DNA from: a virus
Virus record (IMG/VR): IMGVR_UViG_3300037459_000226
Span: 1-64,000 of that record
Length of the DNA stretch: 64,000 nucleotides
Direction: 5' to 3' (one strand)
The translations under genes and the position numbers were made by a program. The notes under the pieces were generated by a model. The model had not been told where the DNA came from and did no database searches. It worked only from the letters and a program-made list of their open reading frames with translations. How positions within the stretch are numbered: the first letter of the stretch is position 1; each line of letters begins with the position of its first letter. Below, piece by piece: positions 1 to 64,000 of this stretch.

Positions 1-1572
1 GGCCCGCTTCATCTCGGTACACAAGTTGGGACATCGCTCAACCACGACCAGCAGGATTGGCAAACCATTTTCAGGTCGGATCTCAATCCAGCGACGAAGC
101 GCAAGTTCCCGACCCTTAATGTCGTCGCTGCCGTTCATAAACATCGAGCCGCGAACCTCGCATCGAAGTCCACGTTCGCTCAGCTCCACCTCGTACTGGC
201 GGCGAGGCAAGACCCCACTCGCCTGTTCGCGGAGGTTTGCACCGTGGGCGTCGATGATGAAATCCTGAAAGGCGTCGTCCCCGACGGCTGGGGCAACTGC
301 GTCCCCCCATTTACGCGCCGTGCAGTTGGGGATGTACAACTCTTTGTAGATCACGACGAAGTTGCCGAACGACGGTGGCGGCCTCGCGGCGAACAGTGTC
401 CCCGCCATCTTGGATCCGGGGTCAAACGCGAAGTAGCGGCACCAATCCGCAGGCGGCACGCCCTTCAATTCCGTGATCACCTTTTGCACGTTGTGACGCA
501 CCTTCATCCCGCGCGCCTCATCTTTGTCCTGCTGGCTCGTCAGGTTCACGATGGCCGAGTGCACATTCCTGTCGAAGTCCCCATACGCCCGAAAGCTGTC
601 GGTGGTGATCTGGCCCAACGCTCGCTTGCGGTAGACGTCTTCTCCGGCCGATCGCCAGATCCGCTCATTCTCCTCGATCGACTTCTGGGGCAGGTAAATG
701 TTGTCGTACATCGTTGCCGAGACCAAGACCGTGCGGGCCTGATACTCCGGATCGTCGGCCGCTTTCTGCATCTCGTCTTCGCCGCGCTCGATCATGTTGA
801 CGATGTCTTCCGTGCGGGAGTGCGGCATCGCGTTCCAGCGAATGAGACCCTCCCGCATCATCGTGCGCGCGACCGCCTCTTCGTACCAACCGCCTTTCGC
901 AACGTCTTCGTCGATCCCGTAAAGGTCTGCCTCGAACCCCTGGGCGTGGCCGGGATCACCCTCACTGTTGAGAGCGTACAGCACCCAGCCCGACTTCATC
1001 GTGACTCGCGAGAAAATGTCTTCGCCGCGCTTTTCATACGCCGGCTTGCCTGCCATTAAACGCTCCGGGATGATGGGACCGGCCGGCTTGGCCCTTTCCT
1101 TCCACCCCGGATACTTGTCGCCGTGGAGGCCCATCCTGACCTCGTCCGGCTCCCATGCGCGGAAAGTTCGCCAAGCATTCGTCTGTTGGTCACGGATGAT
1201 CTTGAAGGCGCCCGGCAGAAACAGATACCGGTAGATCACGCGACCAATGTGTTTCTGGCCGTAGCAAAGACACGCCGCGACGCCGTTACGACGGGGGTAC
1301 TTTCCGTAGGGATCTGTTCCGGTGAGGGCGCGGCCGAACTCGATGAACTCACTCAAGCTGCCACCGACCTGATTACCCTTCTGAAACATGCACTCTTTGG
1401 CGGTGCACGAGTGAAAGGTCTCCTGATACGGCAGAGGCTCGTACAGTCGGAGCGCGTCCATCTCCCGCTCGTCGCTCTCGCGGCACATCGCGAGGTACTC
1501 ATCAATCAGATGAGTGCTCAGCCACGAGTCCCGATCCAGTTCTTCGGGGAGGTCTTCAAGATGCTCGAACAT
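1..1572 (-). CDS. Terminase large subunit (partial, runs off the left edge)
   Basis: DNA-packaging motor of the phage: an N-terminal ATPase and a C-terminal nuclease. I translated 524 codons from an ATG at 1572 to the window edge; no stop is reached. The Walker A region is GNQVGGS at about residues 66-72, and a good Walker B is LYGIDED around residue 275. The nuclease half shows FAFDPGS and, further on, FIIDAHG, which fit the acidic metal-binding motifs. The Walker A motif has Gly where the family normally has Lys (GNQVGKS/T), which is odd for a gene that otherwise looks intact. It overlaps the upstream zinc-knuckle gene by 17 bases and ends the leftward head operon. Confidence 0.88.
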   Translation of the reverse strand, partial: MFEHLEDLPEELDRDSWLSTHLIDEYLAMCRESDEREMDALRLYEPLPYQETFHSCTAKECMFQKGNQVGGSLSEFIEFGRALTGTDPYGKYPRRNGVAACLCYGQKHIGRVIYRYLFLPGAFKIIRDQQTNAWRTFRAWEPDEVRMGLHGDKYPGWKERAKPAGPIIPERLMAGKPAYEKRGEDIFSRVTMKSGWVLYALNSEGDPGHAQGFEADLYGIDEDVAKGGWYEEAVARTMMREGLIRWNAMPHSRTEDIVNMIERGEDEMQKAADDPEYQARTVLVSATMYDNIYLPQKSIEENERIWRSAGEDVYRKRALGQITTDSFRAYGDFDRNVHSAIVNLTSQQDKDEARGMKVRHNVQKVITELKGVPPADWCRYFAFDPGSKMAGTLFAARPPPSFGNFVVIYKELYIPNCTARKWGDAVAPAVGDDAFQDFIIDAHGANLREQASGVLPRRQYEVELSERGLRCEVRGSMFMNGSDDIKGRELALRRWIEIRPENGLPILLVVVERCPNLCTEMKRA

Positions 1573-2182
1573 TCTCGTGCGTGTCCGGCGGCTCCACGGT
1601 TCGAAAATCCGATCGATCCAGCTTGAGTACGTGGCGAATCACATCCTCTTTTTTGCTCTTTCGATCATTGAGTTCGTCATCTGTCAAATCAGACAGGGGA
1701 CGCGACGCGGCTCCGCTTTCTGTCGACTTTATGGCGAGACGGAATGCCAACTCGATATGCTTCGCGCGGATCTGACCGCCAGGCTTCGCTGCAATGTAAT
1801 TGCCCATCCACAACTGGGCGAATCCGGTAGGACCACCAACAATCGACAGGAGGGATTCCCAGAGATCGGCAACATGACTCACCGAACCGTCATGGCCACG
1901 GACGCCTGCATCCAACAGAGCATCGAGTGCCTGGATCGCCTGCTCGTCGAGTCGAGCGAGAACCTTCACGGCATGCTCTGGTAACTTTCCTCTCGCCGAT
2001 GAACAGGTCTTGCATTTTCTGTTGAGTCCTCCGCGCTTGGTCGAGTCGCGGTTGAAGAACTCGGGCGTCCAGGAAAACGTCTGCTTGCAACCGTTGCAGA
2101 ACATTTTCTCGACCGGCGGCTCAAGACCGTCATCGCGCGGAGCAACCGCTACGGCCACTTCAGGTTCGTGAGACACAGGCAT
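1556..2182 (-). CDS. Zinc-knuckle protein, possible small terminase subunit
   Basis: A 208-residue protein next to the large terminase. The ATG at 2182 has AGGAG six bases upstream; a longer frame exists but overlaps the gene before it further. Near residue 28 a FCNGCKQTF...CKTC pair of Cys-x2-Cys knuckles precedes an arginine-rich stretch, a pattern seen in phage DNA-binding proteins. The middle is helical and ends in a PLSDLTDDELND segment similar to the C-termini of small terminases. Small terminase is inferred from position and this tail only; it could also be an HNH-like accessory protein lacking catalytic histidines. Confidence 0.5.
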   Translation of the reverse strand: MPVSHEPEVAVAVAPRDDGLEPPVEKMFCNGCKQTFSWTPEFFNRDSTKRGGLNRKCKTCSSARGKLPEHAVKVLARLDEQAIQALDALLDAGVRGHDGSVSHVADLWESLLSIVGGPTGFAQLWMGNYIAAKPGGQIRAKHIELAFRLAIKSTESGAASRPLSDLTDDELNDRKSKKEDVIRHVLKLDRSDFRTVEPPDTHENVRAS

Positions 2183-3704
2183 GTTTCTCCTGCTTGCGCG
2201 CGACCCAGAAGGCACCGTGCTGATCTTCCGCGTAGACCATGAAGTCTTTGCCAAACCAGTCTTCGACAGCTTCGGTGACGCTCCGCAAGCGTACGACGTG
2301 GTAGTCGTGGCCGATCATCACGCCGCCCTCGCGGAGAGCTGGCCACCACGCCTTGATGTCCGACTGAACGGCGGAAAACTCGTGGTCGGCGTCGATGAAG
2401 ACCACGTCGAATGTCGGAGACACGCGAGACATCAGAGGGCCAATATCCAGCGACGATCCTTCGTGCAGAGCCCATTTCGATTGAGGCGCACCCCCGACCA
2501 TGCGGTCGATAAACTGCTGGCGAATGTTTTCGCGTCCACCGGATTCAGTCACGAGAATGCTCGTCCAGTCTCCGGGGTTGCCCATGAAATGATCGACGCA
2601 GATGAGATGTTCGACCGCGGCAGAGTTGGCAATTTCCAATGAGGTCTCGCCGATCCAGACGCCGATCTCTGCGACTTTGATTGGGCGGTCGAGCCGCTCG
2701 GCTTCGCCATCAAGGAACTTCAGAAGGGCTGCGCGATGCTCCGGGTACATCTCGCATGTCGGCTTGTCGCCGTTGTCGTTCGGTTTGACGACTGGAGTCG
2801 CAGGTCGGTGAACCGGCAAGCCGGCGATCCCGAGCCGCTCCGCGTTGTCCGCAGGAAACTCGATCAGCCGCTCGTCGCTGTCCGGTCTCCGGATCGCGTC
2901 CTTGAGCTGGTCGCAAACCTGATCGGCGGACGTCATGTGGGGCTTGCCGACACACCAAACCTTGAGGTGTCCTGCCCAGCTCGACCACGCGATCTTGAGC
3001 GGGTTGTAGCCGAGCTGCGCAATGACCGCCTGACTCAGATTGCGAGTGTTCTGGACGTCTTCGGTCGAGCACTTGTCCGATTCAGTGTCGTCGGTCCACT
3101 CGTACCGGAAGTACGGAGGCTTGATGTAATCGAACACCCGCATGTCGTAGGCGATCAGTCCCGTCGCGGCTGCCGCAGCGTCATGCAGTCCGCCCAGGAC
3201 GGCTGCCTCTTCCCGCGTATACTGCTCAAGGCTGAACTTCGTCGGGTCGTTCATCTTGTTGCGCCACCGGAACGCGAAGATGTTCTCGTGCGGCGGGCAA
3301 CCCCCGTAGGGAGCGGCGATGACGAGCGGACCCTTGGCGTGATGCTCGTAGATCGCGTTGAAGGCCACGTCGAAGAAAGGCTGTGCGTCATCGACCTGCC
3401 CGGCGGCCGCTGCGGGGCCAAGATGACAATCGGGGGCCATGTCTGAATCGACCATCACGAGAATGTCGGCCCCGCTCTGCTGCGCCGCCTTGACGGCCCG
3501 GTTGCGCGTCATCGTGATCGGGGTATCGGCGAACGACTGCACGATAATGTCACCGTCGATGCGGTCGACGAATTCCGGCGCGGTCTTCAGGCGGAAAACC
3601 AGCGGGGTGAACCAGCGCGTGACGTCGTAGACCATCGACGTGCCGGTGCTGTTCCCCGTGTAGGGGAAGAAGGCAAACATCACGCTGAGTTTTGTCGGGG
3701 TCAC
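2160..3704 (-). CDS. Glycosyltransferase-like / class I methyltransferase fusion
   Basis: A 514-residue two-domain protein. The first 270 residues resemble a GT-A fold glycosyltransferase: an N-terminal strand, TPITMTRNRAV, then VMVDSDMAPD with a D-x-D type motif near residue 97. The last 200 residues form a SAM-dependent methyltransferase of the Methyltransf_24 kind, with KVAEIGVWIGETS as motif I, VDHFMG, and FIDADHEFSAV. The start is GTG at 3704, overlapping the previous stop (GTGA), with AAGGA upstream. It lies inside the head operon, so it may modify virion proteins or host surface sugars; substrate unknown. The family calls are by motif; the coupling of the two activities is inference. 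Confidence 0.7.
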   Translation of the reverse strand: MTPTKLSVMFAFFPYTGNSTGTSMVYDVTRWFTPLVFRLKTAPEFVDRIDGDIIVQSFADTPITMTRNRAVKAAQQSGADILVMVDSDMAPDCHLGPAAAAGQVDDAQPFFDVAFNAIYEHHAKGPLVIAAPYGGCPPHENIFAFRWRNKMNDPTKFSLEQYTREEAAVLGGLHDAAAAATGLIAYDMRVFDYIKPPYFRYEWTDDTESDKCSTEDVQNTRNLSQAVIAQLGYNPLKIAWSSWAGHLKVWCVGKPHMTSADQVCDQLKDAIRRPDSDERLIEFPADNAERLGIAGLPVHRPATPVVKPNDNGDKPTCEMYPEHRAALLKFLDGEAERLDRPIKVAEIGVWIGETSLEIANSAAVEHLICVDHFMGNPGDWTSILVTESGGRENIRQQFIDRMVGGAPQSKWALHEGSSLDIGPLMSRVSPTFDVVFIDADHEFSAVQSDIKAWWPALREGGVMIGHDYHVVRLRSVTEAVEDWFGKDFMVYAEDQHGAFWVARKQEKHACVSRT

Positions 3705-4093
3705 GAGTCGATCCTTGAAGTTCCACAGTGAAAGCAGAGTTGATTGACCATTGAAAAGTTATGAGAGCATGAGCCGTCTTCATTTTTGGGAATCATCAGT
3801 GACTCGACCACGCCAATCGTGTCGTGAGGCGCCGGAACGGGCTCCTTGTCTGGGGATCTGAGTCGCGTCAGATCCACTGTCGGACAGTTGGTCGCCGGCA
3901 GTTTCTCCAAACAAGGAACCTGAACGCGGCCATCGGCCTCCGTCTCGTCAACAAACTCAATCAGGGCGTCGCACCCTGCCCCGAACTTCCCGAGCGCAAC
4001 CTTCTTCGCATCCGGAACATCTCGCGCGTTGACGGACGCCCAGCCCGACATCGCACGCAACTCCGGTTTCGTCAATGTGCGGAACTGTGTCAT
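3701..4093 (-). CDS. Hypothetical head-operon protein with C-terminal zinc ribbon
   Basis: 130 residues, not recognised. The N-terminal half is charged and ordinary; the C-terminus carries CSHNF...LCFHCG, a compact Cys/His cluster likely to bind zinc. Four-base overlap with the glycosyltransferase-methyltransferase gene shows translational coupling. No clear Shine-Dalgarno precedes the ATG at 4093. Confidence 0.7.
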   Translation of the reverse strand: MTQFRTLTKPELRAMSGWASVNARDVPDAKKVALGKFGAGCDALIEFVDETEADGRVQVPCLEKLPATNCPTVDLTRLRSPDKEPVPAPHDTIGVVESLMIPKNEDGSCSHNFSMVNQLCFHCGTSRIDS

Positions 4094-4097
4094 CGTT

Positions 4098-4328
4098 TCA
4101 ATATCGATTCAACAGTTTGCGACCGCTGCGTTTGCGACGTCCCATTTTCTTTTTGGGCTTGGAAGTCTTCTTTCGCCTCAGCCGATCGGCCAGGCTGTTG
4201 GCTGCGTTTCCCACTGGCATGTCTGGCAAGCTCATTGGGGCGGTTGGAAAGTGTGCGTGGACGAGTTCCGGGTCGTCGATCACGGGCTCGCCAAGGATTT
4301 CGATGATCCTACGCGGCTTGTGAGCCAT
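4098..4328 (-). CDS. Small basic hypothetical protein
   Basis: 76 residues from the ATG at 4328, which has AGGAG just upstream; a longer frame begins at 4394 but lacks such a site. The C-terminal third is extremely basic (RRKKTSKPKKK followed by GRRKR), suggesting nucleic-acid contact. It overlaps the end of the preceding coiled-coil gene by 20 bases. Function unknown. Confidence 0.7.
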   Translation of the reverse strand: MAHKPRRIIEILGEPVIDDPELVHAHFPTAPMSLPDMPVGNAANSLADRLRRKKTSKPKKKMGRRKRSGRKLLNRY

Positions 4329-4776
4329 CTGACTCTCCTGTCGGCCATGGTGGAGATTCGTCCGAAGACTCAACGGGTTGCTCGTCTTCTTCATCCGGCA
4401 AGAACTGCGACAGATATCCGCCCATCCCGGCTAGTTGGTGCCTCATCTCGCGGTAACGCACGACTGCGCGTTCACGCGTTCTGGCCTCACGAGTCAGACG
4501 GAGACGCGACGCCTCTTTCTCCGGAAACGTCTTGCCCGTCACCAAAGACAGGTCGACTGACGATCGGCTGCGCTCGTATCGCTCCAGTGTCTGGGCACGC
4601 TCGCCACCCGCCGCGACAATCTCCGCGAGTTCTTCTCGCAAATACTGCGCATCTTGCTCTGCGGCTCGCTTTGCGGCTTCTGCGGCTCGCTTTGCGGCTT
4701 CTGCGGCTTCTGCTGGCGATAGCTCGTCGCCCAAATCCACCAACAACTCAGCGGTTTCTGCATCGTTCTCTGACAT
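4309..4776 (-). CDS. Coiled-coil head-operon protein with short internal repeats
   Basis: 155 residues starting at the ATG at 4776 behind AGGAGG. Residues 20-45 are a tandem Ala/Glu/Lys repeat (AAKRAAE units) encoded by near-identical DNA repeats at about 4660-4720, giving a long amphipathic helix. The rest is charged and helical with a Pro/Ser/Glu-rich tail. Position between the virion genes and the terminase suggests an assembly or chaperone-like role, but nothing in the sequence names one. Confidence 0.7.
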   Translation of the reverse strand: MSENDAETAELLVDLGDELSPAEAAEAAKRAAEAAKRAAEQDAQYLREELAEIVAAGGERAQTLERYERSRSSVDLSLVTGKTFPEKEASRLRLTREARTRERAVVRYREMRHQLAGMGGYLSQFLPDEEDEQPVESSDESPPWPTGESDGSQAA

Positions 4777-4878
4777 GAATTCTGCCTCCTGATTGAAAAG
4801 GCTAACAAAAAAGGCGGACGGGAAACAACCCCCATCCGCCCCCGTGCAAGACTGCGACACAACCGACAAACCCGCTGA

Positions 4879-5526
4879 TCAGATTCTGATCTGCAAATTA
4901 ACGAGCAAATCTGCGTTCGTCTCCCCCGTGGTCCGTGCCGACATCGCCACCGCGATGTGATTATTCACCATCGCGTACACCTCCGTGTTGTTGAGGGTGT
5001 CCTGAACGGTGAAGTTCCCGAGGCCGCCCGCGTTCGAGTTCTGGCTCGTCGAGTTGATGGTGGACGAGACAAGTTGAGCACCAACCGCGATGTCCAGGGC
5101 GAACGCGGCACCGGTGAAAGGCGTGCGCGCAATACAGACACCTTCAAAGAGTCCCCAGAACAGGTCGTCGATGGGGACGCCGTCCGTGGGGATCGTTCCG
5201 AACGGGTCGATCAGAATCAGGCCCTTTTGTGCCTGCACGATCGGGTAACCGTCCGCTCGCTCAACGACGCTCAATCCGGCGGTCAGTTCAAACTGCGCAA
5301 GCCGCTTACCGAAGAGAACGACTCCGCTGTCATTGCGCAGACAAACCGCCGAAATGAATCGCTCGGCATTTCGATCACGAACACCACTGACCGACGATAA
5401 GACCGGAGATTGATGTTGGTAGATCATCCCCATGAAGTCGTCGTTGATCTCGTTGCTGTCGTCGTCGAGACCGCGGTACGTGGTTCCGAGCGCAAACGGC
5501 GGATTGCCCGCTGCATAAGTTGGCAT
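4879..5526 (-). CDS. Probable virion protein next to the capsid gene
   Basis: 215 residues from the ATG at 5526 with AGGAGG upstream. Rich in beta-forming and small residues, with no catalytic motif. It follows the probable major capsid gene after 149 bases and looks like a head decoration or completion protein; that is inference from position, size and composition. Confidence 0.65.
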   Translation of the reverse strand: MPTYAAGNPPFALGTTYRGLDDDSNEINDDFMGMIYQHQSPVLSSVSGVRDRNAERFISAVCLRNDSGVVLFGKRLAQFELTAGLSVVERADGYPIVQAQKGLILIDPFGTIPTDGVPIDDLFWGLFEGVCIARTPFTGAAFALDIAVGAQLVSSTINSTSQNSNAGGLGNFTVQDTLNNTEVYAMVNNHIAVAMSARTTGETNADLLVNLQIRI

Positions 5527-5675
5527 GTCTGCCTCCTGTGGAGAGTCTGTTGGTTGCTTGAATGGGCTGCGGTAACGGGTGCTTACCCCGCTCGACTGCA
5601 CATGTCATCGCCCGCCGCATTGCCGGGCAGCCGTCAAAGCTCGTTCTTCTGTCCGCCGAAACTCGCCGTCATCAA
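5527..5675. other. Intergenic spacer between two virion genes
   Basis: 149 bases without an open frame. It contains a small inverted repeat (GGTAA...TTACC near 5571-5587) and a GCCCG...CGGGC repeat further on. Neither has a following T-run, so I do not call a terminator. It may moderate expression between capsid and the downstream virion gene. Confidence 0.35.
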
Positions 5676-6803
5676 TTACGCAACGGTTTCGAACTTCAGC
5701 ATGTTGCGCGGCGTGCCGAACTTCAGGTTCGACAACGTGTAGACGACCGCGTTGTAGGCTTGGGTGAAGATGTCGTACACGGGGCCTTCAGGAGTCAGGA
5801 AATCACTCTCCCGGCAGCGCATCTCGACATCGTTGTAGTTCATCCCGTATCCGGTTCCCGTCGGGACACCGGCCTCCCAAGACACCTCGACGCCATCGAA
5901 GTTGATCACCTGGCGGAAGCCGAAGTTCGGCAACGAGTAGGCGCCCGCCCCGCGCCCGATGATGAGCCGCTCCTTGTCGTCGAGGACGTTGAGCAAGACT
6001 TCGTATTGGTCACGCGCGAGAAAGATGTTGGTGATCTGCGCATTCTGCGAGGCGTTCCGCTGACAGGTGATGATGCCGTAGCGCAGCGCTTCGTCGAGTG
6101 CGGATGCAAACGCCGTGTGGGCCAGATGGACGATAATCGGAGTCCAGAAGTCAAACTGGCTGTCAGCGATACCGTCCGGCCAGATGGCACCGCTGGCGTT
6201 CTCGCCGCCGTGAGCCGCGCCCAACTCGATGTTGAGACCGGCGTAGGTGCCCTCCGGGAAAGCCACCTTGTCGGCGGCGTTCACCGAGCGCGAAGTTCCA
6301 TCCGTGATGTTGACGGTGTTGCCGCTGTGCTGGAACACGGAATCGAACCCGTGCCAGAACTTGGAGTTCGCGCTCGTCTCGCCGTCGATGTAATACTGGC
6401 GCCCGAGTGCGTTCTGCATCGAACCGGTCAGCCGACCCGTGAACCCATTGAAGACGTTGATGATCGCTTCGGGTCCGCGGTTGGCCAACAATTCCGCTCG
6501 ATAGATCGCGTCGGTCGTCTGGTAGCCGCGGTACGGCAGGCTCGCGGTGTCCCAGATGTTCGTCTGGGCGAAGTTGCGAACCGTGCGGCCCGTATTTCCT
6601 TCGACATCGTGGTAACGAAACTGGACCGGCCAGTCGAAACCGTTGCCCCCGAGAGACTTGAGAATGCGTCCGGTGGCTTCGAGCAGCGCACCCATTTGGT
6701 AATTGCGAACCATCGACGGTTCGACCTGCCGGATGTGCTGGGCGAGCGTGGTGTGCAGCGGACGCTGCCAAGCAACCGGATCGTACCCCTTATAGGTCGT
6801 CAT
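5676..6803 (-). CDS. Probable major capsid protein
   Basis: 375 residues; ATG at 6803 with AAGGAAAG upstream. Composition is typical of a coat protein: balanced, cysteine-poor (2 Cys), few Lys, many Asn, Gly and aromatic residues. The C-terminus ends in a hydrophobic strand followed by NLKFGTPRN, which I associate with capsid proteins of this general type. It lies directly downstream of the scaffold-like gene, the usual order in head operons. Assigned by position, length and composition; a structure prediction would settle it. Confidence 0.7.
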   Translation of the reverse strand: MTTYKGYDPVAWQRPLHTTLAQHIRQVEPSMVRNYQMGALLEATGRILKSLGGNGFDWPVQFRYHDVEGNTGRTVRNFAQTNIWDTASLPYRGYQTTDAIYRAELLANRGPEAIINVFNGFTGRLTGSMQNALGRQYYIDGETSANSKFWHGFDSVFQHSGNTVNITDGTSRSVNAADKVAFPEGTYAGLNIELGAAHGGENASGAIWPDGIADSQFDFWTPIIVHLAHTAFASALDEALRYGIITCQRNASQNAQITNIFLARDQYEVLLNVLDDKERLIIGRGAGAYSLPNFGFRQVINFDGVEVSWEAGVPTGTGYGMNYNDVEMRCRESDFLTPEGPVYDIFTQAYNAVVYTLSNLKFGTPRNMLKFETVA

Positions 6804-6824
6804 GCTTTGGTCTTTCCTTCAAGG

Positions 6825-8417
6825 TCAGATTGGCAGGCCGGCCGCCTGCATGTTTTGAATCAGCAAATTGCCGGCGTCCAAATGCTGGTTTTGGGGAACC
6901 ATCGTCGGGTTTTCCGGAGCCGGGAAGCTGCCCCCTCGATCCGGTTGGTACGTTGCCAGGAACTCACGTTTGCGCGCATCGGCAGTCTGATCCAGTAAGG
7001 CCTGCGCTTGCGGATTCGGGTACGAGACCGGAGCGGGGTAGTTCGCAGGCGCTGGATATCCGGAGGCCGTCAACGGGCCCGTCGGCGGCGGGGGGGTCAG
7101 ATGTCTGAAATCAGTCGCCGGTAATGCTTGTGCCGGTGGCGCGGCTGGCGCGTGTCCGTTGCCGTTCGCCGGTGCTGGTGCGCCGGTTTCATTCGTGAAT
7201 TTCGCCATCGCGTAGTCCCAGGCATCCTGCGACCCGAGACCTTGCTTTTCGAGATAGTCGACATGCCCAAGGATCTGTCGACCGGCCGGGCTGACGACCC
7301 GCTCATTCGTCAGCGGGTCAATCGCGACCTGTCCCGTGCGAGGATCTTGTTGGAACAACAGCCCGCCGTGCTCGTCCGCGATACCTTTCTCGAACGCATC
7401 GAAGTCTCGATCGGCGAGAGCCTGCTTAACCATCTCGCTGACCATCGGCATCACGGTCTGCTTGATGATCGGCGGCAGAACTTCTTGAGGGCGCTGCACC
7501 AAGTTTTCCGCCCACGCATCGATGTAAGACTGTCTGGAGTCGAATGCGTGCTGGAGTTCAAGCGGCGTTCCGGTCTTCCACCCGAATGTTTTGCCATCGG
7601 GATCCATGACTCGTTGTCGGCTGACGGCGTGTTCGTCCAAGGCCGGCGGATTCCACCACGAATCCTGCGGAACTCCCGCTTGGGGCGCGGCAAACTGCTG
7701 TTGCGGCGCGACGGCCTGTACTCCGGGCTGCGCAACGCCTTGCGCGACCTGCGCCGCGCGCCATGCCTGAAATGCCGGGTCGCGTATCAGGCTGTGATGA
7801 TCGGCGGCGGTTTGTTCCATCGGTTGAAGACGCTGAACCTGATCGGTCAACTGCCGGTGTTGATCTTGTCCGGTTTCAAACGCCTCCAAAAGCCTTTGAA
7901 CGCCATCCGCGTCGTTCGTGATGTTCGTGAAACCAAGACCGGCGAGCCGATCCACAAACTGGGAGGCAGGGACCGGCCCACCGGTTGCCGGTAGCGACGG
8001 CGCGGGCGGCGGTGTCTGTCCGGGCGGAACTGGCGCAGGCGGCGCGGACGGAACTCCCTGTCCTGGAACCGGCTGATAGGTTGGCTGCCCGGCCACCGGC
8101 TGCGTCGGCTGCGCGGCGGGCTGGAGTGGCGGCTGAACTTGAGCGGGACCCAGCGGATTCGCCGCCGGATACCCTGGTTCCGGCGCCGTGGGAGCAGCGA
8201 TGCCTACGCCGAGAAACTGTTCAAGACCACCCTCTGCGGGCGGCGCCGGCGCAACGCCCGGCATCGGTCCGGACGGCATGCTCGGCTGAGTGAGGGACGG
8301 TACAACAGGCGACGGGGTGTACTGCGGGGCAGCGGGCGCAAGGGGAGCGGCGGGGGGCATGAGGGCAGGCTGCAGGGCCTGAACGGGCTGTGCAAAGACC
8401 GGCTGATTGGTTGGCAT
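6825..8417 (-). CDS. Scaffold-like Pro/Ala/Gln-rich head protein
   Basis: 530 residues; ATG at 8417 with GGAGG seven bases upstream. The first 160 residues are disordered and made of Pro, Ala, Gln and Gly. Then comes a helical segment (residues 165-210, VQRLLEAFETGQ then QLTDQVQRL) and a more ordered region, and finally a second Pro-rich tail. Disordered, coiled-coil proteins placed immediately before the capsid gene are usually scaffolding proteins. It is the first gene of the leftward head operon. Confidence 0.6.
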   Translation of the reverse strand: MPTNQPVFAQPVQALQPALMPPAAPLAPAAPQYTPSPVVPSLTQPSMPSGPMPGVAPAPPAEGGLEQFLGVGIAAPTAPEPGYPAANPLGPAQVQPPLQPAAQPTQPVAGQPTYQPVPGQGVPSAPPAPVPPGQTPPPAPSLPATGGPVPASQFVDRLAGLGFTNITNDADGVQRLLEAFETGQDQHRQLTDQVQRLQPMEQTAADHHSLIRDPAFQAWRAAQVAQGVAQPGVQAVAPQQQFAAPQAGVPQDSWWNPPALDEHAVSRQRVMDPDGKTFGWKTGTPLELQHAFDSRQSYIDAWAENLVQRPQEVLPPIIKQTVMPMVSEMVKQALADRDFDAFEKGIADEHGGLLFQQDPRTGQVAIDPLTNERVVSPAGRQILGHVDYLEKQGLGSQDAWDYAMAKFTNETGAPAPANGNGHAPAAPPAQALPATDFRHLTPPPPTGPLTASGYPAPANYPAPVSYPNPQAQALLDQTADARKREFLATYQPDRGGSFPAPENPTMVPQNQHLDAGNLLIQNMQAAGLPI

Positions 8418-8495
8418 TGTTCTACCTCCGGTCAATGGGTAGACTGCCGCCTGTCAAAGAAAGGTGCGACTTCTTCCGATTTCTTCCGGTTTCGC
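8418..8495. promoter_or_regulatory. Divergent control region between the head operon and the rightward block
   Basis: 78 bases between the leftward scaffold-like gene and the rightward DUF1580-like gene. A perfect minus-strand TTGACA lies at 8452-8457 and could serve as a -35 for the head operon, but no good -10 is at the right spacing. TTCTTCCG occurs twice in tandem at 8471-8488 and may be an operator. Assignment is tentative. Confidence 0.35.
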
Positions 8496-8744
8496 ATGAC
8501 TGCTGGAATCACAAATAATCACGTCGACCCAATGGCTCTCCTCAACACGGAGACGGTTGTGACGATGGATCAGTTGGGTCGTCGAGTGAAGCGGAGCGTC
8601 AAAACAATCATGTTGTGGATGGTGGCTGGCCGGAAGCGCAAGCGTGACGGCAAGCTCTGTTCGCTCCAGTTCGTCGATGAAGGCGGACGGATTACTACGA
8701 GCATGCAGGCCTACGAGCGCTTCATCCGGGAGTTGAACGAGTGA
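8496..8744 (+). CDS. DUF1580-like helix-turn-helix protein
   Basis: 82 residues from ATG 8496; an ATG at 8532 is an alternative and neither has a clear ribosome site. The body (TMDQLGRRVKRSVKTIMLWM, then GRITTSMQAYERFIREL) matches the short MerR/excisionase-like winged-helix pattern of DUF1580 proteins, which in my experience are almost confined to Planctomycetes and their mobile elements. It may bind DNA in the adjacent divergent control region. Its stop overlaps the next start (GTGA). Confidence 0.7.
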   Translation: MTAGITNNHVDPMALLNTETVVTMDQLGRRVKRSVKTIMLWMVAGRKRKRDGKLCSLQFVDEGGRITTSMQAYERFIRELNE

Positions 8745-9001
8745 GTGAACGACAACAGATCAGCGCCATCGAGCGCGACTGCGGTTACTGCCCGATCATG
8801 GTGACGTACAAGTATCGCTGTTCGTATTGCGACTGCGTGTTCGACAAAGAAGAACAGGAGGGTCGCAATTTTATCGGCTTCCTCAGTCCGGGGTACGCTC
8901 AGTCCATCGGTCATCTCCCGGTTGGGTGGAGTTGGTACGGGTCGAGCCTCGTCTGCCCGAAGCACGAGATTGTGGTTTACGATCGGGAGTTGAACGGATG
9001 A
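8741..9001 (+). CDS. Small zinc-binding protein
   Basis: 86 residues, GTG start overlapping the previous stop. Cysteine pairs YKYRCSYCDC and a later SLVCPKH make a likely single zinc site. Not assigned to a family. Translationally coupled to both neighbours. Confidence 0.65.
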   Translation: MSERQQISAIERDCGYCPIMVTYKYRCSYCDCVFDKEEQEGRNFIGFLSPGYAQSIGHLPVGWSWYGSSLVCPKHEIVVYDRELNG

Positions 9002-9168
9002 GCGACGATGTCGAAGAGCGCGGCCGTCAGGTCAAGGCGCGTCAGGACTTCACCTTGTATGCCAGCACGGTGATGAACCCTGATTTGTCATGCGTGACGC
9101 TGCCAGAGGACGAACCACCTGGACCGTTTCGAGATCAGTTGATCCGTGACGGACTCATCCGGATCTGA
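8998..9168 (+). CDS. Small hypothetical protein
   Basis: 56 residues; ATG overlaps the previous stop (ATGA), the main reason for calling it. Acidic and helical at the N-terminus, no recognisable motif. Last gene before the terminator at 9260-9298. Confidence 0.6.
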   Translation: MSDDVEERGRQVKARQDFTLYASTVMNPDLSCVTLPEDEPPGPFRDQLIRDGLIRI

Positions 9169-9259
9169 CATCCGGGTTGACAACCCACTGCGGTCGTGAA
9201 AGGATGCGGTCCGCTTCGGATCAAAGCGAAACACCAAAGCGCGCCAGCGCAACGGTTTG

Positions 9260-9298
9260 AAAGGCCACACGTTGATCCGAGCGTGTGGCCTTTCTCTT
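9260..9298 (+). terminator. Rho-independent terminator
   Basis: A perfect 12-bp stem (AAAGGCCACACG at 9260-9271 pairing with 9282-9293), a 10-base loop, then a T-rich run. Ends the DUF1580-like three-gene unit. The flanking A and T runs make it symmetrical, so it could act in both directions. Confidence 0.85.
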
Positions 9299-9309
9299 TG
9301 GACTCAGCG

Positions 9310-9522
9310 ATGTCCGGCACATCGAAACAGCTTGTCTTCCCGCCGCGGCCCGACCGCGAGCTGACGGAAGAGGATGTCGAGTTGCTCCAGACGGTCGATC
9401 CGTATGGGATTCTCAATGCGGGGAAGATCCCTGATTTCGATCCCGAGACAGAGAAACTCGTCGTGACATACACTTTTTCCCTGAATCCGCGATCCTACGG
9501 AGTTTACAGACGTGCCGACTGA
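9310..9522 (+). CDS. Small hypothetical protein
   Basis: 70 residues from ATG 9310, twelve bases after the terminator; no clear ribosome site. Acidic centre (REL followed by TEEDVELL). Its last codons overlap the GTG start of the first Tat-signal gene by 11 bases. Unknown function. Confidence 0.5.
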   Translation: MSGTSKQLVFPPRPDRELTEEDVELLQTVDPYGILNAGKIPDFDPETEKLVVTYTFSLNPRSYGVYRRAD

Positions 9523-9808
9523 CAGACGGGGATTCCTGACGGCCCTTGTGGCCGCTCCACTGGCCGTTGCGGTCGGCGTCAAGCTACCGGTGGCACCGAT
9601 TGCCGACGGGTTGTACCCCGGCTTCTTTGGCCCGAAGCTCGCATACGACCCGGACCTCTGGCCGATGGGAGATTCGGACGTCTGGTATGACCCCTACGAC
9701 TTTAGCGAACCGATTCTGCTGGACGTCGAGCCGTGCAACGGGGAATGGCTCGCCACAATTGAGTCCAGCGGCGTCCTCAAGGAGCTGATGAATGCCGGCC
9801 TCACGTAG
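9512..9808 (+). CDS. Small Tat-signal protein, copy 1 of 3
   Basis: 98 residues, GTG start. The N-terminus is a twin-arginine signal: DRRGFL followed by a hydrophobic Ala/Val stretch to about residue 27. The mature part is acidic and aromatic with no catalytic motif. It is followed immediately by two more genes of the same plan. Export by the host Tat system, or a signal-like membrane anchor, is inferred. Confidence 0.65.
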   Translation: MPTDRRGFLTALVAAPLAVAVGVKLPVAPIADGLYPGFFGPKLAYDPDLWPMGDSDVWYDPYDFSEPILLDVEPCNGEWLATIESSGVLKELMNAGLT

Positions 9809-10055
9809 AGACTTCCTGAGAGCAACGGTCTTCGGGCCTATCGCCGCTGCGGTGGGGATCAAGCTGGCTCCGGCGGGCCGGGTGTTCCAGAAGGTATTGA
9901 AGTTGCAGGCCATGACGGCCTCAACCGCCGGCGTCGGGCGTCAGTCGGCACCGTTGACGGTGGCCGAAGTGGAGCGAGCGTTTTCCTTGAATCCCGGCGT
10001 CTTTCGCCTGAAGTATCACGGCGAATTCACGTTCCCCAAGCCGGATCGCATCTGA
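9792..10055 (+). CDS. Small Tat-signal protein, copy 2 of 3
   Basis: 87 residues; ATG 9792 with GGAG upstream. Starts with PASRRDFLRA and a hydrophobic segment (GPIAAAVGIKLAP), the same layout as its neighbours; the remainder differs and contains AEVERAFSLNPG, also echoed in the gene at 9310 (FSLNP). Likely paralogue. Overlaps the previous gene by 17 bases. Confidence 0.65.
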   Translation: MPASRRDFLRATVFGPIAAAVGIKLAPAGRVFQKVLKLQAMTASTAGVGRQSAPLTVAEVERAFSLNPGVFRLKYHGEFTFPKPDRI

Positions 10056-10294
10056 TGCCTGAAATCAGCCGACGCGGCCTGTTCCGAGCCTTGATCGCGG
10101 CCCCGATTGCGGTGGCTGTCGGGAAACCGCTGCTGGCGACTGGCGACTGGCCGGTCAAGTGGACCGTCGGGAAAGTGACCAGGGTCGCCAATCTGTCGAG
10201 AGAAGAAATCTGCGCGCTGTATGAACAGAAGATCGACAGAATCGTGGCGAGCATGCAGTCATGCTTCAATCAGGATTTCACCGATCAGTCTTGA
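10055..10294 (+). CDS. Small Tat-signal protein, copy 3 of 3
   Basis: 79 residues; ATG 10055 overlaps the preceding stop. PEISRRGLFRA plus IAAPIAVAVGKPLL forms a twin-arginine signal very like copy 1. The C-terminal half is a charged helix with SREEICALYEQ. Role unknown. Confidence 0.65.
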   Translation: MPEISRRGLFRALIAAPIAVAVGKPLLATGDWPVKWTVGKVTRVANLSREEICALYEQKIDRIVASMQSCFNQDFTDQS

Positions 10295-10309
10295 CAGGAC
10301 GCCGCCCTG

Positions 10310-10513
10310 ATGACCGACCGTCGTTATGACTGTCCCAAGTCAATTCAACGCATGCTCGTCAGCCGCAGAGCCGAAGAAATCGTGAGGAGCCATCGGTTGC
10401 TCCATTTGCTCCAGGCGAAGGGGCGAATCCAATTCTCGACCTGTAGCGACTCAACGCTCCGCGGGTTTGCCGGCGAGAAAGGTCTTGACAGGAAGCCGGC
10501 GGCGTCGCAATGA
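10310..10513 (+). CDS. Possible small basic protein
   Basis: 67 residues, arginine-rich, no recognisable domain. Codon use is like that of its neighbours but no good ribosome site is visible. Called with reserve because it lies in line with the Tat-signal operon. Confidence 0.4.
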   Translation: MTDRRYDCPKSIQRMLVSRRAEEIVRSHRLLHLLQAKGRIQFSTCSDSTLRGFAGEKGLDRKPAASQ

Positions 10514-10520
10514 TGCTTGA

Positions 10521-10598
10521 CGTCCCGTCAGACAACACAATCTAGCCGCCCATTTGGGTGAAAAAGACCGCATTCTCTGACGGGACGCGGTCTTTTTT
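10521..10598 (+). promoter_or_regulatory. Leader with competing hairpins (terminator/antiterminator candidate)
   Basis: A strong intrinsic terminator is formed by AAAAAGACCGC (10561-10571) and GCGGTCTTTTTT (10587-10598). A second perfect 12-bp pairing joins CGTCCCGTCAGA (10521-10532) to 10576-10587, which is mostly the terminator loop. Geometry does not allow both helices in full, so they look mutually exclusive. The element lies between the Tat-signal operon and the HNH-type genes. Terminator is well supported; attenuation is inference. Confidence 0.65.
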
Positions 10599-10615
10599 CA
10601 TGCGCGGGGCACAAT

Positions 10616-11098
10616 GTGTCGGCCAAGGCGAAGAAACCGAAGCGGCGGTCAAAAACTGCTGCCCAACTATGGCGAGAGCGTCATCGTCGGGTAATCAACA
10701 ACCTCGGACCGACCGACATGGTCGAGCGCCGCAGAACACTCTCGGATCTCGGCTTCGACAACTACCGCCATTTCCTGATGAGTGCAGGCTGGAAGGCCGT
10801 TCGGGAAACCATGCTGAATCGCTGGAGTCGAACCTGCAAAGGCTGTCGTCAACCGGCAATCCAAGTGTTTCCCCAGGATTACAGCACCGCCACATTGAGT
10901 GGGCAGCAACCGAATAAACTCGTCGTCTGCTGCAATCGCTGCCATTCCTTCATCTTTGGAAAACGCACTCGTTACAAAGTGAAAATCGACCACGAGTGGG
11001 GAATCCAGTTCTGTCGGTGTGGTGCGCTCGCTCCGTTTAAGAAGATTTTGTGTTCCAAATGTCGTCGGGAGGCTCGGCGTGTCTCAGAACTTCGTTAG
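10616..11098 (+). CDS. HNH-fold protein lacking the catalytic histidines
   Basis: 160 residues, GTG start 18 bases after the terminator. The middle aligns with the HNH gene just downstream: LSDLGFDNYRHFL matches LSEMRFGSYAEYL, and the Cys knuckles CKGC...CNRC match CRVC...CETC. Where the partner has the catalytic VHHKSY, this protein has VFPQDY, so both histidines are gone. The C-terminus adds a CRCG...CSKC ribbon. It is probably a DNA-binding relic or regulator derived from a homing-type endonuclease. Confidence 0.7.
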   Translation: MSAKAKKPKRRSKTAAQLWRERHRRVINNLGPTDMVERRRTLSDLGFDNYRHFLMSAGWKAVRETMLNRWSRTCKGCRQPAIQVFPQDYSTATLSGQQPNKLVVCCNRCHSFIFGKRTRYKVKIDHEWGIQFCRCGALAPFKKILCSKCRREARRVSELR

Positions 11099-11594
11099 CG
11101 GTCTGCTGAGCTACGAAAAATTTTTCCGAAGTCTCCGGAAGTTTTTCAAGCAGGAGGGGGTTTCTGAATCTCACGTTGCCGCTGTGATAGAGTGTCTGCC
11201 GAAGATCAGGGAGCAGATCCAAGCGGCAACAAATCTCAGTCGAAACCGCGTCGCTCGGATCAAATCGGAGGAGCGTTCCGAAGCAAGGCGTCGCCGGAAC
11301 ATCAAGCCGATCGCTTCCCAAACATTTGTTCATGGCATGGTGCCGTACCAGAGACGAAACAAGTTGTTGAGCGAGATGCGGTTCGGTTCATACGCGGAAT
11401 ACCTCGAATCGGATCTCTGGAAAGAAATCAGGAATCGCGTATTGATCCGCGACGGACTGAGATGTAGAGTCTGCGCGTCGGAAGCAACTCAGGTTCACCA
11501 TAAATCGTATGATCGTTGCGTACTGGCGGGGGAATCAATTGATCAGTTGATTTCGATCTGTGAAACGTGCCACGAGGCAATCGAGTTTGGGTAG
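11079..11594 (+). pseudogene. HNH endonuclease, 5' part, interrupted by a mobile element
   Basis: 171 codons from a GTG at 11079 that has GGGAGG upstream and overlaps the previous gene. The HNH core is intact: CRVC, then VHHKSY, then CETCHEAIEF. The stop codon (TAG 11592-11594) lies in the left terminal inverted repeat of the element at 11589-13214, so only codons up to Phe170 are native. Splicing out the element and one copy of GAGTTT rejoins it in frame to 13221-13427, restoring a 238-residue protein. The truncated product keeps the HNH motif but loses the C-terminal zinc ribbon. Confidence 0.8.
11583..11588. repeat. Target-site duplication, left copy
   Basis: GAGTTT, encoding Glu-Phe of the interrupted HNH gene; repeated at 13215-13220 on the other side of the element. 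Confidence 0.85.
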
Positions 11595-11614
11595 TGGGTG
11601 CGTTCTGTGTTGAT
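11589..11614 (+). repeat. Left terminal inverted repeat
   Basis: 26 bp, begins GGGTAGTGGGTGCG. It matches the reverse complement of 13189-13214 at all 26 positions and lies directly inside the GAGTTT duplication. Confidence 0.92.
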
Positions 11615-11919
11615 CCAAGCGTTGCCCTTTGACGCGGCGGCCCGCGTGACCGGCACGCCGATTGCTGTTGAGCCGCGAATTCGTGAACACCACCTGAACC
11701 GCTCGCGCGAGGCCGGTGTCTGATTTGAAGCGCCTGCTTGCCAGCCGAAGATTTTGACTTCCGGCTTGCAGGCCCACCGCTCATCTGGCCACAATGGTAA
11801 AACCGGCTGAGATTGACGATTGTCACGATTTTTCCGATAGTCCCGCCCCACTTGGCGTGAGAGTCCGGTGGATGGCGACAAAACCCCTGACTGACTGAAC
11901 ATCACGGACATCGCATCAA
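11615..11919 (+). other. Non-coding left end of the mobile element
   Basis: 305 bases between the left repeat and the first cargo gene, without a convincing gene. It contains the promoter-like pair at 11813-11841 and a small inverted repeat (AGCCGAAG...CTTCCGGCT near 11742-11766). Minus-strand open frames here look like shadows. Confidence 0.6.
11813..11841 (+). promoter_or_regulatory. Candidate promoter of the Panacea cassette
   Basis: TTGACG (11813-11818), a 17-base spacer, then GATAGT (11836-11841): an acceptable sigma-70-type pair about 80 bases before the first cargo gene. It is the best such pair in the element's non-coding end. Not proven. Confidence 0.4.
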
Positions 11920-12351
11920 ATGCCCATAAGGAAGAAACGCCCGAAGGGGAGGATCGTGAAAAAGGTCGTCAAAAAAAAGCGATCGGCGGCCGGCAACGGG
12001 CAGCCGAAACAAGATCCCGATTCAACCAGGGTTCCTCTTGAGTACACATTCAGCGAGAACATTGTCCCCGTGTATTCAAATGGATTTGTTGTTCGGTACG
12101 ATGCGGGAATGTTTCACCTCTTCTTTTTCAATAGCCGTGGCCCGATCATCCTTGAAACCGATAGTCCGAAAAAGCGACAGGAACAGATTGCGAAAGTCGA
12201 TGTGGTCAAATCCAACTGTGTGGCTCATCTTGTGGTGACTTTGGATCAGGCCCGAAAGGTCATCTCCGCGCTGACGAGGAATTACGAGAAGTTCGTACAG
12301 ACGTTACCGGATGATGTGCGAGTGGCGTTGGAATCCGGTGGAGATGAATAG
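11920..12351 (+). CDS. DUF3467-like protein, first gene of the mobile cassette
   Basis: 143 residues, ATG 11920. A lysine-rich N-terminus (RKKRPKGR, KKVVKKKR) is followed by a beta-rich domain: VPVYSNGFVVRYDAGMFHL and, later, HLVVTLDQARKVISALTRN, the pattern of short DUF3467 proteins (a 'Y-N-x-V' strand, then a helix near the end). Partner of the Panacea gene, which starts within 10 bases of its stop. As the variable partner next to a Panacea protein it could be the toxin, but DUF3467 has no established toxic activity that I know of. Confidence 0.6.
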   Translation: MPIRKKRPKGRIVKKVVKKKRSAAGNGQPKQDPDSTRVPLEYTFSENIVPVYSNGFVVRYDAGMFHLFFFNSRGPIILETDSPKKRQEQIAKVDVVKSNCVAHLVVTLDQARKVISALTRNYEKFVQTLPDDVRVALESGGDE

Positions 12352-12360
12352 GTGAGACAA

Positions 12361-12990
12361 ATGGAAAATACCATCAACATCTCAGGCAGGACAGATTCCG
12401 CGGGGGGACCGAGGGATGTGAATACGATAGGGCAGGTCGCGTCAACTGGCAGTTCTGTGGTTCCGGCGGGGCAAACCTCTTCAACTGCTGGTGTGTCCGT
12501 CGTCAAAACCCAACCGCGCGGCATCAGGTTAATGCGCGACGTTACGGCAGAGATCGTTGCCGACAGAATTATCGATTTCTGCAACGAGCACGGCGACTGG
12601 GTCACGAACCTCAAGCTTCAGAAGCTGTTGTACTACACACAGGCATGGTATTTGGCGCTGTATGATGGGCCACTTTTTGACGAACCGATCATTGCGACAC
12701 CTAATGGACCAATCCAAAAAGAGGTGCTTGTCCGGTATCAGCGCTACGGTCACGGACCGATCGACCAGCCCAGCGGTGGCCAAAAAGTTCCCAAGAAGCT
12801 TGACAGTCACATCGTCGATGTGATGGAAGCATACGGCCACCTCAGCGCATTCGATTTGGAGAATTTGTCGCGTGACGAGGAGCCGTGGAAACTTGCGCAA
12901 AACCGCGATGACGGAGAAAAAGTGATTTCCCAGGAGGTGATGAAGGCGTTCTATCGGATGCGACTCGATGAAAAGAGGGCGAAGAGGTAA
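12361..12990 (+). CDS. Panacea-domain protein (DUF4065, SocA/GepA family), probable antitoxin
   Basis: 209 residues from ATG 12361 (AGGTGA upstream; a GTG at 12352 is possible). After a 55-residue low-complexity head comes a full Panacea domain: IVADRIIDFCNEHGDW, LKLQKLLYYTQAWYLA, FDEPIIATPNGPI, RYGHGPI and a helical tail. Panacea proteins are antitoxins or proteolytic adaptors paired with many unrelated toxins. Here it sits between a DUF3467-like gene and a short third gene within a transposon-like element. Domain call is firm; pairing is inference. Confidence 0.85.
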   Translation: MENTINISGRTDSAGGPRDVNTIGQVASTGSSVVPAGQTSSTAGVSVVKTQPRGIRLMRDVTAEIVADRIIDFCNEHGDWVTNLKLQKLLYYTQAWYLALYDGPLFDEPIIATPNGPIQKEVLVRYQRYGHGPIDQPSGGQKVPKKLDSHIVDVMEAYGHLSAFDLENLSRDEEPWKLAQNRDDGEKVISQEVMKAFYRMRLDEKRAKR

Positions 12991-13186
12991 AGTCCCACCC
13001 TATCAGGTGGAGGAACGCGGCAAGGTGCCGCGAGCACAGGCCCCTCCAACCGACGTGGTGTTTTCATTCCGGTTTTTGGATACCACCAGCAATCCGAAGT
13101 TCTCTCTCGGCGATTGCGAGGATGGCTATTTTGAGATCTTGTTGGAGCGGTTGTTGAAGGAATCGGCCCGCGCTACCGCAGCTTAA
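12968..13186 (+). CDS. Short third gene of the mobile cassette
   Basis: 72 residues, ATG 12968 overlapping the end of the Panacea gene by 23 bases. A basic head is followed by VVFSFRFLD...KFSLGDCEDGYFEILLERL, a compact fold-like pattern that I recall in small proteins encoded beside Panacea genes, where it is usually longer. The stop is two bases before the right terminal repeat, so it may be truncated at the element boundary. It could be the toxin or a toxin fragment. Confidence 0.55.
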   Translation: MKRGRRGKVPPYQVEERGKVPRAQAPPTDVVFSFRFLDTTSNPKFSLGDCEDGYFEILLERLLKESARATAA

Positions 13187-13188
13187 AC

Positions 13189-13214
13189 ATCAACACAGAA
13201 CGCACCCACTACCC
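13189..13214 (-). repeat. Right terminal inverted repeat
   Basis: Exact 26-of-26 inverted copy of 11589-11614, starting two bases after the stop of the third cargo gene. Confidence 0.92.
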
Positions 13215-13220
13215 GAGTTT
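13215..13220. repeat. Target-site duplication, right copy
   Basis: GAGTTT, identical to 11583-11588. Immediately followed by the rest of the HNH reading frame. Confidence 0.85.
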
Positions 13221-13427
13221 GCGAATGGGAAAAAGGTGAGCTTCCACGAGACGGCGGAACGCCTCGAAGCCCGCTTAAATCAAATGGTCCGGAGGAACGG
13301 CCAGCGGAACGGCCGGCGGCGGAAATGTTCGGAGTGCCGGGCTGTTCGCGTAAACCGCAGGATCACCCCAAACTTCCCCGTGTGCCCGATGTGCACGCGA
13401 CAAGGTCTTTCAAGGAAATCTGCCTGA
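13221..13427 (+). pseudogene. HNH endonuclease, 3' part, cut off by the mobile element
   Basis: 68 codons that continue the HNH gene after the element: ANGKKVSFHETAERLEARL, then an Arg/Gly linker and a CSEC...CPMC zinc ribbon. The first part matches the usual continuation of phage HNH proteins after CHxxIEF (a helix with an 'EA/ETxxRL' pattern), and the ribbon resembles that of the neighbouring paralogue at 10616. A GTG at 13236 could initiate a 63-residue fragment, but this is most likely a remnant. Confidence 0.78.
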
Positions 13428-13698
13428 AAAGAAGACTAGCTCTCACCGGCGAGCATCAATCGGCCGGCCAAGGGGACAGGTCGCCAAGTCCCGTAAGCGA
13501 AGAAAAGCACACCAGCACATTGGCGATGGCAAGATGGGGGTCCCAACAGTTGTCCCCCCGATCTACCTGTGGCGATGGCCCTCCGCGCCCCGCAGCAAAG
13601 TATGTGTGCCGTTTCAACAAACAAGACTTGTCCGTGAGGATTGGCGTGCGACGGACGTAAAGCTCAACAAAGCGGCAAGGAAGTGGAGTGCACCGCTT
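13428..13698 (+). other. Spacer after the HNH gene
   Basis: 271 bases without a clear gene. A GGGGG...CCCCC inverted repeat around 13534-13558 might end HNH transcription, but it lacks a T-run. The open frame crossing this stretch is probably the upstream extension of the next gene. Confidence 0.35.
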
Positions 13699-14244
13699 AT
13701 GCCAGACCCACAGCCACTCTCCGAACACCCCAAGGTGCAATTCTTCAAGATCTCACCCGAGGGCTTGGGAACGATCGTCGTCGACCCGAGATACCGGCCC
13801 AACGGCGCCGATGGCCTGCTCGTGACCTGCCCAATCGGTTCGATCGTCAAGCTCCAGTTGGCGCACACGATTCAGCCTGGCACGTCGTTAATCTGGCGAG
13901 GATATGGCATTTGCAGGCGAACGACGCCGCGACTTGTGACACAGCAGCAGTACGATGCCGGCCCTATTGCAAAACCAGAGTCTCCGCTGTACGACGTGAC
14001 GGCCTTGTTCTGGCCCTGTGACCGTCGGCATCACCTCCAGATGACCCTCAATCTGATCACGGGAGTCGAGGTCGTCACGCGGTACGTTCCGCCGGTCGCC
14101 TGCACGGCCTGCGACTGGAACGGTTCTCGGCACCAAGCGAACATCGACCCGTGCAAATCGCCAGCAGAGGACCGGTGTCCGCTCTGCGGCGAGAAAGTCG
14201 TCATCTTTCACCTGTTTCCACCAGGACCAGCGAATGCCGGATAA
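13699..14244 (+). CDS. Hypothetical protein with C-terminal zinc ribbon
   Basis: 181 residues from ATG 13699 (GGAG about ten bases upstream; the frame is open further but without a site). Beta-rich body, then CTACDW...CPLCGEK, a four-cysteine ribbon at the end. Overlaps the following gene by 11 bases. Not recognised. Confidence 0.6.
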   Translation: MPDPQPLSEHPKVQFFKISPEGLGTIVVDPRYRPNGADGLLVTCPIGSIVKLQLAHTIQPGTSLIWRGYGICRRTTPRLVTQQQYDAGPIAKPESPLYDVTALFWPCDRRHHLQMTLNLITGVEVVTRYVPPVACTACDWNGSRHQANIDPCKSPAEDRCPLCGEKVVIFHLFPPGPANAG

Positions 14245-14704
14245 CCCCCAGAATCTCATCAACGGCGGCATCACATCCCAGGCAGTCATTACCCTTACGG
14301 CGTACGGTGACGGCCAGCACATCATCATGCTGCACGGCGACGGAACAGCGCTGAGCTGCTGTTCGCAGTTAGCCCAGATGCTGCAATCGGCGATCGACCT
14401 CGCGGGGGCCAGGATTCAGTTGGCACAGCCCCCCCTGCGGTACGCCGATACGAGTCAACCGCCGTTCGCGCAGCCTCAGCAAACGCCCATCGTCGAGCAT
14501 CCTCCCGTCCAGATGACGGAACCATCGCCAGAACCGGTCCCGGTGCCGCCTGCGGAGCGGGATTCGAATCTCCCAAACCCACCGCGTGAGCGCAAACCGA
14601 ACCCGATGGACCCGCCGGCGCCGCAAGTGGACGGTCCGTTCCCGGATGCGGTGGGCGCCGTAAACCGAGCATTCAACCAAGAGCATCCCGGACGCAGGCA
14701 GTAG
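14234..14704 (+). CDS. Hypothetical protein with Pro-rich tail
   Basis: 156 residues. The first 60 look folded (strands, HIIMLHGDGTALS, then a helix); the rest is Pro/Gln/Glu-rich and disordered. Shares this plan with the next gene, suggesting a common role. Function unknown. Confidence 0.65.
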   Translation: MPDNPQNLINGGITSQAVITLTAYGDGQHIIMLHGDGTALSCCSQLAQMLQSAIDLAGARIQLAQPPLRYADTSQPPFAQPQQTPIVEHPPVQMTEPSPEPVPVPPAERDSNLPNPPRERKPNPMDPPAPQVDGPFPDAVGAVNRAFNQEHPGRRQ

Positions 14705-14758
14705 CCCCGCTAGCCACGTGGCAGCGGAACCCCACCCCTCCCGAAAGGAGAATAGACC

Positions 14759-15487
14759 GTGCTTGACGACGATTACACCAATTTGACGAAGTGGCTGATC
14801 AGTAATCCGGATGACAACCGCAGAGTCTCATTCAGCTTTTTAACAATGCAGCGGGATGTCCGGATTCAGATGGAGTGCGAAACGTTCGCCGGCGGCCACA
14901 TAACGTTCTCCGAACTCTGGCCGGCGAACGAGACGTCGCTTCAGCAGGGCCTCAACGTTATGCTCCAGCGGATCGTGGCGCTCTCGCAACCTGTTGTACA
15001 GGATGTGGACGAAACCCTCTTGGATCAGGCAGAGATAGCGCTTGATCCGCACTCCTACATTGACGGAAAGCTAACGCCGATTGATGCCATCATTCCCCCA
15101 TCTGAAGACCAGTTGTTCACTGTTTCGATCGCCGGCCGGACCTACGAGGTGACTGAGGAAGCGATTCGTTCTGTCGGACGGGAAATCGGCCTTCCGGGTG
15201 GCGAGGATCACGCGGTCCCAGACCCGCCTTTGACCGCCGAAGATGTGACCTCGGGGTACAGCGAAAACCGGCGCTCTGACCCGGTCGAACTCGCTTCGCT
15301 GCTCGGCGTCGAGATGCCGGCCGCTCCGTACCAGCCGCCAGCCGAACAGGCACCGTACACCGCACCGGCGCCACCTCCAGCGTTCGATCCGATCTACCTG
15401 GGATCCGAAACGCTAGACAGCCCCCCAGTGCCGCTTCAGTCTCCCGAACAGCGGATGCCTCCCGCCCCGCCAAAGCAACTGATTTGA
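14759..15487 (+). CDS. Hypothetical protein with Pro-rich C-terminus
   Basis: 242 residues, GTG 14759 with AAAGGAG upstream. Folded N-terminal 120 residues, acidic middle, Pro/Ala-rich tail from about residue 185. No enzyme motif. May be a structural or assembly factor; unassigned. Confidence 0.65.
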   Translation: MLDDDYTNLTKWLISNPDDNRRVSFSFLTMQRDVRIQMECETFAGGHITFSELWPANETSLQQGLNVMLQRIVALSQPVVQDVDETLLDQAEIALDPHSYIDGKLTPIDAIIPPSEDQLFTVSIAGRTYEVTEEAIRSVGREIGLPGGEDHAVPDPPLTAEDVTSGYSENRRSDPVELASLLGVEMPAAPYQPPAEQAPYTAPAPPPAFDPIYLGSETLDSPPVPLQSPEQRMPPAPPKQLI

Positions 15488-15577
15488 GAGGAAACCGACA
15501 AACGTCCGGAAGAATCATTCTCGGCCGGCCTATCAGTCAGTAGGCAAGGTCCCCAGCTCGCAAACGAGGAGAATGAA

Positions 15578-15796
15578 ATGCCTGTTCCCAGCCTGATGCA
15601 GTTCACCCTTCTGGAGTCTGGTCTACTTTACGCAGTCCAGGCCAGTCAAATCGAGTCCGTCACGGCCCTGACTCGCGGCAGTGACCTGAAAGAAAACTGC
15701 ACAATTCGCACGAAATCCGGAGACGTAAAAAATGTGTTCACCCCCGCGGCGAGTGCCGTTCAAGAGGTCATAGACGCTCTCATGCCCGGCGGGTGA
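15578..15796 (+). CDS. Small hypothetical protein
   Basis: 72 residues, ATG 15578 with a GAGGAG site. Short strands and a final helix, somewhat like FlbD-type small proteins, but similarity is too weak for a name. Last gene before the terminator at 15866-15893. Confidence 0.7.
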   Translation: MPVPSLMQFTLLESGLLYAVQASQIESVTALTRGSDLKENCTIRTKSGDVKNVFTPAASAVQEVIDALMPGG

Positions 15797-15865
15797 AGCC
15801 GCCCGGGAAAGCGATCGAGCCAGTCCCAAGTAGTGCGTCAACTTCGGGTTAGGGGTTGGAACGCG

Positions 15866-15893
15866 AAAAACAGCACGGTTTGGTGCTGTTTTT
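15866..15893 (+). terminator. Rho-independent terminator
   Basis: AAAAACAGCAC, a six-base loop, then GTGCTGTTTTT: an 11-bp perfect stem with its own T-run. Closes the 13699-15796 transcription unit. Confidence 0.88.
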
Positions 15894-16049
15894 GGTGCAC
15901 GGGTTTGCTCGCTCGCAGGCTGCACAACAGCGAGCGGGAACTTGGGGCCTCGACAGGCAGTTGGCTCCTCACGGGGCGGTAGGTGAAGCCGACTTTCTCC
16001 CCCAGGACGAACAGGCCCGGGGCGCGCTAAACCGTTCGAGGCAAACGAG

Positions 16050-16169
16050 ATGATCAAATACATCGGTGAAATCCAGCGGCTGCTGCAAGAGCAGTTCCCG
16101 GACACGTTCCCCCACATCCCAGATGGCATCTATCCGCTGAAGGTCTGCGGTGGGGTTGATCCTGCGTGA
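16050..16169 (+). CDS. Possible 39-residue protein
   Basis: Short frame from ATG 16050: a helix (IQRLLQEQFP) then IPDGIYPLKVCGGVD. The 'PDG-x-YP' ending recalls small phage proteins of similar size. No strong ribosome site. Offered with low confidence. Confidence 0.4.
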   Translation: MIKYIGEIQRLLQEQFPDTFPHIPDGIYPLKVCGGVDPA

Positions 16170-16440
16170 CGAACTGAAGCTGGGGGAATCTGTAGGATGT
16201 GGAAAAAAAGTGTGAGAGGTATGTGAGCTTAGGGTGCGCGACCCAAAGGGGACGGCCACCCCCGTTCAGTTTCTCACCGTAAACGCATACCATGCCACGT
16301 CTTACGATCCACTGCTGTTGTACTTAATACTGTACACTACGTAATCTGTGTACTTTATGATGCACATGGGGGCTTAGGTAACACCAATGCATCCCCTCTA
16401 ACAGCGTGCCAACAAACTCCAAACAGGGAGTGAGCAGCCC
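16170..16440 (+). promoter_or_regulatory. AT-rich non-coding island with TGTAC boxes
   Basis: 271 bases with no gene. The stretch 16310-16362 is markedly AT-rich for this genome and holds three TGTAC boxes (16319, 16331, 16349) and a TATGAT near 16356 that could be a -10. It precedes the long rightward run of small genes, so it is a plausible early promoter or operator. Confidence 0.45.
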
Positions 16441-16614
16441 ATGACATGGATGACAGACAACCCGGTGAGGGTCGACGCTTCGCATCCTCAGTGCTCGGCA
16501 TGCGGGAGCACAACGGTGCTGATCAAGGATGATGTGAGGCGTTGCTGGGAGTGCGGTGCTGTCGTGGAAGTCCCGCCGGGATTCGCAAAGCCGGTCGAGC
16601 CGACGGTTCCTTGA
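16441..16614 (+). CDS. Small zinc-ribbon protein
   Basis: 57 residues from ATG 16441 (GGGAG upstream). CSACGS...CWECGA is a clear two-knuckle zinc ribbon; the tail is Pro/Val-rich. Such ribbons occur repeatedly in this block, but this one has no neighbour overlap. Confidence 0.65.
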   Translation: MTWMTDNPVRVDASHPQCSACGSTTVLIKDDVRRCWECGAVVEVPPGFAKPVEPTVP

Positions 16615-16900
16615 CGGTTGTTTCGCCGTTGTTTCCCCCCTGTTGAGACGGCGTCTGCCGGCCGTACGTCGTCGGTGAGGCGTTTCTTCCCCGTTGGTCG
16701 AGTGATAGGGCATTCCCGCGGCTCGGTGGACGTTGAGAGCGGTCCGGCTGTTCGCGTCGTGCCGATACTTTCCGCTATTCTCCTGCCATTCCGGCCGTAA
16801 TCGTCACATTGTTGGTGTTCGGCACAACATTCTCACCCTAATAGGTTGTAGGCTGTTAAGCCTACGTTGAACTGTTCTTTTCCCTCTGGAGCAAAACGCG
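16615..16900 (+). other. Non-coding spacer with upstream hairpin
   Basis: 286 bases without a credible gene. A perfect 7-bp hairpin (GTAGGCT, loop GTTA, AGCCTAC) sits at 16848-16865, 35 bases before the next start. ACCCTAATAGG just before it could be a weak -10. Likely leader of the 16901 gene. Confidence 0.45.
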
Positions 16901-17245
16901 ATGAAAACACAATTCCACGTCAACGTCGAAACGAACAACGGCAGCCATACGTCATCCGGGTCTACCCGATCAACACTCGCGGAAGCGCTGGCGGAGGCCT
17001 TCCAGATGTCAACGTACTACATTCTCAACTGCGGTTATCCGCGGCCGACCGTCAAGATCAGCGAAGTGTGCGACGTCTGTTCGGGTTTCGGTAAGGCTGC
17101 GCGTTGGCGCGGCTCTAAGCTACGGCCTGGAACGAAGCGCTGCCCGGAATGCAAGGGCCGACCGTCGCCCGCTCCGATTGAATTCGCGACAGAACTACAC
17201 GAAAACGTGGAATCCCTCGTGGGTGCGTTGGCCTATTCCGTCTGA
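16901..17245 (+). CDS. Hypothetical protein with DnaJ-type zinc knuckles
   Basis: 114 residues. An N-terminal alpha/beta region is followed by CDVCSGFGKA...CPECKG, two CxxCxGxG-like knuckles as in DnaJ. The 'HVNVETNNGS' start suggests a beta strand. Possibly nucleic-acid or protein binding; unassigned. Confidence 0.65.
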   Translation: MKTQFHVNVETNNGSHTSSGSTRSTLAEALAEAFQMSTYYILNCGYPRPTVKISEVCDVCSGFGKAARWRGSKLRPGTKRCPECKGRPSPAPIEFATELHENVESLVGALAYSV

Positions 17246-17327
17246 ATCCCCCCGCCCCCGGCCGGAACGCAACGGCGCCGACTGGACCCGTGCGGATTCC
17301 CACTTTCCCCGATTGGAGGCAATTGCG

Positions 17328-17807
17328 ATGTCACAACCCGTATGGAAAGAGATTGCGAATCTCGGAGACGTAGACCCGATTGACCACGACGGTTATTTCG
17401 TGTTCGTCGATGAAACCGGGGTCTATCCCGCTGAAGCCGAACGGCTGGAATCGCCGCCGGATGATGGCGATATGTGGGACGATGAAACCGGAGATTATTC
17501 CAATTCCGCGAGATGGATCGTCCACCGTTTCAGTCTGGACCGATGCACGTTCACGGATGGCGTCCTGTCGGACAACAGGTTCCATCCAGATCATCCGGCG
17601 TGGTTTGCCGATGATCTGGAAAGCGCTGCCAGTTGTATGGATTTCGGCGAACCTGATTTGCGGACGGCGTTTTGCTCCGACGATCCAATTCGCCGTGCCA
17701 ACGCCTACCGGGCTGTCGGCGACTACCACGGCTTCGATAATCTCGACAGCTACCCCCTCACGCTTTCGCGGGATGAGGTCAAGTCGCGGTATCCACAATA
17801 CGTGTAA
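17328..17807 (+). CDS. Acidic hypothetical protein
   Basis: 159 residues, ATG 17328 with GGAGG upstream. Very acidic and aromatic, beginning with a short helix and a DGYFVFVDE strand. pI would be far below neutral, raising the option of a DNA-mimic or inhibitor, but there is no motif to support it. Confidence 0.65.
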   Translation: MSQPVWKEIANLGDVDPIDHDGYFVFVDETGVYPAEAERLESPPDDGDMWDDETGDYSNSARWIVHRFSLDRCTFTDGVLSDNRFHPDHPAWFADDLESAASCMDFGEPDLRTAFCSDDPIRRANAYRAVGDYHGFDNLDSYPLTLSRDEVKSRYPQYV

Positions 17808-17920
17808 CAGACTCCCCCCCAGCTCCGCGGACCTCCCGCGGGGCGACGGGCGCGCCTGTAGACCCCGCCACAACCAGCGCAACGGGTGCCGCCAGAGTTT
17901 CCCCAACGGAGAAAAGAGCG

Positions 17921-18082
17921 ATGACACCAATTCAAGTTGCGCGAATGACTCTTGAATGGAACCCGGTTGACTCGGTGGCGACCGTGAATCATTACGCAAA
18001 GGTCTATTGCTTCGACGCGGCAATGACCGCGGAATGTCTGGTGGAGATCGAGCGACTGAAGCCGGGGACAATCCCAGCATGA
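17921..18082 (+). CDS. Small hypothetical protein
   Basis: 53 residues, ATG 17921 with CGGAG upstream; stop overlaps the next start (ATGA), which supports it. No recognisable feature. Confidence 0.6.
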   Translation: MTPIQVARMTLEWNPVDSVATVNHYAKVYCFDAAMTAECLVEIERLKPGTIPA

Positions 18083-18321
18083 TCACAACCCTGCAAAACC
18101 TCCGAGACGGCGCGCCTTTCAGTTGCGACGGTCGGCCCGGCAGATTGATACGCCTATCGGAAGCGGCTGCCCGCGTTGTGTGGGTGGATGAATGGATTCA
18201 GGAGGATTTCCCGACCGCAAAGGGCGAGCGGGTATGTTTTGCCAAACCACCGAAACCGATCGCAATCGCGCCCGGTGCGGTTGTGGAAGCTGACCCCGTT
18301 GACCTGTTGTGGAGGATTTGA
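18079..18321 (+). CDS. Small beta-rich hypothetical protein
   Basis: 80 residues, ATG 18079. Predominantly strands (RPGRLIRLS, RVVWVDEW). Coupled to both neighbours. Unassigned. Confidence 0.65.
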   Translation: MITTLQNLRDGAPFSCDGRPGRLIRLSEAAARVVWVDEWIQEDFPTAKGERVCFAKPPKPIAIAPGAVVEADPVDLLWRI

Positions 18322-18324
18322 GCG

Positions 18325-18519
18325 ATGTTCAGTCTGCAAATCAATACAGACAATGCAGCGTTTCGGGATGGCGGACCAACGCGCGAAATAGCCCGCATTC
18401 TGAGATCCATCGCCGATGGTCTGGTGGAACTCGGACCGGACAACGCGCGGGTTTTTGACCAGATGCCACTGGTAGATATCAACGGGCACACGGTCGGGAA
18501 GATCACCGTTACCGATTGA
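18325..18519 (+). CDS. Small hypothetical protein
   Basis: 64 residues three bases after the previous stop. Pattern 'REIARILRSIADGLVEL' followed by two short strands (DINGHTVGKITV) is common in phage orphan proteins of this length. Function unknown. Confidence 0.65.
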   Translation: MFSLQINTDNAAFRDGGPTREIARILRSIADGLVELGPDNARVFDQMPLVDINGHTVGKITVTD

Positions 18520-18613
18520 CCCCGACCCGCCCCCAAGCGCCCGCGCGACCGGGCGCAGACGGGTCGGCCGTGCGGCTGCTGAGTAACTACGGAATCACAA
18601 GAGGAGTGAAGAC

Positions 18614-18832
18614 ATGGACAGGGCGGAACACTTGGAATGGTGCAAAGAGCGTGCTCGTGAATATCTTCCCAGTGAACCTGCGCAAGCGTTCGCGAGCATG
18701 ATTAGCGACCTGCGACAACATGACGAGTTGTCGTCTCACAGTGGGATTGGACTGGGGGCGATGTCGATGATGTTTCCCGGATGGATTGACAGCCCGCACG
18801 AAGTGGGCCAGTTCGTTGAAGGCTTCAATTAA
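18614..18832 (+). CDS. Conserved phage protein of unknown function
   Basis: 72 residues, ATG 18614 with GAGGAG. MDRAEHLEWCKERA at the start and GQFVEGFN at the end match a small family widespread in actinobacterial phages, where it also sits among tiny early genes. No biochemical role is known to me. Confidence 0.75.
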   Translation: MDRAEHLEWCKERAREYLPSEPAQAFASMISDLRQHDELSSHSGIGLGAMSMMFPGWIDSPHEVGQFVEGFN

Positions 18833-18884
18833 CTTTGTGGCGGCCGTGCGGCTGCCGTTTTTCCCCAAGCTGGAGGTAGAAGCG

Positions 18885-19223
18885 ATGAGCGAGCACACCC
18901 CTGGACCGTGGACAATCGAGTACTCCGAGACGTCAGTTCGATGGCCGACAGTCATCGCCATCAATGAACCGGGGCACGATGACGGCAGCCCCATAGAGGT
19001 GTGTGAGATCAGCGAGTCTTTCGCGATTGACGCACCGCCCGATGATCCCGATAGGATGGTTGCCGAAGCCAACGCAAGGCTGATCGCGGCAGCGCCGGAA
19101 CTGTTCTCCGCTCTTGACAAGCTAATCGACGTCCTTTCGACCGGTTGCCCCGATGACGTCACGTGGGCGGACTTCGCCGCCGCTTTAGCCGCCATCGCGA
19201 AAGTGAAAGGCGGCGCCGAATGA
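18885..19223 (+). CDS. Ead/Ea22-like phage protein
   Basis: 112 residues, ATG 18885 with GGAGG. The HTPGPW start and [15 protein letters not shown] stretch are hallmarks of a common early-region phage family of unknown function. Stop overlaps the clamp-loader start (ATGA). Confidence 0.75.
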
Positions 19224-19867
19224 CCCCGCTATTCGAGCAGTACCGTCCCCGGGACTGGACCGAAGTGATCGGCCAACCCAAAGCCCTGAAACGTCTGGCA
19301 GTCCTGCGGAACCGCGGCGGACTCGCGGGCCGTGCCGTCTGGCTGAGCGGTAAGAGCGGGACCGGTAAGAGCACAATCGCTGAACTGATCGCGGCCGAAG
19401 TGGCCGACCCGATCTGTATCGAGCGCTACGTCGGCCGGGAACTGAGTGCCACCAGCGTGGACAGGATTGCGCGGTCGAGCGCCACACGGGGCTTTCCTCC
19501 GCTTGGCGGACGGGCCGTGATCGTGAATGAGGCACACGGGCTGTCCAAGCCGTCCATAGAGGTGCTCCTGAACGCCCTGGAGGCCATTCCCGGCCATGCG
19601 GTGTGGATCTTCACCACTACCATTGAGGGGCAGGCGAGTCTCTTCGAGGGGCAGCTAGACGCCTCTCCGTTGATGAGCCGTTGCGTCCAGATCCCGATGG
19701 CGCAGCGGGGTCTCGCGGAGGTGTTCGCTGAACGATGCCGCCAGATTGCGGTCGCGGAAGGGCTGGACGGTCAGCCGATCCGGGCCTACGTCGACCTGGC
19801 GAAGCGGCATCGCAACAACTTCCGCGCGATGCTGAATGCCGTTGAGAGCGGCGAAATGTTGGACTGA
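19220..19867 (+). CDS. Clamp-loader-like AAA+ ATPase
   Basis: 215 residues, shorter than a full DnaX or RFC subunit. The start [14 protein letters not shown], Walker A GKSGTGKS (residues 44-51), a Walker B-like VIVNEAHG (around 103) and the LMSRCVQIP sensor/finger region are those of clamp-loader small subunits. Asn stands where DEAD/DEAH-type Walker B usually has Asp. It lacks a collar domain. It may load a sliding clamp for phage replication or late transcription, though no clamp gene is visible here. Confidence 0.78.
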
Positions 19868-19897
19868 GGCTTCACCACTTTTACTGGAGGAAAGAGA

Positions 19898-20173
19898 ATG
19901 AACCCCGAACAGATTATGGCCGCCGCTTCGCTGCTGGTCGTCGAAAAGTTCCCAAACGATGTCTTGAGCGCGGCGCACAACTCCGTCACCGGATTTCCGT
20001 CGATGAGCACAAAGTGCATGGCCTACCAGCCATTGCTTGACGCCTACCTCATTCGTGAAGGGGGCAGGGCGCATGATCGCCATTCGCTGGAGCGGGTCTT
20101 GGGGCACGAAATTACGCGGCGAATGAAGGCCGGGACGTTCCCCGGTCCGCGTGCCGCCAGTGGAGGAGAATAG
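19898..20173 (+). CDS. Hypothetical protein
   Basis: 91 residues, ATG 19898 with GGAGG. Helical; no motif. Follows the clamp-loader gene after 30 bases and precedes a second small gene by two bases, so probably one transcript. Confidence 0.6.
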   Translation: MNPEQIMAAASLLVVEKFPNDVLSAAHNSVTGFPSMSTKCMAYQPLLDAYLIREGGRAHDRHSLERVLGHEITRRMKAGTFPGPRAASGGE

Positions 20174-20175
20174 CG

Positions 20176-20379
20176 ATGGACGACAAACAGCAAGCAGGTC
20201 AGAAACAGTTGGCCGCGTGCGAATCCCTGTCTGCTCAATCGCGATCATTTATGCGAGATAGACTTGATGACATCGAGCGAATCGCGCGGGATGGGCCTGA
20301 AAGTGAAGATGATTTCACATTGATGAAGGCTGTGCTGTTGTGGGCCTGTGCTGAGGTCATCACCTCGGAATACAGATAG
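20176..20379 (+). CDS. Small helical hypothetical protein
   Basis: 67 residues with GGAGG upstream of ATG 20176. Almost entirely helical (LDDIERIARD and MKAVLLWACAEV). Not recognised. A CGGGTG...CACCCG hairpin lies downstream in the 20380-20505 spacer. Confidence 0.6.
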   Translation: MDDKQQAGQKQLAACESLSAQSRSFMRDRLDDIERIARDGPESEDDFTLMKAVLLWACAEVITSEYR

Positions 20380-20508
20380 GCGGAATAGCAACACCGTCCG
20401 GCACCGGCGGGGAAACCGGGTCAAGCATCGGGTGTCGGGTGTCATCGCACCCGCCTCCACCCTGGTGTGAGCCGGCCGGCTTTTCCCTAGAAAAAGGAGA
20501 AAGAGGTG

Positions 20509-20880
20509 ATGGCCAGAAAGACCAAGATTGTGAACACGGCGACCAGTGGTATCAATCATAGCTGGCTGGGTGGCGGTGACCCGGATGCGATTGTGGCGCA
20601 GGAAGGGGCCGGCCAGGACCAGCTTGTCGAGAGCATGTCCCTACCGACTGACGTCGAGGTGAAGTGCCGAGAGAGACTGGAGGGACTGGGGGTTGTTTTT
20701 GGCGATCAGGTGGAGGGCGACCCGCTGTTCCGCGAGGCCACCCTCCCCAAGGGATGGGAGAAGCAGGCTACGGACCACAATCTGTACACGAATCTTGTGG
20801 ATCAGGACGGGGTGGTTCAGGCGACAATCTTCTACAAGGCGGCGTTCTACGACCGTGCCGCGTTTATACGGGATGTCTAA
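20509..20880 (+). CDS. Conserved phage protein (GDPLF...GWEKxxTDH family)
   Basis: 123 residues from ATG 20509 (AAAGGAG upstream; GTG 20506 adjoins). The C-terminal half, EGDPLFREATLPKGW then ATDHNLYTNLVD and IFYKAAFYDRAA, belongs to a small phage family of unknown function that I recognise by this signature. Confidence 0.72.
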   Translation: MARKTKIVNTATSGINHSWLGGGDPDAIVAQEGAGQDQLVESMSLPTDVEVKCRERLEGLGVVFGDQVEGDPLFREATLPKGWEKQATDHNLYTNLVDQDGVVQATIFYKAAFYDRAAFIRDV

Positions 20881-20924
20881 GAGGCGGCTTCCACAACCTG
20901 AAACCGAGACGGGAGAAACGTGAT

Positions 20925-21497
20925 ATGAACCAGATTGAATCACTCAGGCTACGGCTCGATACAACATCGAACGCCACCGCACTCGAAGAACTCGCCGAAG
21001 AACTTCTTGGCCTACTCGAAAGGTCAATCGCGGAAACCAAGGACGCAGAGGAGCGGATTGAACGCGCCCAGGCCACGCAGGACTCGGGTGCGGGACAACA
21101 AGAATCAACGAGAATCGGTTGCCCAAACAGTTCCCTGCGACAGTCCGTGTGCGCGCTACGTGCCGGAGAACACATTGAAGCGAAGGCCCACGCGCGAGGC
21201 TTGCTGGAGTGGCTGAATGCGGGAGGCAGTGCTCCGGATATGCCAAGTAGCGGGCAAGGGGATCTGATAGACGGCCTGCTCGCCAGTCTGATCTTCGGCA
21301 TGTTCTGTCGGGGCGTGCTGGCCGACGATGTCAAGCCCGGTCGAACGTGGCAAGCCAGTGTTGACGTCTCGGAGTTTTATAACGACGTGCCGCAAGGCGT
21401 CGTGAAGCGGTTCCCAGTCAGGAGCCAGCACTTCCTGTCGATTGCCGAAGCTGAATTGTTCGCGCTGCGACTGTCTAAGATCATTCCCGAAAGATAA
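20925..21497 (+). CDS. Hypothetical coiled-coil protein
   Basis: 190 residues, ATG 20925 with GGGAG. A 50-residue N-terminal coiled coil (EELAEELLGLLERSIAET) precedes a mixed region with DLIDGLLASLIFGMF, a hydrophobic helix. Unknown function. Confidence 0.6.
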   Translation: MNQIESLRLRLDTTSNATALEELAEELLGLLERSIAETKDAEERIERAQATQDSGAGQQESTRIGCPNSSLRQSVCALRAGEHIEAKAHARGLLEWLNAGGSAPDMPSSGQGDLIDGLLASLIFGMFCRGVLADDVKPGRTWQASVDVSEFYNDVPQGVVKRFPVRSQHFLSIAEAELFALRLSKIIPER

Positions 21498-21663
21498 CGC
21501 GACTGACATCCACGCGGCGGAGCGGCCAGGAACGCGACCGAGATTGCCATTATGGAGATCGCCCTCCCAGGTCAAGCCTACCGTCTCCGCCGTTTCGATT
21601 TACCATTTTATGCTTTTGGGCGAAAGGCATACTTTCTCGTTTCCCCCTGTTGGAGAGAACAAA

Positions 21664-21951
21664 ATGCTCACAATCTGGAAGTTTCCGTTGGTGCTGACTG
21701 ATCACCAGGACGTGGAGATGCCGATCAGTGCTCGATTCCTGCACGTCGCCCTGCAAGAAGCCACGCTCTGTCTGTGGGCGGAGGTTGACCCAAATGCCAC
21801 GAAAGAACTTCGCACGATCCGAGTCATCGGCACGGGCCATCCTCTTGAGGACACACCGCGGAAGTTCATCGGCACTGTGGTGATGGGGCCGTTCATGTGG
21901 CACGTGTACGACGTCACGTCAGAATCACCCGCGGCATCGGAACCCGGCTGA
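21664..21951 (+). CDS. DUF7352-like phage protein
   Basis: 95 residues. IWKFPLVLTDHQDVEMP, FLHVALQEATLCLWAEVDP and the ending MGPFMWHVYD match the short beta-rich DUF7352 family frequent in phages. Role unknown. The long 166-base upstream spacer shares its leader style with the next genes. Confidence 0.75.
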   Translation: MLTIWKFPLVLTDHQDVEMPISARFLHVALQEATLCLWAEVDPNATKELRTIRVIGTGHPLEDTPRKFIGTVVMGPFMWHVYDVTSESPAASEPG

Positions 21952-21994
21952 GAGCCGCTACTGGATGCTTTCACTTCAAACAGGGAGAATGATC

Positions 21995-22228
21995 ATGGCG
22001 CGAAAAGAGTACGAACTGACTGACGAGCAGTTGGAATCCATACTGAACCTGAACGCCTCTAAGCCGGTGCCGTATATGGTGTTCGGAGGTCGCGAGCCTC
22101 GGTCGCCCCAGGAAAATGCGAACGCCAGACGGGCTGCGCTCGGAACTGAAATGGGCTTCGACTTTCTTACCGTCCAGCCAGTGCAAGGCAAAGGCCAGAA
22201 GTTCTTCACGGCAGAGGAGTCCGGCTGA
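21995..22228 (+). CDS. Conserved small phage protein
   Basis: 77 residues; ATG 21995 chosen because GGGAG is correctly spaced (ATG 21989 would be too close). The string YELTDEQLESIL, then KPVPYMVFGG and SPQENANARR...ALGTEMGFD marks a phage family of unknown role. Confidence 0.75.
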   Translation: MARKEYELTDEQLESILNLNASKPVPYMVFGGREPRSPQENANARRAALGTEMGFDFLTVQPVQGKGQKFFTAEESG

Positions 22229-22323
22229 GAGCCGCCAGCCCGCGCGGTCCGTCAACCTGTCCCCAACCGGCGGGCGGACCGTGCCGCTGGATGCTTTTAC
22301 AATTTACTAATCGGAGGTGCGAG

Positions 22324-22662
22324 ATGATTCCACGAGTCGCGGCAATCGACACTCAGTTGGCGGATGTCGACGGCAGGCTGTCGTCGTTGGAGGATCTACA
22401 GCGATCACTCACGAGTGAGCGACGCAAGCTGCTTTCGCAGCAGTTCGTCGAGGTGACCAACGTCACTCTGGCCGACGTCGAGCTGTCCACAGGCGAAGAC
22501 CGGCCATACTTCACCACGTTCGGAGAATTCGGAAAGTGGCTTAAGAAAAACAACATCCAAAGGCGGTACGCCGAGTGGAACACCCTGCTCTATTACACGT
22601 CGGATGCGATGGCGGGACGGATGGGTGAATCGCTTGCGGAGCTGGAAGACGTCCCCGCTTAA
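22324..22662 (+). CDS. Coiled-coil hypothetical protein, paralogue of 23081
   Basis: 112 residues, ATG 22324 with GGAGG. N-terminal coiled coil (DTQLADVDGRLSSLEDL), then a small domain ending LLYYTSDAMAGRM...LEDVPA. The gene at 23081 has the same plan and a matching end, so the two are related by duplication. Confidence 0.65.
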   Translation: MIPRVAAIDTQLADVDGRLSSLEDLQRSLTSERRKLLSQQFVEVTNVTLADVELSTGEDRPYFTTFGEFGKWLKKNNIQRRYAEWNTLLYYTSDAMAGRMGESLAELEDVPA

Positions 22663-22712
22663 ACTTCAGCGATGCCGCTGGATGCTTTTACTCGAACGAT
22701 GGGAGAAAGACG

Positions 22713-22871
22713 ATGATGACCGCAGAAGAGAAGCAGTGTGCGTTCAAGGCAGCGTTCGGGAGGCTCGACGAGGAACATCTGGGCAACCTGCTGTTTCACG
22801 CCGAGCAGAAGACGCCGGTCTGCTGTGGAAAAGATGCGTGGCTCTACGCTGACGGTTCAGGCGGGATGTGA
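22713..22871 (+). CDS. Small hypothetical protein
   Basis: 52 residues, GGGAG before ATG 22713 (ATG 22716 also possible). Helical, with a central FGRLDEEHLGNLLF. Contains two adjacent cysteines. Preceded by the leader repeat. Unassigned. Confidence 0.55.
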   Translation: MMTAEEKQCAFKAAFGRLDEEHLGNLLFHAEQKTPVCCGKDAWLYADGSGGM

Positions 22872-22880
22872 CCGGCCGCG

Positions 22881-23084
22881 ATGTCGTGCACCCGTGAGGT
22901 GTACATGGATCGCACAGTCGGCGGTCTTCGCACGTGCCCTGAGTGGGAAAGTGCATTTTCCACGCTGATGGGTGCAGCCGGCCACAGCACAATCGCCTAC
23001 TACGTCGCGTTGAAACAGTCCAACGCCGATGAGGTTCGGCAAGCCGTGCTGTCAGTCTGCGATCCAGGTGGAGAAACCAAATGA
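22881..23084 (+). CDS. Small hypothetical protein
   Basis: 67 residues. Starts nine bases after the previous stop and overlaps the next start (ATGA). Includes CPEWESAFSTLMGAAGH. Unknown. Confidence 0.55.
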   Translation: MSCTREVYMDRTVGGLRTCPEWESAFSTLMGAAGHSTIAYYVALKQSNADEVRQAVLSVCDPGGETK

Positions 23085-23416
23085 GAACACGGCAGTCAAT
23101 CCAGATTGAGATCACCCACCTGAACATGGAAATCTCACCGCTCATTCGCAAGAGGAGCGTGCTGAAGCGAGAGTTGAATGAGGTCGAGTCTCGCAACTGG
23201 ATCGCGGCGAACGGCGTGACGATTGATCAGGTGGAACCCGAACCCCCGTTTGGAACATGCGGAACCATCTTCGATGCACCGGCGAGGACGGGAAAGCGGT
23301 TCTTGACATGGAACGGTCGTGTGTACTTCACGGCGGACATTGCTGCCGGCAGGATGCCGAGAGAAAACGGTCTGCTGGAGCACGTCCCACAAACAACGGG
23401 AGCACGAGATGCCTAG
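23081..23416 (+). CDS. Coiled-coil hypothetical protein, paralogue of 22324
   Basis: 111 residues. An N-terminal coiled coil (EITHLNMEISPLIRKR) and the ending RVYFTADIAAGRM...LEHVP align with the gene at 22324. Translationally coupled on both sides. Confidence 0.65.
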   Translation: MRTRQSIQIEITHLNMEISPLIRKRSVLKRELNEVESRNWIAANGVTIDQVEPEPPFGTCGTIFDAPARTGKRFLTWNGRVYFTADIAAGRMPRENGLLEHVPQTTGARDA

Positions 23417-23699
23417 CCCGATTTGCATACCGTGCCGATGTGAGATGCGGTGCGAGAAGAACGACCAGTTTGTCAACGACGTGAAGTCCGATGTATTCCC
23501 GTCAACGTTCTGGTCGTCTGATCTGTGGCGTTGCCCGGTCTGCGGCAACATTATCGCGACTGGTTTCGGGAGGGGTCAGATTGCGAAACGCGTCACGCCA
23601 GGCGAGTCGCTCACGTTCGCCCACGACCCATCCCAACTTACCACGTTCGCCGATCAGTTTGAGGAACCAAGCGATGCCAAAGAAGAAAAAACCGAATAA
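23409..23699 (+). CDS. Zinc-ribbon hypothetical protein
   Basis: 96 residues, ATG 23409 within the end of the previous gene. Cysteines CIPCRCEMRC and a later CPVCGN suggest two zinc sites. The acidic tail overlaps the next gene's start by 26 bases. Confidence 0.65.
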   Translation: MPSPICIPCRCEMRCEKNDQFVNDVKSDVFPSTFWSSDLWRCPVCGNIIATGFGRGQIAKRVTPGESLTFAHDPSQLTTFADQFEEPSDAKEEKTE

Positions 23700-24384
23700 G
23701 GTCGTAACCGAACAGCAGCGGGAACAACTCATCGCTGATCGGGTCGCCTGCATCCGCGCGCTGCTCGGGACCGGGGGGACCGTCGCCCGCATCTGCCGCT
23801 GTCTCGGCACGTCGCCGGCAGCGTATCACCGGTTCGTGACACAGCACGCGCCGGACTGGGAGACGTGGAAGGGTGAAGCGACGGCGACGATGCTAAGGCC
23901 CTCTCAATGGCGTGATCTGGAAGCCGGTGACGACCCTCTCAATCCACCCTCGACTGAGCCGACGACGCTGGCCGAGACCACGATTCCCTCGGTCAACCGG
24001 CAACGCGAAGAGGAGTTTGAAGTAGTCGGTTGCCTGGATTGTCACAACTTTATCGGATACGCCGATGTGACAGGCGGGGAACGAGTTCCGACGTTCTACT
24101 GTTCCTCGTGCGGGGCCAAGCGGATCGAAAGCGGGGATGCCGTGTTAGCGCCGGACCACTCGCCGATGCCGCCAGCCGATGGGGGCGAGCCGGTTGTCTA
24201 CATCGATACCATCATTCCCGGAGTCGCTGTAGGGGAGCCGTACGTGGACGGCACGGTTCAGAATCCCCTCCACACCTTCGAAGACGCAAAGAAGCTCGCG
24301 GAGGATGTCGCAAAGCAACAGGCTGGCACATTCCCGCCCGTCGATCCGCCCGAAACAGACGACCGTTCCTCAATCCCATACTGA
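23674..24384 (+). CDS. HTH plus zinc-ribbon hypothetical protein
   Basis: 236 residues, ATG 23674 with TGAGGA upstream. A basic start (PKKKKPNK) leads to a helix-turn-helix-like segment (TVARICRCLGTSPAAYHRFV). Then comes a CLDCHNF...CSSCGA ribbon and an acidic Pro-rich tail. Likely DNA-binding; possibly a regulator of this block. Confidence 0.65.
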   Translation: MPKKKKPNKVVTEQQREQLIADRVACIRALLGTGGTVARICRCLGTSPAAYHRFVTQHAPDWETWKGEATATMLRPSQWRDLEAGDDPLNPPSTEPTTLAETTIPSVNRQREEEFEVVGCLDCHNFIGYADVTGGERVPTFYCSSCGAKRIESGDAVLAPDHSPMPPADGGEPVVYIDTIIPGVAVGEPYVDGTVQNPLHTFEDAKKLAEDVAKQQAGTFPPVDPPETDDRSSIPY

Positions 24385-24398
24385 CGGAGACTGACCGA

Positions 24399-24521
24399 AT
24401 GAATAATCGGCAACGATACGCACTCAGGAAACCGTGTTCGCGAGCACCTGACGTACTACGCGACCGCCGTTATTTTGCATGGCGGGGAAGCTGGTCAACG
24501 ATTCTGAGTGTTAATAAATGA
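24399..24521 (+). CDS. Possible 40-residue basic protein
   Basis: Short frame beginning MNNRQRYALRKP. Arginine-rich. No strong ribosome site. Could equally be leader sequence of the next gene; low confidence. Confidence 0.35.
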   Translation: MNNRQRYALRKPCSRAPDVLRDRRYFAWRGSWSTILSVNK

Positions 24522-24539
24522 CTCAGCTTCTGTAGTGGT

Positions 24540-24818
24540 ATGCCCGTGTGGCACGCCTCAGTCGCTCTCCAATCCCGAAATGGTCCAAGACCAGTCGAAG
24601 CACTCAAACGCCAGCAAATTCACAAGGGGATCAAAATAGCCAGCGCCTTGCTGGTAGGTGTCGGCGGAGATCGAATTGTTTTCACCACGGATCCACCTAG
24701 AGACGCAATCCACGTTCAAAAGCCGCTGACAGTGGAAGAAATTGAGGGTTTACCCGATGGATGGATGCAGATCGCAGCCATAGACGAACGTGGGACGTAC
24801 AGAATTTTAAGGGTGTGA
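24540..24818 (+). CDS. Hypothetical protein
   Basis: 92 residues, ATG 24540. Alpha/beta with ALKRQQIHKGIKIA and EEIEGLPDGWMQIA. Its stop overlaps the next start (TGATG). Unassigned. Confidence 0.55.
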   Translation: MPVWHASVALQSRNGPRPVEALKRQQIHKGIKIASALLVGVGGDRIVFTTDPPRDAIHVQKPLTVEEIEGLPDGWMQIAAIDERGTYRILRV

Positions 24819-25336
24819 TGAGTCGGGAGCCTGAAGCCTCCGAAGCGGGACAAACTATGACCGATACGATCCACAAACCCTGCGACAACTGCCCGTGGAG
24901 AGTCTGTAACCACGGCAAGCGGACCAAATGGGGATTCTACACCAAGTCCAACCTCAAGCGTCTCTGGGGACAAATCCGGAGAGCTGCTCGCGGAGGGATT
25001 GCCCAAAGCTGCCACCCCACCGACCCCAGTCATCCAGACCACAGGGAAGCCGGAGCTAAAACGGGCAGCACACCCGTAGAATGTGCCGGGAGCGTCATCC
25101 TCGTCTACAGGGAACTCCAAAAGCTCAAAGACGCCGCCCCTGGCGACATCGTCGATGGAACCCACATAGACGCCTACCTCGCCCAGAACAAACAGCACGG
25201 ACTCACCAAAAAGGGACTCCTGCACTGGCTCATAGGTCGCCACCAAATGGGCGGAACATTCTTCGGGACAGGCCCCAAGCTCCCAAACGTGGACATCGAC
25301 GAACCCGGCGTCGGAAGAATATGTGACGCACCGTGA
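24818..25336 (+). CDS. DUF6283-like phage protein
   Basis: 172 residues from ATG 24818, chosen for the stop/start overlap; ATG 24857 is an alternative. KPCDNCPWRVCN, then SCHPTDPSHP and ECAGSVILVYRELQ reproduce the Cys/His pattern of DUF6283, a phage family of unknown function. Last gene of the rightward block. Confidence 0.75.
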   Translation: MSREPEASEAGQTMTDTIHKPCDNCPWRVCNHGKRTKWGFYTKSNLKRLWGQIRRAARGGIAQSCHPTDPSHPDHREAGAKTGSTPVECAGSVILVYRELQKLKDAAPGDIVDGTHIDAYLAQNKQHGLTKKGLLHWLIGRHQMGGTFFGTGPKLPNVDIDEPGVGRICDAP

Positions 25337-25337
25337 C

Positions 25338-25580
25338 TCAGACCGCGTCGGGCGCCCGCTTGCGACGTGAGTCCGCCACTGCGGGCGCTCGGGCGCGCAG
25401 GCTGTCGGCAACCGCAGGCGCTCGTGCCCGAAGAGAGTCCGCCACTGCCGGGGCGCGAAGAGGACGGTAGGGCACGGGAGGGGCCTCAGTCGCCTCGGTC
25501 TGGAGGCCGAACGTCAGGAACTCCGGAATCGCCCCAGGAGTCCCGATTCCCAAGGTGATGACTTGGTTGATGTCGGCCAT
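25338..25580 (-). CDS. Small virion-type protein with tandem repeats
   Basis: 80 residues, ATG 25580 overlapping the fibre gene's stop. The start ITLGIGTPGAIPEFLTFGL is a signature I know from small phage tail-region proteins. The C-terminal half is three near-copies of an 11-residue unit (AVADSLRARAP), reflected in repeated DNA at about 25350-25450. Probably a minor structural component. Confidence 0.6.
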   Translation of the reverse strand: MADINQVITLGIGTPGAIPEFLTFGLQTEATEAPPVPYRPLRAPAVADSLRARAPAVADSLRARAPAVADSRRKRAPDAV

Positions 25581-28500
25581 CACGAAGCCCTTGTGATGGA
25601 CGTCGGGGTCACGGCGTCATCCAGGGTGAACGTCATCAGGCTGGTCGAGCCGTCAACTTTCTTCACCGTTACGGTCGTGCTGCTGACGGCCCGTTCGAAC
25701 AGGAACTGGGTGATCATGTACATCGCCTGTCGCATAGTCGGGATTGATCCGTCGGCGACCACAGAGTCCGCCATCGTGGTGTCCAGCGCTCCGTCCACCT
25801 CGACGTTGATCTCAGCCTTCATTCCTGTGCTCATCCCGCCGAGATCGCTCAAACCGGCGCCATTGGCGCCGATGCGTGGGAAGCTGTCACCTGTCTGGGC
25901 CGTGTGACCGGTGAGTGTCGTGACCGTCGCGACCAACGTGACGTTCGCGACCGCGTCCGCCGCCGGATCAAAGTAATTTGCCGACACGATCGTGCGAGCA
26001 TTGAACTCCGCAACTGTCGGGATGTCAGCAATCGCAGCCGTGTGATCGGCCGTCTGGGCAGTGTGGCCGGTCAGTGTCGTGACCGTCGCGACCAGCGCCA
26101 CCGTGTCGGCTGCCGGATCGAAGTAAGCCGTCGCCAGTATCGTGCGGGCCACCATTTCGGCATTCGTTGGCCCATCGTAATCGCTGAGAGCCGTATCGGC
26201 TTCGGCATTCACCTCCGCCTTCATGCCGGTGCTCATACCGCCAAGATCGCTCAGGCCAGCGCCGGCAGTGCCGATTTCGGCCGTGTCTGTGAGGGTCGAA
26301 CTGACGTCGTTCTCGATGTCCGACTTGTTCTCGGTGACGTTCCCGCCGGCGTCCGTGTACTGGAACTCGCCGTCGTGGTCGATCGTGCCGCCCGTGCAGG
26401 TCGCAGTCGTGATCTGGCCGCGGCCCGTGATGAACGACACGTCTCCGGTGGCCATGTTGGTCGGGGCGATTTTACCGTCAAAGCTCAGTAGATTAACGGT
26501 CGTCGCGCCGAGTGCTCCGAAGTTCAGCGTGATAGAGCCAGCCACTTCAGTGAAGCATTGATGGAACGTAAAGTTCCCGGCCTGCCCCACGGTGAACGTG
26601 CCTTCCAGGCCACACCGTTCAAAGTGGCCGTCATTATCCAGCGTTACGGCCCCCAGGGCGCACTCCTCAAACTCATACTTGCCGGTGGCAGTCGCGATGC
26701 CACTGACGTCCGCACCGGAGATGAACGCCCCTGTGATATCTTGGCCGCCCAGTGCCAACGTCCAGTTGTTCCCGAAATACGATTCGTCGACGGTGGAAGC
26801 GACCAGCGTGATCGAGGACCCATTGACGATGTGGAAGTCGCTCAGGCCCAATGATGCGGCAAGCGTCTTCGCATCAGCGAGGGAATCTACCGGGTGATCG
26901 GCCACGCCGTTTTCGTGGTCTTGCGTCCCCGCCACACCGTTGACCGTGTCGATGTAGACGCGTCCGTTTTGGTAGCCCGCCGATACGGTGATGTCGAGGT
27001 TTATCGTCTGGCCTGTTCCACTGTCGGTCAGTTCCCACGCACCACGCCGATTGACCGTACCGCCGATGCAGTTCGAGCTCGTGACTAGCCTCCCATTGCC
27101 ATCCAGGTGCAGGATGTCCGTCCCGCTTTGCCCCATATTCTGGAGCTCGACGCCTCCCGCGTAGTGGTGTAGGTGCAGGGTCGTGTTCAGCACCGCTCCG
27201 CCAAAGTCAAAGATGGCCGGAGAAACTGCGTGGTGGTAGCACTGATCAGCGTGAAGTGTTCCAGCCGGCAGGGTGACTGTTCCGTTAATCCCGCAAAAGA
27301 GCATGTGGCAGTCGTCGCCCACCGTGACGGCACCGATTTCGCAACCGAGGAAAGTCGTCCCAGATCCCGTGCAGATACCCGAGACGGCAGCACCCGACAC
27401 AAGCGTCGCAGCCATGCTCACGCCGCCGAGCGCCAGCGTCCAATTGTCACCAAAGTATGAATGATTGTCAGAATTCGCCGTCAGGGTGATGCTTGACCCG
27501 TTGACCAGTTGAAAGTCTGTCACGCCAAGCGAGGCGGACAGCGTCAGTGCATCGGCAAGAGTCAGGACGGCGTTGTCCCCCGTACCGTTCACGTGCGGCT
27601 CGGTCCCTGCCGTTCCGTTGACCGTGTCGATCCAGATGCGGCCCAACGCATAGCCGATCGTCTGCCCGATATTCACGGCCTCCACATTCAGGAGTTTGAC
27701 AGACAGGTCAGAGGGGGTGGTGGATGCGGTGGCGAATCGAAGGTAGACGTTGCCGAGTTCCGACCCCGTGCCCGTGTGCTTTTGGAACAGGGCGGGCGTA
27801 CCCGAGATGGTCGCAGTGCCGCCGGTGCCTTCGAGGACCGCAACGGTCTCCCAATCAGCACCAACGTGGTCCCACGCCTGGAGGACCATCTCGTCGTTGT
27901 TGCCGTCGATGTTGACCTTGAAGACGCAGTTGACCGCTTGCCTCGCACCACCGACGACAAACCCGTAGACGTGGTCGATGACGTCCGTGGTGTCCGTGAA
28001 GTCATGGGACGACCCTGCGTCGTTCTCGACGTCAGCGAATGTACCGGAAACGGTCGCCCACACTTTTGTCGTGCTGCCGGGGTCGATCGCCCCGCTCGTG
28101 TTGTCACTCGACGGCGCGAACGAGAGGGCACCACCAGACGCTGCACCGATGTTGTCCACCTGTTGGCTCACGGCTGCAATGTCGGCGCTCACAGAAGCTG
28201 CCGCCGGAGCGCCCAATCTCGCGAAGTTGTCGCCTGTCTGGACGGTATGGCCGGTAAGGGTCGTGACAGTGTCGCAAAGTTGAATGTCGGTCCCGCTGAG
28301 ATCGTTCGCCGTCGCCTTATTCTCAATGTTGCCCCAGTCGATCCCGGCGGCCCCAGTTGCGGTGACGTCCAGCTTGCGGCCGGCAGTGGTCGACTGGAGT
28401 GGTCCGGCAGCGGAGGCCCCGAACATCGCGTCGTAGACGGCTTCCTCGACGACCTGATACTCGTGCCGCACCGGCAGGCTGACAGCGCTCCCCACAACCG

Positions 28501-28732
28501 TCAGGACGAGAGTCCCTACCGTGCCGGTGTCGGTCGCGTCCAACTCGCAGTTGTAGTAGCCGTCCGCATCGCTGACCGGCACCGTGACATCACTCTTGGC
28601 CCCGAGCGCCTGCCCGTTCTTCGACAGCTTGACCGCAGGACTGACGCCCGTTTCGGCAGTCCACCCGTCGTCGCTATCGACGAACGGTCCAATGAGCACG
28701 TCATCGGCTGTAGATTGCCGCAGGTAGTGCAT
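25580..28732 (-). CDS. Tail fibre / adhesin-like protein
   Basis: 1,050 residues of Gly, Thr, Ala, Asp-rich beta sequence. Two copies of a roughly 200-residue unit are clear (IDTVNGTAGTEPH... and IDTVNGVAGTQDH..., each with LVNGSSITL or IVNGSSITL and NWTLALGG), and look like a beta-solenoid. The linker TVTTLTGHT recurs three times and GLSDLGGMSTGMKAE twice. Such modular repeats are usual in receptor-binding fibres. It begins three bases after the lectin-like gene upstream. Confidence 0.7.
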   Translation of the reverse strand: MHYLRQSTADDVLIGPFVDSDDGWTAETGVSPAVKLSKNGQALGAKSDVTVPVSDADGYYNCELDATDTGTVGTLVLTVVGSAVSLPVRHEYQVVEEAVYDAMFGASAAGPLQSTTAGRKLDVTATGAAGIDWGNIENKATANDLSGTDIQLCDTVTTLTGHTVQTGDNFARLGAPAAASVSADIAAVSQQVDNIGAASGGALSFAPSSDNTSGAIDPGSTTKVWATVSGTFADVENDAGSSHDFTDTTDVIDHVYGFVVGGARQAVNCVFKVNIDGNNDEMVLQAWDHVGADWETVAVLEGTGGTATISGTPALFQKHTGTGSELGNVYLRFATASTTPSDLSVKLLNVEAVNIGQTIGYALGRIWIDTVNGTAGTEPHVNGTGDNAVLTLADALTLSASLGVTDFQLVNGSSITLTANSDNHSYFGDNWTLALGGVSMAATLVSGAAVSGICTGSGTTFLGCEIGAVTVGDDCHMLFCGINGTVTLPAGTLHADQCYHHAVSPAIFDFGGAVLNTTLHLHHYAGGVELQNMGQSGTDILHLDGNGRLVTSSNCIGGTVNRRGAWELTDSGTGQTINLDITVSAGYQNGRVYIDTVNGVAGTQDHENGVADHPVDSLADAKTLAASLGLSDFHIVNGSSITLVASTVDESYFGNNWTLALGGQDITGAFISGADVSGIATATGKYEFEECALGAVTLDNDGHFERCGLEGTFTVGQAGNFTFHQCFTEVAGSITLNFGALGATTVNLLSFDGKIAPTNMATGDVSFITGRGQITTATCTGGTIDHDGEFQYTDAGGNVTENKSDIENDVSSTLTDTAEIGTAGAGLSDLGGMSTGMKAEVNAEADTALSDYDGPTNAEMVARTILATAYFDPAADTVALVATVTTLTGHTAQTADHTAAIADIPTVAEFNARTIVSANYFDPAADAVANVTLVATVTTLTGHTAQTGDSFPRIGANGAGLSDLGGMSTGMKAEINVEVDGALDTTMADSVVADGSIPTMRQAMYMITQFLFERAVSSTTVTVKKVDGSTSLMTFTLDDAVTPTSITRAS

Positions 28733-28735
28733 CTG

Positions 28736-29347
28736 TCATCCCGCCATGTTATGAAATCTGTGATGGTAACTCAGCGGCGGAACTCCTCCAGCGTCGGCGA
28801 CTAAAATATTGAAGTTGTCGAAGAAACCGGCAACTGTCTCCGAAATGACAAATACACGCATGCCGTGAATTGTCTTGGTGTTAAACAACGAGGACGTAAA
28901 ACTTAACGATGCTCCGGTGACGGTTTCTGAACTAACAATTGAGTCGCCATTTACCGTAGAAGTGAAAGCTACGGTGTCGCCTGGTGCCCACGACTGACTG
29001 GCGTCTGTGTCGCGGGTTGTGACTCCGGTGTCAATTTCCTGCAATATCATAAGGTCGGACGTGGTGTTCATGGTGGCCTGCCAGAAGTGGGACGAATCCT
29101 GCCAGCGAAGCACGTGTCCCATTCCCGCCTCTGTACCACTGTGAAGTGTGCCGTCGTTTGTTACAACCGCGTCGGCAAGGCCAGAGTCGATAAAGCAGCG
29201 CCCATCACCTTCACATACATCAGTCGATGCAATAACCGTGAACGAGCCAGACTGCACCGTCCAGCCGCCGCCAACGGTATCGACGTCGGGCGTGTGTGAC
29301 GCGAGCGCCGTATCTGACGCCTCTGTGAACGTGTCGGTGACGGACAT
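28736..29347 (-). CDS. Lectin-like tail protein
   Basis: 203 residues. The opening VTDTFTEASDTALASHTPD plus GGGWTVQSGSFTV is typical of concanavalin/LamG-like beta-sandwich domains on phage tail proteins. Partner of the large fibre downstream and probably binds a host glycan. Confidence 0.65.
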   Translation of the reverse strand: MSVTDTFTEASDTALASHTPDVDTVGGGWTVQSGSFTVIASTDVCEGDGRCFIDSGLADAVVTNDGTLHSGTEAGMGHVLRWQDSSHFWQATMNTTSDLMILQEIDTGVTTRDTDASQSWAPGDTVAFTSTVNGDSIVSSETVTGASLSFTSSLFNTKTIHGMRVFVISETVAGFFDNFNILVADAGGVPPLSYHHRFHNMAG

Positions 29348-29350
29348 GAT

Positions 29351-29857
29351 TCAATTATCGCTCCGCTGTCGCTCCGCAAACTTCCGCACGACTCGTTCAC
29401 CGAATTCCTTTTCAAACCTCCCGTCCGCATCACCGCCCAGGCTGTCCGCGTCGTCAACTGTCGCCCCGTGGCTGCGGAGGTATGACTTGAAATCACGGAC
29501 GCGCTGTGCGTTCATTGCCCGGTCGTCAGGCGGGCCGTCGATCCCGTGTGACCAGATCGTGAACGCCCGGCCGTCGGCCTCGACCAATTGTTCCATCGCC
29601 GCATCGCAGTGGAGCAAGCAGGAACAAACGGTGACGCGGTCGGCCGGATTCCCACGGACGTTGCGAACCCGGAACGGGCGGTTGCGCCTGTCGCCGTCGC
29701 GGTACTGGACAAGGATACCAAGTGCACCACTCTCGTTGACAAAACGGCTTTCCGGTGGCGTTCCCATCGTATCGAATAGTTCGATTTCCGAAGCGGACAA
29801 TTCGGTTCGCTTGGTCCAAGGAATCAGGATTAAGCATCGGCGGTTCATATTGATCAT
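29351..29857 (-). CDS. Hypothetical protein of the tail region
   Basis: 168 residues; ATG 29857 (ATG 29848 possible), without a strong ribosome site. Starts RRCLILIPWTKR, has a DRVTVCSCLLHCDAAM segment and a charged helical end. The fold is not recognised. Confidence 0.55.
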   Translation of the reverse strand: MINMNRRCLILIPWTKRTELSASEIELFDTMGTPPESRFVNESGALGILVQYRDGDRRNRPFRVRNVRGNPADRVTVCSCLLHCDAAMEQLVEADGRAFTIWSHGIDGPPDDRAMNAQRVRDFKSYLRSHGATVDDADSLGGDADGRFEKEFGERVVRKFAERQRSDN

Positions 29858-29882
29858 CAGCCGTGGCTACTCGACTGTCTGG

Positions 29883-31196
29883 TTATTTGTCAGGCGTGGC
29901 CGTGTCATCGTCCTTGCGCCTGAGCCTGCTCGTCAGTGGCCCGCGCAGCATCCCGGCGACCAAAACCAACGCGCTGGCCGGTATACCAACCTTGGCCGCA
30001 ACCACGGCTAGTCCCGCTTCTGCGCCCTTCACTGCTACCGCCTTGCCGATGGACCGGATGGAAGGGTGGCTGTCGACCTCGTCGCTGACTTGGCCTGTTA
30101 CGAAATCCTCAAGGTGATCCCTCGTCTCTCTTCCAGCGGATTTGAGGCGAGCATCAACGGGACCGTCTGCCGCGAGAAAGTTCTTCCCGAACGTCACCAG
30201 TTCACCCACGATAAACGGCTTCGCCACCGCAACCACGCGGCCCGGCAGGCTGGCTTTCGATTCGGCAACATCCGCTTTTGTCTCTTCGGTGATCTGCCGG
30301 TAGCGCTCGAGTTGTTCCTCTGTCGCGTACTGGGCGAGGTCTTGCAGCTTGACGTAGCCGAGTGCCCGCATCTGTGAGTCCAAGCCAGCACCTGATACCG
30401 ACGCCATCTGCTGGGGTTGCTGTTGGGGATACCGTTGACGCGGCGCAACATTCAAGATTCCAAGCGTCAAGCCCTGCGCCTGTGTCTTTGGCGGGACGCG
30501 TTCGCACCACCCGTTCTGGCAGTTGAGCTGTGCTGCCTGTTCCCGCCAGCCAGATTCGGCTATGCGGATGCTCATTGCAAAACCGATGTTGGCCTGTGGT
30601 GCAGTGTCAATCGTTGTCCACGCCAGTAGGCCGCACGCTTCGTACCCTTCGCCGCGGTCCACAAGAATCGCCGATCCGCTACGGCCGTTGGCGGGGGCAG
30701 GCGTAAACGTCAACTCCCCATCTTTGCCCATGTTGATGATCCGCCCCTTAAACGCTGTCGGCGGCGGCTTCATATTGCGAAAGCCGACTGAAATCATGTC
30801 GACTCCCCTGCCGACTAAGGGAGACGTCAATCCAACGAACGGAATCACGGGAATCGACCGCGATGGCTTGCGGAACTCGACGACCGCAGCATCAAACGTA
30901 GGCGTCTCCCTCTTCCACAGCACCACACCCTCGACCCTCCGCTGTGGCTGTCCGCCGGGGAAGAACTGCAGGCTGACACGCGCATTTTTCTGGACGACGT
31001 GCCCGTTCGTGAGGACGCGGTAGTGCGTGTCGGTTTCCTCGAAGACGAACCCGGTGCCTCCGTGGCCGTGGGCGACGTCGGTCAACTGTTCGATGTAGCA
31101 GGTCGCGTCCCGGGCCTCCTCTAGAGTGACACCGGCATCGCACCAGCCGGACAGCAGCCCGACGACCATGATTGCAGCAGCGATTGTGTGTTTCAT
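29883..31196 (-). CDS. Secreted trypsin-like serine protease
   Basis: 437 residues. A signal peptide (hydrophobic residues 4-16, ending near Ala21) precedes a trypsin-like domain with a full triad: His66 in LTNGHVV, Asp102 in TFDAAVVEF and Ser173 in NGRSGSA. The C-terminal 200 residues are Gln-rich, then helical, ending in a hydrophobic stretch (ALVLVAGM) and a basic tail. Encoded beside the lysis-type genes. It may process virion or cell-surface proteins, or help degrade the envelope. An exported protease is uncommon in phages. Confidence 0.78.
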   Translation of the reverse strand: MKHTIAAAIMVVGLLSGWCDAGVTLEEARDATCYIEQLTDVAHGHGGTGFVFEETDTHYRVLTNGHVVQKNARVSLQFFPGGQPQRRVEGVVLWKRETPTFDAAVVEFRKPSRSIPVIPFVGLTSPLVGRGVDMISVGFRNMKPPPTAFKGRIINMGKDGELTFTPAPANGRSGSAILVDRGEGYEACGLLAWTTIDTAPQANIGFAMSIRIAESGWREQAAQLNCQNGWCERVPPKTQAQGLTLGILNVAPRQRYPQQQPQQMASVSGAGLDSQMRALGYVKLQDLAQYATEEQLERYRQITEETKADVAESKASLPGRVVAVAKPFIVGELVTFGKNFLAADGPVDARLKSAGRETRDHLEDFVTGQVSDEVDSHPSIRSIGKAVAVKGAEAGLAVVAAKVGIPASALVLVAGMLRGPLTSRLRRKDDDTATPDK

Positions 31197-31255
31197 TTCA
31201 GCGTCTCCGTTTCATGTTTCTTGTTCCATTTGGCCTATCGACATTTCTCGTCATC

Positions 31256-31855
31256 CTACGGGTTGACCATCGCGTATGCCACCTCAAGACACTTATCGTG
31301 CCATTCCGACTGGTTGTCCATCTCGCTGTGCTTGGCGTTCAATTTCACCGGCGTCTGCATGATGGTGAACCGCGACGTTCGCTTCAGTTTGTGGCCGCGT
31401 GGCATGTTCTTTGTCTGGTAAAACTTCCAGACCTCGTCGACGTTCGACGGTATCCAGATGGGCCTCCACGGCATGAACGCTCGCCACTTCATGAACCCGT
31501 GGTGAAGGACCGGGTCGCACAACACCGCCGACTTGACGTCGATCCCGAGCCGTTGCAGCGACTTCGCGAGTTGTACGAAACCGAAGCCGCAGCCCCAAGA
31601 GTATCCGAAGATCGCTACATTCGGCGGCGGTCCCTTGCGCCCAAGCCGATAGACGAACTCGGCAGTGTGGTCAGTGTTTCCCTTCCACGGTTCCAGCATA
31701 ACGAGAGTCTGTTGGCCGCTGAATTCGTATCTGAGTTTCGCGTAAAGACCCGTGCAACCGCTGCCGGCACTGCCCTTGTGCTGAGTGAAACCCGAGCGCA
31801 CGATCAGCACGTTTGTGACCTGGTGGTCTTTGTTGGTGTGGTCGAACCCAGACAT
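31256..31855 (-). CDS. Alpha/beta hydrolase, LysB-like lysis esterase candidate
   Basis: 199 residues from ATG 31855, overlapping the holin-like stop. The nucleophile elbow is GYSWGCG with Ser86; Asp114 (LCDPV) and a C-terminal His (185 or 176) complete a plausible triad. No signal peptide. Next to a holin-like gene, it recalls the cutinase-like LysB esterases of mycobacteriophages, which act on the outer envelope. Substrate here unknown. Confidence 0.62.
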   Translation of the reverse strand: MSGFDHTNKDHQVTNVLIVRSGFTQHKGSAGSGCTGLYAKLRYEFSGQQTLVMLEPWKGNTDHTAEFVYRLGRKGPPPNVAIFGYSWGCGFGFVQLAKSLQRLGIDVKSAVLCDPVLHHGFMKWRAFMPWRPIWIPSNVDEVWKFYQTKNMPRGHKLKRTSRFTIMQTPVKLNAKHSEMDNQSEWHDKCLEVAYAMVNP

Positions 31856-32091
31856 CAGTGCCCCTCTACAAAGTGGTTCACCAAGATCGGGGCGATCACG
31901 CTGACAGCCGCGATCGCTGCCATTCCCCACGCCAGCAGCCGCACGACCTTTTTGTCGAGCACGTGAATCTTGCCGTTGACCGCCTCGAACCTCGCGTCGT
32001 CTTCTCCAGCGCGCTCAAGGAGCCTGTCCATCTTGGCGGTCATCGCGCCGCGCCACACGTTCCAGTCGTCGCCGCTGGGTGGATCGCTCAT
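31855..32091 (-). CDS. Holin-like membrane protein
   Basis: 78 residues. A coiled-coil N-terminal 45 residues and one C-terminal transmembrane segment (WGMAAIAAVSVIAPILV) give the plan of XhlA/hemolysin-type accessory holins. It overlaps the esterase gene (ATGA), supporting a lysis pair. Confidence 0.6.
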   Translation of the reverse strand: MSDPPSGDDWNVWRGAMTAKMDRLLERAGEDDARFEAVNGKIHVLDKKVVRLLAWGMAAIAAVSVIAPILVNHFVEGH

Positions 32092-32132
32092 GTCAGACGA
32101 TTGTGGGGGATGCTGGGCGATCCGTCAACACG

Positions 32133-32642
32133 TCACACAAATCCCTCAATTCGATTGCGGGGAGGTGGCTCGCTGTCGCTCACCTCGGAGCGATCCAGTC
32201 GGTAGCACATCACGTAGGCGTCTTCGGCGGTATCGTCGTAGTGGTGGCGCAAGACGTGGACCGACATGAAGCCATGCTCGCGGAAGAAGAGCTGTGCCGT
32301 CAGGTTCGATTCCCGGACTTCGAGCACAATATCCTTGCGGCGTTGCTGCTGGAGCTTCGTAATCAGCCGGTCGATCATCTGCCGGCCGACGGTCGAGCGC
32401 CGGAACAGTACGCCGACTGCGAAGTTGAGGATCTGGAGCCTGGACTTGTGCAGCTCGTAGATCATGAAGCCGACAATTCGTCCGTCGTGCTCGGCGACCA
32501 TTCCGCTGCAGTTCCGCTGCTTGAGGCAGCAGAGGAAGTCGTCTTCGGTCCAGGAGAACTCGAAGCTTTCGCGTTCGATTTCGAGGACGTCCGGCATGTC
32601 GAGCAGGAGAATCCAGCGGATCTGGACTGTTATTGTGGTCAT
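32133..32642 (-). CDS. GNAT acetyltransferase, RimI-like
   Basis: 169 residues, ATG 32642 behind GGGAG. FSWTEDDFLCCL, GFMIYELHKSRLQILNFAV, then RRSTVGRQMID (acetyl-CoA loop) and LEVRESNLTAQLFFREHGF are typical of RimI-type N-acetyltransferases. It could acetylate a phage or host protein N-terminus. Stop/start overlap with the RHH gene upstream. Confidence 0.8.
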   Translation of the reverse strand: MTTITVQIRWILLLDMPDVLEIERESFEFSWTEDDFLCCLKQRNCSGMVAEHDGRIVGFMIYELHKSRLQILNFAVGVLFRRSTVGRQMIDRLITKLQQQRRKDIVLEVRESNLTAQLFFREHGFMSVHVLRHHYDDTAEDAYVMCYRLDRSEVSDSEPPPRNRIEGFV

Positions 32643-32815
32643 TCCAGCTCCCTTTCCTTTTCCACCAATTCTTCCACATCCGACCGAATGTACCGGCGAA
32701 TGAGTTCGCTACTGCTGATCCTCTGCCGGATCGCCTCGTGTTGAATTGCCACGTACTCATGCTGCGGCATCGTGATTGACAACTGTTTCTTTTGTCCGAG
32801 TGGGCTTATGGGCAT
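32639..32815 (-). CDS. Ribbon-helix-helix (CopG-like) protein
   Basis: 58 residues (ATG 32815). KKQLSITMPQHEYVAIQ is a ribbon strand plus helix, followed by RISSSELIRRYIRSDVEEL: the RHH DNA-binding fold. Overlaps the acetyltransferase start by four bases. A transcription factor or an antitoxin-like partner to the GNAT are both possible, since RHH-GNAT pairs form toxin-antitoxin modules (there the RHH is usually first, as here). Confidence 0.65.
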   Translation of the reverse strand: MPISPLGQKKQLSITMPQHEYVAIQHEAIRQRISSSELIRRYIRSDVEELVEKERELE

Positions 32816-32997
32816 GGGGTGCTCAACCTCTCCACCTTTGGGAACTCCCTGATCTGCAACTTGGTCGGGAATTTGTCGAGGTCATGCTGCACCCGACCGT
32901 TGACGGTCACCTGTTTCACAAAACAGGCCACGCCGGCAGCGCGGCACTGATCCACGATGCTGACTGCCCACTCGTCTTCCATCGGGCCAGCAGGCAT
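32806..32997 (-). CDS. DUF5131-like C-terminal mini-protein
   Basis: 63 residues, ATG 32997 with GGAGG. VDQCRAAGVACFVKQ and LQIREFP match the end of DUF5131 (phage Gp37/Gp68), normally about 250 residues. Either a stand-alone domain or a remnant; the good ribosome site favours expression. Confidence 0.5.
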   Translation of the reverse strand: MPAGPMEDEWAVSIVDQCRAAGVACFVKQVTVNGRVQHDLDKFPTKLQIREFPKVERLSTPCP

Positions 32998-33000
32998 TGA

Positions 33001-33507
33001 TCAACCCTCCCTTGGCAGGGGATCAAATTGCCAAATTATAACTTCGACGCCTACCCTGTCCGAGTAGATTTTGTGTTGCCTCCCCGACACGATCTGTGCG
33101 TCGTCGTAGTAGATCACCTTTGTCAGCGCGTCCTCAACACCTCTCGCAAATTTCAGGGCATCAGGCGCCATCGTGGGGTAGTCTGGGGCCGCTTTTGTCA
33201 AGAGGTGCGAGGTCGACCGGCCGCTTCGGTAGTGAGACTTCGGACGAATTGCATGAAACACCATCTCGACCACCACCGCTCCGGTGACGAGGTCCTTTCC
33301 GCCCCACACCTTTCTCGCCACGGCTTTCACTTGTTTCTTCCACGCATCAACTTTCTTGTTCGCATCGACGACCGACACCCCGATCTTTCCCATGTTCCTA
33401 TCACAACTCGGGCAGCGATCGCCGTCCACCCGCAGATACCCAAAGCCGACCTTGCTGCCGGCGGGCTCCGGTTTGGCGTGCACGAAAAACCTTGCGATCT
33501 CTTTCAC
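33001..33507 (-). CDS. RusA-like Holliday junction resolvase
   Basis: 168 residues from GTG 33507 (GGGAG upstream; the longer frame overlaps the ATPase gene). ALKFARGVEDALTKVIYYDDAQIV carries the paired acidic residues of the RusA core, and a Cys pair (CPSCDR) lies in the N-terminal third. Resolves recombination intermediates before packaging. Confidence 0.75.
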   Translation of the reverse strand: MKEIARFFVHAKPEPAGSKVGFGYLRVDGDRCPSCDRNMGKIGVSVVDANKKVDAWKKQVKAVARKVWGGKDLVTGAVVVEMVFHAIRPKSHYRSGRSTSHLLTKAAPDYPTMAPDALKFARGVEDALTKVIYYDDAQIVSGRQHKIYSDRVGVEVIIWQFDPLPREG

Positions 33508-33517
33508 GATGCGCTCC

Positions 33518-35293
33518 CTACAACTCTTCCGGAAACAGGAGTTTCTTGTCCGCGAGAACCAATCCGTGCGATGGGTATTCGACAAGACCGATCTTTTTCA
33601 GTAGTCGTATATTTCCGTCGAACGCGCTGGATGCAACGGAGACTTCGGCTGCATCAGCCAAATCCTGTCGCCCAATTTCTCGCGGGTATCTCGCGATCAA
33701 TACGTCGAGCAGCTTAACGTGGGCCGGCTTCAAGGCTGGGCACCGCCTCCATGCCTCATGAAGATCGTCGGTCGTCAACAAGCGATCGGTCGCCCTTGCA
33801 CGCTCGCGACCTGCATCCGTAATCGCAAGAACGCCAGCGTTGGGGTACGACAACAACTCCTCTGCCTTCAGGCATCTGACGTTTCCATCGAAAGCGCTGC
33901 TTTTCGGCGACACTCCAGCGACGGCCGCCACGACGGCTCGCTCTGGTGCCAACACACCCATCGCCTCCAGCGAAGCGAGTGAGTCGAGCAGCTTTTGGTA
34001 CTTCTTATGGAGAGGCTCTCCGTCGTAGGTCGCCTGTGTCGATTGAGTAGCTCGCTGGACGTCCTCCCGGCGGATGACCGACTTCGATCGAAGCGGCGGA
34101 TTCAACACAACCGGTGACGCTGGCGGCTCGGATATCTGAGGCACCGCTTCGCCGTTGGAGGCGCTCTCCTGATGGATCTTGGCGAGACTCGCAGCGAGAT
34201 TGTCGTGAGCCCGGTGCAACGTGGCGATTTGGCCCCTCCAGTGAAGGTTGCTTTTCGCCTCGGCCACGGTGACGGCTCGACTGATGGATTCTTTGTCGGC
34301 AACCGGCACCTGGCCATCACGCTGTTTTTCCAGCTTTGTGATATCCCGCTTCAACGCAGCAACGACTTTCTTGAGTTCCGCCGGGTCGTTGTCCTGATGA
34401 CGTTTAATCGTGTCGGCCATTGAGTCCCGCAGCGCGCCAAGATCCAGGTCGGACCGCTTGGTTGGTTGCCGGCGGCGCTGGCCGGGTTTTGGCGTGGCAG
34501 CAGAATCGAAAGTCGAGCGCCGGCGAATTTGGTAGCGGCCGAAGAGGTCCAGCCAAGCCGGAGACCACACCCATGCCTCACCGTCCTTTAGCTTCGCGAT
34601 GCTGCCGAGAAGCGCCGCCTTCTGTTCGTCAGTCCCGTGGGCGTCGGTCCAAAGTTTAACGGCCTTGATGTCCGTCGCGCCTGTGCAACGGTGGGCGATC
34701 AGCACCTCCAACTGCGTCGGGAGATCCTTGTTGACCTTGGCGGTCCGCTGAACGATCGCCGTGACTCCGAGACCGCTTGATCTGCCACGTAGCGCGATAT
34801 GGCTGATCGCCGCGACCATCTTCGCGTCTTCTGCGCGCACAGTTTGCGGTGCAAACAACTCAGCTTCTTCGAGTATCAGATGCAACGGGTCCTGGTTCTT
34901 GCGGTAGAGTTGCAATGCGAATTCTGTGACAAATCTCTTGATGCCGGACTGGCTGAGATGTTTCACGCTTAAGATCGCGGACATCCCTTCTTTCATCAGC
35001 AGATCCGCGATGAACTTTCCCGAAGTGTCTTCCAGCGGCACGTCGGCTTTATGGCCTCCGAAGATCACCACCTCCAGCCCGGCTTGTTTACCGTCGAACG
35101 ACGATACCGCCCCCCACCAGTTGTCCATCGGGTCGACCACGACCGCAGGCAAGCCCGCCCGTACCAACTCCTCAAACATCACCACGCCGGTGTTCGACTT
35201 CCCACTGCCCCGCTTTCCGAGAATGACGAACGTCTGCGTCACCGTCTCGTGGGGCAGAAACAGTTTCGGCGCCAGCTTTAACCTATTGGCCAT
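33518..35293 (-). CDS. HerA-like DNA-translocating ATPase with winged helices
   Basis: 591 residues; ATG 35293 with GGGAGG. Walker A GKRGSGKS (residues 26-33), Walker B HLILEEAELF near 145, and an Arg/Gln sensor region are of the HerA/FtsK type (DUF87). After a coiled-coil middle come two related winged-helix units, each with SSAFDGN then LLSYP or LVEYP. It may act in DNA processing, as HerA does with NurA, or in gene transfer or packaging. Confidence 0.75.
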   Translation of the reverse strand: MANRLKLAPKLFLPHETVTQTFVILGKRGSGKSNTGVVMFEELVRAGLPAVVVDPMDNWWGAVSSFDGKQAGLEVVIFGGHKADVPLEDTSGKFIADLLMKEGMSAILSVKHLSQSGIKRFVTEFALQLYRKNQDPLHLILEEAELFAPQTVRAEDAKMVAAISHIALRGRSSGLGVTAIVQRTAKVNKDLPTQLEVLIAHRCTGATDIKAVKLWTDAHGTDEQKAALLGSIAKLKDGEAWVWSPAWLDLFGRYQIRRRSTFDSAATPKPGQRRRQPTKRSDLDLGALRDSMADTIKRHQDNDPAELKKVVAALKRDITKLEKQRDGQVPVADKESISRAVTVAEAKSNLHWRGQIATLHRAHDNLAASLAKIHQESASNGEAVPQISEPPASPVVLNPPLRSKSVIRREDVQRATQSTQATYDGEPLHKKYQKLLDSLASLEAMGVLAPERAVVAAVAGVSPKSSAFDGNVRCLKAEELLSYPNAGVLAITDAGRERARATDRLLTTDDLHEAWRRCPALKPAHVKLLDVLIARYPREIGRQDLADAAEVSVASSAFDGNIRLLKKIGLVEYPSHGLVLADKKLLFPEEL

Positions 35294-35310
35294 CAATGCC
35301 TCCCAACTGA

Positions 35311-35670
35311 TTACAAGTCATCAATGCGTTGTTCGATGAGATCGGCGAGTTCCCGGAATGACACACCGTCGTCGTTTTGGTTTGCGAGACACTGTCGGTA
35401 TCCGGACCCAAAGTGCCCAAAGGTATCACGGAAGCCGAACCAATCCCTTACGGCCAACGACATATTCTCCTGATGACCCATAAACCGGTAGTACCCGTAG
35501 GGAGTCGCTTCCCATTTTTCGTAGGGATGTGATTTCTGATAGATATCGCACGCAACACCGAGGACGCAGAATGATGATCCTTCTCGAATATGAGATCCGT
35601 AGCACTGCGTGTACTTTCCGCCCCGCAGCGCTGCAACGAGTAATCTAACTGGCGCGGTCATGTTTGCCAT
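35311..35670 (-). CDS. Conserved small phage protein
   Basis: 119 residues, ATG 35670 with GAGGAG. VAALRGGKYTQCYG, SSFCVLGVACDIY and a final GVSFRELADLIEQRI form the signature of a common phage family of unknown function. Confidence 0.72.
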   Translation of the reverse strand: MANMTAPVRLLVAALRGGKYTQCYGSHIREGSSFCVLGVACDIYQKSHPYEKWEATPYGYYRFMGHQENMSLAVRDWFGFRDTFGHFGSGYRQCLANQNDDGVSFRELADLIEQRIDDL

Positions 35671-35766
35671 CACACTCTCCTCTTATGAAACGCCGGCCTC
35701 CCACCGGACTCGGGCTTGATGACGCGGCCTTGCGGTCGGCGCGGAACCGACAACTGCGAAGCTGAA

Positions 35767-36048
35767 TCACTCTTCTTCTTCCGTCGCCGCCGTGTCCTTC
35801 GGTTTTTCGTACTTCACCTTGTCCTCGTTGGTGAGAACCAGATTCTTTGTACCTTCTCTCACGGGGCAGCGCGCAACTTGGTGCTTTCGCATCAACTCCT
35901 TCAGATTGTCGTCTGCTGTGTTGAACCTCTTGGTTGCGGCCGATTTGGCGCGGTGCATCTTGTCGTAGACGTCCGCCGCATCTTTCACCGGTTTCGGCGG
36001 AGGCTTGTCCCGCCAGTCCGCCATCGAGCCTGTTTCCTGATCTGCCAT
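35767..36048 (-). CDS. Hypothetical charged protein upstream of the ATPase block
   Basis: 93 residues, ATG 36048 with GGGAGG. Lys/Glu/Pro-rich and mostly helical; the C-terminus is acidic (ATEEEE). It follows dnaB by 14 bases. Possibly a helicase accessory; unsupported beyond position. Confidence 0.6.
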   Translation of the reverse strand: MADQETGSMADWRDKPPPKPVKDAADVYDKMHRAKSAATKRFNTADDNLKELMRKHQVARCPVREGTKNLVLTNEDKVKYEKPKDTAATEEEE

Positions 36049-36061
36049 CCGAGCCTCCCTT

Positions 36062-37420
36062 TCAAAAACCAAGGTCCTGTTGTGAGAAGTCGCTATGCGG
36101 ATCATCGAACCGCATTACGCTTCCCGAAAACTCAAGATTCACCGGGCCGGTTTGCCCATTTCTATGCTTTTTCACCCATAGCACCGCCCGCTTGTCATCA
36201 TCCTCGACTGGCTCGGCGGGATCTCTGCCCACCCACTTCGCCGGTCGCTGGATCATCCACACGAGATCCGCGTCCTGTTCGATGGCACCACTCTCTCGGA
36301 GATCCGACAGCCTGGGCTCACTGTTGGGACGCTTTTCAATTTCTCGGTTCAACTGAGCCAGCACAATGATGACCACGTTCAGCGAGCGGGCGAGGTGTTT
36401 GATGCCCTGACTGATCTCCGCAACCTGCACTTCTCGTGGGTCGCGCCTGGTGCGCGGGGCGATCAGTTGTATGTAATCTATGATGATGAGCTTGACCCCG
36501 TCCCGGCGCACTTTCAATCGAGCGTATCCGGCGATCTGCTGCATGTTTCTCGGAACGCGGTCGTCGACGAATATGTTGGCGTCCGAAAGCTCTGAGGATT
36601 TTTCCAGCAGTAACGTCCGGTCCTCTTCGCGTAGATTATTGGTCTTAATGTCGCGAAACGGGAGTTTCGACTTGATCGACAGCATCCTCTCGGCAATTTC
36701 CAGGGCCGATTGTTCAAGGCTGACAAACAGAACTCCCGTGCCGTTGTCGGCGCAATTGATTGCCATACTGAGGGCCAATGCCGTCTTCCCGACCGATACC
36801 CGAGCGGCGAGCACGATCACATTTCCGCCCTCCAGGCCAGCCGTAAGATCGTCGAGTGCCTTGTAGCCGGTGAACACGAGGTCCCTTCGCTCTCGGCTCC
36901 GCTCGTCGAAAACCTGGAAGAGTACCTCGGTCAGATCCACTGCGTCTGCCCCGATGTCCCTTTCGATCTGGCGGTGAATCGCTGACTCGGCTTCAGCGAC
37001 AATGTCCTTGTAGTCCTTCCCCTCGTCGAAGGCTTCCCGGATCATTTCGGACCCGGTGTCGATCAGTTGGCGGCGCTGCGAACGATCCTGCACGATCTCC
37101 GCGTAGTATTTCGCGTGCGATGGGTGTGCCACGGCTTCAAGAAGCTCCGCCAGATACTTCGCGCCGCCGACGTCCGAGAGTGCTTTCTTCTGTCCCAGTT
37201 CAGCAAACACCGTCACCGGATCGATCCCGTGGACGCCTTCCCCGTGCATCCGCAACATCGTCGCGTAGATCCGTTGGTTCGCGTCGTTGTAGAAGTCGGC
37301 GTCATCGAGAAGTTCAGCCACCACGTCGATCGCGTCCCGCGCCATCAGCATCGAACCCAGAACGGCCCGTTCCGCCTCCAAGGCGTGCGGCGGCACTTTC
37401 GTGAATGGATTATCCGTCAC
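36062..37420 (-). CDS. dnaB: Replicative DNA helicase DnaB
   Basis: 452 residues, GTG 37420 with AAAGGAG. An N-terminal DnaB domain (HALEAERAVLGSML, FYNDANQRIY) joins a RecA-type ATPase with Walker A ARVSVGKTALA near 210, Walker B IIIDYIQLI, and LAQLNREIEKR. Full-length and complete. It unwinds the phage fork; no phage primase or polymerase gene lies in the window. Confidence 0.93.
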   Translation of the reverse strand: MTDNPFTKVPPHALEAERAVLGSMLMARDAIDVVAELLDDADFYNDANQRIYATMLRMHGEGVHGIDPVTVFAELGQKKALSDVGGAKYLAELLEAVAHPSHAKYYAEIVQDRSQRRQLIDTGSEMIREAFDEGKDYKDIVAEAESAIHRQIERDIGADAVDLTEVLFQVFDERSRERRDLVFTGYKALDDLTAGLEGGNVIVLAARVSVGKTALALSMAINCADNGTGVLFVSLEQSALEIAERMLSIKSKLPFRDIKTNNLREEDRTLLLEKSSELSDANIFVDDRVPRNMQQIAGYARLKVRRDGVKLIIIDYIQLIAPRTRRDPREVQVAEISQGIKHLARSLNVVIIVLAQLNREIEKRPNSEPRLSDLRESGAIEQDADLVWMIQRPAKWVGRDPAEPVEDDDKRAVLWVKKHRNGQTGPVNLEFSGSVMRFDDPHSDFSQQDLGF

Positions 37421-37700
37421 CTAACGCTCCTTTGGACGCTAACCAGAGATTCAAGTCCTCTGCCAACTCCGGTTTTTCTTGTTCGCACGAGAGGACGTAC
37501 GCTGCGATTGCTGCGACTGCGTGCCGGTCGTGCGTCAGGTCGAGCACGAAGTAATCGCAGCCGTGATGCTTCTTTCCCGGACGGGAACCCCCGTCTGTTC
37601 TCTGGACTACGAACTTCCCGTAGATTCCAGGGTTGGGTTTGCATGGCATTTCCGCGAAGAACGGTCCGCCGTGTGTGCTGTCGTCAATTCCACCGGGCAT
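37410..37700 (-). CDS. Hypothetical protein upstream of dnaB
   Basis: 96 residues, ATG 37700 with AAAGGAG; overlaps the dnaB start by 11 bases. FFAEMPCKPNPGIYGKFVVQRTDGG and DYFVLDLTHD suggest a small beta-alpha protein. Unassigned. Confidence 0.65.
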   Translation of the reverse strand: MPGGIDDSTHGGPFFAEMPCKPNPGIYGKFVVQRTDGGSRPGKKHHGCDYFVLDLTHDRHAVAAIAAYVLSCEQEKPELAEDLNLWLASKGALGDG

Positions 37701-37701
37701 T

Positions 37702-37842
37702 TTATCGCTCCTTTGGCGCAACCTGGATTCGTCCGTTGTGAAGCAACTGCTTGACCGCCTTGTTGCGATCGCGTGTGGACCGATACCACTGAAGGTGGCG
37801 ACGGCGGCCGTGAGTGACTTGGTCGAGTCCGAACTGTTTCAT
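37702..37842 (-). CDS. Small basic hypothetical protein
   Basis: 46 residues, AGGAG before ATG 37842; overlaps the membrane-protein stop by four bases. Strongly basic (HGRRRHLQWYRSTRDRN). May bind nucleic acid. Confidence 0.6.
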   Translation of the reverse strand: MKQFGLDQVTHGRRRHLQWYRSTRDRNKAVKQLLHNGRIQVAPKER

Positions 37843-38138
37843 TTTCCGTCTCCTGCAAGATCCGCGTCGATTTTTGGTTGGCTGACAGGCTCGTCCCGGC
37901 ATGCCTGTACGATATTGGTCACTAAGCCCTCCGGGGCTACTAAAATTCCAAGCCACGCGATGAACGCCCCCAGCATGGCGGCAAGGACAAGCACAACGGT
38001 GGCGAGAACGAAGACAGCCGACAACACGCCGAAGGCGATCACCGCCGGGAGGAGAAACGCGATGGCCGCAAAGATTATCAGGATGTGAGTGATCCATAAT
38101 CGAACAACGGCGAGTACACGAAACAGCAGACGTTTCAT
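37839..38138 (-). CDS. Small membrane protein
   Basis: 99 residues with two long hydrophobic stretches (LWITHILIIFAAIAFLLPAV and VLATVVLVLAAMLGAFIAWL), so probably two or three membrane spans. A soluble acidic tail follows. Inner-membrane location likely; could anchor replication or act in superinfection exclusion, both guesses. Confidence 0.65.
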   Translation of the reverse strand: MKRLLFRVLAVVRLWITHILIIFAAIAFLLPAVIAFGVLSAVFVLATVVLVLAAMLGAFIAWLGILVAPEGLVTNIVQACRDEPVSQPKIDADLAGDGK

Positions 38139-38566
38139 TTTGACTTCTCCGCGACAAACTTCAGGATGGCCCCGCAGATTGCCAGCGGGCCTGTTTCATG
38201 GATGTCGGCGAGCTTGCCATGTTCAAGGATGTCGCAATTGTCATCGCCAACACGAGTCCGCCAGAGCGCCCAGTCGGGACCTACATCTAAGGTCCCAATA
38301 ACATGGTTCGTTGCGAGTTCAGGGCTGAGGATGAAGGCCGCCATCGCGTAATTCCAGTCCGTCGAGTAGGGCGGGATGCAGGGGCCGGGATCCGCGTCCC
38401 CTGCACTCTCGGAGAGATCGTATTCGCCGCAATGCTTGCAACGGTACAGGTTCACGTAGAAGCTGCATTCCCCCGTCGGATGCCAGCCGTGCTCCTCCCG
38501 CACCGTCCCCAGCGCTTCGGCGACCTTCCTGTCTGTTTCTGGACCGGCTTCGATTTCTTCTGTCAT
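38135..38566 (-). CDS. Phage ABA-sandwich domain protein
   Basis: 143 residues. A zinc pair (CKHCGEYDL) and PPYSTDWNYAMAAF...GPLAICGAILKFV match the small phage ABA-sandwich family, of unknown function. A second member is at 53263. Confidence 0.72.
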   Translation of the reverse strand: MTEEIEAGPETDRKVAEALGTVREEHGWHPTGECSFYVNLYRCKHCGEYDLSESAGDADPGPCIPPYSTDWNYAMAAFILSPELATNHVIGTLDVGPDWALWRTRVGDDNCDILEHGKLADIHETGPLAICGAILKFVAEKSK

Positions 38567-39117
38567 GTCAGAAATCCTTTCACGTTGCCGTCAACCTCGT
38601 CACCACACTGCGTCCAGCCCTTGCGGTGGAATCGGGCGAACATTTCGAGACGCGGCCCTGGGCTGCACGCTTCGATGATGTCGTACATCTCGTCCGGCTT
38701 CCGCGAATGCTCTCTCTTCCGCGTGGCCAACAGGTTGACCTGCCGACGTCCGGGGGCGAGTGTCCGCATCTTTCCGCGAACTCCGAACAACAGCAACTCG
38801 GTGACGTTCCGAAAGTAGAACCCGACGCCGCGGCCGTCCGGGCCTCCGTCCTTGCGGATCTTGTACCAGACGAGATTCGATACGTATCGGAAACCCCAGG
38901 CTTCCATCACGGCCAGTCCGTCGGGCAACATCGCGTTCGGAACCCACAGGTAGAGGTGGCTCTTGTCGGCGGCGTGTTCGGCGACGTTCAGGGCACAGAT
39001 ATCGTCGAGTTTCATCGTCTCGTACCGCTTCAACCGCCTGTGCTCGGGCGCAACTTTGCCGGTTCGGTTTCGGAACCGCCACGGTGGATCGGCGAGGATC
39101 GTTCTGAACTTCTTCAT
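38563..39117 (-). CDS. MT-A70-type adenine-N6 DNA methyltransferase
   Basis: 184 residues from ATG 39117. ILADPPWRF holds the DPPW catalytic motif (residues 10-13); LYLWVPNAML and SNLVWYKIRKDG with RHVTELLLFG-like strands follow, as in phage MT-A70 proteins. Likely methylates phage DNA against host restriction. Overlaps the small membrane gene upstream and lies near a second methyltransferase. Confidence 0.85.
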   Translation of the reverse strand: MKKFRTILADPPWRFRNRTGKVAPEHRRLKRYETMKLDDICALNVAEHAADKSHLYLWVPNAMLPDGLAVMEAWGFRYVSNLVWYKIRKDGGPDGRGVGFYFRNVTELLLFGVRGKMRTLAPGRRQVNLLATRKREHSRKPDEMYDIIEACSPGPRLEMFARFHRKGWTQCGDEVDGNVKGFLT

Positions 39118-39410
39118 CGTGCCGTGCTCCACGCAATCGCGAACAGTGCCGTCGCCAGGGCCAAGAGGAACAACGTCAGGTAGTTGCTGGCGGGTCGGGC
39201 CTGCGAGTCACTCGGAGGAAGTAGGATGTACGGATGCTGATAAACAAGGCGTGGCTCGAATAGGGCGCGCATCTCAAACACCATTCTCCTGTTGATCTTC
39301 CAGTCCGGCTTGATGATTGGCACACCGTGCGTTGAGCGAACGCCGGGGATGACCTGACCGTACAGAATCTCGTTGATTCCGGTGACGTGACTCTCGTGTT
39401 GATCAGTCAT
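39114..39410 (-). CDS. Tail-anchored small protein
   Basis: 98 residues, ATG 39410 behind AAAGGGA. A soluble domain is followed by one C-terminal membrane segment (YLTLFLLALATALFAIAW). Coupled to both the PAPS-like and MT-A70 genes. Unknown function. Confidence 0.6.
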   Translation of the reverse strand: MTDQHESHVTGINEILYGQVIPGVRSTHGVPIIKPDWKINRRMVFEMRALFEPRLVYQHPYILLPPSDSQARPASNYLTLFLLALATALFAIAWSTAR

Positions 39411-40213
39411 CAATTTCCCTTTGCCTCACAGGACCAGCACAGCGGTAATTCCATTTGCCGTGGGTCTGGTTTGTTCCGTGTTCCCGGTGGTCGCGTTCCC
39501 CATACGCAGTGCTTGCCGGCCGCTTTCACATTCACAGCAATCCGGTCAATCTCCTCAGCAGCGGCCGGGTAAAAACTTCGGATCATTTCCAGTTCTCCCG
39601 GCTGGGCAAACGCCCCACACAGACACTCGCCACTCATACAGAGCAACTCGACGACACGGTTGTGTGGAAGATCATTAGCGTCCATGTACCGTCGCTTGTC
39701 GTCTCCATCCCAGTCGATCAGTGGATTGGCCCACACGATTCGCGGCGACGGATTCTTCAACCCAGTCGTTATCGGGTTGATACCGATGTTGATCATTCGC
39801 CTGACACTTTCCTTTCGTCTCACGCCGGACACGAACGCAATCTTTCTCCGCCTGTCGGTCGGGTCGCGACACTCCCGCAACACATGCCGAAGGCAACGTT
39901 CCTTGAGTCGGTCATACATCTTCCAGTGCATTCCAGGACCGGGGAATCCTTGATCTATCACCAAGTCTTCGTAGGAGTCCATCGGGTGGTACACGTGCAG
40001 CGGCCAGCCGAACCGTTTACACGTGTCTTGGACGAACTCTCGTGTTTCCTTAATTCCGATCCCCGTCTTGATGTGGATGCAACCGTCAAACCGAGGGTGC
40101 TGACTCGCGACGTGGCAGGCGCACAACGAGTCGTGCCCACCGCTGAACAGCCCGAAGACATGCGACGGGTTGTACCGCTCGATTGCTTCAGAAATTATCT
40201 CACTGGCTTCCAT
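39410..40213 (-). CDS. PAPS-reductase-like PP-loop ATPase
   Basis: 267 residues. FSGGHDSL (residues 23-30) is the PP-loop; GVRRKESVRR and the cysteines of CMSGECLCGAF...CWSC are those of phage PAPS-reductase-family proteins. In this family some act in sulfate reduction, others (DndC) in DNA phosphorothioation, others on nucleobases. Set between two DNA methyltransferases, a role in DNA modification is the better inference. Confidence 0.8.
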   Translation of the reverse strand: MEASEIISEAIERYNPSHVFGLFSGGHDSLCACHVASQHPRFDGCIHIKTGIGIKETREFVQDTCKRFGWPLHVYHPMDSYEDLVIDQGFPGPGMHWKMYDRLKERCLRHVLRECRDPTDRRRKIAFVSGVRRKESVRRMINIGINPITTGLKNPSPRIVWANPLIDWDGDDKRRYMDANDLPHNRVVELLCMSGECLCGAFAQPGELEMIRSFYPAAAEEIDRIAVNVKAAGKHCVWGTRPPGTRNKPDPRQMELPLCWSCEAKGN

Positions 40214-40268
40214 CAGTTCCTCACCAACAAAACCTCCGGACCGGGAGCGTTCGATTGCTTCCGGCCGG

Positions 40269-41201
40269 TCAATGATTCACCGCAGATAACAGGTCTCGCT
40301 GAATGTTCGTCGTCCGTCGCCGAGTCAACTCGCATTGTGAGAACCGAAGGTCTGCCGCGATGAAGTTCCGGCCGTGCACCTTGGCTACTTTCGCCGTCGT
40401 TCCGGAGCCGCTGAACGGGTCGAGCACCGTGCCGCCAGGTGGGCAGAGCGACAGAATGAACCACTCCGGCAGCTTCTCGGGGAATGGGGCTTCGTTTTCG
40501 TGGGCCATCCTGTCGCCGATTCTTCCGCCACCGGTGTTTGTGCGAATCAGGTTTCCGGGATTGGCGATAACAGGCGGCACGTACTCTTGGACCTCCATGT
40601 CTCCATTGGCCTTACCTTTCGTGTGCTGTCGTTTCTGCGCTGAGAACATTTTGCGGCGATTGCCGTTGGCCCGCCGACTGCCGCCGGACTCTGCTGACTC
40701 TCCGCGGCCCCAATAGTTCACCCTATCTCCGTCCGAAAGCCGATAGCTCATCTCACCGCCTGGTGCCCACTTTGGCGGATGCCCCATCACCGTGTTGTCG
40801 GCCCAGGGAAGTTTGCCGGGTCGCTTGAAACACAGGCAGTATTCCACGTCTGCCCTAAACCACTGGTCTCCCCCGCTTCCAGGAATCCCAGACCGATACC
40901 AATACACCGGCCGATAACTCGACCCTCCCCGCTTCCACCATTCCCACAGGAGACCCTCACAGGCCGGCCAGTACGTCCTGTCTCGCGTCACGCCGGCACA
41001 AACCCATATCACGGGGCCGCGGCAGACGCGGAGGGCCTCATTCGTCACCTCAAGCATCCACTCGACCCATTCCAGACAGCCGCGGGCGTGAGCGTCCTTG
41101 TCGCCGTACCAGCGGGCGTCGCAATACGGAGGACTCCCCACCACCAAGTCAACGACCTGATCGGCTAGCGGGAGTCGCGTTGCGTCAGCCTGCAAGATCA
41201 T
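40269..41201 (-). CDS. DNA methyltransferase (DPPY/beta class, N4/N6)
   Basis: 310 residues. VVGSPPYCD is motif IV and, near the C-terminus, LDPFSGSGTTAKV is motif I, giving the beta order. The target-recognition region lies between them (residues 90-230). Orphan, with no restriction partner, so probably a self-protecting phage methylase. Confidence 0.88.
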   Translation of the reverse strand: MILQADATRLPLADQVVDLVVGSPPYCDARWYGDKDAHARGCLEWVEWMLEVTNEALRVCRGPVIWVCAGVTRDRTYWPACEGLLWEWWKRGGSSYRPVYWYRSGIPGSGGDQWFRADVEYCLCFKRPGKLPWADNTVMGHPPKWAPGGEMSYRLSDGDRVNYWGRGESAESGGSRRANGNRRKMFSAQKRQHTKGKANGDMEVQEYVPPVIANPGNLIRTNTGGGRIGDRMAHENEAPFPEKLPEWFILSLCPPGGTVLDPFSGSGTTAKVAKVHGRNFIAADLRFSQCELTRRRTTNIQRDLLSAVNH

Positions 41202-41277
41202 GTCGCTTCTCCGACGTGCTTCGCGAGCATTCGATTACTCCCGTACCAGGCGGCCAGGGCGGTTATTTTCTTCCGCG

Positions 41278-41469
41278 TCATTTCAGAATCCACGCAACAA
41301 CAACAGCCGCGATTACCGCAATGATTCCGCACCCGCACTGGTAGGACCGTCGTCTGAAGTTCTCGACGCTCTTGTCATAGGGGACCCTCAATACCTCACA
41401 GCCGGTCATGAAGATGATGCAAACCGGGATTCCGATGAACGTCACCAAATTGGTGGATAGCTTAGGCAT
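41278..41469 (-). CDS. Small two-span membrane protein
   Basis: 63 residues with hydrophobic stretches at each end (VTFIGIPVCIIFMTG and GIIAVIAAVVVAWIL). GAGGAG ahead of ATG 41469. Unknown function. Confidence 0.6.
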   Translation of the reverse strand: MPKLSTNLVTFIGIPVCIIFMTGCEVLRVPYDKSVENFRRRSYQCGCGIIAVIAAVVVAWILK

Positions 41470-41472
41470 GAC

Positions 41473-41724
41473 TCATCTCCTCAACCGCCGCCCGCACGAT
41501 CGCGATACGTCGTTTCCCAAGTTCTCAGGAAGCAGTTTCTGGCCGAGTGTCACGATCAGTTTTCCGATGACGGTGGTGAGGACCTCCGCCAACTGTTCAA
41601 CGACAGCGGCCTCACTTCCCATCCCGACCAGCCTCAGATCCCTCGCCAACACGATTAAATCACTTTGACCGTCCACCAGGTGTGTCTTGGCGACAGCTCG
41701 ATAGTGGTTGCAATTTGTGGGCAT
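41473..41724 (-). CDS. Hypothetical protein
   Basis: 83 residues, ATG 41724 overlapping the previous stop. Helical core (AAVVEQLAEVLTTVIGKLIV). Unassigned; coupled to the zinc protein upstream. Confidence 0.6.
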   Translation of the reverse strand: MPTNCNHYRAVAKTHLVDGQSDLIVLARDLRLVGMGSEAAVVEQLAEVLTTVIGKLIVTLGQKLLPENLGNDVSRSCGRRLRR

Positions 41725-41951
41725 TAGAGATTCACCAGGCTTTCCAATTCTCTGATCCGGTCCATCAGTCCGATCATTTCCGTGTCCCGCGTGTTGGCCC
41801 GGAATTGCAGCAACGAGACCTGAGTCGCCAGTTCCGTCAACCGGTCCTCGACGCTGCGACGCTTCAGCCTCAACGGTTTCATGCCGCACTTCTCACAGAC
41901 GTCGTTGTGGTTGAAGACGTGGTCGCATTCATCTGGTTTTTCTGGTGGCAT
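41724..41951 (-). CDS. Zinc-ribbon coiled-coil protein
   Basis: 75 residues from ATG 41951. CDHVFNHNDVCEKCG near the start is a compact Cys/His zinc site, followed by a coiled coil (VEDRLTELATQVSLL). Unknown. Confidence 0.6.
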   Translation of the reverse strand: MPPEKPDECDHVFNHNDVCEKCGMKPLRLKRRSVEDRLTELATQVSLLQFRANTRDTEMIGLMDRIRELESLVNL

Positions 41952-41957
41952 CACTTC

Positions 41958-42185
41958 TCACCGTGCAAGACACATGAACGCGAGTCCGGCAAGAAAGCCG
42001 AACATAATCCCCGCCGTCATCCCGATTGAGTAGCCAAATTGTTCGCCCGCGTGATAAGACCGGGGGCTTATCCGAACCACCTTCCCCCACGCCGGATGCT
42101 CTCCTGAATCCTCCGTGGTCTCTCGATCACGGCGATACAGAAACCCGCTACCCGAAACCCGAATTCTCAACCATTCTCTAATCAT
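41958..42185 (-). CDS. Small membrane protein
   Basis: 75 residues, GGAGGAG before ATG 42185. Basic soluble part, then a single membrane span (IGMTAGIMFGFLAGLAF). Unknown. Confidence 0.6.
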   Translation of the reverse strand: MIREWLRIRVSGSGFLYRRDRETTEDSGEHPAWGKVVRISPRSYHAGEQFGYSIGMTAGIMFGFLAGLAFMCLAR

Positions 42186-42228
42186 GCTCGAATCTCCTCC
42201 ACGGCCGCCCGGATCTTCGGGTCAGCCT

Positions 42229-42519
42229 TCAGAGCCACCATTTTTTGAGTGATCTCCACAGTACGTCCCTGAATTCCGACTGGGTTATTGCGATGTCATC
42301 GCCGTTTTCCATCTTCCACCAGCGTCCGGCGATTCGAACCCGGTATCGGTTGCTCCCGTATCCCCAGTGTGCGTCCGGGCATGGCTCGCCTCGCGACGTG
42401 ACGAACCGCTTCTTTGGCCACAGACTGGCGTCGAACAGTTCTGTTTTGTACGACTTCCATCGACCTTTTGCCTTTCTTTTGAGCAAGAATACAAGGTGTG
42501 GTTCTCGTGATTCTGACAT
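42229..42519 (-). CDS. Basic hypothetical protein
   Basis: 96 residues with many Lys, Arg and Trp (KRKAKGRWKSY, GRWWKMENG). No motif recognised. A minus-strand frame of 19 codons at 42182-42240 follows but is probably just the ribosome-site region of the next gene. Confidence 0.6.
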   Translation of the reverse strand: MSESREPHLVFLLKRKAKGRWKSYKTELFDASLWPKKRFVTSRGEPCPDAHWGYGSNRYRVRIAGRWWKMENGDDIAITQSEFRDVLWRSLKKWWL

Positions 42520-42531
42520 GCGTAGTTGAAT

Positions 42532-42726
42532 TTAAGCCTGTAATGTTGGGCTCGCTTCTCTAAGTCGATCGACTCTCTCGGCTGGTCCGGTCCCGCTGCG
42601 GTCGAGAGGGCAAGCTGCTCTGACAGACTCCACTGCCGTGACAATAGCCGGATCAGCCCGCAGTTCGCCCACCGGCCGGCGCCAATCCCCAGCCTTACCC
42701 AGCCGTTCAGTCGCTATTGGCAGCAT
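42532..42726 (-). CDS. Possible small hypothetical protein
   Basis: 64 residues, ATG 42726 but no good ribosome site. Lies directly downstream of the inverted-repeat cassette at 42739-43034. Uncertain. Confidence 0.4.
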   Translation of the reverse strand: MLPIATERLGKAGDWRRPVGELRADPAIVTAVESVRAACPLDRSGTGPAERVDRLREASPTLQA

Positions 42727-42738
42727 GATTTTAGTACT

Positions 42739-42756
42739 GATATACTTGGCTCATCA
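42739..42756 (+). repeat. Left copy of paired element, cassette 1
   Basis: GATATACTTGGCTCATCA; inverted relative to 43017-43034 with 16 of 18 matches. Overlaps the stop codon of the enclosed gene. Confidence 0.75.
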
Positions 42757-43002
42757 GAGCGACTGGCGTGCTCTTTCAATCGCGAATCGGAGCAACCGCC
42801 ACTCCCGTTCGGTTAGCCCTCCCCCTGCGACGATGAAGCTATCCAGTTTGGCGTCGACGAGATCGAGGATGTTCATCGGTGGCTTGTTCCCGAGGATGAC
42901 TGTGAGGCGGTCGTAGACGGCTCTGAGGGCGCCATCAATGTCGTCGGCGACTTCTCGTGTTCCGAACTCCGGGTCGTAGGAGTCTGAGACTGGTCCGGGC
43001 AT
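42754..43002 (-). CDS. Hypothetical protein inside inverted-repeat cassette 1
   Basis: 82 residues, ATG 43002 with AGGAGG. Helical, with PPMNILDLVDAKLDSFI and LTEREWRLLRFAIERAR. Flanked by inverted copies of a shared element, as is the unrelated gene at 50410. Function unknown. Confidence 0.65.
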   Translation of the reverse strand: MPGPVSDSYDPEFGTREVADDIDGALRAVYDRLTVILGNKPPMNILDLVDAKLDSFIVAGGGLTEREWRLLRFAIERARQSL

Positions 43003-43016
43003 CACGCCCTCCTTTT

Positions 43017-43034
43017 TGATGAGTCAAGTATGTC
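43017..43034 (-). repeat. Right copy of paired element, cassette 1
   Basis: On the minus strand GACATACTTGACTCATCA. Upstream of the enclosed gene and extends with CCTTTGGCA as in cassette 2. Confidence 0.75.
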
Positions 43035-43090
43035 AATGCCAAAGGTTTTCTCTCCTTCAGGATTCGCATTGCAACTCCAAATCCGTTCGA

Positions 43091-44122
43091 TCATTTCGTC
43101 ACCCCAAATTCAGACCGTAAGGTTGCGATTGGCTCACGAAGCCCCATGCCGCTCAACTCCTCAGCGGGAAGCCTCCAGTCCGCCAGCGACATCAGGCACT
43201 CGGAGAACTCGCGGGCTGATTTGATAGACCTAAACTCCCTCGCTATCGGGATTGCCGTTTCGTACCCATCCTCAATCTTCCCAACCGCCCATCTTACGCC
43301 GCCTGTCGCGTCCACCGGATAGATCCTTAGACCATGCTGCTTGAACTCGGCTGCGGCGTCGAGGGCGTCACGCCTGACGCCTTCAGCGGCCACTACAGCG
43401 TCTCGGGACTCGTCGGTGGGCCAACCCTCGCCCGGAGGAACTTCAGGCCCGTAGGCGGCGAATCTCACCGAGACCAGATAGCCGGCGCCGACGTTCGGCC
43501 GCTTCGAGAATTCATCCAAGATCGCCCGGAATTGCCCGATCGTGAAGCCCCGCGAGTAGGCTGAACGCGCTAAGGTCTTGGAAGCGTTGATCTTGCGGAG
43601 CTTTGCTTCACTTTCCATCTCAGCCACCACCTCGTCCCGGTGCAGGTCTGGGGAATGGGTCTTTGTGGTGGTAGGTGGTGGGGAGGAAGAACTGTTCGGG
43701 TAAGGATGCGGGTCAATCTGATGCGCGCAGCCTTTCCGATCTGATGCGCGTAACGCCTCGCGCGTCGGCTGCGCGTCGGCTGCGCGTGGTTTGCCACGGC
43801 CCCCGGGAATTACCCAATATACGCCCGGCGCCTTCCGCCGTGAGTTGCTCCCAGACTCGTATTTCAGCAGCCCTGCCGACACGAGCAGCTTCCGGACTCG
43901 ACAGACCGTGGTCTTGGACATCCCGGTAGCTGAGACAAGCTGGGAAAGCCAGAACGTCGGGGCGGCTTCGTACCGCTTGGCGTCCTCCATCAGCACGACG
44001 GCAGCGAGCAGCGTCATGCCGTTCGGGCCGATCCGCCGGGCAGCCCCGGATGAGATCAGCCACCGCTGGAACGAGAGGGCGAAGAACTTAGGGCGAGAGG
44101 GGTATTGGGATGTGGCAATCAC
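43091..44122 (-). CDS. Replication-initiator-like winged-helix protein
   Basis: 343 residues, GTG 44122 with AAGGAG. The N-terminal 110 residues are a winged helix (FWLSQLVSATGMSKTTVCRVRKLL), then a Ser/Pro/Thr-rich linker and a helical C-terminal domain. This is the plan of phage replication initiators or DnaD/loader-like proteins. The same winged-helix module recurs at 46709. Origin location unknown. Confidence 0.6.
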   Translation of the reverse strand: MIATSQYPSRPKFFALSFQRWLISSGAARRIGPNGMTLLAAVVLMEDAKRYEAAPTFWLSQLVSATGMSKTTVCRVRKLLVSAGLLKYESGSNSRRKAPGVYWVIPGGRGKPRAADAQPTREALRASDRKGCAHQIDPHPYPNSSSSPPPTTTKTHSPDLHRDEVVAEMESEAKLRKINASKTLARSAYSRGFTIGQFRAILDEFSKRPNVGAGYLVSVRFAAYGPEVPPGEGWPTDESRDAVVAAEGVRRDALDAAAEFKQHGLRIYPVDATGGVRWAVGKIEDGYETAIPIAREFRSIKSAREFSECLMSLADWRLPAEELSGMGLREPIATLRSEFGVTK

Positions 44123-44306
44123 AGCGCTCTCCTTGCGCAAAGAAAACCCCAATTCGCGACCGGGTCTTTACGCCACGGAGACAGCGCTCCCAGTTTTTCA
44201 CCGGGCCGACCGCGAATTGAGGTTCTCTGATTATACGGGGCATCATGTCCCGTTCTCCGTTTACAAAGACACGCCGAGCCTACCGGGATCTCAGGAATTG
44301 TCAACG
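44123..44306 (-). promoter_or_regulatory. Upstream region of the initiator-like gene
   Basis: 184 bases. On the minus strand a perfect TATAAT lies at 44230-44235, 108 bases from the start codon, without a consensus -35 at 17 bases. A copy of the TTGACAAyyCCTGAG repeat sits at its far end. Confidence 0.45.
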
Positions 44307-45485
44307 TCAGTCCAAGGCGTCGGTTGCAAACTCCCACACGCCATCCGGGTAGAATGCGTGCGCCCCCTCGTTTACCGACAGGATGCAGTCAGCCCTGTTG
44401 TGGTAGACGGCCCGCGTGATCGCGAACCCCTCCCGAATGGAATCAACCGGCGCGACATCCCTGTCGCCCACGATCACCATCAGTGAACGCGGCGCAATCA
44501 AGGCCGCGATGTCAGGAAGATCGAAGTGCTCCCGCAAGCCGTGCGGCAAACAGGCCGGGCACGAGTGGTAGTTGTGGTCGAGACAGGAGTCCGCCATTGG
44601 TGCGAAGAATCCCGACGTGATGACGCACCTGATCCGCTCGTCACACGCGCCCGCATAGAGTGCGACCGCACCTCCGAGAGACTGGCCGACGATTCCGATG
44701 CGGCTGCCGTCGAAATCCGGCATGGTGTCCAGCCAACTCACAACCGAGGACACGTCGTTCACCCACTGCCCGGCAAGCGGCTTCCCGACCGCCTCCCACT
44801 GGGCTGCCGTCTTGGTGCAGTCGAAGCTCATGCCAGAGGCGGCGCCCTTCCCCGCGATGCGCAGAGAACCCTGCCCCCGCATCTCGATAACCGCTACCGC
44901 GAATCCAGCGCGGAGTGCCTGAAGGCCGTAGTCGCGGTTCCCCTCTGCCCGAACCCCCAACGCGATCGGCTTGACTCGCCCAGGACCGTGTCCGGGAATG
45001 CAGATCATCACGGGCCAGCCGTCAGCAGGCTGCGTTCCGCCGGGGCTGCCGACGAACACAGGGACTCGGACCCCGTCCGGCATGCGGAACACGTAGTCTT
45101 GAAACCGGAATCCGTGGTGGTGGAACTCCGCGAAAATCTGGACGTCCGACGGGGCCGCTGGCTCGTCAACCCCCAGGATCTCGACCAGCTTTTCACGACC
45201 GTGCGTACTCCCGCGAAAGAGCGGCGGCCGCTCAGAGAGTTCGCGCAGACGATCCCGAAGGCTCTCCCCGCCATTCGCCTGAGACCTGTAGTTAGCGTAG
45301 CGAGACGCCCGGTGGGGAATACGATCCAAGAGACGCGACATTAGGCGATCATTCTCGCGATCATTCTCTTCATCGCTTAAAACAATTGTCTCGTTGCTGG
45401 TGCCGCGGCCGGTAGCCCACAGGAACGCGACATCCGACACGCAGCCGATCACGATCCCCGCAATCAACGCATAAAGAATCTTCAT
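44307..45485 (-). CDS. Membrane-anchored acetyl-esterase-like alpha/beta hydrolase
   Basis: 392 residues. An N-terminal hydrophobic segment (LIAGIVIGCVSDVAFLW) anchors or exports it. The hydrolase domain has GQSLGG with Ser269, Asp343 in GDRD and His376 in GAHAFYP: a complete triad of the acetyl-xylan-esterase/dienelactone-hydrolase type. Such enzymes abound in planctomycete genomes, so it may be host-derived cargo. It sits alone between two copies of the junction repeat. Confidence 0.75.
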   Translation of the reverse strand: MKILYALIAGIVIGCVSDVAFLWATGRGTSNETIVLSDEENDRENDRLMSRLLDRIPHRASRYANYRSQANGGESLRDRLRELSERPPLFRGSTHGREKLVEILGVDEPAAPSDVQIFAEFHHHGFRFQDYVFRMPDGVRVPVFVGSPGGTQPADGWPVMICIPGHGPGRVKPIALGVRAEGNRDYGLQALRAGFAVAVIEMRGQGSLRIAGKGAASGMSFDCTKTAAQWEAVGKPLAGQWVNDVSSVVSWLDTMPDFDGSRIGIVGQSLGGAVALYAGACDERIRCVITSGFFAPMADSCLDHNYHSCPACLPHGLREHFDLPDIAALIAPRSLMVIVGDRDVAPVDSIREGFAITRAVYHNRADCILSVNEGAHAFYPDGVWEFATDALD

Positions 45486-45521
45486 CGCACGCTCCCTACC
45501 GGGACTCAGGGGTTGTCAACG

Positions 45522-46157
45522 TCAGACGAAATCCTTGAGTTTCAGCTTCGTGATTATTCTGTGACCGCCTCTGTCGAACAGCCCTTCTGTGGGGCGCGCT
45601 ACCAACCCTTCCGCGGGGAAGTCACCCCAGGCGGACGTGAACCCTTCTTGGACGATCCGCACCATGTCCTTCAGGGTTCCTGTTCCCACCAAAGGCACGC
45701 ATTCAAGACCGAGTGTTTCGGCCACCTGTTCGACATCCGCTCTCCGGAGCCACCAGTCCCCCACCTTGACGTCGAAGAGAACAAAATCTTGGTTGGCACG
45801 GTAGTTCCCGCCACTCTGGATGCCAGCGCCGTAGCCCTCCCCGTAAAGGCACGCGCCGTCTGGGAATTGCTCTTGCAGGGTGTCATCAAAGAAGACCTCG
45901 CACAGCCGCGACAGCAGCTTAGGGGGCAATTGGGCGTTGTCGGACTTCCCCCTGAACTCCACGCGGCAGATCGCGTCAGTGATGACCCGGATGTTGGTCC
46001 CGTCCACCTTCTCGGTGAATTCCCATTCACAGTCCTGCAAGAACTCAAAAGCAGGAAGCGAGTATTCGCCGAGCAAAAGGGTCTTGTGACGGTTGTCCGG
46101 GTCCCTCTTGAACACGGTCTGGATCTTGTGGTACGGCTCGCCGCTGCATTCAGCCAT
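45522..46157 (-). CDS. RNA ligase (T4 Rnl2-like)
   Basis: 211 residues, ATG 46157 with GGAG. The nucleotidyltransferase motifs are all visible: EKVDGTN with Lys50, GEGYGAG, EGLVARP, and TKLKLKDF. It joins RNA ends and may repair host-cleaved tRNA. Preceded by a junction repeat. Confidence 0.85.
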   Translation of the reverse strand: MAECSGEPYHKIQTVFKRDPDNRHKTLLLGEYSLPAFEFLQDCEWEFTEKVDGTNIRVITDAICRVEFRGKSDNAQLPPKLLSRLCEVFFDDTLQEQFPDGACLYGEGYGAGIQSGGNYRANQDFVLFDVKVGDWWLRRADVEQVAETLGLECVPLVGTGTLKDMVRIVQEGFTSAWGDFPAEGLVARPTEGLFDRGGHRIITKLKLKDFV

Positions 46158-46195
46158 GTCGGTTCTCCATTCGCCTACTCGATGCTCAGGAATTG

Positions 46196-46408
46196 TCAAG
46201 ACTCATCTTTCCAAGGACACGTGAGCCAGACCAGCACCGAGAACATCAGGAACTTCGACTGGTAGTACCCGATCTCTCCGCGAGCAATCTTCCTTTCAAC
46301 ACTGCCGGCGTCAAATCCTTTCAGTTCGGTGTGACCGCCAATCGAAAGCACGCCGTACATGAAGGCAAAAAAGCACGCTACCCCAAACAGAAATTTTCTC
46401 ATGAACAT
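46196..46408 (-). CDS. Small membrane protein
   Basis: 70 residues; hydrophobic N-terminus (FLFGVACFFAFMYGVLSIG) and a second hydrophobic stretch near the end. GGAG before ATG 46408. Overlaps the previous gene by 10 bases. Confidence 0.6.
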   Translation of the reverse strand: MFMRKFLFGVACFFAFMYGVLSIGGHTELKGFDAGSVERKIARGEIGYYQSKFLMFSVLVWLTCPWKDES

Positions 46409-46662
46409 CCCACATCTCCTCTCACCGGACTCTGGACCAATCCGGGTGAACTTGCCGCAATGATGTCAAGACCAGCAGAAGTGCTTTCCAAGAGCGACTC
46501 CCATACAACGCGAACATTCGGCGGCTGCGTCAGATCGGCGAGTCGCGCGGTAGCGACAAGTCTCGCGGCAGAGAGCGCGGCTGCCTGATCGTAGTTACGG
46601 CTATCCGTGACCATACCTTCTTCATGGATCACCGGAGTTGACGGCTGCTGTGTCGCACCCAT
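46399..46662 (-). CDS. Hypothetical protein
   Basis: 87 residues, AGGAG before ATG 46662. Helical core (QAAALSAARLVATARLADL). Unassigned. Confidence 0.6.
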   Translation of the reverse strand: MGATQQPSTPVIHEEGMVTDSRNYDQAAALSAARLVATARLADLTQPPNVRVVWESLLESTSAGLDIIAASSPGLVQSPVRGDVGCS

Positions 46663-46708
46663 TATTGATCTCCTCTAGTTCGCGGATCGTGTGTCGGGTA
46701 GGTGGCGA

Positions 46709-47248
46709 TCATGCGGTGACGTCTTCCACGCGAGCGTTCCACTGATCGGCGAGATCACAGATCGCCCCTGGAATTTGAACAATGACCCTTGTTCCGATAA
46801 TGCACTCAGGATTAGGGCCGTCGTGGTGAAGCCCCCAGTTGTCGAACACGACATTACTGCCGCAGAATGGGCAGGGGAGAAGCTCGGAGGGTGACTCAGC
46901 GTGAGACGCAGACTTGATCCCCGTGACCCCCATCTTGACCCAGTAGCAGCACAAGGCAGGATGGTCGGCGATGTCCATGCAGTCAAGTAAGTTATCTTTC
47001 ACCAAGCGATCGACCAACCGACAAAGCGCTTCCACGCCAATGCCGCCACACGACCTCGCCAAATGCGAGTCGAACATCGTGGGAGCCTTGCCCAGCCTGT
47101 CTTCCATGTGGGCGACCGTGACGAGCAGCGCGATGCCGTCCGGGCCAAGCAGGATGCGCCGATCGGATTCGAGCGACAGCAGCCAGCGGACGTATTCAGC
47201 GAGAAAGTCGTCGGGACGGTCAAGGGGAGTCGCAGAAGTGTCGGGCAT
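46709..47248 (-). CDS. Winged-helix plus Lar-like zinc protein
   Basis: 179 residues, GGAGG before ATG 47248. Residues 10-115 align with the winged helix of the initiator-like gene at 43091 (GPDGIALLVTVAHMED vs GPNGMTLLAAVVLMED). The C-terminus LLPCPFCGSNV...WNARV is a Lar-type restriction-alleviation ribbon, common in phages. A duplication-plus-fusion product. Confidence 0.7.
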   Translation of the reverse strand: MPDTSATPLDRPDDFLAEYVRWLLSLESDRRILLGPDGIALLVTVAHMEDRLGKAPTMFDSHLARSCGGIGVEALCRLVDRLVKDNLLDCMDIADHPALCCYWVKMGVTGIKSASHAESPSELLPCPFCGSNVVFDNWGLHHDGPNPECIIGTRVIVQIPGAICDLADQWNARVEDVTA

Positions 47249-47382
47249 TACATTTCCTCCAAACAGTCGTCACAAGTTCTGGGGTGGCCCGGAGGCTCTG
47301 CCCCTTCAAGCACGTCGTCGAAGAAGACGCCGCACAACTGGCACGTGATGCCTTCGTAGATGTCGTCTGCGATTTCGCCCAT
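47248..47382 (-). CDS. Small zinc protein
   Basis: 44 residues, ATG 47382 with GGGAG. MGEIADDIYEG then CQLCGVFF...CDDC, a phage-typical short zinc protein. Stop overlaps the next start. Confidence 0.7.
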   Translation of the reverse strand: MGEIADDIYEGITCQLCGVFFDDVLEGAEPPGHPRTCDDCLEEM

Positions 47383-47396
47383 CAGTTTCTCCCGCC

Positions 47397-48506
47397 TCAC
47401 TCTGCTTTTGGAAACAGGCCGTCTTTTGAATCAGGAGGCTCGGCAGGCCCCGCCCGCAAGTCGGTAATCTGTTTGAACAGCTCGTTCGCCTGGTCAGCGG
47501 TGATGTCGCCGCTTTCGACGCCGTCTGGAATCATCTCCTTCTCGTAGCGCTCGACTGTCTCCGGCGTTTGCCATTCCGTGAGCATCCGACTGAGGAACTC
47601 GAAGACTGGCTCGTCGTCGGGATCGGGCGCTCTCGCCGTTTTCGTCTGGGGCGCGTCCGCATACACCGGAGGCCCGCCAGCTTCAGTGTCGGTTCCGGGG
47701 TCCATAGGAGCGTTATTGGGCTGCTGATACTTTTTGATTGCCGCCTCCTGGGCAAGACGCTGTGACTTTGTACCACGGGAGTAGGCAAGCGGGTCTTCCT
47801 TCTGTGCCCGCTCGGTGGCCTCCAGTACGGCCTCCATCTGGACGAACTCATCCGGGGTCAGCGCACTGATGCTGGTGTAGAATCGGGCGGCGTGTCGGTA
47901 CGACGTGATCAGAAGCATGTGGTTTGGGAGTCCACCCGCCCCCGTCTTCCACTTCATCTGCCCACTGTTCCAATCCGACATATACGCCTTGAACGCTGAC
48001 GGGTGCGTGCGATGCTTATTGAAGATCGTGCACGTGATCGCGACAAGGCGCTCTTTTTCGTCTCGGTGTTCCTCGAATGTGTGACCGTCGTATCCTGGAA
48101 CCCGCTGACAGCACTTGATCCAGCCGTCCACACCAATGATTACGAACACCCGCCCGTCGTTCCCGCGGACGAGGTAGATTTCCTTGGTTACGGGGTCGAG
48201 GTTGTAGTTGGCAATCAGGACCATGCCGGCGAAGACTTCGGCGTTGGTGAATAGCGGGGCGTCAATCCTCCGAGGCTGGCCCTGTCCAGGAAAGTTCGGG
48301 TTGTCGATCTGACCCGGCTTGAAAATGCTCCGCCGCATGAACTCCACAACACTGTCCGGGCTGATCCCGTACTTATCGCCGCAACGCTTCTTAATCTCCG
48401 GAACATCCTCCGTCTGCTGGATGACCTGATCGAGTAGACCCGACTGCTCCTGCTGTTGTGGTTGGGCCGGAGCGGACTGCGACTGCTTTTGGGTTGCTGA
48501 TGGCAT
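47397..48506 (-). CDS. recT: RecT-family single-strand annealing protein
   Basis: 369 residues, AGGAG before ATG 48506. After a Gln-rich head, GMVLIANYNLDPVTKEIYLV, VIIGVDGWIKC and the later ITSYRHAARFY define RecT/Bet. The C-terminal third is Pro-rich and disordered. Works with the YqaJ exonuclease two genes upstream. Confidence 0.9.
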   Translation of the reverse strand: MPSATQKQSQSAPAQPQQQEQSGLLDQVIQQTEDVPEIKKRCGDKYGISPDSVVEFMRRSIFKPGQIDNPNFPGQGQPRRIDAPLFTNAEVFAGMVLIANYNLDPVTKEIYLVRGNDGRVFVIIGVDGWIKCCQRVPGYDGHTFEEHRDEKERLVAITCTIFNKHRTHPSAFKAYMSDWNSGQMKWKTGAGGLPNHMLLITSYRHAARFYTSISALTPDEFVQMEAVLEATERAQKEDPLAYSRGTKSQRLAQEAAIKKYQQPNNAPMDPGTDTEAGGPPVYADAPQTKTARAPDPDDEPVFEFLSRMLTEWQTPETVERYEKEMIPDGVESGDITADQANELFKQITDLRAGPAEPPDSKDGLFPKAE

Positions 48507-48546
48507 CTGCGTTTCTCCTGTTGTGATTGAAAAAGGGGCCTGCATC

Positions 48547-48972
48547 TCAGCCCTGCGCCCGCCTCAATTGGGACATCAGGTTCGCTCCCATCTGCTGTCT
48601 ATCTAACTCCGGTATTGTGTCGATTGCGGCGTCGCCAACCGTCACCAAGCCCTCGCACGCGACAACCGTTGCTACGCACTCAGCGGATTCGTTGTGGTCG
48701 CCGACGTGCACCCGCACCGACAAGCTCGGACACATCCCCAAGATATCGAGCAGCACTTCGCGGACAGATTCTGCGTCGTAATTTCGCTCTGCCAGATTGC
48801 CGACCGCGCTGATTTGTTCTCCCGCCCAGTCCGGCAGACCACAGACTCCGGCCGTATACACGAGACAGTGGAAGTTCTCGTAATCATCTCCGGGGTCCAG
48901 CATCTCACGCAGCTTCGGGACATCGTGAGCACCGCAGGTTCCCTCGATTTTGACTCGTCTCCAATCGCCCAT
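48547..48972 (-). CDS. Conserved phage protein of the recombination block
   Basis: 141 residues. WRRVKIEGTCGAHDVPKL, CGLPDWAGEQISAVGNLAERNY and LSVRVHVGDHNES reproduce a phage family I have seen beside recombination genes; function unknown. Confidence 0.65.
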   Translation of the reverse strand: MGDWRRVKIEGTCGAHDVPKLREMLDPGDDYENFHCLVYTAGVCGLPDWAGEQISAVGNLAERNYDAESVREVLLDILGMCPSLSVRVHVGDHNESAECVATVVACEGLVTVGDAAIDTIPELDRQQMGANLMSQLRRAQG

Positions 48973-49218
48973 GTCACACCCTTTCTATTTCACTTGGTTT
49001 CACAGTTCGTTTGAAAAGGCCAGAACGCGGTTTTCGGCGCCCTCCTCTGGCCGCATGGAAGGAGTAAGTATTCCTGGGGAGGGGTATGCGTTATTGCCGT
49101 GGCACTCACGCCTCACCACTTCCCTCGGCTACCGGCGCCAAACAGAATCGACTGCTGTCAGACACTTTCGCCCTTAACCGCCGGGAACAGCGGAGTTCAA
49201 AGTCTCCTATAACTGTGA
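48973..49218 (-). other. Spacer between recombination genes
   Basis: 246 bases without a gene, containing the minus-strand terminator at 49014-49052. Rest unassigned. Confidence 0.45.
49014..49052 (-). terminator. Rho-independent terminator
   Basis: Minus-strand GGCCAGA (49046-49052), a loop of about 21 bases, TCTGGCC (49018-49024) and a T-run. The loop can pair further internally (GCGCC with GCG). Would separate exonuclease from RecT transcription, or reduce it. Confidence 0.65.
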
Positions 49219-50166
49219 TCACTTGCCCTTGATCTCCCGCATGTCGACGTAGCTCGACGGCTTCACGGTGTACTCTTTCTTGTGGATCTCTTTGCGGCGC
49301 ACGATCCGACCATCCGGCAACTCGACTCCGAAGTTGTCGCCGATTTCTTCCTTGCACTTAGCTCGCGTGATGGCTCGCTCGGCCTTGAATCTTTTCTCTT
49401 CCTCGTACTGAGTCTTCTGCCATTCCCACATCGCGACGAACTCTTCACTCGCCGGAACGATCAGCCCGCTGTCTACATTGTCGTAGATGCGGTTCGTAAG
49501 TTCGACAGCCGAGCGGTGCTCGTAGTTGACCTCCGGAGGGTCGTTGTGCTCCACCCGCTCGATCATCTCTTTCGCCGACGCAATCAGGATGTCGTGGATG
49601 CCGGCGTCCGCCTCGACGTGAAACCGCTTCAGCTTCCGGCCGTCGATCAACACGGCCACGATCGCGACCTCCATGTTCATCACGAGCAACTGTTGCTGCG
49701 CCTGAACGAGCCAGTCGGTGGGACACTCGTCCGTCTCTTCGTCCCCCATCTGGCCAGACTCCATCAGGATCTTCACGTAGAACCCGCACGACGTCTTGAG
49801 TTCGCACGGACAGACCTGCATGACCCGCTCGGAGTAGACCAGCGCGTCGGGAGTTGCTGAGACGTAGGGGTGATCGGCCATGCGGTACATGCCGACCGGA
49901 TAACGCGGATCTCTGGCCGGCTCATACTTCAGCACGCGGTCCAGAACGACAGGCTCCAACAGCTTCCCCAACTCGACAGCGTCGTTGTCTGTGAAGTCTT
50001 CGGACTTGCCGCACTTCGACCAATACACGTCGGCCGGCTGACGGTAGCTGTCCTTCATGCCGGCGGCCGCCGCGGCCTCACTCGCGCCGACGCTCAGCAA
50101 TCGGGCGTCGTCCCACTCGGGAGTATTTTCGTCGGCTACGAAGATTGGTTCAGGCGGCGTCTTCAT
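49219..50166 (-). CDS. yqaJ: YqaJ-like recombination exonuclease
   Basis: 315 residues from ATG 50166. LSVGASEAAAAAGM, ELGKLLEPVV, SATPDALV and CELKTSCG give the PD-(D/E)xK core of YqaJ/lambda-exo-like nucleases; VQAQQQLLVM is the following helix. Resects ends for RecT. Confidence 0.88.
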   Translation of the reverse strand: MKTPPEPIFVADENTPEWDDARLLSVGASEAAAAAGMKDSYRQPADVYWSKCGKSEDFTDNDAVELGKLLEPVVLDRVLKYEPARDPRYPVGMYRMADHPYVSATPDALVYSERVMQVCPCELKTSCGFYVKILMESGQMGDEETDECPTDWLVQAQQQLLVMNMEVAIVAVLIDGRKLKRFHVEADAGIHDILIASAKEMIERVEHNDPPEVNYEHRSAVELTNRIYDNVDSGLIVPASEEFVAMWEWQKTQYEEEKRFKAERAITRAKCKEEIGDNFGVELPDGRIVRRKEIHKKEYTVKPSSYVDMREIKGK

Positions 50167-50347
50167 TGACCTGTCCTTTCTTGATCTGCTTTGCACGACC
50201 GTGAAGCACATCGTGTTCGGCTCCGCACCGGCAATGATGCACCAGGACGGTGTCCCAGTTCTTGCGGGTGTAGTTGGAGAACACGTTCTCCCTCCCGCAC
50301 GTCTTGCACGTGTAGCCCGTCGGCGGCGGTTTCTTGTTACGACCCAT
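50150..50347 (-). CDS. Small zinc-ribbon protein
   Basis: 65 residues. YTCKTCGRENVFSNY and HHCRCGAEHD make a ribbon. Overlaps the exonuclease start by 17 bases. Unknown. Confidence 0.65.
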   Translation of the reverse strand: MGRNKKPPPTGYTCKTCGRENVFSNYTRKNWDTVLVHHCRCGAEHDVLHGRAKQIKKGQVNEDAA

Positions 50348-50388
50348 TCAAAAGCTCCCAGAGATGTCCGCCATGCCGATCAACCTTT

Positions 50389-50409
50389 GGCAACGATATA
50401 CTTGACTCA
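50389..50409 (+). repeat. Left copy of paired element, cassette 2
   Basis: GGCAACGATATACTTGACTCA; inverted match to 50721-50741 at 19 of 21 positions, same element as at 42739 and 43017. Confidence 0.75.
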
Positions 50410-50706
50410 TCACTCTCCGGCCTCTTCGTCGATTACAAACCACTCTGCGCCGCCGGCACAACCAGTCGGCCGGATCAGCCCTCGCCGCAGCAGCATCCAG
50501 ACCACGAAATCAGATGGATCGTTGTTTTTAAGGTCTCCCCATCCGAAGTAGTTCAAGATCCCCAGCGACTTCCCGGACTCGTCATAGGCGTCAGTCCGCA
50601 GGATCATCAGCTTCTCGCCGGCAGCAATACGGCTAAGGATCGTTCGATCCTCACGATCCAGACGCCTCGTTTTTGTGCGGTCGAAAAACGGGTTTCTACC
50701 TCTCAC
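50410..50706 (-). CDS. Hypothetical protein inside inverted-repeat cassette 2
   Basis: 98 residues, GTG 50706 with GGAGG. Basic N-terminus, then IAAGEKLMILRTDAYDESG and FVVWMLLRRGLIRP. Unrelated to the protein in cassette 1. Unknown. Confidence 0.6.
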   Translation of the reverse strand: MRGRNPFFDRTKTRRLDREDRTILSRIAAGEKLMILRTDAYDESGKSLGILNYFGWGDLKNNDPSDFVVWMLLRRGLIRPTGCAGGAEWFVIDEEAGE

Positions 50707-50720
50707 TGTCGCCCCCTCCG

Positions 50721-50741
50721 TGAGTCAAGTATGTCGGTGCC
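50721..50741 (-). repeat. Right copy of paired element, cassette 2
   Basis: Minus strand GGCACCGACATACTTGACTCA, 15 bases before the GTG of the enclosed gene. Confidence 0.75.
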
Positions 50742-50751
50742 TAAGCAAGTC

Positions 50752-52221
50752 TCAAACAATTTCGCTGTGCAGTTCGCGATTGACGTCGTGCGCGTCACGT
50801 GACCGCGCCGTGACGATCCAGGTGTTGTGCTCGCGGGCCATTGTCCGCATGTTGTCGATCGCCGCGTCGTCGAGACCCTCAAAGAAACCCTGTTCCACCG
50901 GGATCAATCCACCCGGCCCGACAGACCGTATCGCGATCTTCAATGCCAGTGTCGTCCGCTCGCCGTGGGAGAGTTCCGCGATGTAGGTCCGTCCGCGATC
51001 CGTGTCGACCACAATGCGAGTCTTGCCGCGCTCGTCCTCCTTGATCCCCATCTCGGGACACGCCTTTTCCACGGCCGATGTCAGGACGCCCGTGCAACCG
51101 TGTGCCGCCGTCCGCATTTCAGCCGCCACTTTCCCTAGCGCTTCGGCGTTCACATCGTACGCCTCGGCTTCTGTCTTTTTGAGACGCGCTTCGCGCACGA
51201 CCTTGCAGTTCTGCATCTGCTCGGAGATGGTGGCCTCCGATGCGACCAACTCTATGAGCTTCACTTTCGAGGGGCGTATCATTAACGAAAAACATTCGAT
51301 CGTCTTTTGACACAGGAAGTTTGCAGCGTCTATCCGCTCGGCGTTTTGTGCGTGTTCGTCGCACTCCAGAATCGCCTGCTCTGCCGCGGCGACCTGCCGG
51401 CGCAGGTCAACTAGGTCTTCATTTAGGGCCCTTCTCCGGTGAACGACGTCGGACACCTTGTTCTTTGGCTGATCCACGATCTGTCTGCGGGCTGTATCCG
51501 CCGCGACTTCTGAGTTCGCGTACTGTTCGATCTGCCGGCGCAACTCTGCCTCTTCGCCAACAACCTTTCGGTACTCAGCCGCAATCACGGTGTCGTCGAA
51601 CGGCTGATCAAGATCGACACCCTTAATCATCTCAAGGGCCGCGTCCCGTTTCTGCTCGAAGTTCTTCTGCGCGTCTTCCCGCTTACGGGCGACCGCCTCA
51701 ATGTCACGCTTCACCGCAGCCGCCATCGCGACAAGGTCTTTGCCCGCGAGAGCCGACGGAGACACAATTGCCAGTAGGCGAGTCTCGCCACCAACCAGAT
51801 CGTAGAACTTCCTGGCATCAGCCTCGACGCCAGTGATGCCGAGAATGGCCTTGATCCTGGCGGAATCGGCAGCGCCGGGATCGTTGAATCCGGGGTCAAC
51901 CAGTTGGGCGATCGAAAATTTCCCCTCGTCAAGCGAAACCGCCTCTAGCTCCCCGGAGCGACGAGTAGAATTGCGAAACGTGACCGTGGCACCAAGACCA
52001 CTCACGGAGGCCACGTCCGCACCATCTCGTTTGTTGAGCTTCCCCTCGCCCGTTACCCAGGTCCTCACCCCCTTGAGCAGTTCCGTCTTCCCGCTCCCGT
52101 TCGGACCTACGAAAGCGACGATTCCGCCGCCCTCCGGAAGCGGAATGGAAATCAGGGGGACCGGCCCGATCTCCTTAAACTCCAGCGTCTTCGTGCTACT
52201 GCTGCTGTTGCTTTCGCTCAC
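50752..52221 (-). CDS. SbcC/RecF-like SMC-type ATPase
   Basis: 489 residues, GTG 52221 with GGAGG. Walker A GPNGSGKT (39-46), a long central coiled coil with a Cys-containing turn, ABC signature ELSHGERTT near 415, and a short Walker B region. Much shorter than SbcC. No SbcD-like nuclease is next to it; it may work with YqaJ or protect replication ends. Confidence 0.78.
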   Translation of the reverse strand: MSESNSSSSTKTLEFKEIGPVPLISIPLPEGGGIVAFVGPNGSGKTELLKGVRTWVTGEGKLNKRDGADVASVSGLGATVTFRNSTRRSGELEAVSLDEGKFSIAQLVDPGFNDPGAADSARIKAILGITGVEADARKFYDLVGGETRLLAIVSPSALAGKDLVAMAAAVKRDIEAVARKREDAQKNFEQKRDAALEMIKGVDLDQPFDDTVIAAEYRKVVGEEAELRRQIEQYANSEVAADTARRQIVDQPKNKVSDVVHRRRALNEDLVDLRRQVAAAEQAILECDEHAQNAERIDAANFLCQKTIECFSLMIRPSKVKLIELVASEATISEQMQNCKVVREARLKKTEAEAYDVNAEALGKVAAEMRTAAHGCTGVLTSAVEKACPEMGIKEDERGKTRIVVDTDRGRTYIAELSHGERTTLALKIAIRSVGPGGLIPVEQGFFEGLDDAAIDNMRTMAREHNTWIVTARSRDAHDVNRELHSEIV

Positions 52222-52378
52222 GAGCTATGGCCTCCGCTACTTCGGACCGATGGACTGGGATCTCACGTGGCGCCTGGATACCCAAACGTACCTTGTCGCC
52301 GCGAATCTCGACAACAATGACTTCGATGTTCCCGTCGATGATGATCTTTTCGTCTTTTTTTCGTGAAAGTACCAACAT
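52196..52378 (-). CDS. csrA: Carbon storage regulator CsrA
   Basis: 60 residues. MLVLSRKKDEKIII, then VRLGIQAPREIPVHRSEV, is canonical CsrA, an RNA-binding dimer that binds GGA in hairpin loops and blocks or stabilises translation. Arg44 of the binding face is present. AAGGGGG precedes the ATG; the end overlaps the SMC-type gene. A phage copy may reprogram host metabolism or control phage mRNAs. Confidence 0.95.
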   Translation of the reverse strand: MLVLSRKKDEKIIIDGNIEVIVVEIRGDKVRLGIQAPREIPVHRSEVAEAIARERKQQQQ

Positions 52379-52408
52379 GCCTTCCCCCTTCCGTGGTGAG
52401 TGTTTCCG

Positions 52409-52621
52409 TTACGTTCCAATGTCCTCGTTTTGAATCCTCGCAAAGCGAGCATCCCACCCTGCCGCGTCTCTGATCTCTCGCGTGAGCCGCCCCGGCGTCG
52501 GATAGAGGCGCTCGTGAATCGCCCACAAGGCGACGGCGTCCATTGTGAACGGACCAGGGTTACGCCGATGGTATTCGTCGACGACCTCCTGAAGTCTCTT
52601 CGTCTTCGTCTTACGTGGCAT
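52409..52621 (-). CDS. Small hypothetical protein
   Basis: 70 residues from ATG 52621. Basic start, LQEVVDEYHRRNPGPFTMDAVALWAI: a recurrent small phage pattern of helices. Unknown. Confidence 0.6.
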   Translation of the reverse strand: MPRKTKTKRLQEVVDEYHRRNPGPFTMDAVALWAIHERLYPTPGRLTREIRDAAGWDARFARIQNEDIGT

Positions 52622-52641
52622 CACTCTTCGTCTCCGAGGTG

Positions 52642-53019
52642 TCAGAGATAACAGCGGCAACCGGAGTCCACCAACTCGAACTTAGCAGTCGCGATGAACG
52701 TTTCAGGTTTATCCGTGCCCACCTCTTTGAACTCCGTGCACACCAGTTGTCCGGCATCCTCCGGCACAAAGTCGGACAACCTCACTGCGTCGCCGACTCG
52801 GTACGGAAGGTCCATGCTTAAACCGCTGACTGTGACTCTCGTCGGCCTAGTGCCAGCAATTCTGATTCCGACCGACTCTGGAGTCCCATATCGGCGACCG
52901 CCCGTGCGCATAAACTCTCGTATCGGCCCGCCGGGATAGTGCCGAACAGTCAACGTGCTGAGGTCCGCTTTCGGCTGGAACTCGACTCCACACTTTCGGC
53001 ACTTCACGTTGGTAATCAT
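52642..53019 (-). CDS. Hypothetical zinc protein
   Basis: 125 residues. An N-terminal VKCRKCGVEF and a C-terminal CRC supply possible zinc ligands; the middle is beta-rich. Overlaps the next gene upstream by four bases. Confidence 0.6.
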   Translation of the reverse strand: MITNVKCRKCGVEFQPKADLSTLTVRHYPGGPIREFMRTGGRRYGTPESVGIRIAGTRPTRVTVSGLSMDLPYRVGDAVRLSDFVPEDAGQLVCTEFKEVGTDKPETFIATAKFELVDSGCRCYL

Positions 53020-53261
53020 TCGCCGGCCTCATCGTCATCCAAAAACATCCACGGCTCGCCGAACTTGATCGCCGGCAACAAGACCGGCCACGGATCGCCT
53101 GATTTGAGATTTACCGCACGGAATTTCGAGTACCGATCCGAACCCAACCACCACACAAGGATATCGGTATCGTCCAGCCACGTGTCGACAGCGAGATACA
53201 CTCCGGGACGGTCGGGTAGAACGAGCGGTGGCGGTTTGACGAACTTTGTTGGGTGAGGCAC
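53016..53261 (-). CDS. Small beta-rich hypothetical protein
   Basis: 81 residues. PLVLPDRPGVYLAVDTWLDDTDILVWW looks like a short strand protein; acidic end. Unknown. Confidence 0.6.
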   Translation of the reverse strand: MPHPTKFVKPPPLVLPDRPGVYLAVDTWLDDTDILVWWLGSDRYSKFRAVNLKSGDPWPVLLPAIKFGEPWMFLDDDEAGE

Positions 53262-53262
53262 A

Positions 53263-53703
53263 TTATTCCTCCGCGTTCAGTGCGAGGTAAGCACAGTGGC
53301 ATCCCGCGGGGGAGAATTCGCCGGACACATCGGCAACCGTTTTTGCCGGCATTCCACGAAGTATGCTGACGTGCCAAATATCGCCGCCGGCAAAGCTGTC
53401 GAGCGACATGTGGAAGCCCTTGCCAGTCATCGCCGCGAACACCTGCACCGTGGCGGCGGGGTTGGTGGTGTAGCGAGGAACGATGTGTTCATAGACGAAT
53501 TCCCCGTCGTCGCGCCACGCCGAGAACCCCATCGCGAAGTGACGGCAATGCGGTTGCTTTTTCCAGACTCGCTCCGCTTCGATGAGCATTTCCGCTTTGG
53601 ATGGAAGCTGCTCTCCAAAAACGTTCTCGTGAATCCAGGCATCACGCCGCCACGCCGCCACGCCGTCCCAATCGAACACCGGGCTGGTTGCTGTGTCAGG
53701 CAT
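53263..53703 (-). CDS. Phage ABA-sandwich-like protein
   Basis: 146 residues. RYTTNPAATVQVFAAM and GDIWHVSIL resemble the ABA-sandwich domain also found at 38135; N-terminal part differs. Unknown function. Confidence 0.6.
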   Translation of the reverse strand: MPDTATSPVFDWDGVAAWRRDAWIHENVFGEQLPSKAEMLIEAERVWKKQPHCRHFAMGFSAWRDDGEFVYEHIVPRYTTNPAATVQVFAAMTGKGFHMSLDSFAGGDIWHVSILRGMPAKTVADVSGEFSPAGCHCAYLALNAEE

Positions 53704-54250
53704 CGTCGGCCTCCCGCCTGTGCTTCAGCAACGCTATTTTCTCGTCTCTCAAAACAGCCACCAACGACTCCAACTCCGTCGCCCGCTTCCGCAGCTTGGC
53801 GTTGTCGGATACTGCCAGTTCCAGAGCACCACAAATCTTGTCGATTGTCTTTACGTTCCTTTCCGCTTCCTGAGCCTGGGCATCCATTGCGATGGACTGC
53901 TTTCGCAAATTGCAGGCTATCAAGTCTCTTTTGGACTGGATCAACTTCTGCCGGAGCTTGGCGTTGTCGACTCGCAGGGCTTCGTGGCGGCGTATCCACA
54001 ACTGGCAGTCTTCGCCGTCCATGCGAATCGGGTATCGGTCGCAGAGATCGTAATACACCACAGCGTCGGCGCTCATGTCGACGGGTGTTGGTGGGGGAAT
54101 TTCGGGGGCGTCGTCCGTTTTGAAAAACGTTGTCGTCCACAGCCCCCGGCAATCGTCACAACGGAAGCACGGAACGCCCATGCCGTCGAATTGCAAGACC
54201 TTTCCGCATTTCGGACAGTCGGGTGCCTGCTCCGCAATTGTTGTAGCCAT
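53696..54250 (-). CDS. Zinc-ribbon coiled-coil protein
   Basis: 184 residues. CPKCGKVLQF...CFRCDDCRG at the start, then a long coiled coil (residues 95-175). Start codon lies just after a hairpin that covers its ribosome site (54255-54281). Confidence 0.65.
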   Translation of the reverse strand: MATTIAEQAPDCPKCGKVLQFDGMGVPCFRCDDCRGLWTTTFFKTDDAPEIPPPTPVDMSADAVVYYDLCDRYPIRMDGEDCQLWIRRHEALRVDNAKLRQKLIQSKRDLIACNLRKQSIAMDAQAQEAERNVKTIDKICGALELAVSDNAKLRKRATELESLVAVLRDEKIALLKHRREADDA

Positions 54251-54254
54251 TCTG

Positions 54255-54281
54255 ACATCCCCCTCTCGTGGTGAGGGATGT
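54255..54281 (-). promoter_or_regulatory. Hairpin over the ribosome site of the 53696 gene
   Basis: ACATCCCTC (minus, 54273-54281) pairs with GAGGGGGATGT (54255-54265) with two unpaired G. The GAGGGGG part is the only Shine-Dalgarno of the gene starting at 54250, so folding would hide it. Possibly also an operator for the adjacent Cro/CI-type protein. Confidence 0.5.
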
Positions 54282-54302
54282 TAGTGATGTGGCCTACACT
54301 CG

Positions 54303-54578
54303 TCAAGCCCGCTTTCGGCCGTTTTTCAGAATTGTAGGAAGTTTCTTTCCGGTCAGATCGGAAATCGAAATCCCCAACTCGTCACAGATTCGACCGACAA
54401 CTTTGATCGTCGGGGTGATGTGACCCTTCACAATCCGGTTCAGCACACTGAGATCCACTGCGGAACTGGTGGCGAAAGAACGCTGGCTTGGAGTGTCGGC
54501 TCGCGCAAAATAGAGGCTGAGTCGAGTCCGGATTCTTTCGCAGGCTACTTCGGATTGGGGTTCGGTATCTGTTGGCAT
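54303..54578 (-). CDS. Cro/CI-type HTH regulator
   Basis: 91 residues from ATG 54578. SQRSFATSSAVDLSVLNRI, then VKGHITPTIKVVGRICDEL and ISDLTG, is a classic XRE helix-turn-helix. Probably controls the surrounding leftward genes. Confidence 0.78.
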   Translation of the reverse strand: MPTDTEPQSEVACERIRTRLSLYFARADTPSQRSFATSSAVDLSVLNRIVKGHITPTIKVVGRICDELGISISDLTGKKLPTILKNGRKRA

Positions 54579-54592
54579 GATGACCAACGTCT

Positions 54593-57500
54593 TTAACGCC
54601 TCCGGGCTGCCGCGTCAAGGGGATTGCTGTCCTTGCGCAGCTTCGCGTTGTTCCGCAATTGCTTCACGACGGCCTCCAGGCCCTCGGCGATTTGCAGCTT
54701 GTCCGGGGTCATTGCGGCCTTTTCGTCGTCCGAGAAGTAGACCTTCTCGAAGACGTTGGCGCCGTACTCGCGCATCAACATCTGGGCGGTCTCGCGAATC
54801 ACCGCGTCCTGGGCGGCCGGACTGAGCGTCGTGAGCCGCACGCCCGTGAACAGGTTCATCACCTTTTCGATCGCGTTCTTACGAGTGTCTGTCGCGGTCC
54901 GCAGGCTGGTGGTGATCCGGGCGGTCGGGAGGTTGGAGACCAACTGCTCAAAGCCAGTGCTGATGAACGGCCTCGCTCGGCCGCGTTCCGCCTTCTCTCC
55001 GCTGATGATCTGTTTGGCGTTCGAGATGATCCTGCCGATCGTGGGGTCGAGATCCTCTAACCGACGGCCTCCCATCGGGCCACGCTGGAAGAACGTCTGG
55101 CCGGTTGCGAATTCCAGCGGACCCTTGATCAGCGGGTTTGCGCGGCTGAGCAGTTCAAGTCCAACCGTCTTCGGCGTGCCGGCAAAGGCGATCGGGTCTT
55201 CGTGCATGAATCCGAAGCCGCTCAGAAATCTCTGGTCGCCTTGCGGTGTGGTGCCGAGCGGAATCGCCGCCTGCTGCGAGATGTACTCTGGGAGGATCTG
55301 GTTGTCTTCGCCGCGGAGATGGCGTGTCGCGCGGAGCGTCTGGGCCATCAGGCCGCCGGGACGCTCGAACAGTAGCTTCAGCGTCGGAGGCAAAACGTTT
55401 TTTGAAAACTTCCAGAAGGGAAACAGCCGCTGAGCCTTCTCGCGTTCGAACTGCGTGTACTTTCGGGCCGAATAGTCGATCTGGACGGCCTTGACGCGAT
55501 CAGCCGCCTCACCCGGCCGAACTCCTCTCTTGAGCTGCTGAATGAACGGTGCCAGACGGTTCATTCCCTCGACGTAGACTCCGATTTCATCGCCGGCTGC
55601 GCCGAGTGTGAAACGGCTCTCGGGCCGTCCTCCGAAGCCGCGCATTTCAAGTGGATTGAATGTCGTTCCTGGCTCAAGTCCCGTGGCTTTCCGGAGAATC
55701 CGCATCCCGCCGATCGGATGGGCGCCGCCGAGACCGCCCGGCATCTTCTGAGCCATCTCTTGCAGGCCGGTAGCTCCCTGCTCGACGGCTTGGCCGGCCA
55801 CGCTGGCAACCTCACCCTGGCCGTGCACCAACTCGTGTTCGAAGGCCATGCGCCGGATCATGTCGGCCGCGTTGCCTGGAGTCAGCGCGCGCGACTCTTT
55901 CATCAGTCGCCAGCGGACTGCGGGGATTGCTTCGAGTCCTGCGAACGATCTGCCGCGCAAAATCGCGTGTGCCGCCCGGACGGAGTTCGCCGAAAACATC
56001 CCGTGCATCGCGTTGGCGACCTGGCCACTGAAGAGGTTGCGCGTGTGGAATGCCGGCGCGATACCGGTGACGTATCCCTTCCAAAGATTCGTCACGCTGT
56101 CGACGACCTGAAGGACTTCGTTCACGCCGTCCGGGGACTGGTAGAACTTCATCATCCGGCCGATGTCGTCGGCGATGTCCGCGTTCACGCTACGACTGAG
56201 GAAGTCGTCTGCCGACATACCGAGACGTTTAGCGGCATCCTGAACCCCCTGTGAGCCGTGGGCCATGTTGGCGTTTTGGAGAATGTTCCCGATCGTCTTG
56301 GTGTTTGCGTTGCGGCTCGTGTAGCCGAGAACGTCCGTGTCAGTCAGCATCTCCAGGATGGCCTTCCCGGAACGCGCCGCCCCGCCACTCATCTCCAGCT
56401 TGGCGAGAAGATCGACCAGTGGGTGATTACCGAACACGCCACTCTCGCGAACGTTCTCGCTCAGACCGTGTGCCCACTTGGAGAAATCCTCTTCGAGATG
56501 AGCCGGAAGCGAACCACGAAAGCGCGGCGACTGGATGACGGTTTGTACGTCCTGCCAACGCGCCGCCGCTGCGACTTGCGGATCCTGAAGGATCTGTTTG
56601 ATGCGAACCGTGCCGCCCTCGACGTTCTTGAGGAATGGTTGCCGACCCATCTCCGTCGGATCGAACGTCTGGAATCCCTTCTTCCCCTTCCCGCTCACAG
56701 CCCGCCGCAAACCGTACATCATCTCGGTCATAAATCGCGGGAAGTACCGGACCATGTCGTCGTCGAGAATTCCCGAGCGCAGGCCGGCGTAGTCGAGTTC
56801 CTGACGAACGCCCTCCAGCCGGCCCCACACATCGTTGACCATCTGACCCATCTCGGGCGGAGCGGCCTCCAGCCCCTCGAAGATGTTCCGAAGCTGGTCG
56901 GCGTCCTTGGACCCAACCCGTCCCTGTTCGACCAAATCGGCGATCGCCCGGCCCACCAGCGCTCTGTTCTGCACGCGAGTTCCGGCAATCTCACCGGTGA
57001 GTTTCGAGGCAGCGCGCTGAATCGGGAGCGTCGACATATCGCGGACCGACGACGCAAACAGTCTCGCTCCCTGGCGAACGGGCCAAGTTGCCCGCATCGT
57101 TTCGCCGGCCCAATCCATCCCGCGGGCGAGTAGCTGCGCACCACTGCCACGTGCAACCGCGACGTTACGGCCGAACGGAACGTGAAGTCCTGCCAGACCG
57201 CCGATCGGATCGTCCAGCATTGCGCGACGCCCGGCCTTTGTTGCCCCCTCCGGTCCAAGCTGCCTTGCCGCACGACTGAAATGTTTGAGTTCGCTTGGGG
57301 TCTGAATGACCTGCCGTGGCGTGAGCATCACGCGGCCCATCGCCTTGCCGTACCCCATGCCGCGGCCGGTCGCGGTAACGGCTCGCATCAGGCCCGCGTT
57401 CTTCATCGCAGTGCCGGCTAACTTCGTGACAGCAGACCCGCCGAGCGTCGCGTATGTTGCGGGATCGAAAAACACTTCCGCACCGAACCCAGCAACGTCA

Positions 57501-57823
57501 CCCCAGTCAAATCCGGGCCTGTTCCTCCCGAGGGCCCCAAAACGCTCCAACATCTCGCGGCCCCCGACTCTGTTTTCAGCAGAGAACGGGGTGAGGAACT
57601 GGTCGAATGGGTTTTCTCCGGACACGATGTCGCGAACAGATGACGCCCCGGTTGCCAGATCAAGGAAGTTGCCAACGCCCGCCAGTCCCGAGAGACCCTG
57701 GCGCATAATCAGATTGCCAACCGACTCTTGATCAGCGGTATCGCCCTGCCTCTGAGCACGAGTTGCTGGCTGCTGTCTCCCCGCGCGCGTAAGCAATCGC
57801 GCTGCTGCCGGAGAAAGCGCCAT
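54593..57823 (-). CDS. Large internal/ejection-type virion protein
   Basis: 1,076 residues, largely helical. Near residue 790 the signature IDYSARKYTQFEREKAQRLF followed by PFWKFSKNVLP is one I associate with large polyvalent or internal virion proteins of podovirus-like phages; FHTRNLFSGQVANAMHG is another. Such proteins are ejected with the DNA. No lytic transglycosylase motif was seen. Followed by a second, disordered protein in the same operon. Confidence 0.65.
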   Translation of the reverse strand: MALSPAAARLLTRAGRQQPATRAQRQGDTADQESVGNLIMRQGLSGLAGVGNFLDLATGASSVRDIVSGENPFDQFLTPFSAENRVGGREMLERFGALGRNRPGFDWGDVAGFGAEVFFDPATYATLGGSAVTKLAGTAMKNAGLMRAVTATGRGMGYGKAMGRVMLTPRQVIQTPSELKHFSRAARQLGPEGATKAGRRAMLDDPIGGLAGLHVPFGRNVAVARGSGAQLLARGMDWAGETMRATWPVRQGARLFASSVRDMSTLPIQRAASKLTGEIAGTRVQNRALVGRAIADLVEQGRVGSKDADQLRNIFEGLEAAPPEMGQMVNDVWGRLEGVRQELDYAGLRSGILDDDMVRYFPRFMTEMMYGLRRAVSGKGKKGFQTFDPTEMGRQPFLKNVEGGTVRIKQILQDPQVAAAARWQDVQTVIQSPRFRGSLPAHLEEDFSKWAHGLSENVRESGVFGNHPLVDLLAKLEMSGGAARSGKAILEMLTDTDVLGYTSRNANTKTIGNILQNANMAHGSQGVQDAAKRLGMSADDFLSRSVNADIADDIGRMMKFYQSPDGVNEVLQVVDSVTNLWKGYVTGIAPAFHTRNLFSGQVANAMHGMFSANSVRAAHAILRGRSFAGLEAIPAVRWRLMKESRALTPGNAADMIRRMAFEHELVHGQGEVASVAGQAVEQGATGLQEMAQKMPGGLGGAHPIGGMRILRKATGLEPGTTFNPLEMRGFGGRPESRFTLGAAGDEIGVYVEGMNRLAPFIQQLKRGVRPGEAADRVKAVQIDYSARKYTQFEREKAQRLFPFWKFSKNVLPPTLKLLFERPGGLMAQTLRATRHLRGEDNQILPEYISQQAAIPLGTTPQGDQRFLSGFGFMHEDPIAFAGTPKTVGLELLSRANPLIKGPLEFATGQTFFQRGPMGGRRLEDLDPTIGRIISNAKQIISGEKAERGRARPFISTGFEQLVSNLPTARITTSLRTATDTRKNAIEKVMNLFTGVRLTTLSPAAQDAVIRETAQMLMREYGANVFEKVYFSDDEKAAMTPDKLQIAEGLEAVVKQLRNNAKLRKDSNPLDAAARRR

Positions 57824-59247
57824 CAGAATCCTCCGAACGGTATGTCATACGAAGGGATGTTGCGGGTCTGCTGTCGGCGTTGCTCTTGACGTGCCGGGAG
57901 CGAGCGTTCCATTGCGATGGCCCGAAGTTCATCAATGCTCTTGCCCTGAGCGATCCCCTGAAGCAACCGGATGGTTCCCGGTTCACCGAATGCGCCGAAC
58001 CGGCTTCGCTCGGTATTGAAGAACTCCGGATCGGATCCACCCCTCGCGGAAATCCACGGCTCCAGCAACTCCAGCGACTTCTCATCAATTTCCTGCCCAC
58101 TCACGAACATGTCTTGCAGTTTTTCCTCCAGAGCCAACTCATCAAACCATAGGCCGCCGCTTTCACCCGTGCGGTGTTCCACGCCAAGGAACCCAAGAAA
58201 CTGATCGACTGAGCCACCTTCCCGATACGAATTTAGAATCTCCCTTGATTCCGTCAGTGTCGGCGTTGAACCCCCGCGCTGGCTCACACCGCCGTCTGTC
58301 TGCGCGGTTTGTGATGTCGGAGGAGTGAAGGGTGCCGCCCCACCATCACCAGCGAAGTATCGGCGACGCGATTCCTGCCGGCGCGCCATCTCGTTCGCGC
58401 GTGACTGCTGGAACTGCGTGGCGTTCTCCGGAACTTCTCCTCTTCGCATAAGGCGGTTCGCGAGAGACCGTTGAACCTGTTCCTCATACCGACTCGCCAT
58501 CGGCCCTCCCGGTCCCGATTCAGGGCCAAGGAGCGAGCCAAGGCTACGTGCCTCTCGCTTGGCTTCCAGGTTCGCCGTCGCTTCCTCCAAGCGCTGCTCG
58601 TGCGTCATCCCCGTCCGGTCGACAGCACGTTGATCAGGCGTTCTGTTGCGCTCGGCAGCTTCAAATTCTTCCTCTGGCGTCAGACCTGGATACTGCCTTC
58701 CAAAAGTATCGCCCTGCATCCCCCAAGACGGAGCACGACCTCCTTGTCGCTGCCGCCGCCGAAGCTCTTGAGCCGACACGCTGCCACTGAGAACGCTGTC
58801 GACGTTCTCGCCTTGGGTTTGCTCAAAATCACTCTCGGCTCCGAATCCGGCGTACACGTCTGCGTTGCGGGCCGCGAGGCTCTCCCTGGCTGCCCTCTTC
58901 AGATTGAAGTAACTCTCCATGCCGGCGACTTCGGGAGGAGCGTGCTCAGGTTGGCCTTGAAACGGAGAGTCCTCGCCAGTCAGCCGCTGACGGAGGCGAG
59001 CGTTCAAGTTCAGGGCCGCTGCGGGTTCACCGCCTGAAGACTGGCCAAAGTAGCCCTGTGATTGAAATCCTGTGGAGTCGAGCGTGCTCGGTCCGTGCTC
59101 TGCGCCGGGAACGTAGGCGTCCGGCGCAGGAGCAACCGATGCGAGTGCCTGGCCCGCCAATGACTGCGCAAGGCCCCGCCTGCGAGTTCGACCGCCGCGC
59201 CCGCGAGCCATTCCGCCGCGTCGCTTGCGATTCCCGATGTGTGGCAT
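57823..59247 (-). CDS. Disordered Arg/Gln/Gly-rich virion protein
   Basis: 474 residues. Strongly basic start (RKRRGGMARGRGG, RTRRRG), low-complexity middle, a few helices (EEKLQDMFVSG). ATG 59247 with AGGGG upstream, 22 bases after the structured RNA candidate. Overlaps the next gene's start (ATGA). Likely internal or DNA-binding virion protein. Confidence 0.6.
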   Translation of the reverse strand: MPHIGNRKRRGGMARGRGGRTRRRGLAQSLAGQALASVAPAPDAYVPGAEHGPSTLDSTGFQSQGYFGQSSGGEPAAALNLNARLRQRLTGEDSPFQGQPEHAPPEVAGMESYFNLKRAARESLAARNADVYAGFGAESDFEQTQGENVDSVLSGSVSAQELRRRQRQGGRAPSWGMQGDTFGRQYPGLTPEEEFEAAERNRTPDQRAVDRTGMTHEQRLEEATANLEAKREARSLGSLLGPESGPGGPMASRYEEQVQRSLANRLMRRGEVPENATQFQQSRANEMARRQESRRRYFAGDGGAAPFTPPTSQTAQTDGGVSQRGGSTPTLTESREILNSYREGGSVDQFLGFLGVEHRTGESGGLWFDELALEEKLQDMFVSGQEIDEKSLELLEPWISARGGSDPEFFNTERSRFGAFGEPGTIRLLQGIAQGKSIDELRAIAMERSLPARQEQRRQQTRNIPSYDIPFGGF

Positions 59248-59269
59248 GATCTGCCCCTGTTAAGTAAAT

Positions 59270-59514
59270 GAGTCGGGCCGGATTCAAACCGGCTTGGGGC
59301 ATCAGTAGTAGGCACAGCCCCACCGTCAAACCGTGCTGTTCCCAGTGGATTCGCTTACGCCACGGCTCCTGCTATCCGTACACGGCAGCCCTTGTCACTT
59401 GTCGGTTCCGCCGCTGCTGGTCCGTGCGAGTGGACTGTCGAGGTCCTGCCACTCTCCCAGCAGACTCCACTGCCGACCCTACACTTCCGGGCGTTTCCCA
59501 CACGCCGCCGACTC
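59270..59514 (-). ncRNA. Structured RNA candidate with tRNA-like closure
   Basis: 245 bases between the 59520 gene and the 57823 gene. The 5' end GAGTCGG pairs with CCGACTC at the 3' end (7 bp). Two bases on, GCGT/ACGC with a 7-base loop is D-arm-like. At the 3' side GCCGG-TTTGAAT-CCGGC is a T-arm directly abutting the closing helix. Between them lie CTGCTGG/CCAGCAG, GAGT/ACTC plus GGAC/GTCC, and GTAGG/CCTAC. There is no anticodon arm and no tmRNA tag frame. Could be a degraded tRNA, a novel RNA, or a 5' leader. Confidence 0.45.
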
Positions 59515-59519
59515 GTATT

Positions 59520-59879
59520 TCATTTCACATCGATGCGGATTCGTTCAACGTACCAATCGGGACGTGGGCACGCCGCCATCGGGTGCTTGCCGACGGTGTA
59601 CCACGACTCGTCACCGTCAGCGTGCACCACCTTGCACCACCACTTTTGCACATCCGGATCGGGGTGATTGACCACACTAACAGATTCGCACTGCCCCGGT
59701 ATGACCGTCGGGCCCTCAACCATCGTACTCTGCCGCCCGTCAATCTCAGCCAGCAACTCTTTAATAGTGGGCCTGTCGTCCTCCGCAGCCTTCGCCTTGA
59801 ATCCGAACCACGCCAGCGGACCAGCCGCCAATGCTGCACAGAATGTGGATAGCCAGCTACGTCTTGTCAGGTTACGCAT
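59520..59879 (-). CDS. Tat-signal protein (fourth copy)
   Basis: 119 residues, ATG 59879. TRRSWLSTFCAALAAGPLAWFG is a twin-arginine-like signal ending near Ala28. The mature domain includes VVNHPDPDVQKWWCKVVHADG. Unlike the 9.5-10.3 kb trio it is in a virion operon. Unknown function. Confidence 0.65.
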   Translation of the reverse strand: MRNLTRRSWLSTFCAALAAGPLAWFGFKAKAAEDDRPTIKELLAEIDGRQSTMVEGPTVIPGQCESVSVVNHPDPDVQKWWCKVVHADGDESWYTVGKHPMAACPRPDWYVERIRIDVK

Positions 59880-59947
59880 GTTCTGTTTGCCTTTCTCCCC
59901 GAAGATTACGACGGTCATGGTACACGCGAGGGGGCAGTCGCGAAAGA

Positions 59948-60469
59948 TTAACCGGTGTCCGACATGTTGAACAGGTAAATAATCCTCGCGCGTTTCGCCC
60001 CAATGACTTCCGTCGAGACCGGCTTGAACCCAAGAGTCCAATCCCTAATGCGATTCCGAGTGATGCCGTGGTGCGATGGATTGTCAGGGCTGTTCCACAT
60101 CAAGGGGAAGCTGAGCAGTGCGAAGCGGCGGGTGATTCGCATGACCTCCGCGAAGGCCTCAGTCTGCCGACCCTCCAGATGCTCCCAGACCTGCAAGGCG
60201 ATGAACAGGTCGTAAGACGAGTCCTCGATCGGCCACGGGGTGGTCGTTGCGTCATGCTGGACCGTCGGGCCAATGCCAGCATTCAGATCCATCGTGTCCC
60301 CGCCGGACACCAGCGGCAGACGATGCGGTCCAAGTTCAAGCGAGGATCCGAAGTCGAGGCCTCTCAGCGTCGCGACCGCTGCCGAGTAATAATCCCACCG
60401 GCTGGCGTGATAATACGGGTCGTGTCGTGCAGCAGCGTCAAACTGCGGCTTTGTCACGTAGCTTGGCAT
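59948..60469 (-). CDS. Class I SAM-dependent methyltransferase
   Basis: 173 residues; ATG 60469, within the end of the previous gene. SLELGPHRLPLV, MDLNAG, then SYDLFIALQVWEHLEG follow the Methyltransf_11 order, with a degenerate glycine motif. Paired with the glycosyltransferase-like gene upstream, so perhaps glycan methylation. Confidence 0.68.
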   Translation of the reverse strand: MPSYVTKPQFDAAARHDPYYHASRWDYYSAAVATLRGLDFGSSLELGPHRLPLVSGGDTMDLNAGIGPTVQHDATTTPWPIEDSSYDLFIALQVWEHLEGRQTEAFAEVMRITRRFALLSFPLMWNSPDNPSHHGITRNRIRDWTLGFKPVSTEVIGAKRARIIYLFNMSDTG

Positions 60470-61511
60470 CGACAAATCCCGAATGGAAAACGTCAGTTGC
60501 AAGGGCATCCTCGCCAATGAACGTTCGACTGACACGACGGGAGTTGTCTCCGCTCTGACCGTGCCCCAGCGAGGACTGCGATTTCTCCGGCGCAATATGT
60601 TGCGCGAGGCTCGGCAGAACGAAGTAGCAACGCAGACCCCGTGATTTCATCCAATGGCCGACAAAGACGTCGATCGCCGCCTTTCGAATGTCAGGAAGCA
60701 CTTCGCCGAGAACCGTAGTCCCAGGCCACGTCTTGGACTCGCGGCTGTTCACGATCTCCTCAGCGATCTTGCGTGGAAACGCCAAGGCGCAGGCCCCGAC
60801 CATGAACTTGGCGCTCACACGGTTCATGCCGACGACTGACCGTCTCCCCTCGTATTGTGTCGGGGAGTAGAGCGAGATTGCTACGGCGCCATCTGGAAAC
60901 TGGCCGTTGAGTAGTGGTCGGATACCGCGAGAGAACACGACGTCGTCTTGAACGATCAGAATCGTGTGGGCATCCGGGTAGAGCGCGATTAGATCGTGAA
61001 TGCTCTGTCTCCAATTCTTCCACGCGCCGAGTACCCGTTTGTGCTGGATCGTTCGGTGATTGCCTTTAGGAACGATTGCACCCTTCTCGGCAAAGACGGT
61101 CACGTCCACGAACCCCGCCCGTTGCAAGGATGCCAGTGTCTCTGGCAGGAAGCTGACTGACCGGTAGGCGGTCGTGACACCTACCGCAACCAGTTGGCCA
61201 GACTTCTTCGGGAAAAGCTGATTCAAAGCATCCTGGCGCTTCTGGCACTTCCCGCAATTCTCGGACTTCTCCTCGACGGATCTCCGCAGGAATCCTGGAA
61301 GAAACTTCGCAGCCCACTTGATCCAGTTGTGGATGCGATCGCCGAGACCCCGCGACGGATTGACGTGGCCCTTCTTCTGACCCGGACCGCGGCCCTCTTC
61401 CCACATCTGGAAGTACCCTTCATCTGTCTGGCAGAGCAGATGTCGGTGCTCGCTTTTCCGGATGCCGTGGCGAGGGCAGTCGCCCGGCTCGCTGCATTCA
61501 CAATTCGTCAT
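60438..61511 (-). CDS. Glycosyltransferase-like protein with N-terminal zinc segment
   Basis: 357 residues. CECSEPGDCPRHG...HLLC is a Cys/His segment, then VAVGVTTAYR, HTILIVQDDVVFSRG (D-x-D type) and FMVGACALAFPR, a GT-A-like layout. I associate this N-terminal segment with planctomycete phage proteins. Overlaps both neighbours. Confidence 0.68.
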   Translation of the reverse strand: MTNCECSEPGDCPRHGIRKSEHRHLLCQTDEGYFQMWEEGRGPGQKKGHVNPSRGLGDRIHNWIKWAAKFLPGFLRRSVEEKSENCGKCQKRQDALNQLFPKKSGQLVAVGVTTAYRSVSFLPETLASLQRAGFVDVTVFAEKGAIVPKGNHRTIQHKRVLGAWKNWRQSIHDLIALYPDAHTILIVQDDVVFSRGIRPLLNGQFPDGAVAISLYSPTQYEGRRSVVGMNRVSAKFMVGACALAFPRKIAEEIVNSRESKTWPGTTVLGEVLPDIRKAAIDVFVGHWMKSRGLRCYFVLPSLAQHIAPEKSQSSLGHGQSGDNSRRVSRTFIGEDALATDVFHSGFVDAKLRDKAAV

Positions 61512-63403
61512 GCGGTGATTTCGACTATGAGCTCGCCCTGGTTTCCGTTGCAGCAAGGCAGTTGGTCAATCTCGTCGTTGCCCCCGAATGTTAAGAGAAG
61601 CGGATCGCAGACGTCATCGCCATTTGACGCCACACTGCCGTCGTAGCAGAATCCAAGGTCTATGACTATGAACAGCTCCCAAAACCCGCCGATGCACTCA
61701 AGGGTGAGTTCGGCAGTTTGGTCGCAGAATGCTCCGCTCCCGGTCCACTTATCGCCTCCATCCCCGGTCAGTGTGATTTCAACCCCATCACCGCACGGGC
61801 AGCCTCCATTATTAACCTGCATGAACGTTGCGGTGAGTGTCTGGTTTATCCCGGGATCGGGGCAGCAGTCCGTGATCTGTTTCGGAACGCCACCCGATCC
61901 AGACGCCAGAGAATCACAGTCACAGTCGCACAGATCGACGGAATGTAAAGCCGTCTCCGGCAACGAGGTCGTCTGATCTATGATCTCCCCGGCAGCGTTT
62001 CGCGTCGTCGTGACGATGGTCTTTTCTTCAGTCAGATGCAGCACGCACTCAATCAGGTCGAGATCAACACTGGTAACGTTATCAGTGGTGGTCGTGTTGC
62101 CCGGAACAGGTACGAGGTCAGCCTTCAGGCCGCATTCACCCGATGTCGAGAGTCCCGCTCCGGCGAGTTGCGTGTTGTCAACGCTCGGCGAGTTTCCCTT
62201 GAATTTCAGGCCGCAAGAACTGCTGAGGTCGATCTCCAGCGCACAACTATCCTCGCCCGCAGCAACCTTGAGGCCCCCACCGGCCAGCGCGGAAGGGTTG
62301 ACTTCAAGTCGGCCGGTTTCAGGGTTTTTTTTCAGCCCACAGCCTGGCTTCGCACCAGCGGAATCAACGGAGTGCAAGTACCATTTGTACTGATGCCAAA
62401 AAGCAACACCGTTATCTCCGTCCTCAATTGACCCCAATGGAGATACGGAGATACGAAATATCCTGGCATCCCACGCTCCAGTGCCGTCGCCTTCCTTCAA
62501 GCGAACGAGGACGTCTTCCTCAAGGGTGATATCATCGTCACCGCGAAAATCGGAGGTGACGACTCCGTCAATCATCTCGACTCGCAGTATTTCATGCTCT
62601 GTTCCTAAGCCATACCAGCGCCCATTGAGCCTGATTCCTTCAACAATATCTCCAATGTGTTCATTTTGGAGATCAAGAAAAGAAGCTCGTGTTGGCACTC
62701 GCTCCGGAAATTCAGCACTTTCAATATCCGGCATCCCAAATGCCACGCCTTTGAAAAACGGTCCGGGATGCAGTACCTCGAATTCGCTCCCCGTATCTGG
62801 AAAGATGCGAGTAACGACTCCGTTTTTGTCGACGTGCACCTTATACGCCAGAACGCTTTTACCATGTTCCTGCAAAGTTCGCTTGATGCCGATATTGGGA
62901 CCGTCCCGGTCAAACTCGCTGCTGTTTTCAATCAGCACCTCAAACTTCGCAAGCTCGACACCGCCTTTTGGCACAACAAGAAAGATTGGGACGTCATGGT
63001 CCGGGTACGGCTCAGAAACAGCAATGAATCCCTCCCCGCCCCAATCCTTGGCAGGCCGCATCTTTCCTTTCTGCGGTCCCCACTCTTCACCGATCTTCGG
63101 TGCTGGAATGTCGGGATCATCGTCGTATCTCACCCAAGTAGGTCCAATAATCGGCGTGCAGATTCCACTTTTGTCGGCATCAACCTTGGCATACCCCAGG
63201 GCGTAGTAAACCGGAGGGGTGATATTTTGGGCCTGCTGATTGTCCGCCCTAGTCATCGTCAGGAGGACGGGACTGTCATCCTCAACTTCAATCCCTTTAG
63301 TGGTTCCTGACGCCACTCTTTCGTGTTCAACAATTGAATGGCCCGAAAGATCGACTCCGTGATTTTTGAACCTGATCCATCTCCGGAATTCCGGTGTGCT
63401 CAT
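61508..63403 (-). CDS. Structural protein, Cys-rich C-terminus
   Basis: 631 residues from ATG 63403, overlapping the upstream stop. Beta-rich, with a Gly/Asp/Thr-rich second half and a C-terminal Cys-rich region (DLCDCDCDSL, CPCGDG, PCCNGN). Probably a virion surface or tail component. Disulfides would suit an extracellular role. Confidence 0.6.
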   Translation of the reverse strand: MSTPEFRRWIRFKNHGVDLSGHSIVEHERVASGTTKGIEVEDDSPVLLTMTRADNQQAQNITPPVYYALGYAKVDADKSGICTPIIGPTWVRYDDDPDIPAPKIGEEWGPQKGKMRPAKDWGGEGFIAVSEPYPDHDVPIFLVVPKGGVELAKFEVLIENSSEFDRDGPNIGIKRTLQEHGKSVLAYKVHVDKNGVVTRIFPDTGSEFEVLHPGPFFKGVAFGMPDIESAEFPERVPTRASFLDLQNEHIGDIVEGIRLNGRWYGLGTEHEILRVEMIDGVVTSDFRGDDDITLEEDVLVRLKEGDGTGAWDARIFRISVSPLGSIEDGDNGVAFWHQYKWYLHSVDSAGAKPGCGLKKNPETGRLEVNPSALAGGGLKVAAGEDSCALEIDLSSSCGLKFKGNSPSVDNTQLAGAGLSTSGECGLKADLVPVPGNTTTTDNVTSVDLDLIECVLHLTEEKTIVTTTRNAAGEIIDQTTSLPETALHSVDLCDCDCDSLASGSGGVPKQITDCCPDPGINQTLTATFMQVNNGGCPCGDGVEITLTGDGGDKWTGSGAFCDQTAELTLECIGGFWELFIVIDLGFCYDGSVASNGDDVCDPLLLTFGGNDEIDQLPCCNGNQGELIVEITA

Positions 63404-64000
63404 TTGAGGAGTGCCCTCACTTTCTCGCGGTAGCGAGGCGCCCCAATTTCCGCCTCCATGTTGCGATAGACCCACGTCTGGCAGCCAGTTTCGATGCTGA
63501 CTTCCCACGTCACCTGGCGTTGAAGCCCGTCCGGGTCGATCGCTTGCAGGCCACGGTACACGACGTTCTGTGCGACTTCGGTTGTGGAAAATTCCTTTTG
63601 GGCGGCGTCGAGATGCAGACCCAACTCTGTTTCGGTATCGCCAGTGGTATCTTCGATGGAGTCAGGGACCAACGTGGCGCCTTGCGCGGCGCCAACATCT
63701 TCGATCCCGTATCGGCCCACCTTTGTGGCGAAAATGTCGAATCGCTTGCTGACAAGCGGCTCAGTGTTGTTGTTGCTGATCTGCCGTTGCAGCGTCACTC
63801 TTTCCAGCAGCCCCGTGTCGAAGTCGCTGACCTGAAAACTGGTGGTCAACCACAACAACGCTTCCTCAATCCCATCCGCATCTTCTGTCCACCTGAATGC
63901 CGGACGACTCAGCAGGACGAGACCCGAATCGCCGATCGTCTGGAACGATCCCTGCCAGATGGTTCCGCGAACGGTGTTTGTGAACGTTTCGGGATCCCCG
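63400..64000 (-). CDS. Virion-region protein (partial, start beyond the right edge)
   Basis: 200 codons open to the window edge with no start seen. Beta-rich, with VTLQRQISNNN and WEVSIETGCQTWVYRN. Overlaps the next gene by four bases, consistent with the structural operon. Unassigned. Confidence 0.65.
   Translation of the reverse strand, partial: GDPETFTNTVRGTIWQGSFQTIGDSGLVLLSRPAFRWTEDADGIEEALLWLTTSFQVSDFDTGLLERVTLQRQISNNNTEPLVSKRFDIFATKVGRYGIEDVGAAQGATLVPDSIEDTTGDTETELGLHLDAAQKEFSTTEVAQNVVYRGLQAIDPDGLQRQVTWEVSIETGCQTWVYRNMEAEIGAPRYREKVRALLK

Follow-up and report, generated by a model that had tools for sequence, protein, structure and literature searches.

A candidate tRNA-derived, probably non-decoding RNA gene with an insertion of about 168 nt in the late-gene region of an uncultured phage

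The spacer and its flanking genes

The window analyzed here is a stretch of 64,000 nt belonging to a 75,541-base IMG/VR contig of an uncultured phage. Two co-directional minus-strand genes in this window are separated by a 272-nt spacer (59248-59519), which holds a 245-nt element with tRNA-like geometry. The element runs from 59514 to 59270 on the minus strand, the same strand that encodes both neighboring genes. The 5' end of the element lies 5 nt past the TGA of the upstream gene, and its 3' end falls just ahead of a Shine-Dalgarno-like site of the downstream gene. Read along the minus strand, the parts are an acceptor strand, a single C, a D-like hairpin, about 168 nt, a GGGGC/GCCCC hairpin, AA, a T-arm, the second acceptor strand, A, and TTTA. 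The features, placed from the sequence unless another basis is given, are as follows:

59520-59879, minus strand: upstream gene, 119-aa protein whose N terminus resembles a signal peptide
59508..59514, minus strand: acceptor 5' strand GAGTCGG, 7/7 Watson-Crick with 59270-59276 (CCGACTC)
59490..59506, minus strand: D-arm-like hairpin GGCGT-GTGGGAA-ACGCC, 5 bp and a 7-nt loop
59322..59489, minus strand: insert of about 168 nt, absent from a 67-nt element of a kin phage (by comparison with L032:2997-3063)
59296..59321, minus strand: hairpin GGGGC-(16 nt)-GCCCC, placed at the anticodon-arm position by sequence, local alignment, and inference
59277..59293, minus strand: T-arm GCCGG-TTTGAAT-CCGGC, 5 bp and a 7-nt loop (UUUGAAU)
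59269..59276, minus strand: acceptor 3' strand CCGACTC and discriminator A73
59254..59258, minus strand: Shine-Dalgarno-like AGGGG of the 474-aa gene
57823-59247, minus strand: downstream gene, 474-aa protein

No annotated relatives of the flanking genes were found, and a dedicated search for relatives of the 119-aa gene, which looks like cargo, returned none. The counterpart of the 474-aa gene in kin phages (see below) adjoins a gene for a 1076-aa virion-type protein. An earlier note on this DNA had placed the element exactly between two virion genes; the exact fit between co-directional genes stands and the 474-aa gene has a virion-type neighbor in kin, whereas the 119-aa gene is cargo-like. 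No promoter or terminator was found in the spacer. In every frame its codon scores are lower than those of genes, and we rejected it as coding sequence.

An apparent hot spot for cargo genes lies between the tail block and the 474-aa gene, at 59520-61556 of the window; L021, L029, and L031 have it at the corresponding site. Its cargo includes a methyltransferase, sugar-modifying and transferase-like proteins, and signal-peptide proteins, with different content in every kin phage examined. The genome is otherwise dense, apart from 15797-16900 (1104 nt) and 41955-42753 (799 nt) of the window, where no convincing gene was found by codon score. A serine recombinase gene with a PHROG integrase / DNA invertase match (L006:10100-11257, about 70.1-71.3 kb in the genome) lies amid the virion gene block and is encoded by the opposite strand.

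tRNA-like geometry of the element

The acceptor-like helix of 7 bp, the D-arm-like hairpin, and the T-arm touching the 3' acceptor strand, all described in the earlier note, are present on the minus strand. In the isolated RNA the acceptor has a pair probability of 0.99; that of the T-arm is 0.96 alone and 0.93-0.94 in context, and the D-like arm is weak, at about 0.55. The T-arm immediately precedes the second acceptor strand and is stacked on the acceptor. Its loop contains T54, T55, G57, and A58, so that the arrangement is that of a tRNA-type 7-bp acceptor on a 5-bp/7-nt T-arm with a TTCRANY-type loop, except for U rather than C at position 56. The D-like region lacks the U8 and A14 of tRNA, and no CCA is encoded after A73, which is followed by TTTA. 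There is no tRNA anticodon arm with a 7-nt loop and U33; the GGGGC-(16 nt)-GCCCC hairpin sits there instead. Subtracting the insert leaves about 77 nt, the length of a tRNA. A plus-strand reading was rejected because its T-loop is wrong and the flanking genes are all on the minus strand.

Rarity of the geometry and folding of the insert

A scan of both strands of the window for a paired 7-mer directly joined to a 5-bp T-arm with the loop TTxRAxx returned this T-arm alone. Third-order Markov sequence yields 0.017 acceptor/T-arm pairs with all-Watson-Crick pairing per 64 kb, or 0.38 when wobble is allowed. Among dinucleotide shuffles of the spacer (n = 1000), 18.8% of the minimum-free-energy structures have an end stem of at least 6 pairs, and none of the 1000 combines such a stem with an abutting 5-bp/7-nt arm.

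Taken overall, the fold is ordinary. The minimum free energy is no better than that of shuffled sequence on either strand (z of -0.66 on the plus and +0.25 on the minus strand), and that of the whole spacer is worse than the shuffle mean. Apart from one short helix in the insert, only the T-arm and the acceptor have pair probabilities above 0.6. The insert (59322..59489) is not coding by codon scores and has no well-determined fold by pair probabilities. The several nested helices that the earlier note had drawn in place of an anticodon arm are not confirmed, and its structured domain of 170 nt is not borne out. Adding flanks of 100 nt abolishes the predicted acceptor; a genuine tRNA-Pro used as a control also collapses at 150 nt. 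Because the geometry is rare in scans and shuffles while the whole fold is ordinary, the ends of the element are notable and the fold of the insert is not.

These results bear on one alternative, that the element is an inverted repeat which arose by chance within a GC-rich spacer and that its resemblance to tRNA and to kin elements is accidental. The folding energies and the frequency of long end stems in shuffles fit this explanation, as does the fact that the candidate was picked among many windows by a pattern-seeking reader. We nevertheless consider it unlikely, given how seldom a window should contain a consensus T-arm set directly against an acceptor and given that both ends independently match one 67-nt tRNA-like gene of a kin phage, as described below.

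Searches against known RNA families

ARAGORN with default settings predicts no gene at the element, and the RF00005 tRNA covariance model leaves it unmatched even at E 10. The tRNA and tmRNA model searches of the whole record were empty and detected their controls. The tmRNA models (RF00023 and relatives) give no match at the element, where neither a credible tag frame nor a pseudoknot of the tmRNA kind was found, and the group I core model (RF00028) does not match either. Rfam searches of the window return no match of any kind at gathering thresholds and, at E 10, none resembling a tRNA, a tmRNA, or an intron. The search for DNA homologues in phages and plasmids gave nothing meaningful, and exact T-arm/acceptor scans of the viral_contigs and genome_contigs collections found none.

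An ordinary tRNA was consequently rejected, on the lack of an ARAGORN gene, a model match, and an anticodon arm. An ordinary tmRNA was rejected as well: the pair 3-70 is G3-C70, so the tmRNA alanine determinant G3:U70 is absent, and there is neither a credible tag frame nor a model match. In rejecting an ordinary tmRNA our results agree with the earlier note; its proposed search with tRNA, tmRNA, and group I intron models brought no match.

Under relaxed settings ARAGORN reports a tRNA-Gly(GCC) that has a mismatched anticodon stem and an intron of 168 nt, a tmRNA with the tag AAVYG* and a different 5' end, and also tRNAs on the opposite strand. The first of these, together with the tRNA-like length once the insert is removed, is what suggests a tRNA gene interrupted by an intron of about 168 nt that splices itself out or is excised by enzymes. 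We regard such a gene as very improbable: there is no group I match, the anticodon stem is mismatched, opposite-strand hits appear under equally relaxed settings, and one paper states that the phage group I introns known at its date were all in protein-coding genes (PMC3984707).

Compact tRNA-like elements in kin phages

True kin of the phage were reached via homologues of its portal protein and of the 1076-aa virion-type protein: G006 (73 kb), G009 (66 kb; IMG/VR phage 3300002220_000425), and G010 (43 kb). Candidates reached via the HerA-like ATPase (33518-35296) are not true kin, and the 1076-aa protein led to no proviruses in genome_contigs. Upstream of the 474-aa homologue in these three phages there is no acceptor/T-arm pair; the syntenic site is taken by other genes or a 26-nt gap, and the element is therefore not conserved in place.

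Other oddities were seen in these genomes. In G006, a homing-endonuclease-like frame (HNH-type by eye), apparently broken near its start, is inserted between the two virion-type genes (L021:12552-13116), and a minus-strand match to the Rfam int-alpA RNA occurs at L021:2215-2285 (36.4 bits against a gathering score of 35.8). In G009, the 1076-aa virion-type protein takes a 2430-aa form with a very long internal insertion (L028:2031-9323).

Elsewhere in the kin genomes, the acceptor/T-arm scan identified three compact elements:

L032:2997-3063, plus strand: G009a, tRNA-like element of 67 nt
L032:2862-2925, plus strand: G009b, tRNA-like element of 64 nt with one acceptor mismatch
L022:8663-8730, plus strand: tRNA-like element of G006, 68 nt

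The two G009 elements stand in tandem (L032:2862-3063). The kin acceptors read GRGGCGG, which becomes GRGKCGG when the window element is included, each with an abutting T-arm and no CCA. A73 is present in all elements, and G3:U70 occurs in the G006 element and G009b; G009a has G3-C70. ARAGORN at default settings misses all three, as it does the window element, and the tRNA covariance model gives 23.0 bits for G009a and 22.6 bits for the G006 element, against a gathering cut-off of 29.

G009a is the one true homologue found. A search by sequence, requiring no pairing, covered 954 kb on both strands with at most one mismatch. The 5' 14-mer GAGTCGGCGGCGTG (59501-59514) has one match outside the window, at L032:2997 (13/14), and the 3' 13-mer CCCGACTCATTTA has one match, at L032:3056 (12/13); these fall exactly at both ends of G009a. 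Of 20 end positions, 19 are the same in the window element and G009a, whereas 39 random Markov acceptor/T-arm pairs match the window ends at 11 or fewer. Their 3' halves form a local alignment of 39 columns, from GCCCCAAGCC to ATTTA, which none of 500 shuffles equals, and in which GCCCGCAGCC of G009a lies opposite the 3' strand of the GCCCC hairpin (59296..59321). G009a lacks the insert and occupies another genome position. We also considered whether the insert arose from tandem tRNAs and rejected this origin, as similarity to the G009 tandem is limited to the 3' end.

Three double changes separate the window element from G009a, at acceptor pair 4 (T-A versus G-C) and at T-arm pairs 3 (C-G versus G-C) and 4 (G-C versus A-T); all three keep pairing, and no pair is broken. 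The T-arm stem is in neither search pattern, save for its last base, and the pairs it keeps therefore count as independent evidence. The pairing-free basis holds for this one comparison; a covariation count over all four elements is partly circular, since the three kin elements had come from a scan in which pairing was a requirement. Compensatory changes in a homologue thus speak for the earlier note where folding energy speaks against it, and of its overall reading the tRNA-like ends without an anticodon arm are strengthened by G009a, whereas the specific structured domain is not retained.

Interpretation of the element

Our best explanation, to which we give about even credence, is that the element is an RNA gene of tRNA origin, probably non-decoding, which lies in a late-gene operon on the minus strand and carries an insertion of about 168 nt, and whose RNA would be processed by RNases and serve as a tRNA- or tmRNA-domain mimic or as a processing boundary. 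As part of this same reading, and with the same even weight, sequence resemblance suggests that it joins a small tRNA-like family of this phage clade, whose members in kin measure 64-68 nt. Decoding is unlikely because no element has a convincing anticodon loop.

The insertion of about 168 nt would have entered a G009a-like tRNA-derived gene between the D-like arm and the arm at the anticodon position. Processing out of the late transcript would be the most economical mechanism for producing the RNA. The acceptor/T-arm stack is the minimal substrate and recognition unit of RNase P and the 3' processing enzymes, and excision by RNase P and RNase Z is most likely for that reason: RNase P would cut the operon transcript at the 5' end of the acceptor, and RNase Z or other 3' nucleases would cut after A73. 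The product may then act as a mimic of the tRNA/tmRNA domain or as a boundary between two messages.

The main rival, which we consider somewhat unlikely, is a decaying relic, in which a tRNA-like gene of the same phage family was broken by the insertion and is now functionless. This would account for the missing anticodon, the lack of a stable insert fold, and the weak D-arm, and is in keeping with a site that is not conserved in kin and with kin elements that also score under tRNA cut-offs. Decay is harder to reconcile with 12 acceptor and T-arm pairs that are all intact Watson-Crick pairs, three of them differing from kin by double changes, and with the exact fit of the element between stop codon and Shine-Dalgarno site.

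A further possibility, modeled on what has been proposed for mycobacteriophage DS6A, is a phage-encoded tmRNA-like RNA or tmRNA-domain decoy, the acceptor/T-arm of which would mimic the host tmRNA domain and sequester SmpB or EF-Tu. Precedent comes from phage DS6A (see below), and tmRNA too has other RNA in place of the anticodon arm; the kin elements, at 64-68 nt, lack a normal anticodon arm, all have A73, and two have G3:U70. However, pair 3-70 is G3-C70 in both the window element and G009a, no tmRNA model matches, the only tag frame (AAVYG*) is not credible, and no tmRNA D-loop motif was seen, so we judge this decoy improbable.

A still broader proposal, which we regard as doubtful, is that a clade-wide family of non-decoding tRNA-like RNAs shares one conserved acceptor, and that the window holds a tmRNA-like form with a new domain of about 170 nt, made from the late operon and engaging host tRNA/tmRNA factors.

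If the RNAs of our preferred reading are processed and stable, the single DS6A precedent for a phage tRNA-domain mimic would be widened to a family, and decoy or processing roles could be tested directly. Should the window copy prove to be a relic, it would be of minor interest, but the compact kin elements would still merit study. Anticodon-less tRNA-like genes of this kind are missed because phage tRNA annotation tools need a readable anticodon.

Comparison with known systems

Like the phage tRNA genes described by RF00005, the window element has an acceptor stacked on a T-arm, A73, and a D-like hairpin; unlike them, it lacks U8, A14, C56, an anticodon arm, and a model match, and it contains an insert.

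Bacterial Y RNA (YrlA) carries a tRNA-like module in a non-decoding RNA. By general description the window element resembles it in this module, although the window has no Rfam match at gathering score.

The mycobacteriophage DS6A tmRNA has no CDS and consists of little more than a tRNA-like domain; it is reported to inhibit host tmRNA, and plastid tmRNA forms of about 65 bp have been called similar to it (PMC4131195, PMC11915505). The window element shares with tmRNA and DS6A a phage-borne acceptor/T-arm domain in which other RNA replaces the anticodon arm, so that, by analogy, a processed-decoy role like that of the DS6A tmRNA-domain RNA of about 65 nt may be envisaged. It differs from them, DS6A being compared by its published description, in having no G3:U70, tag frame, or tmRNA model match. 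Because both the window element and G009a are without G3:U70, we do not file the window element under the DS6A type.

The closest comparison is with G009a, which differs in length (67 nt versus 245), in the absence of the 168-nt insert, and in genome position. The two are alike in their 5' ends, in their 3' ends with the ATTTA tail, and in the pairing of acceptor and T-arm, and each has A73 without CCA just upstream of a Shine-Dalgarno-like site.
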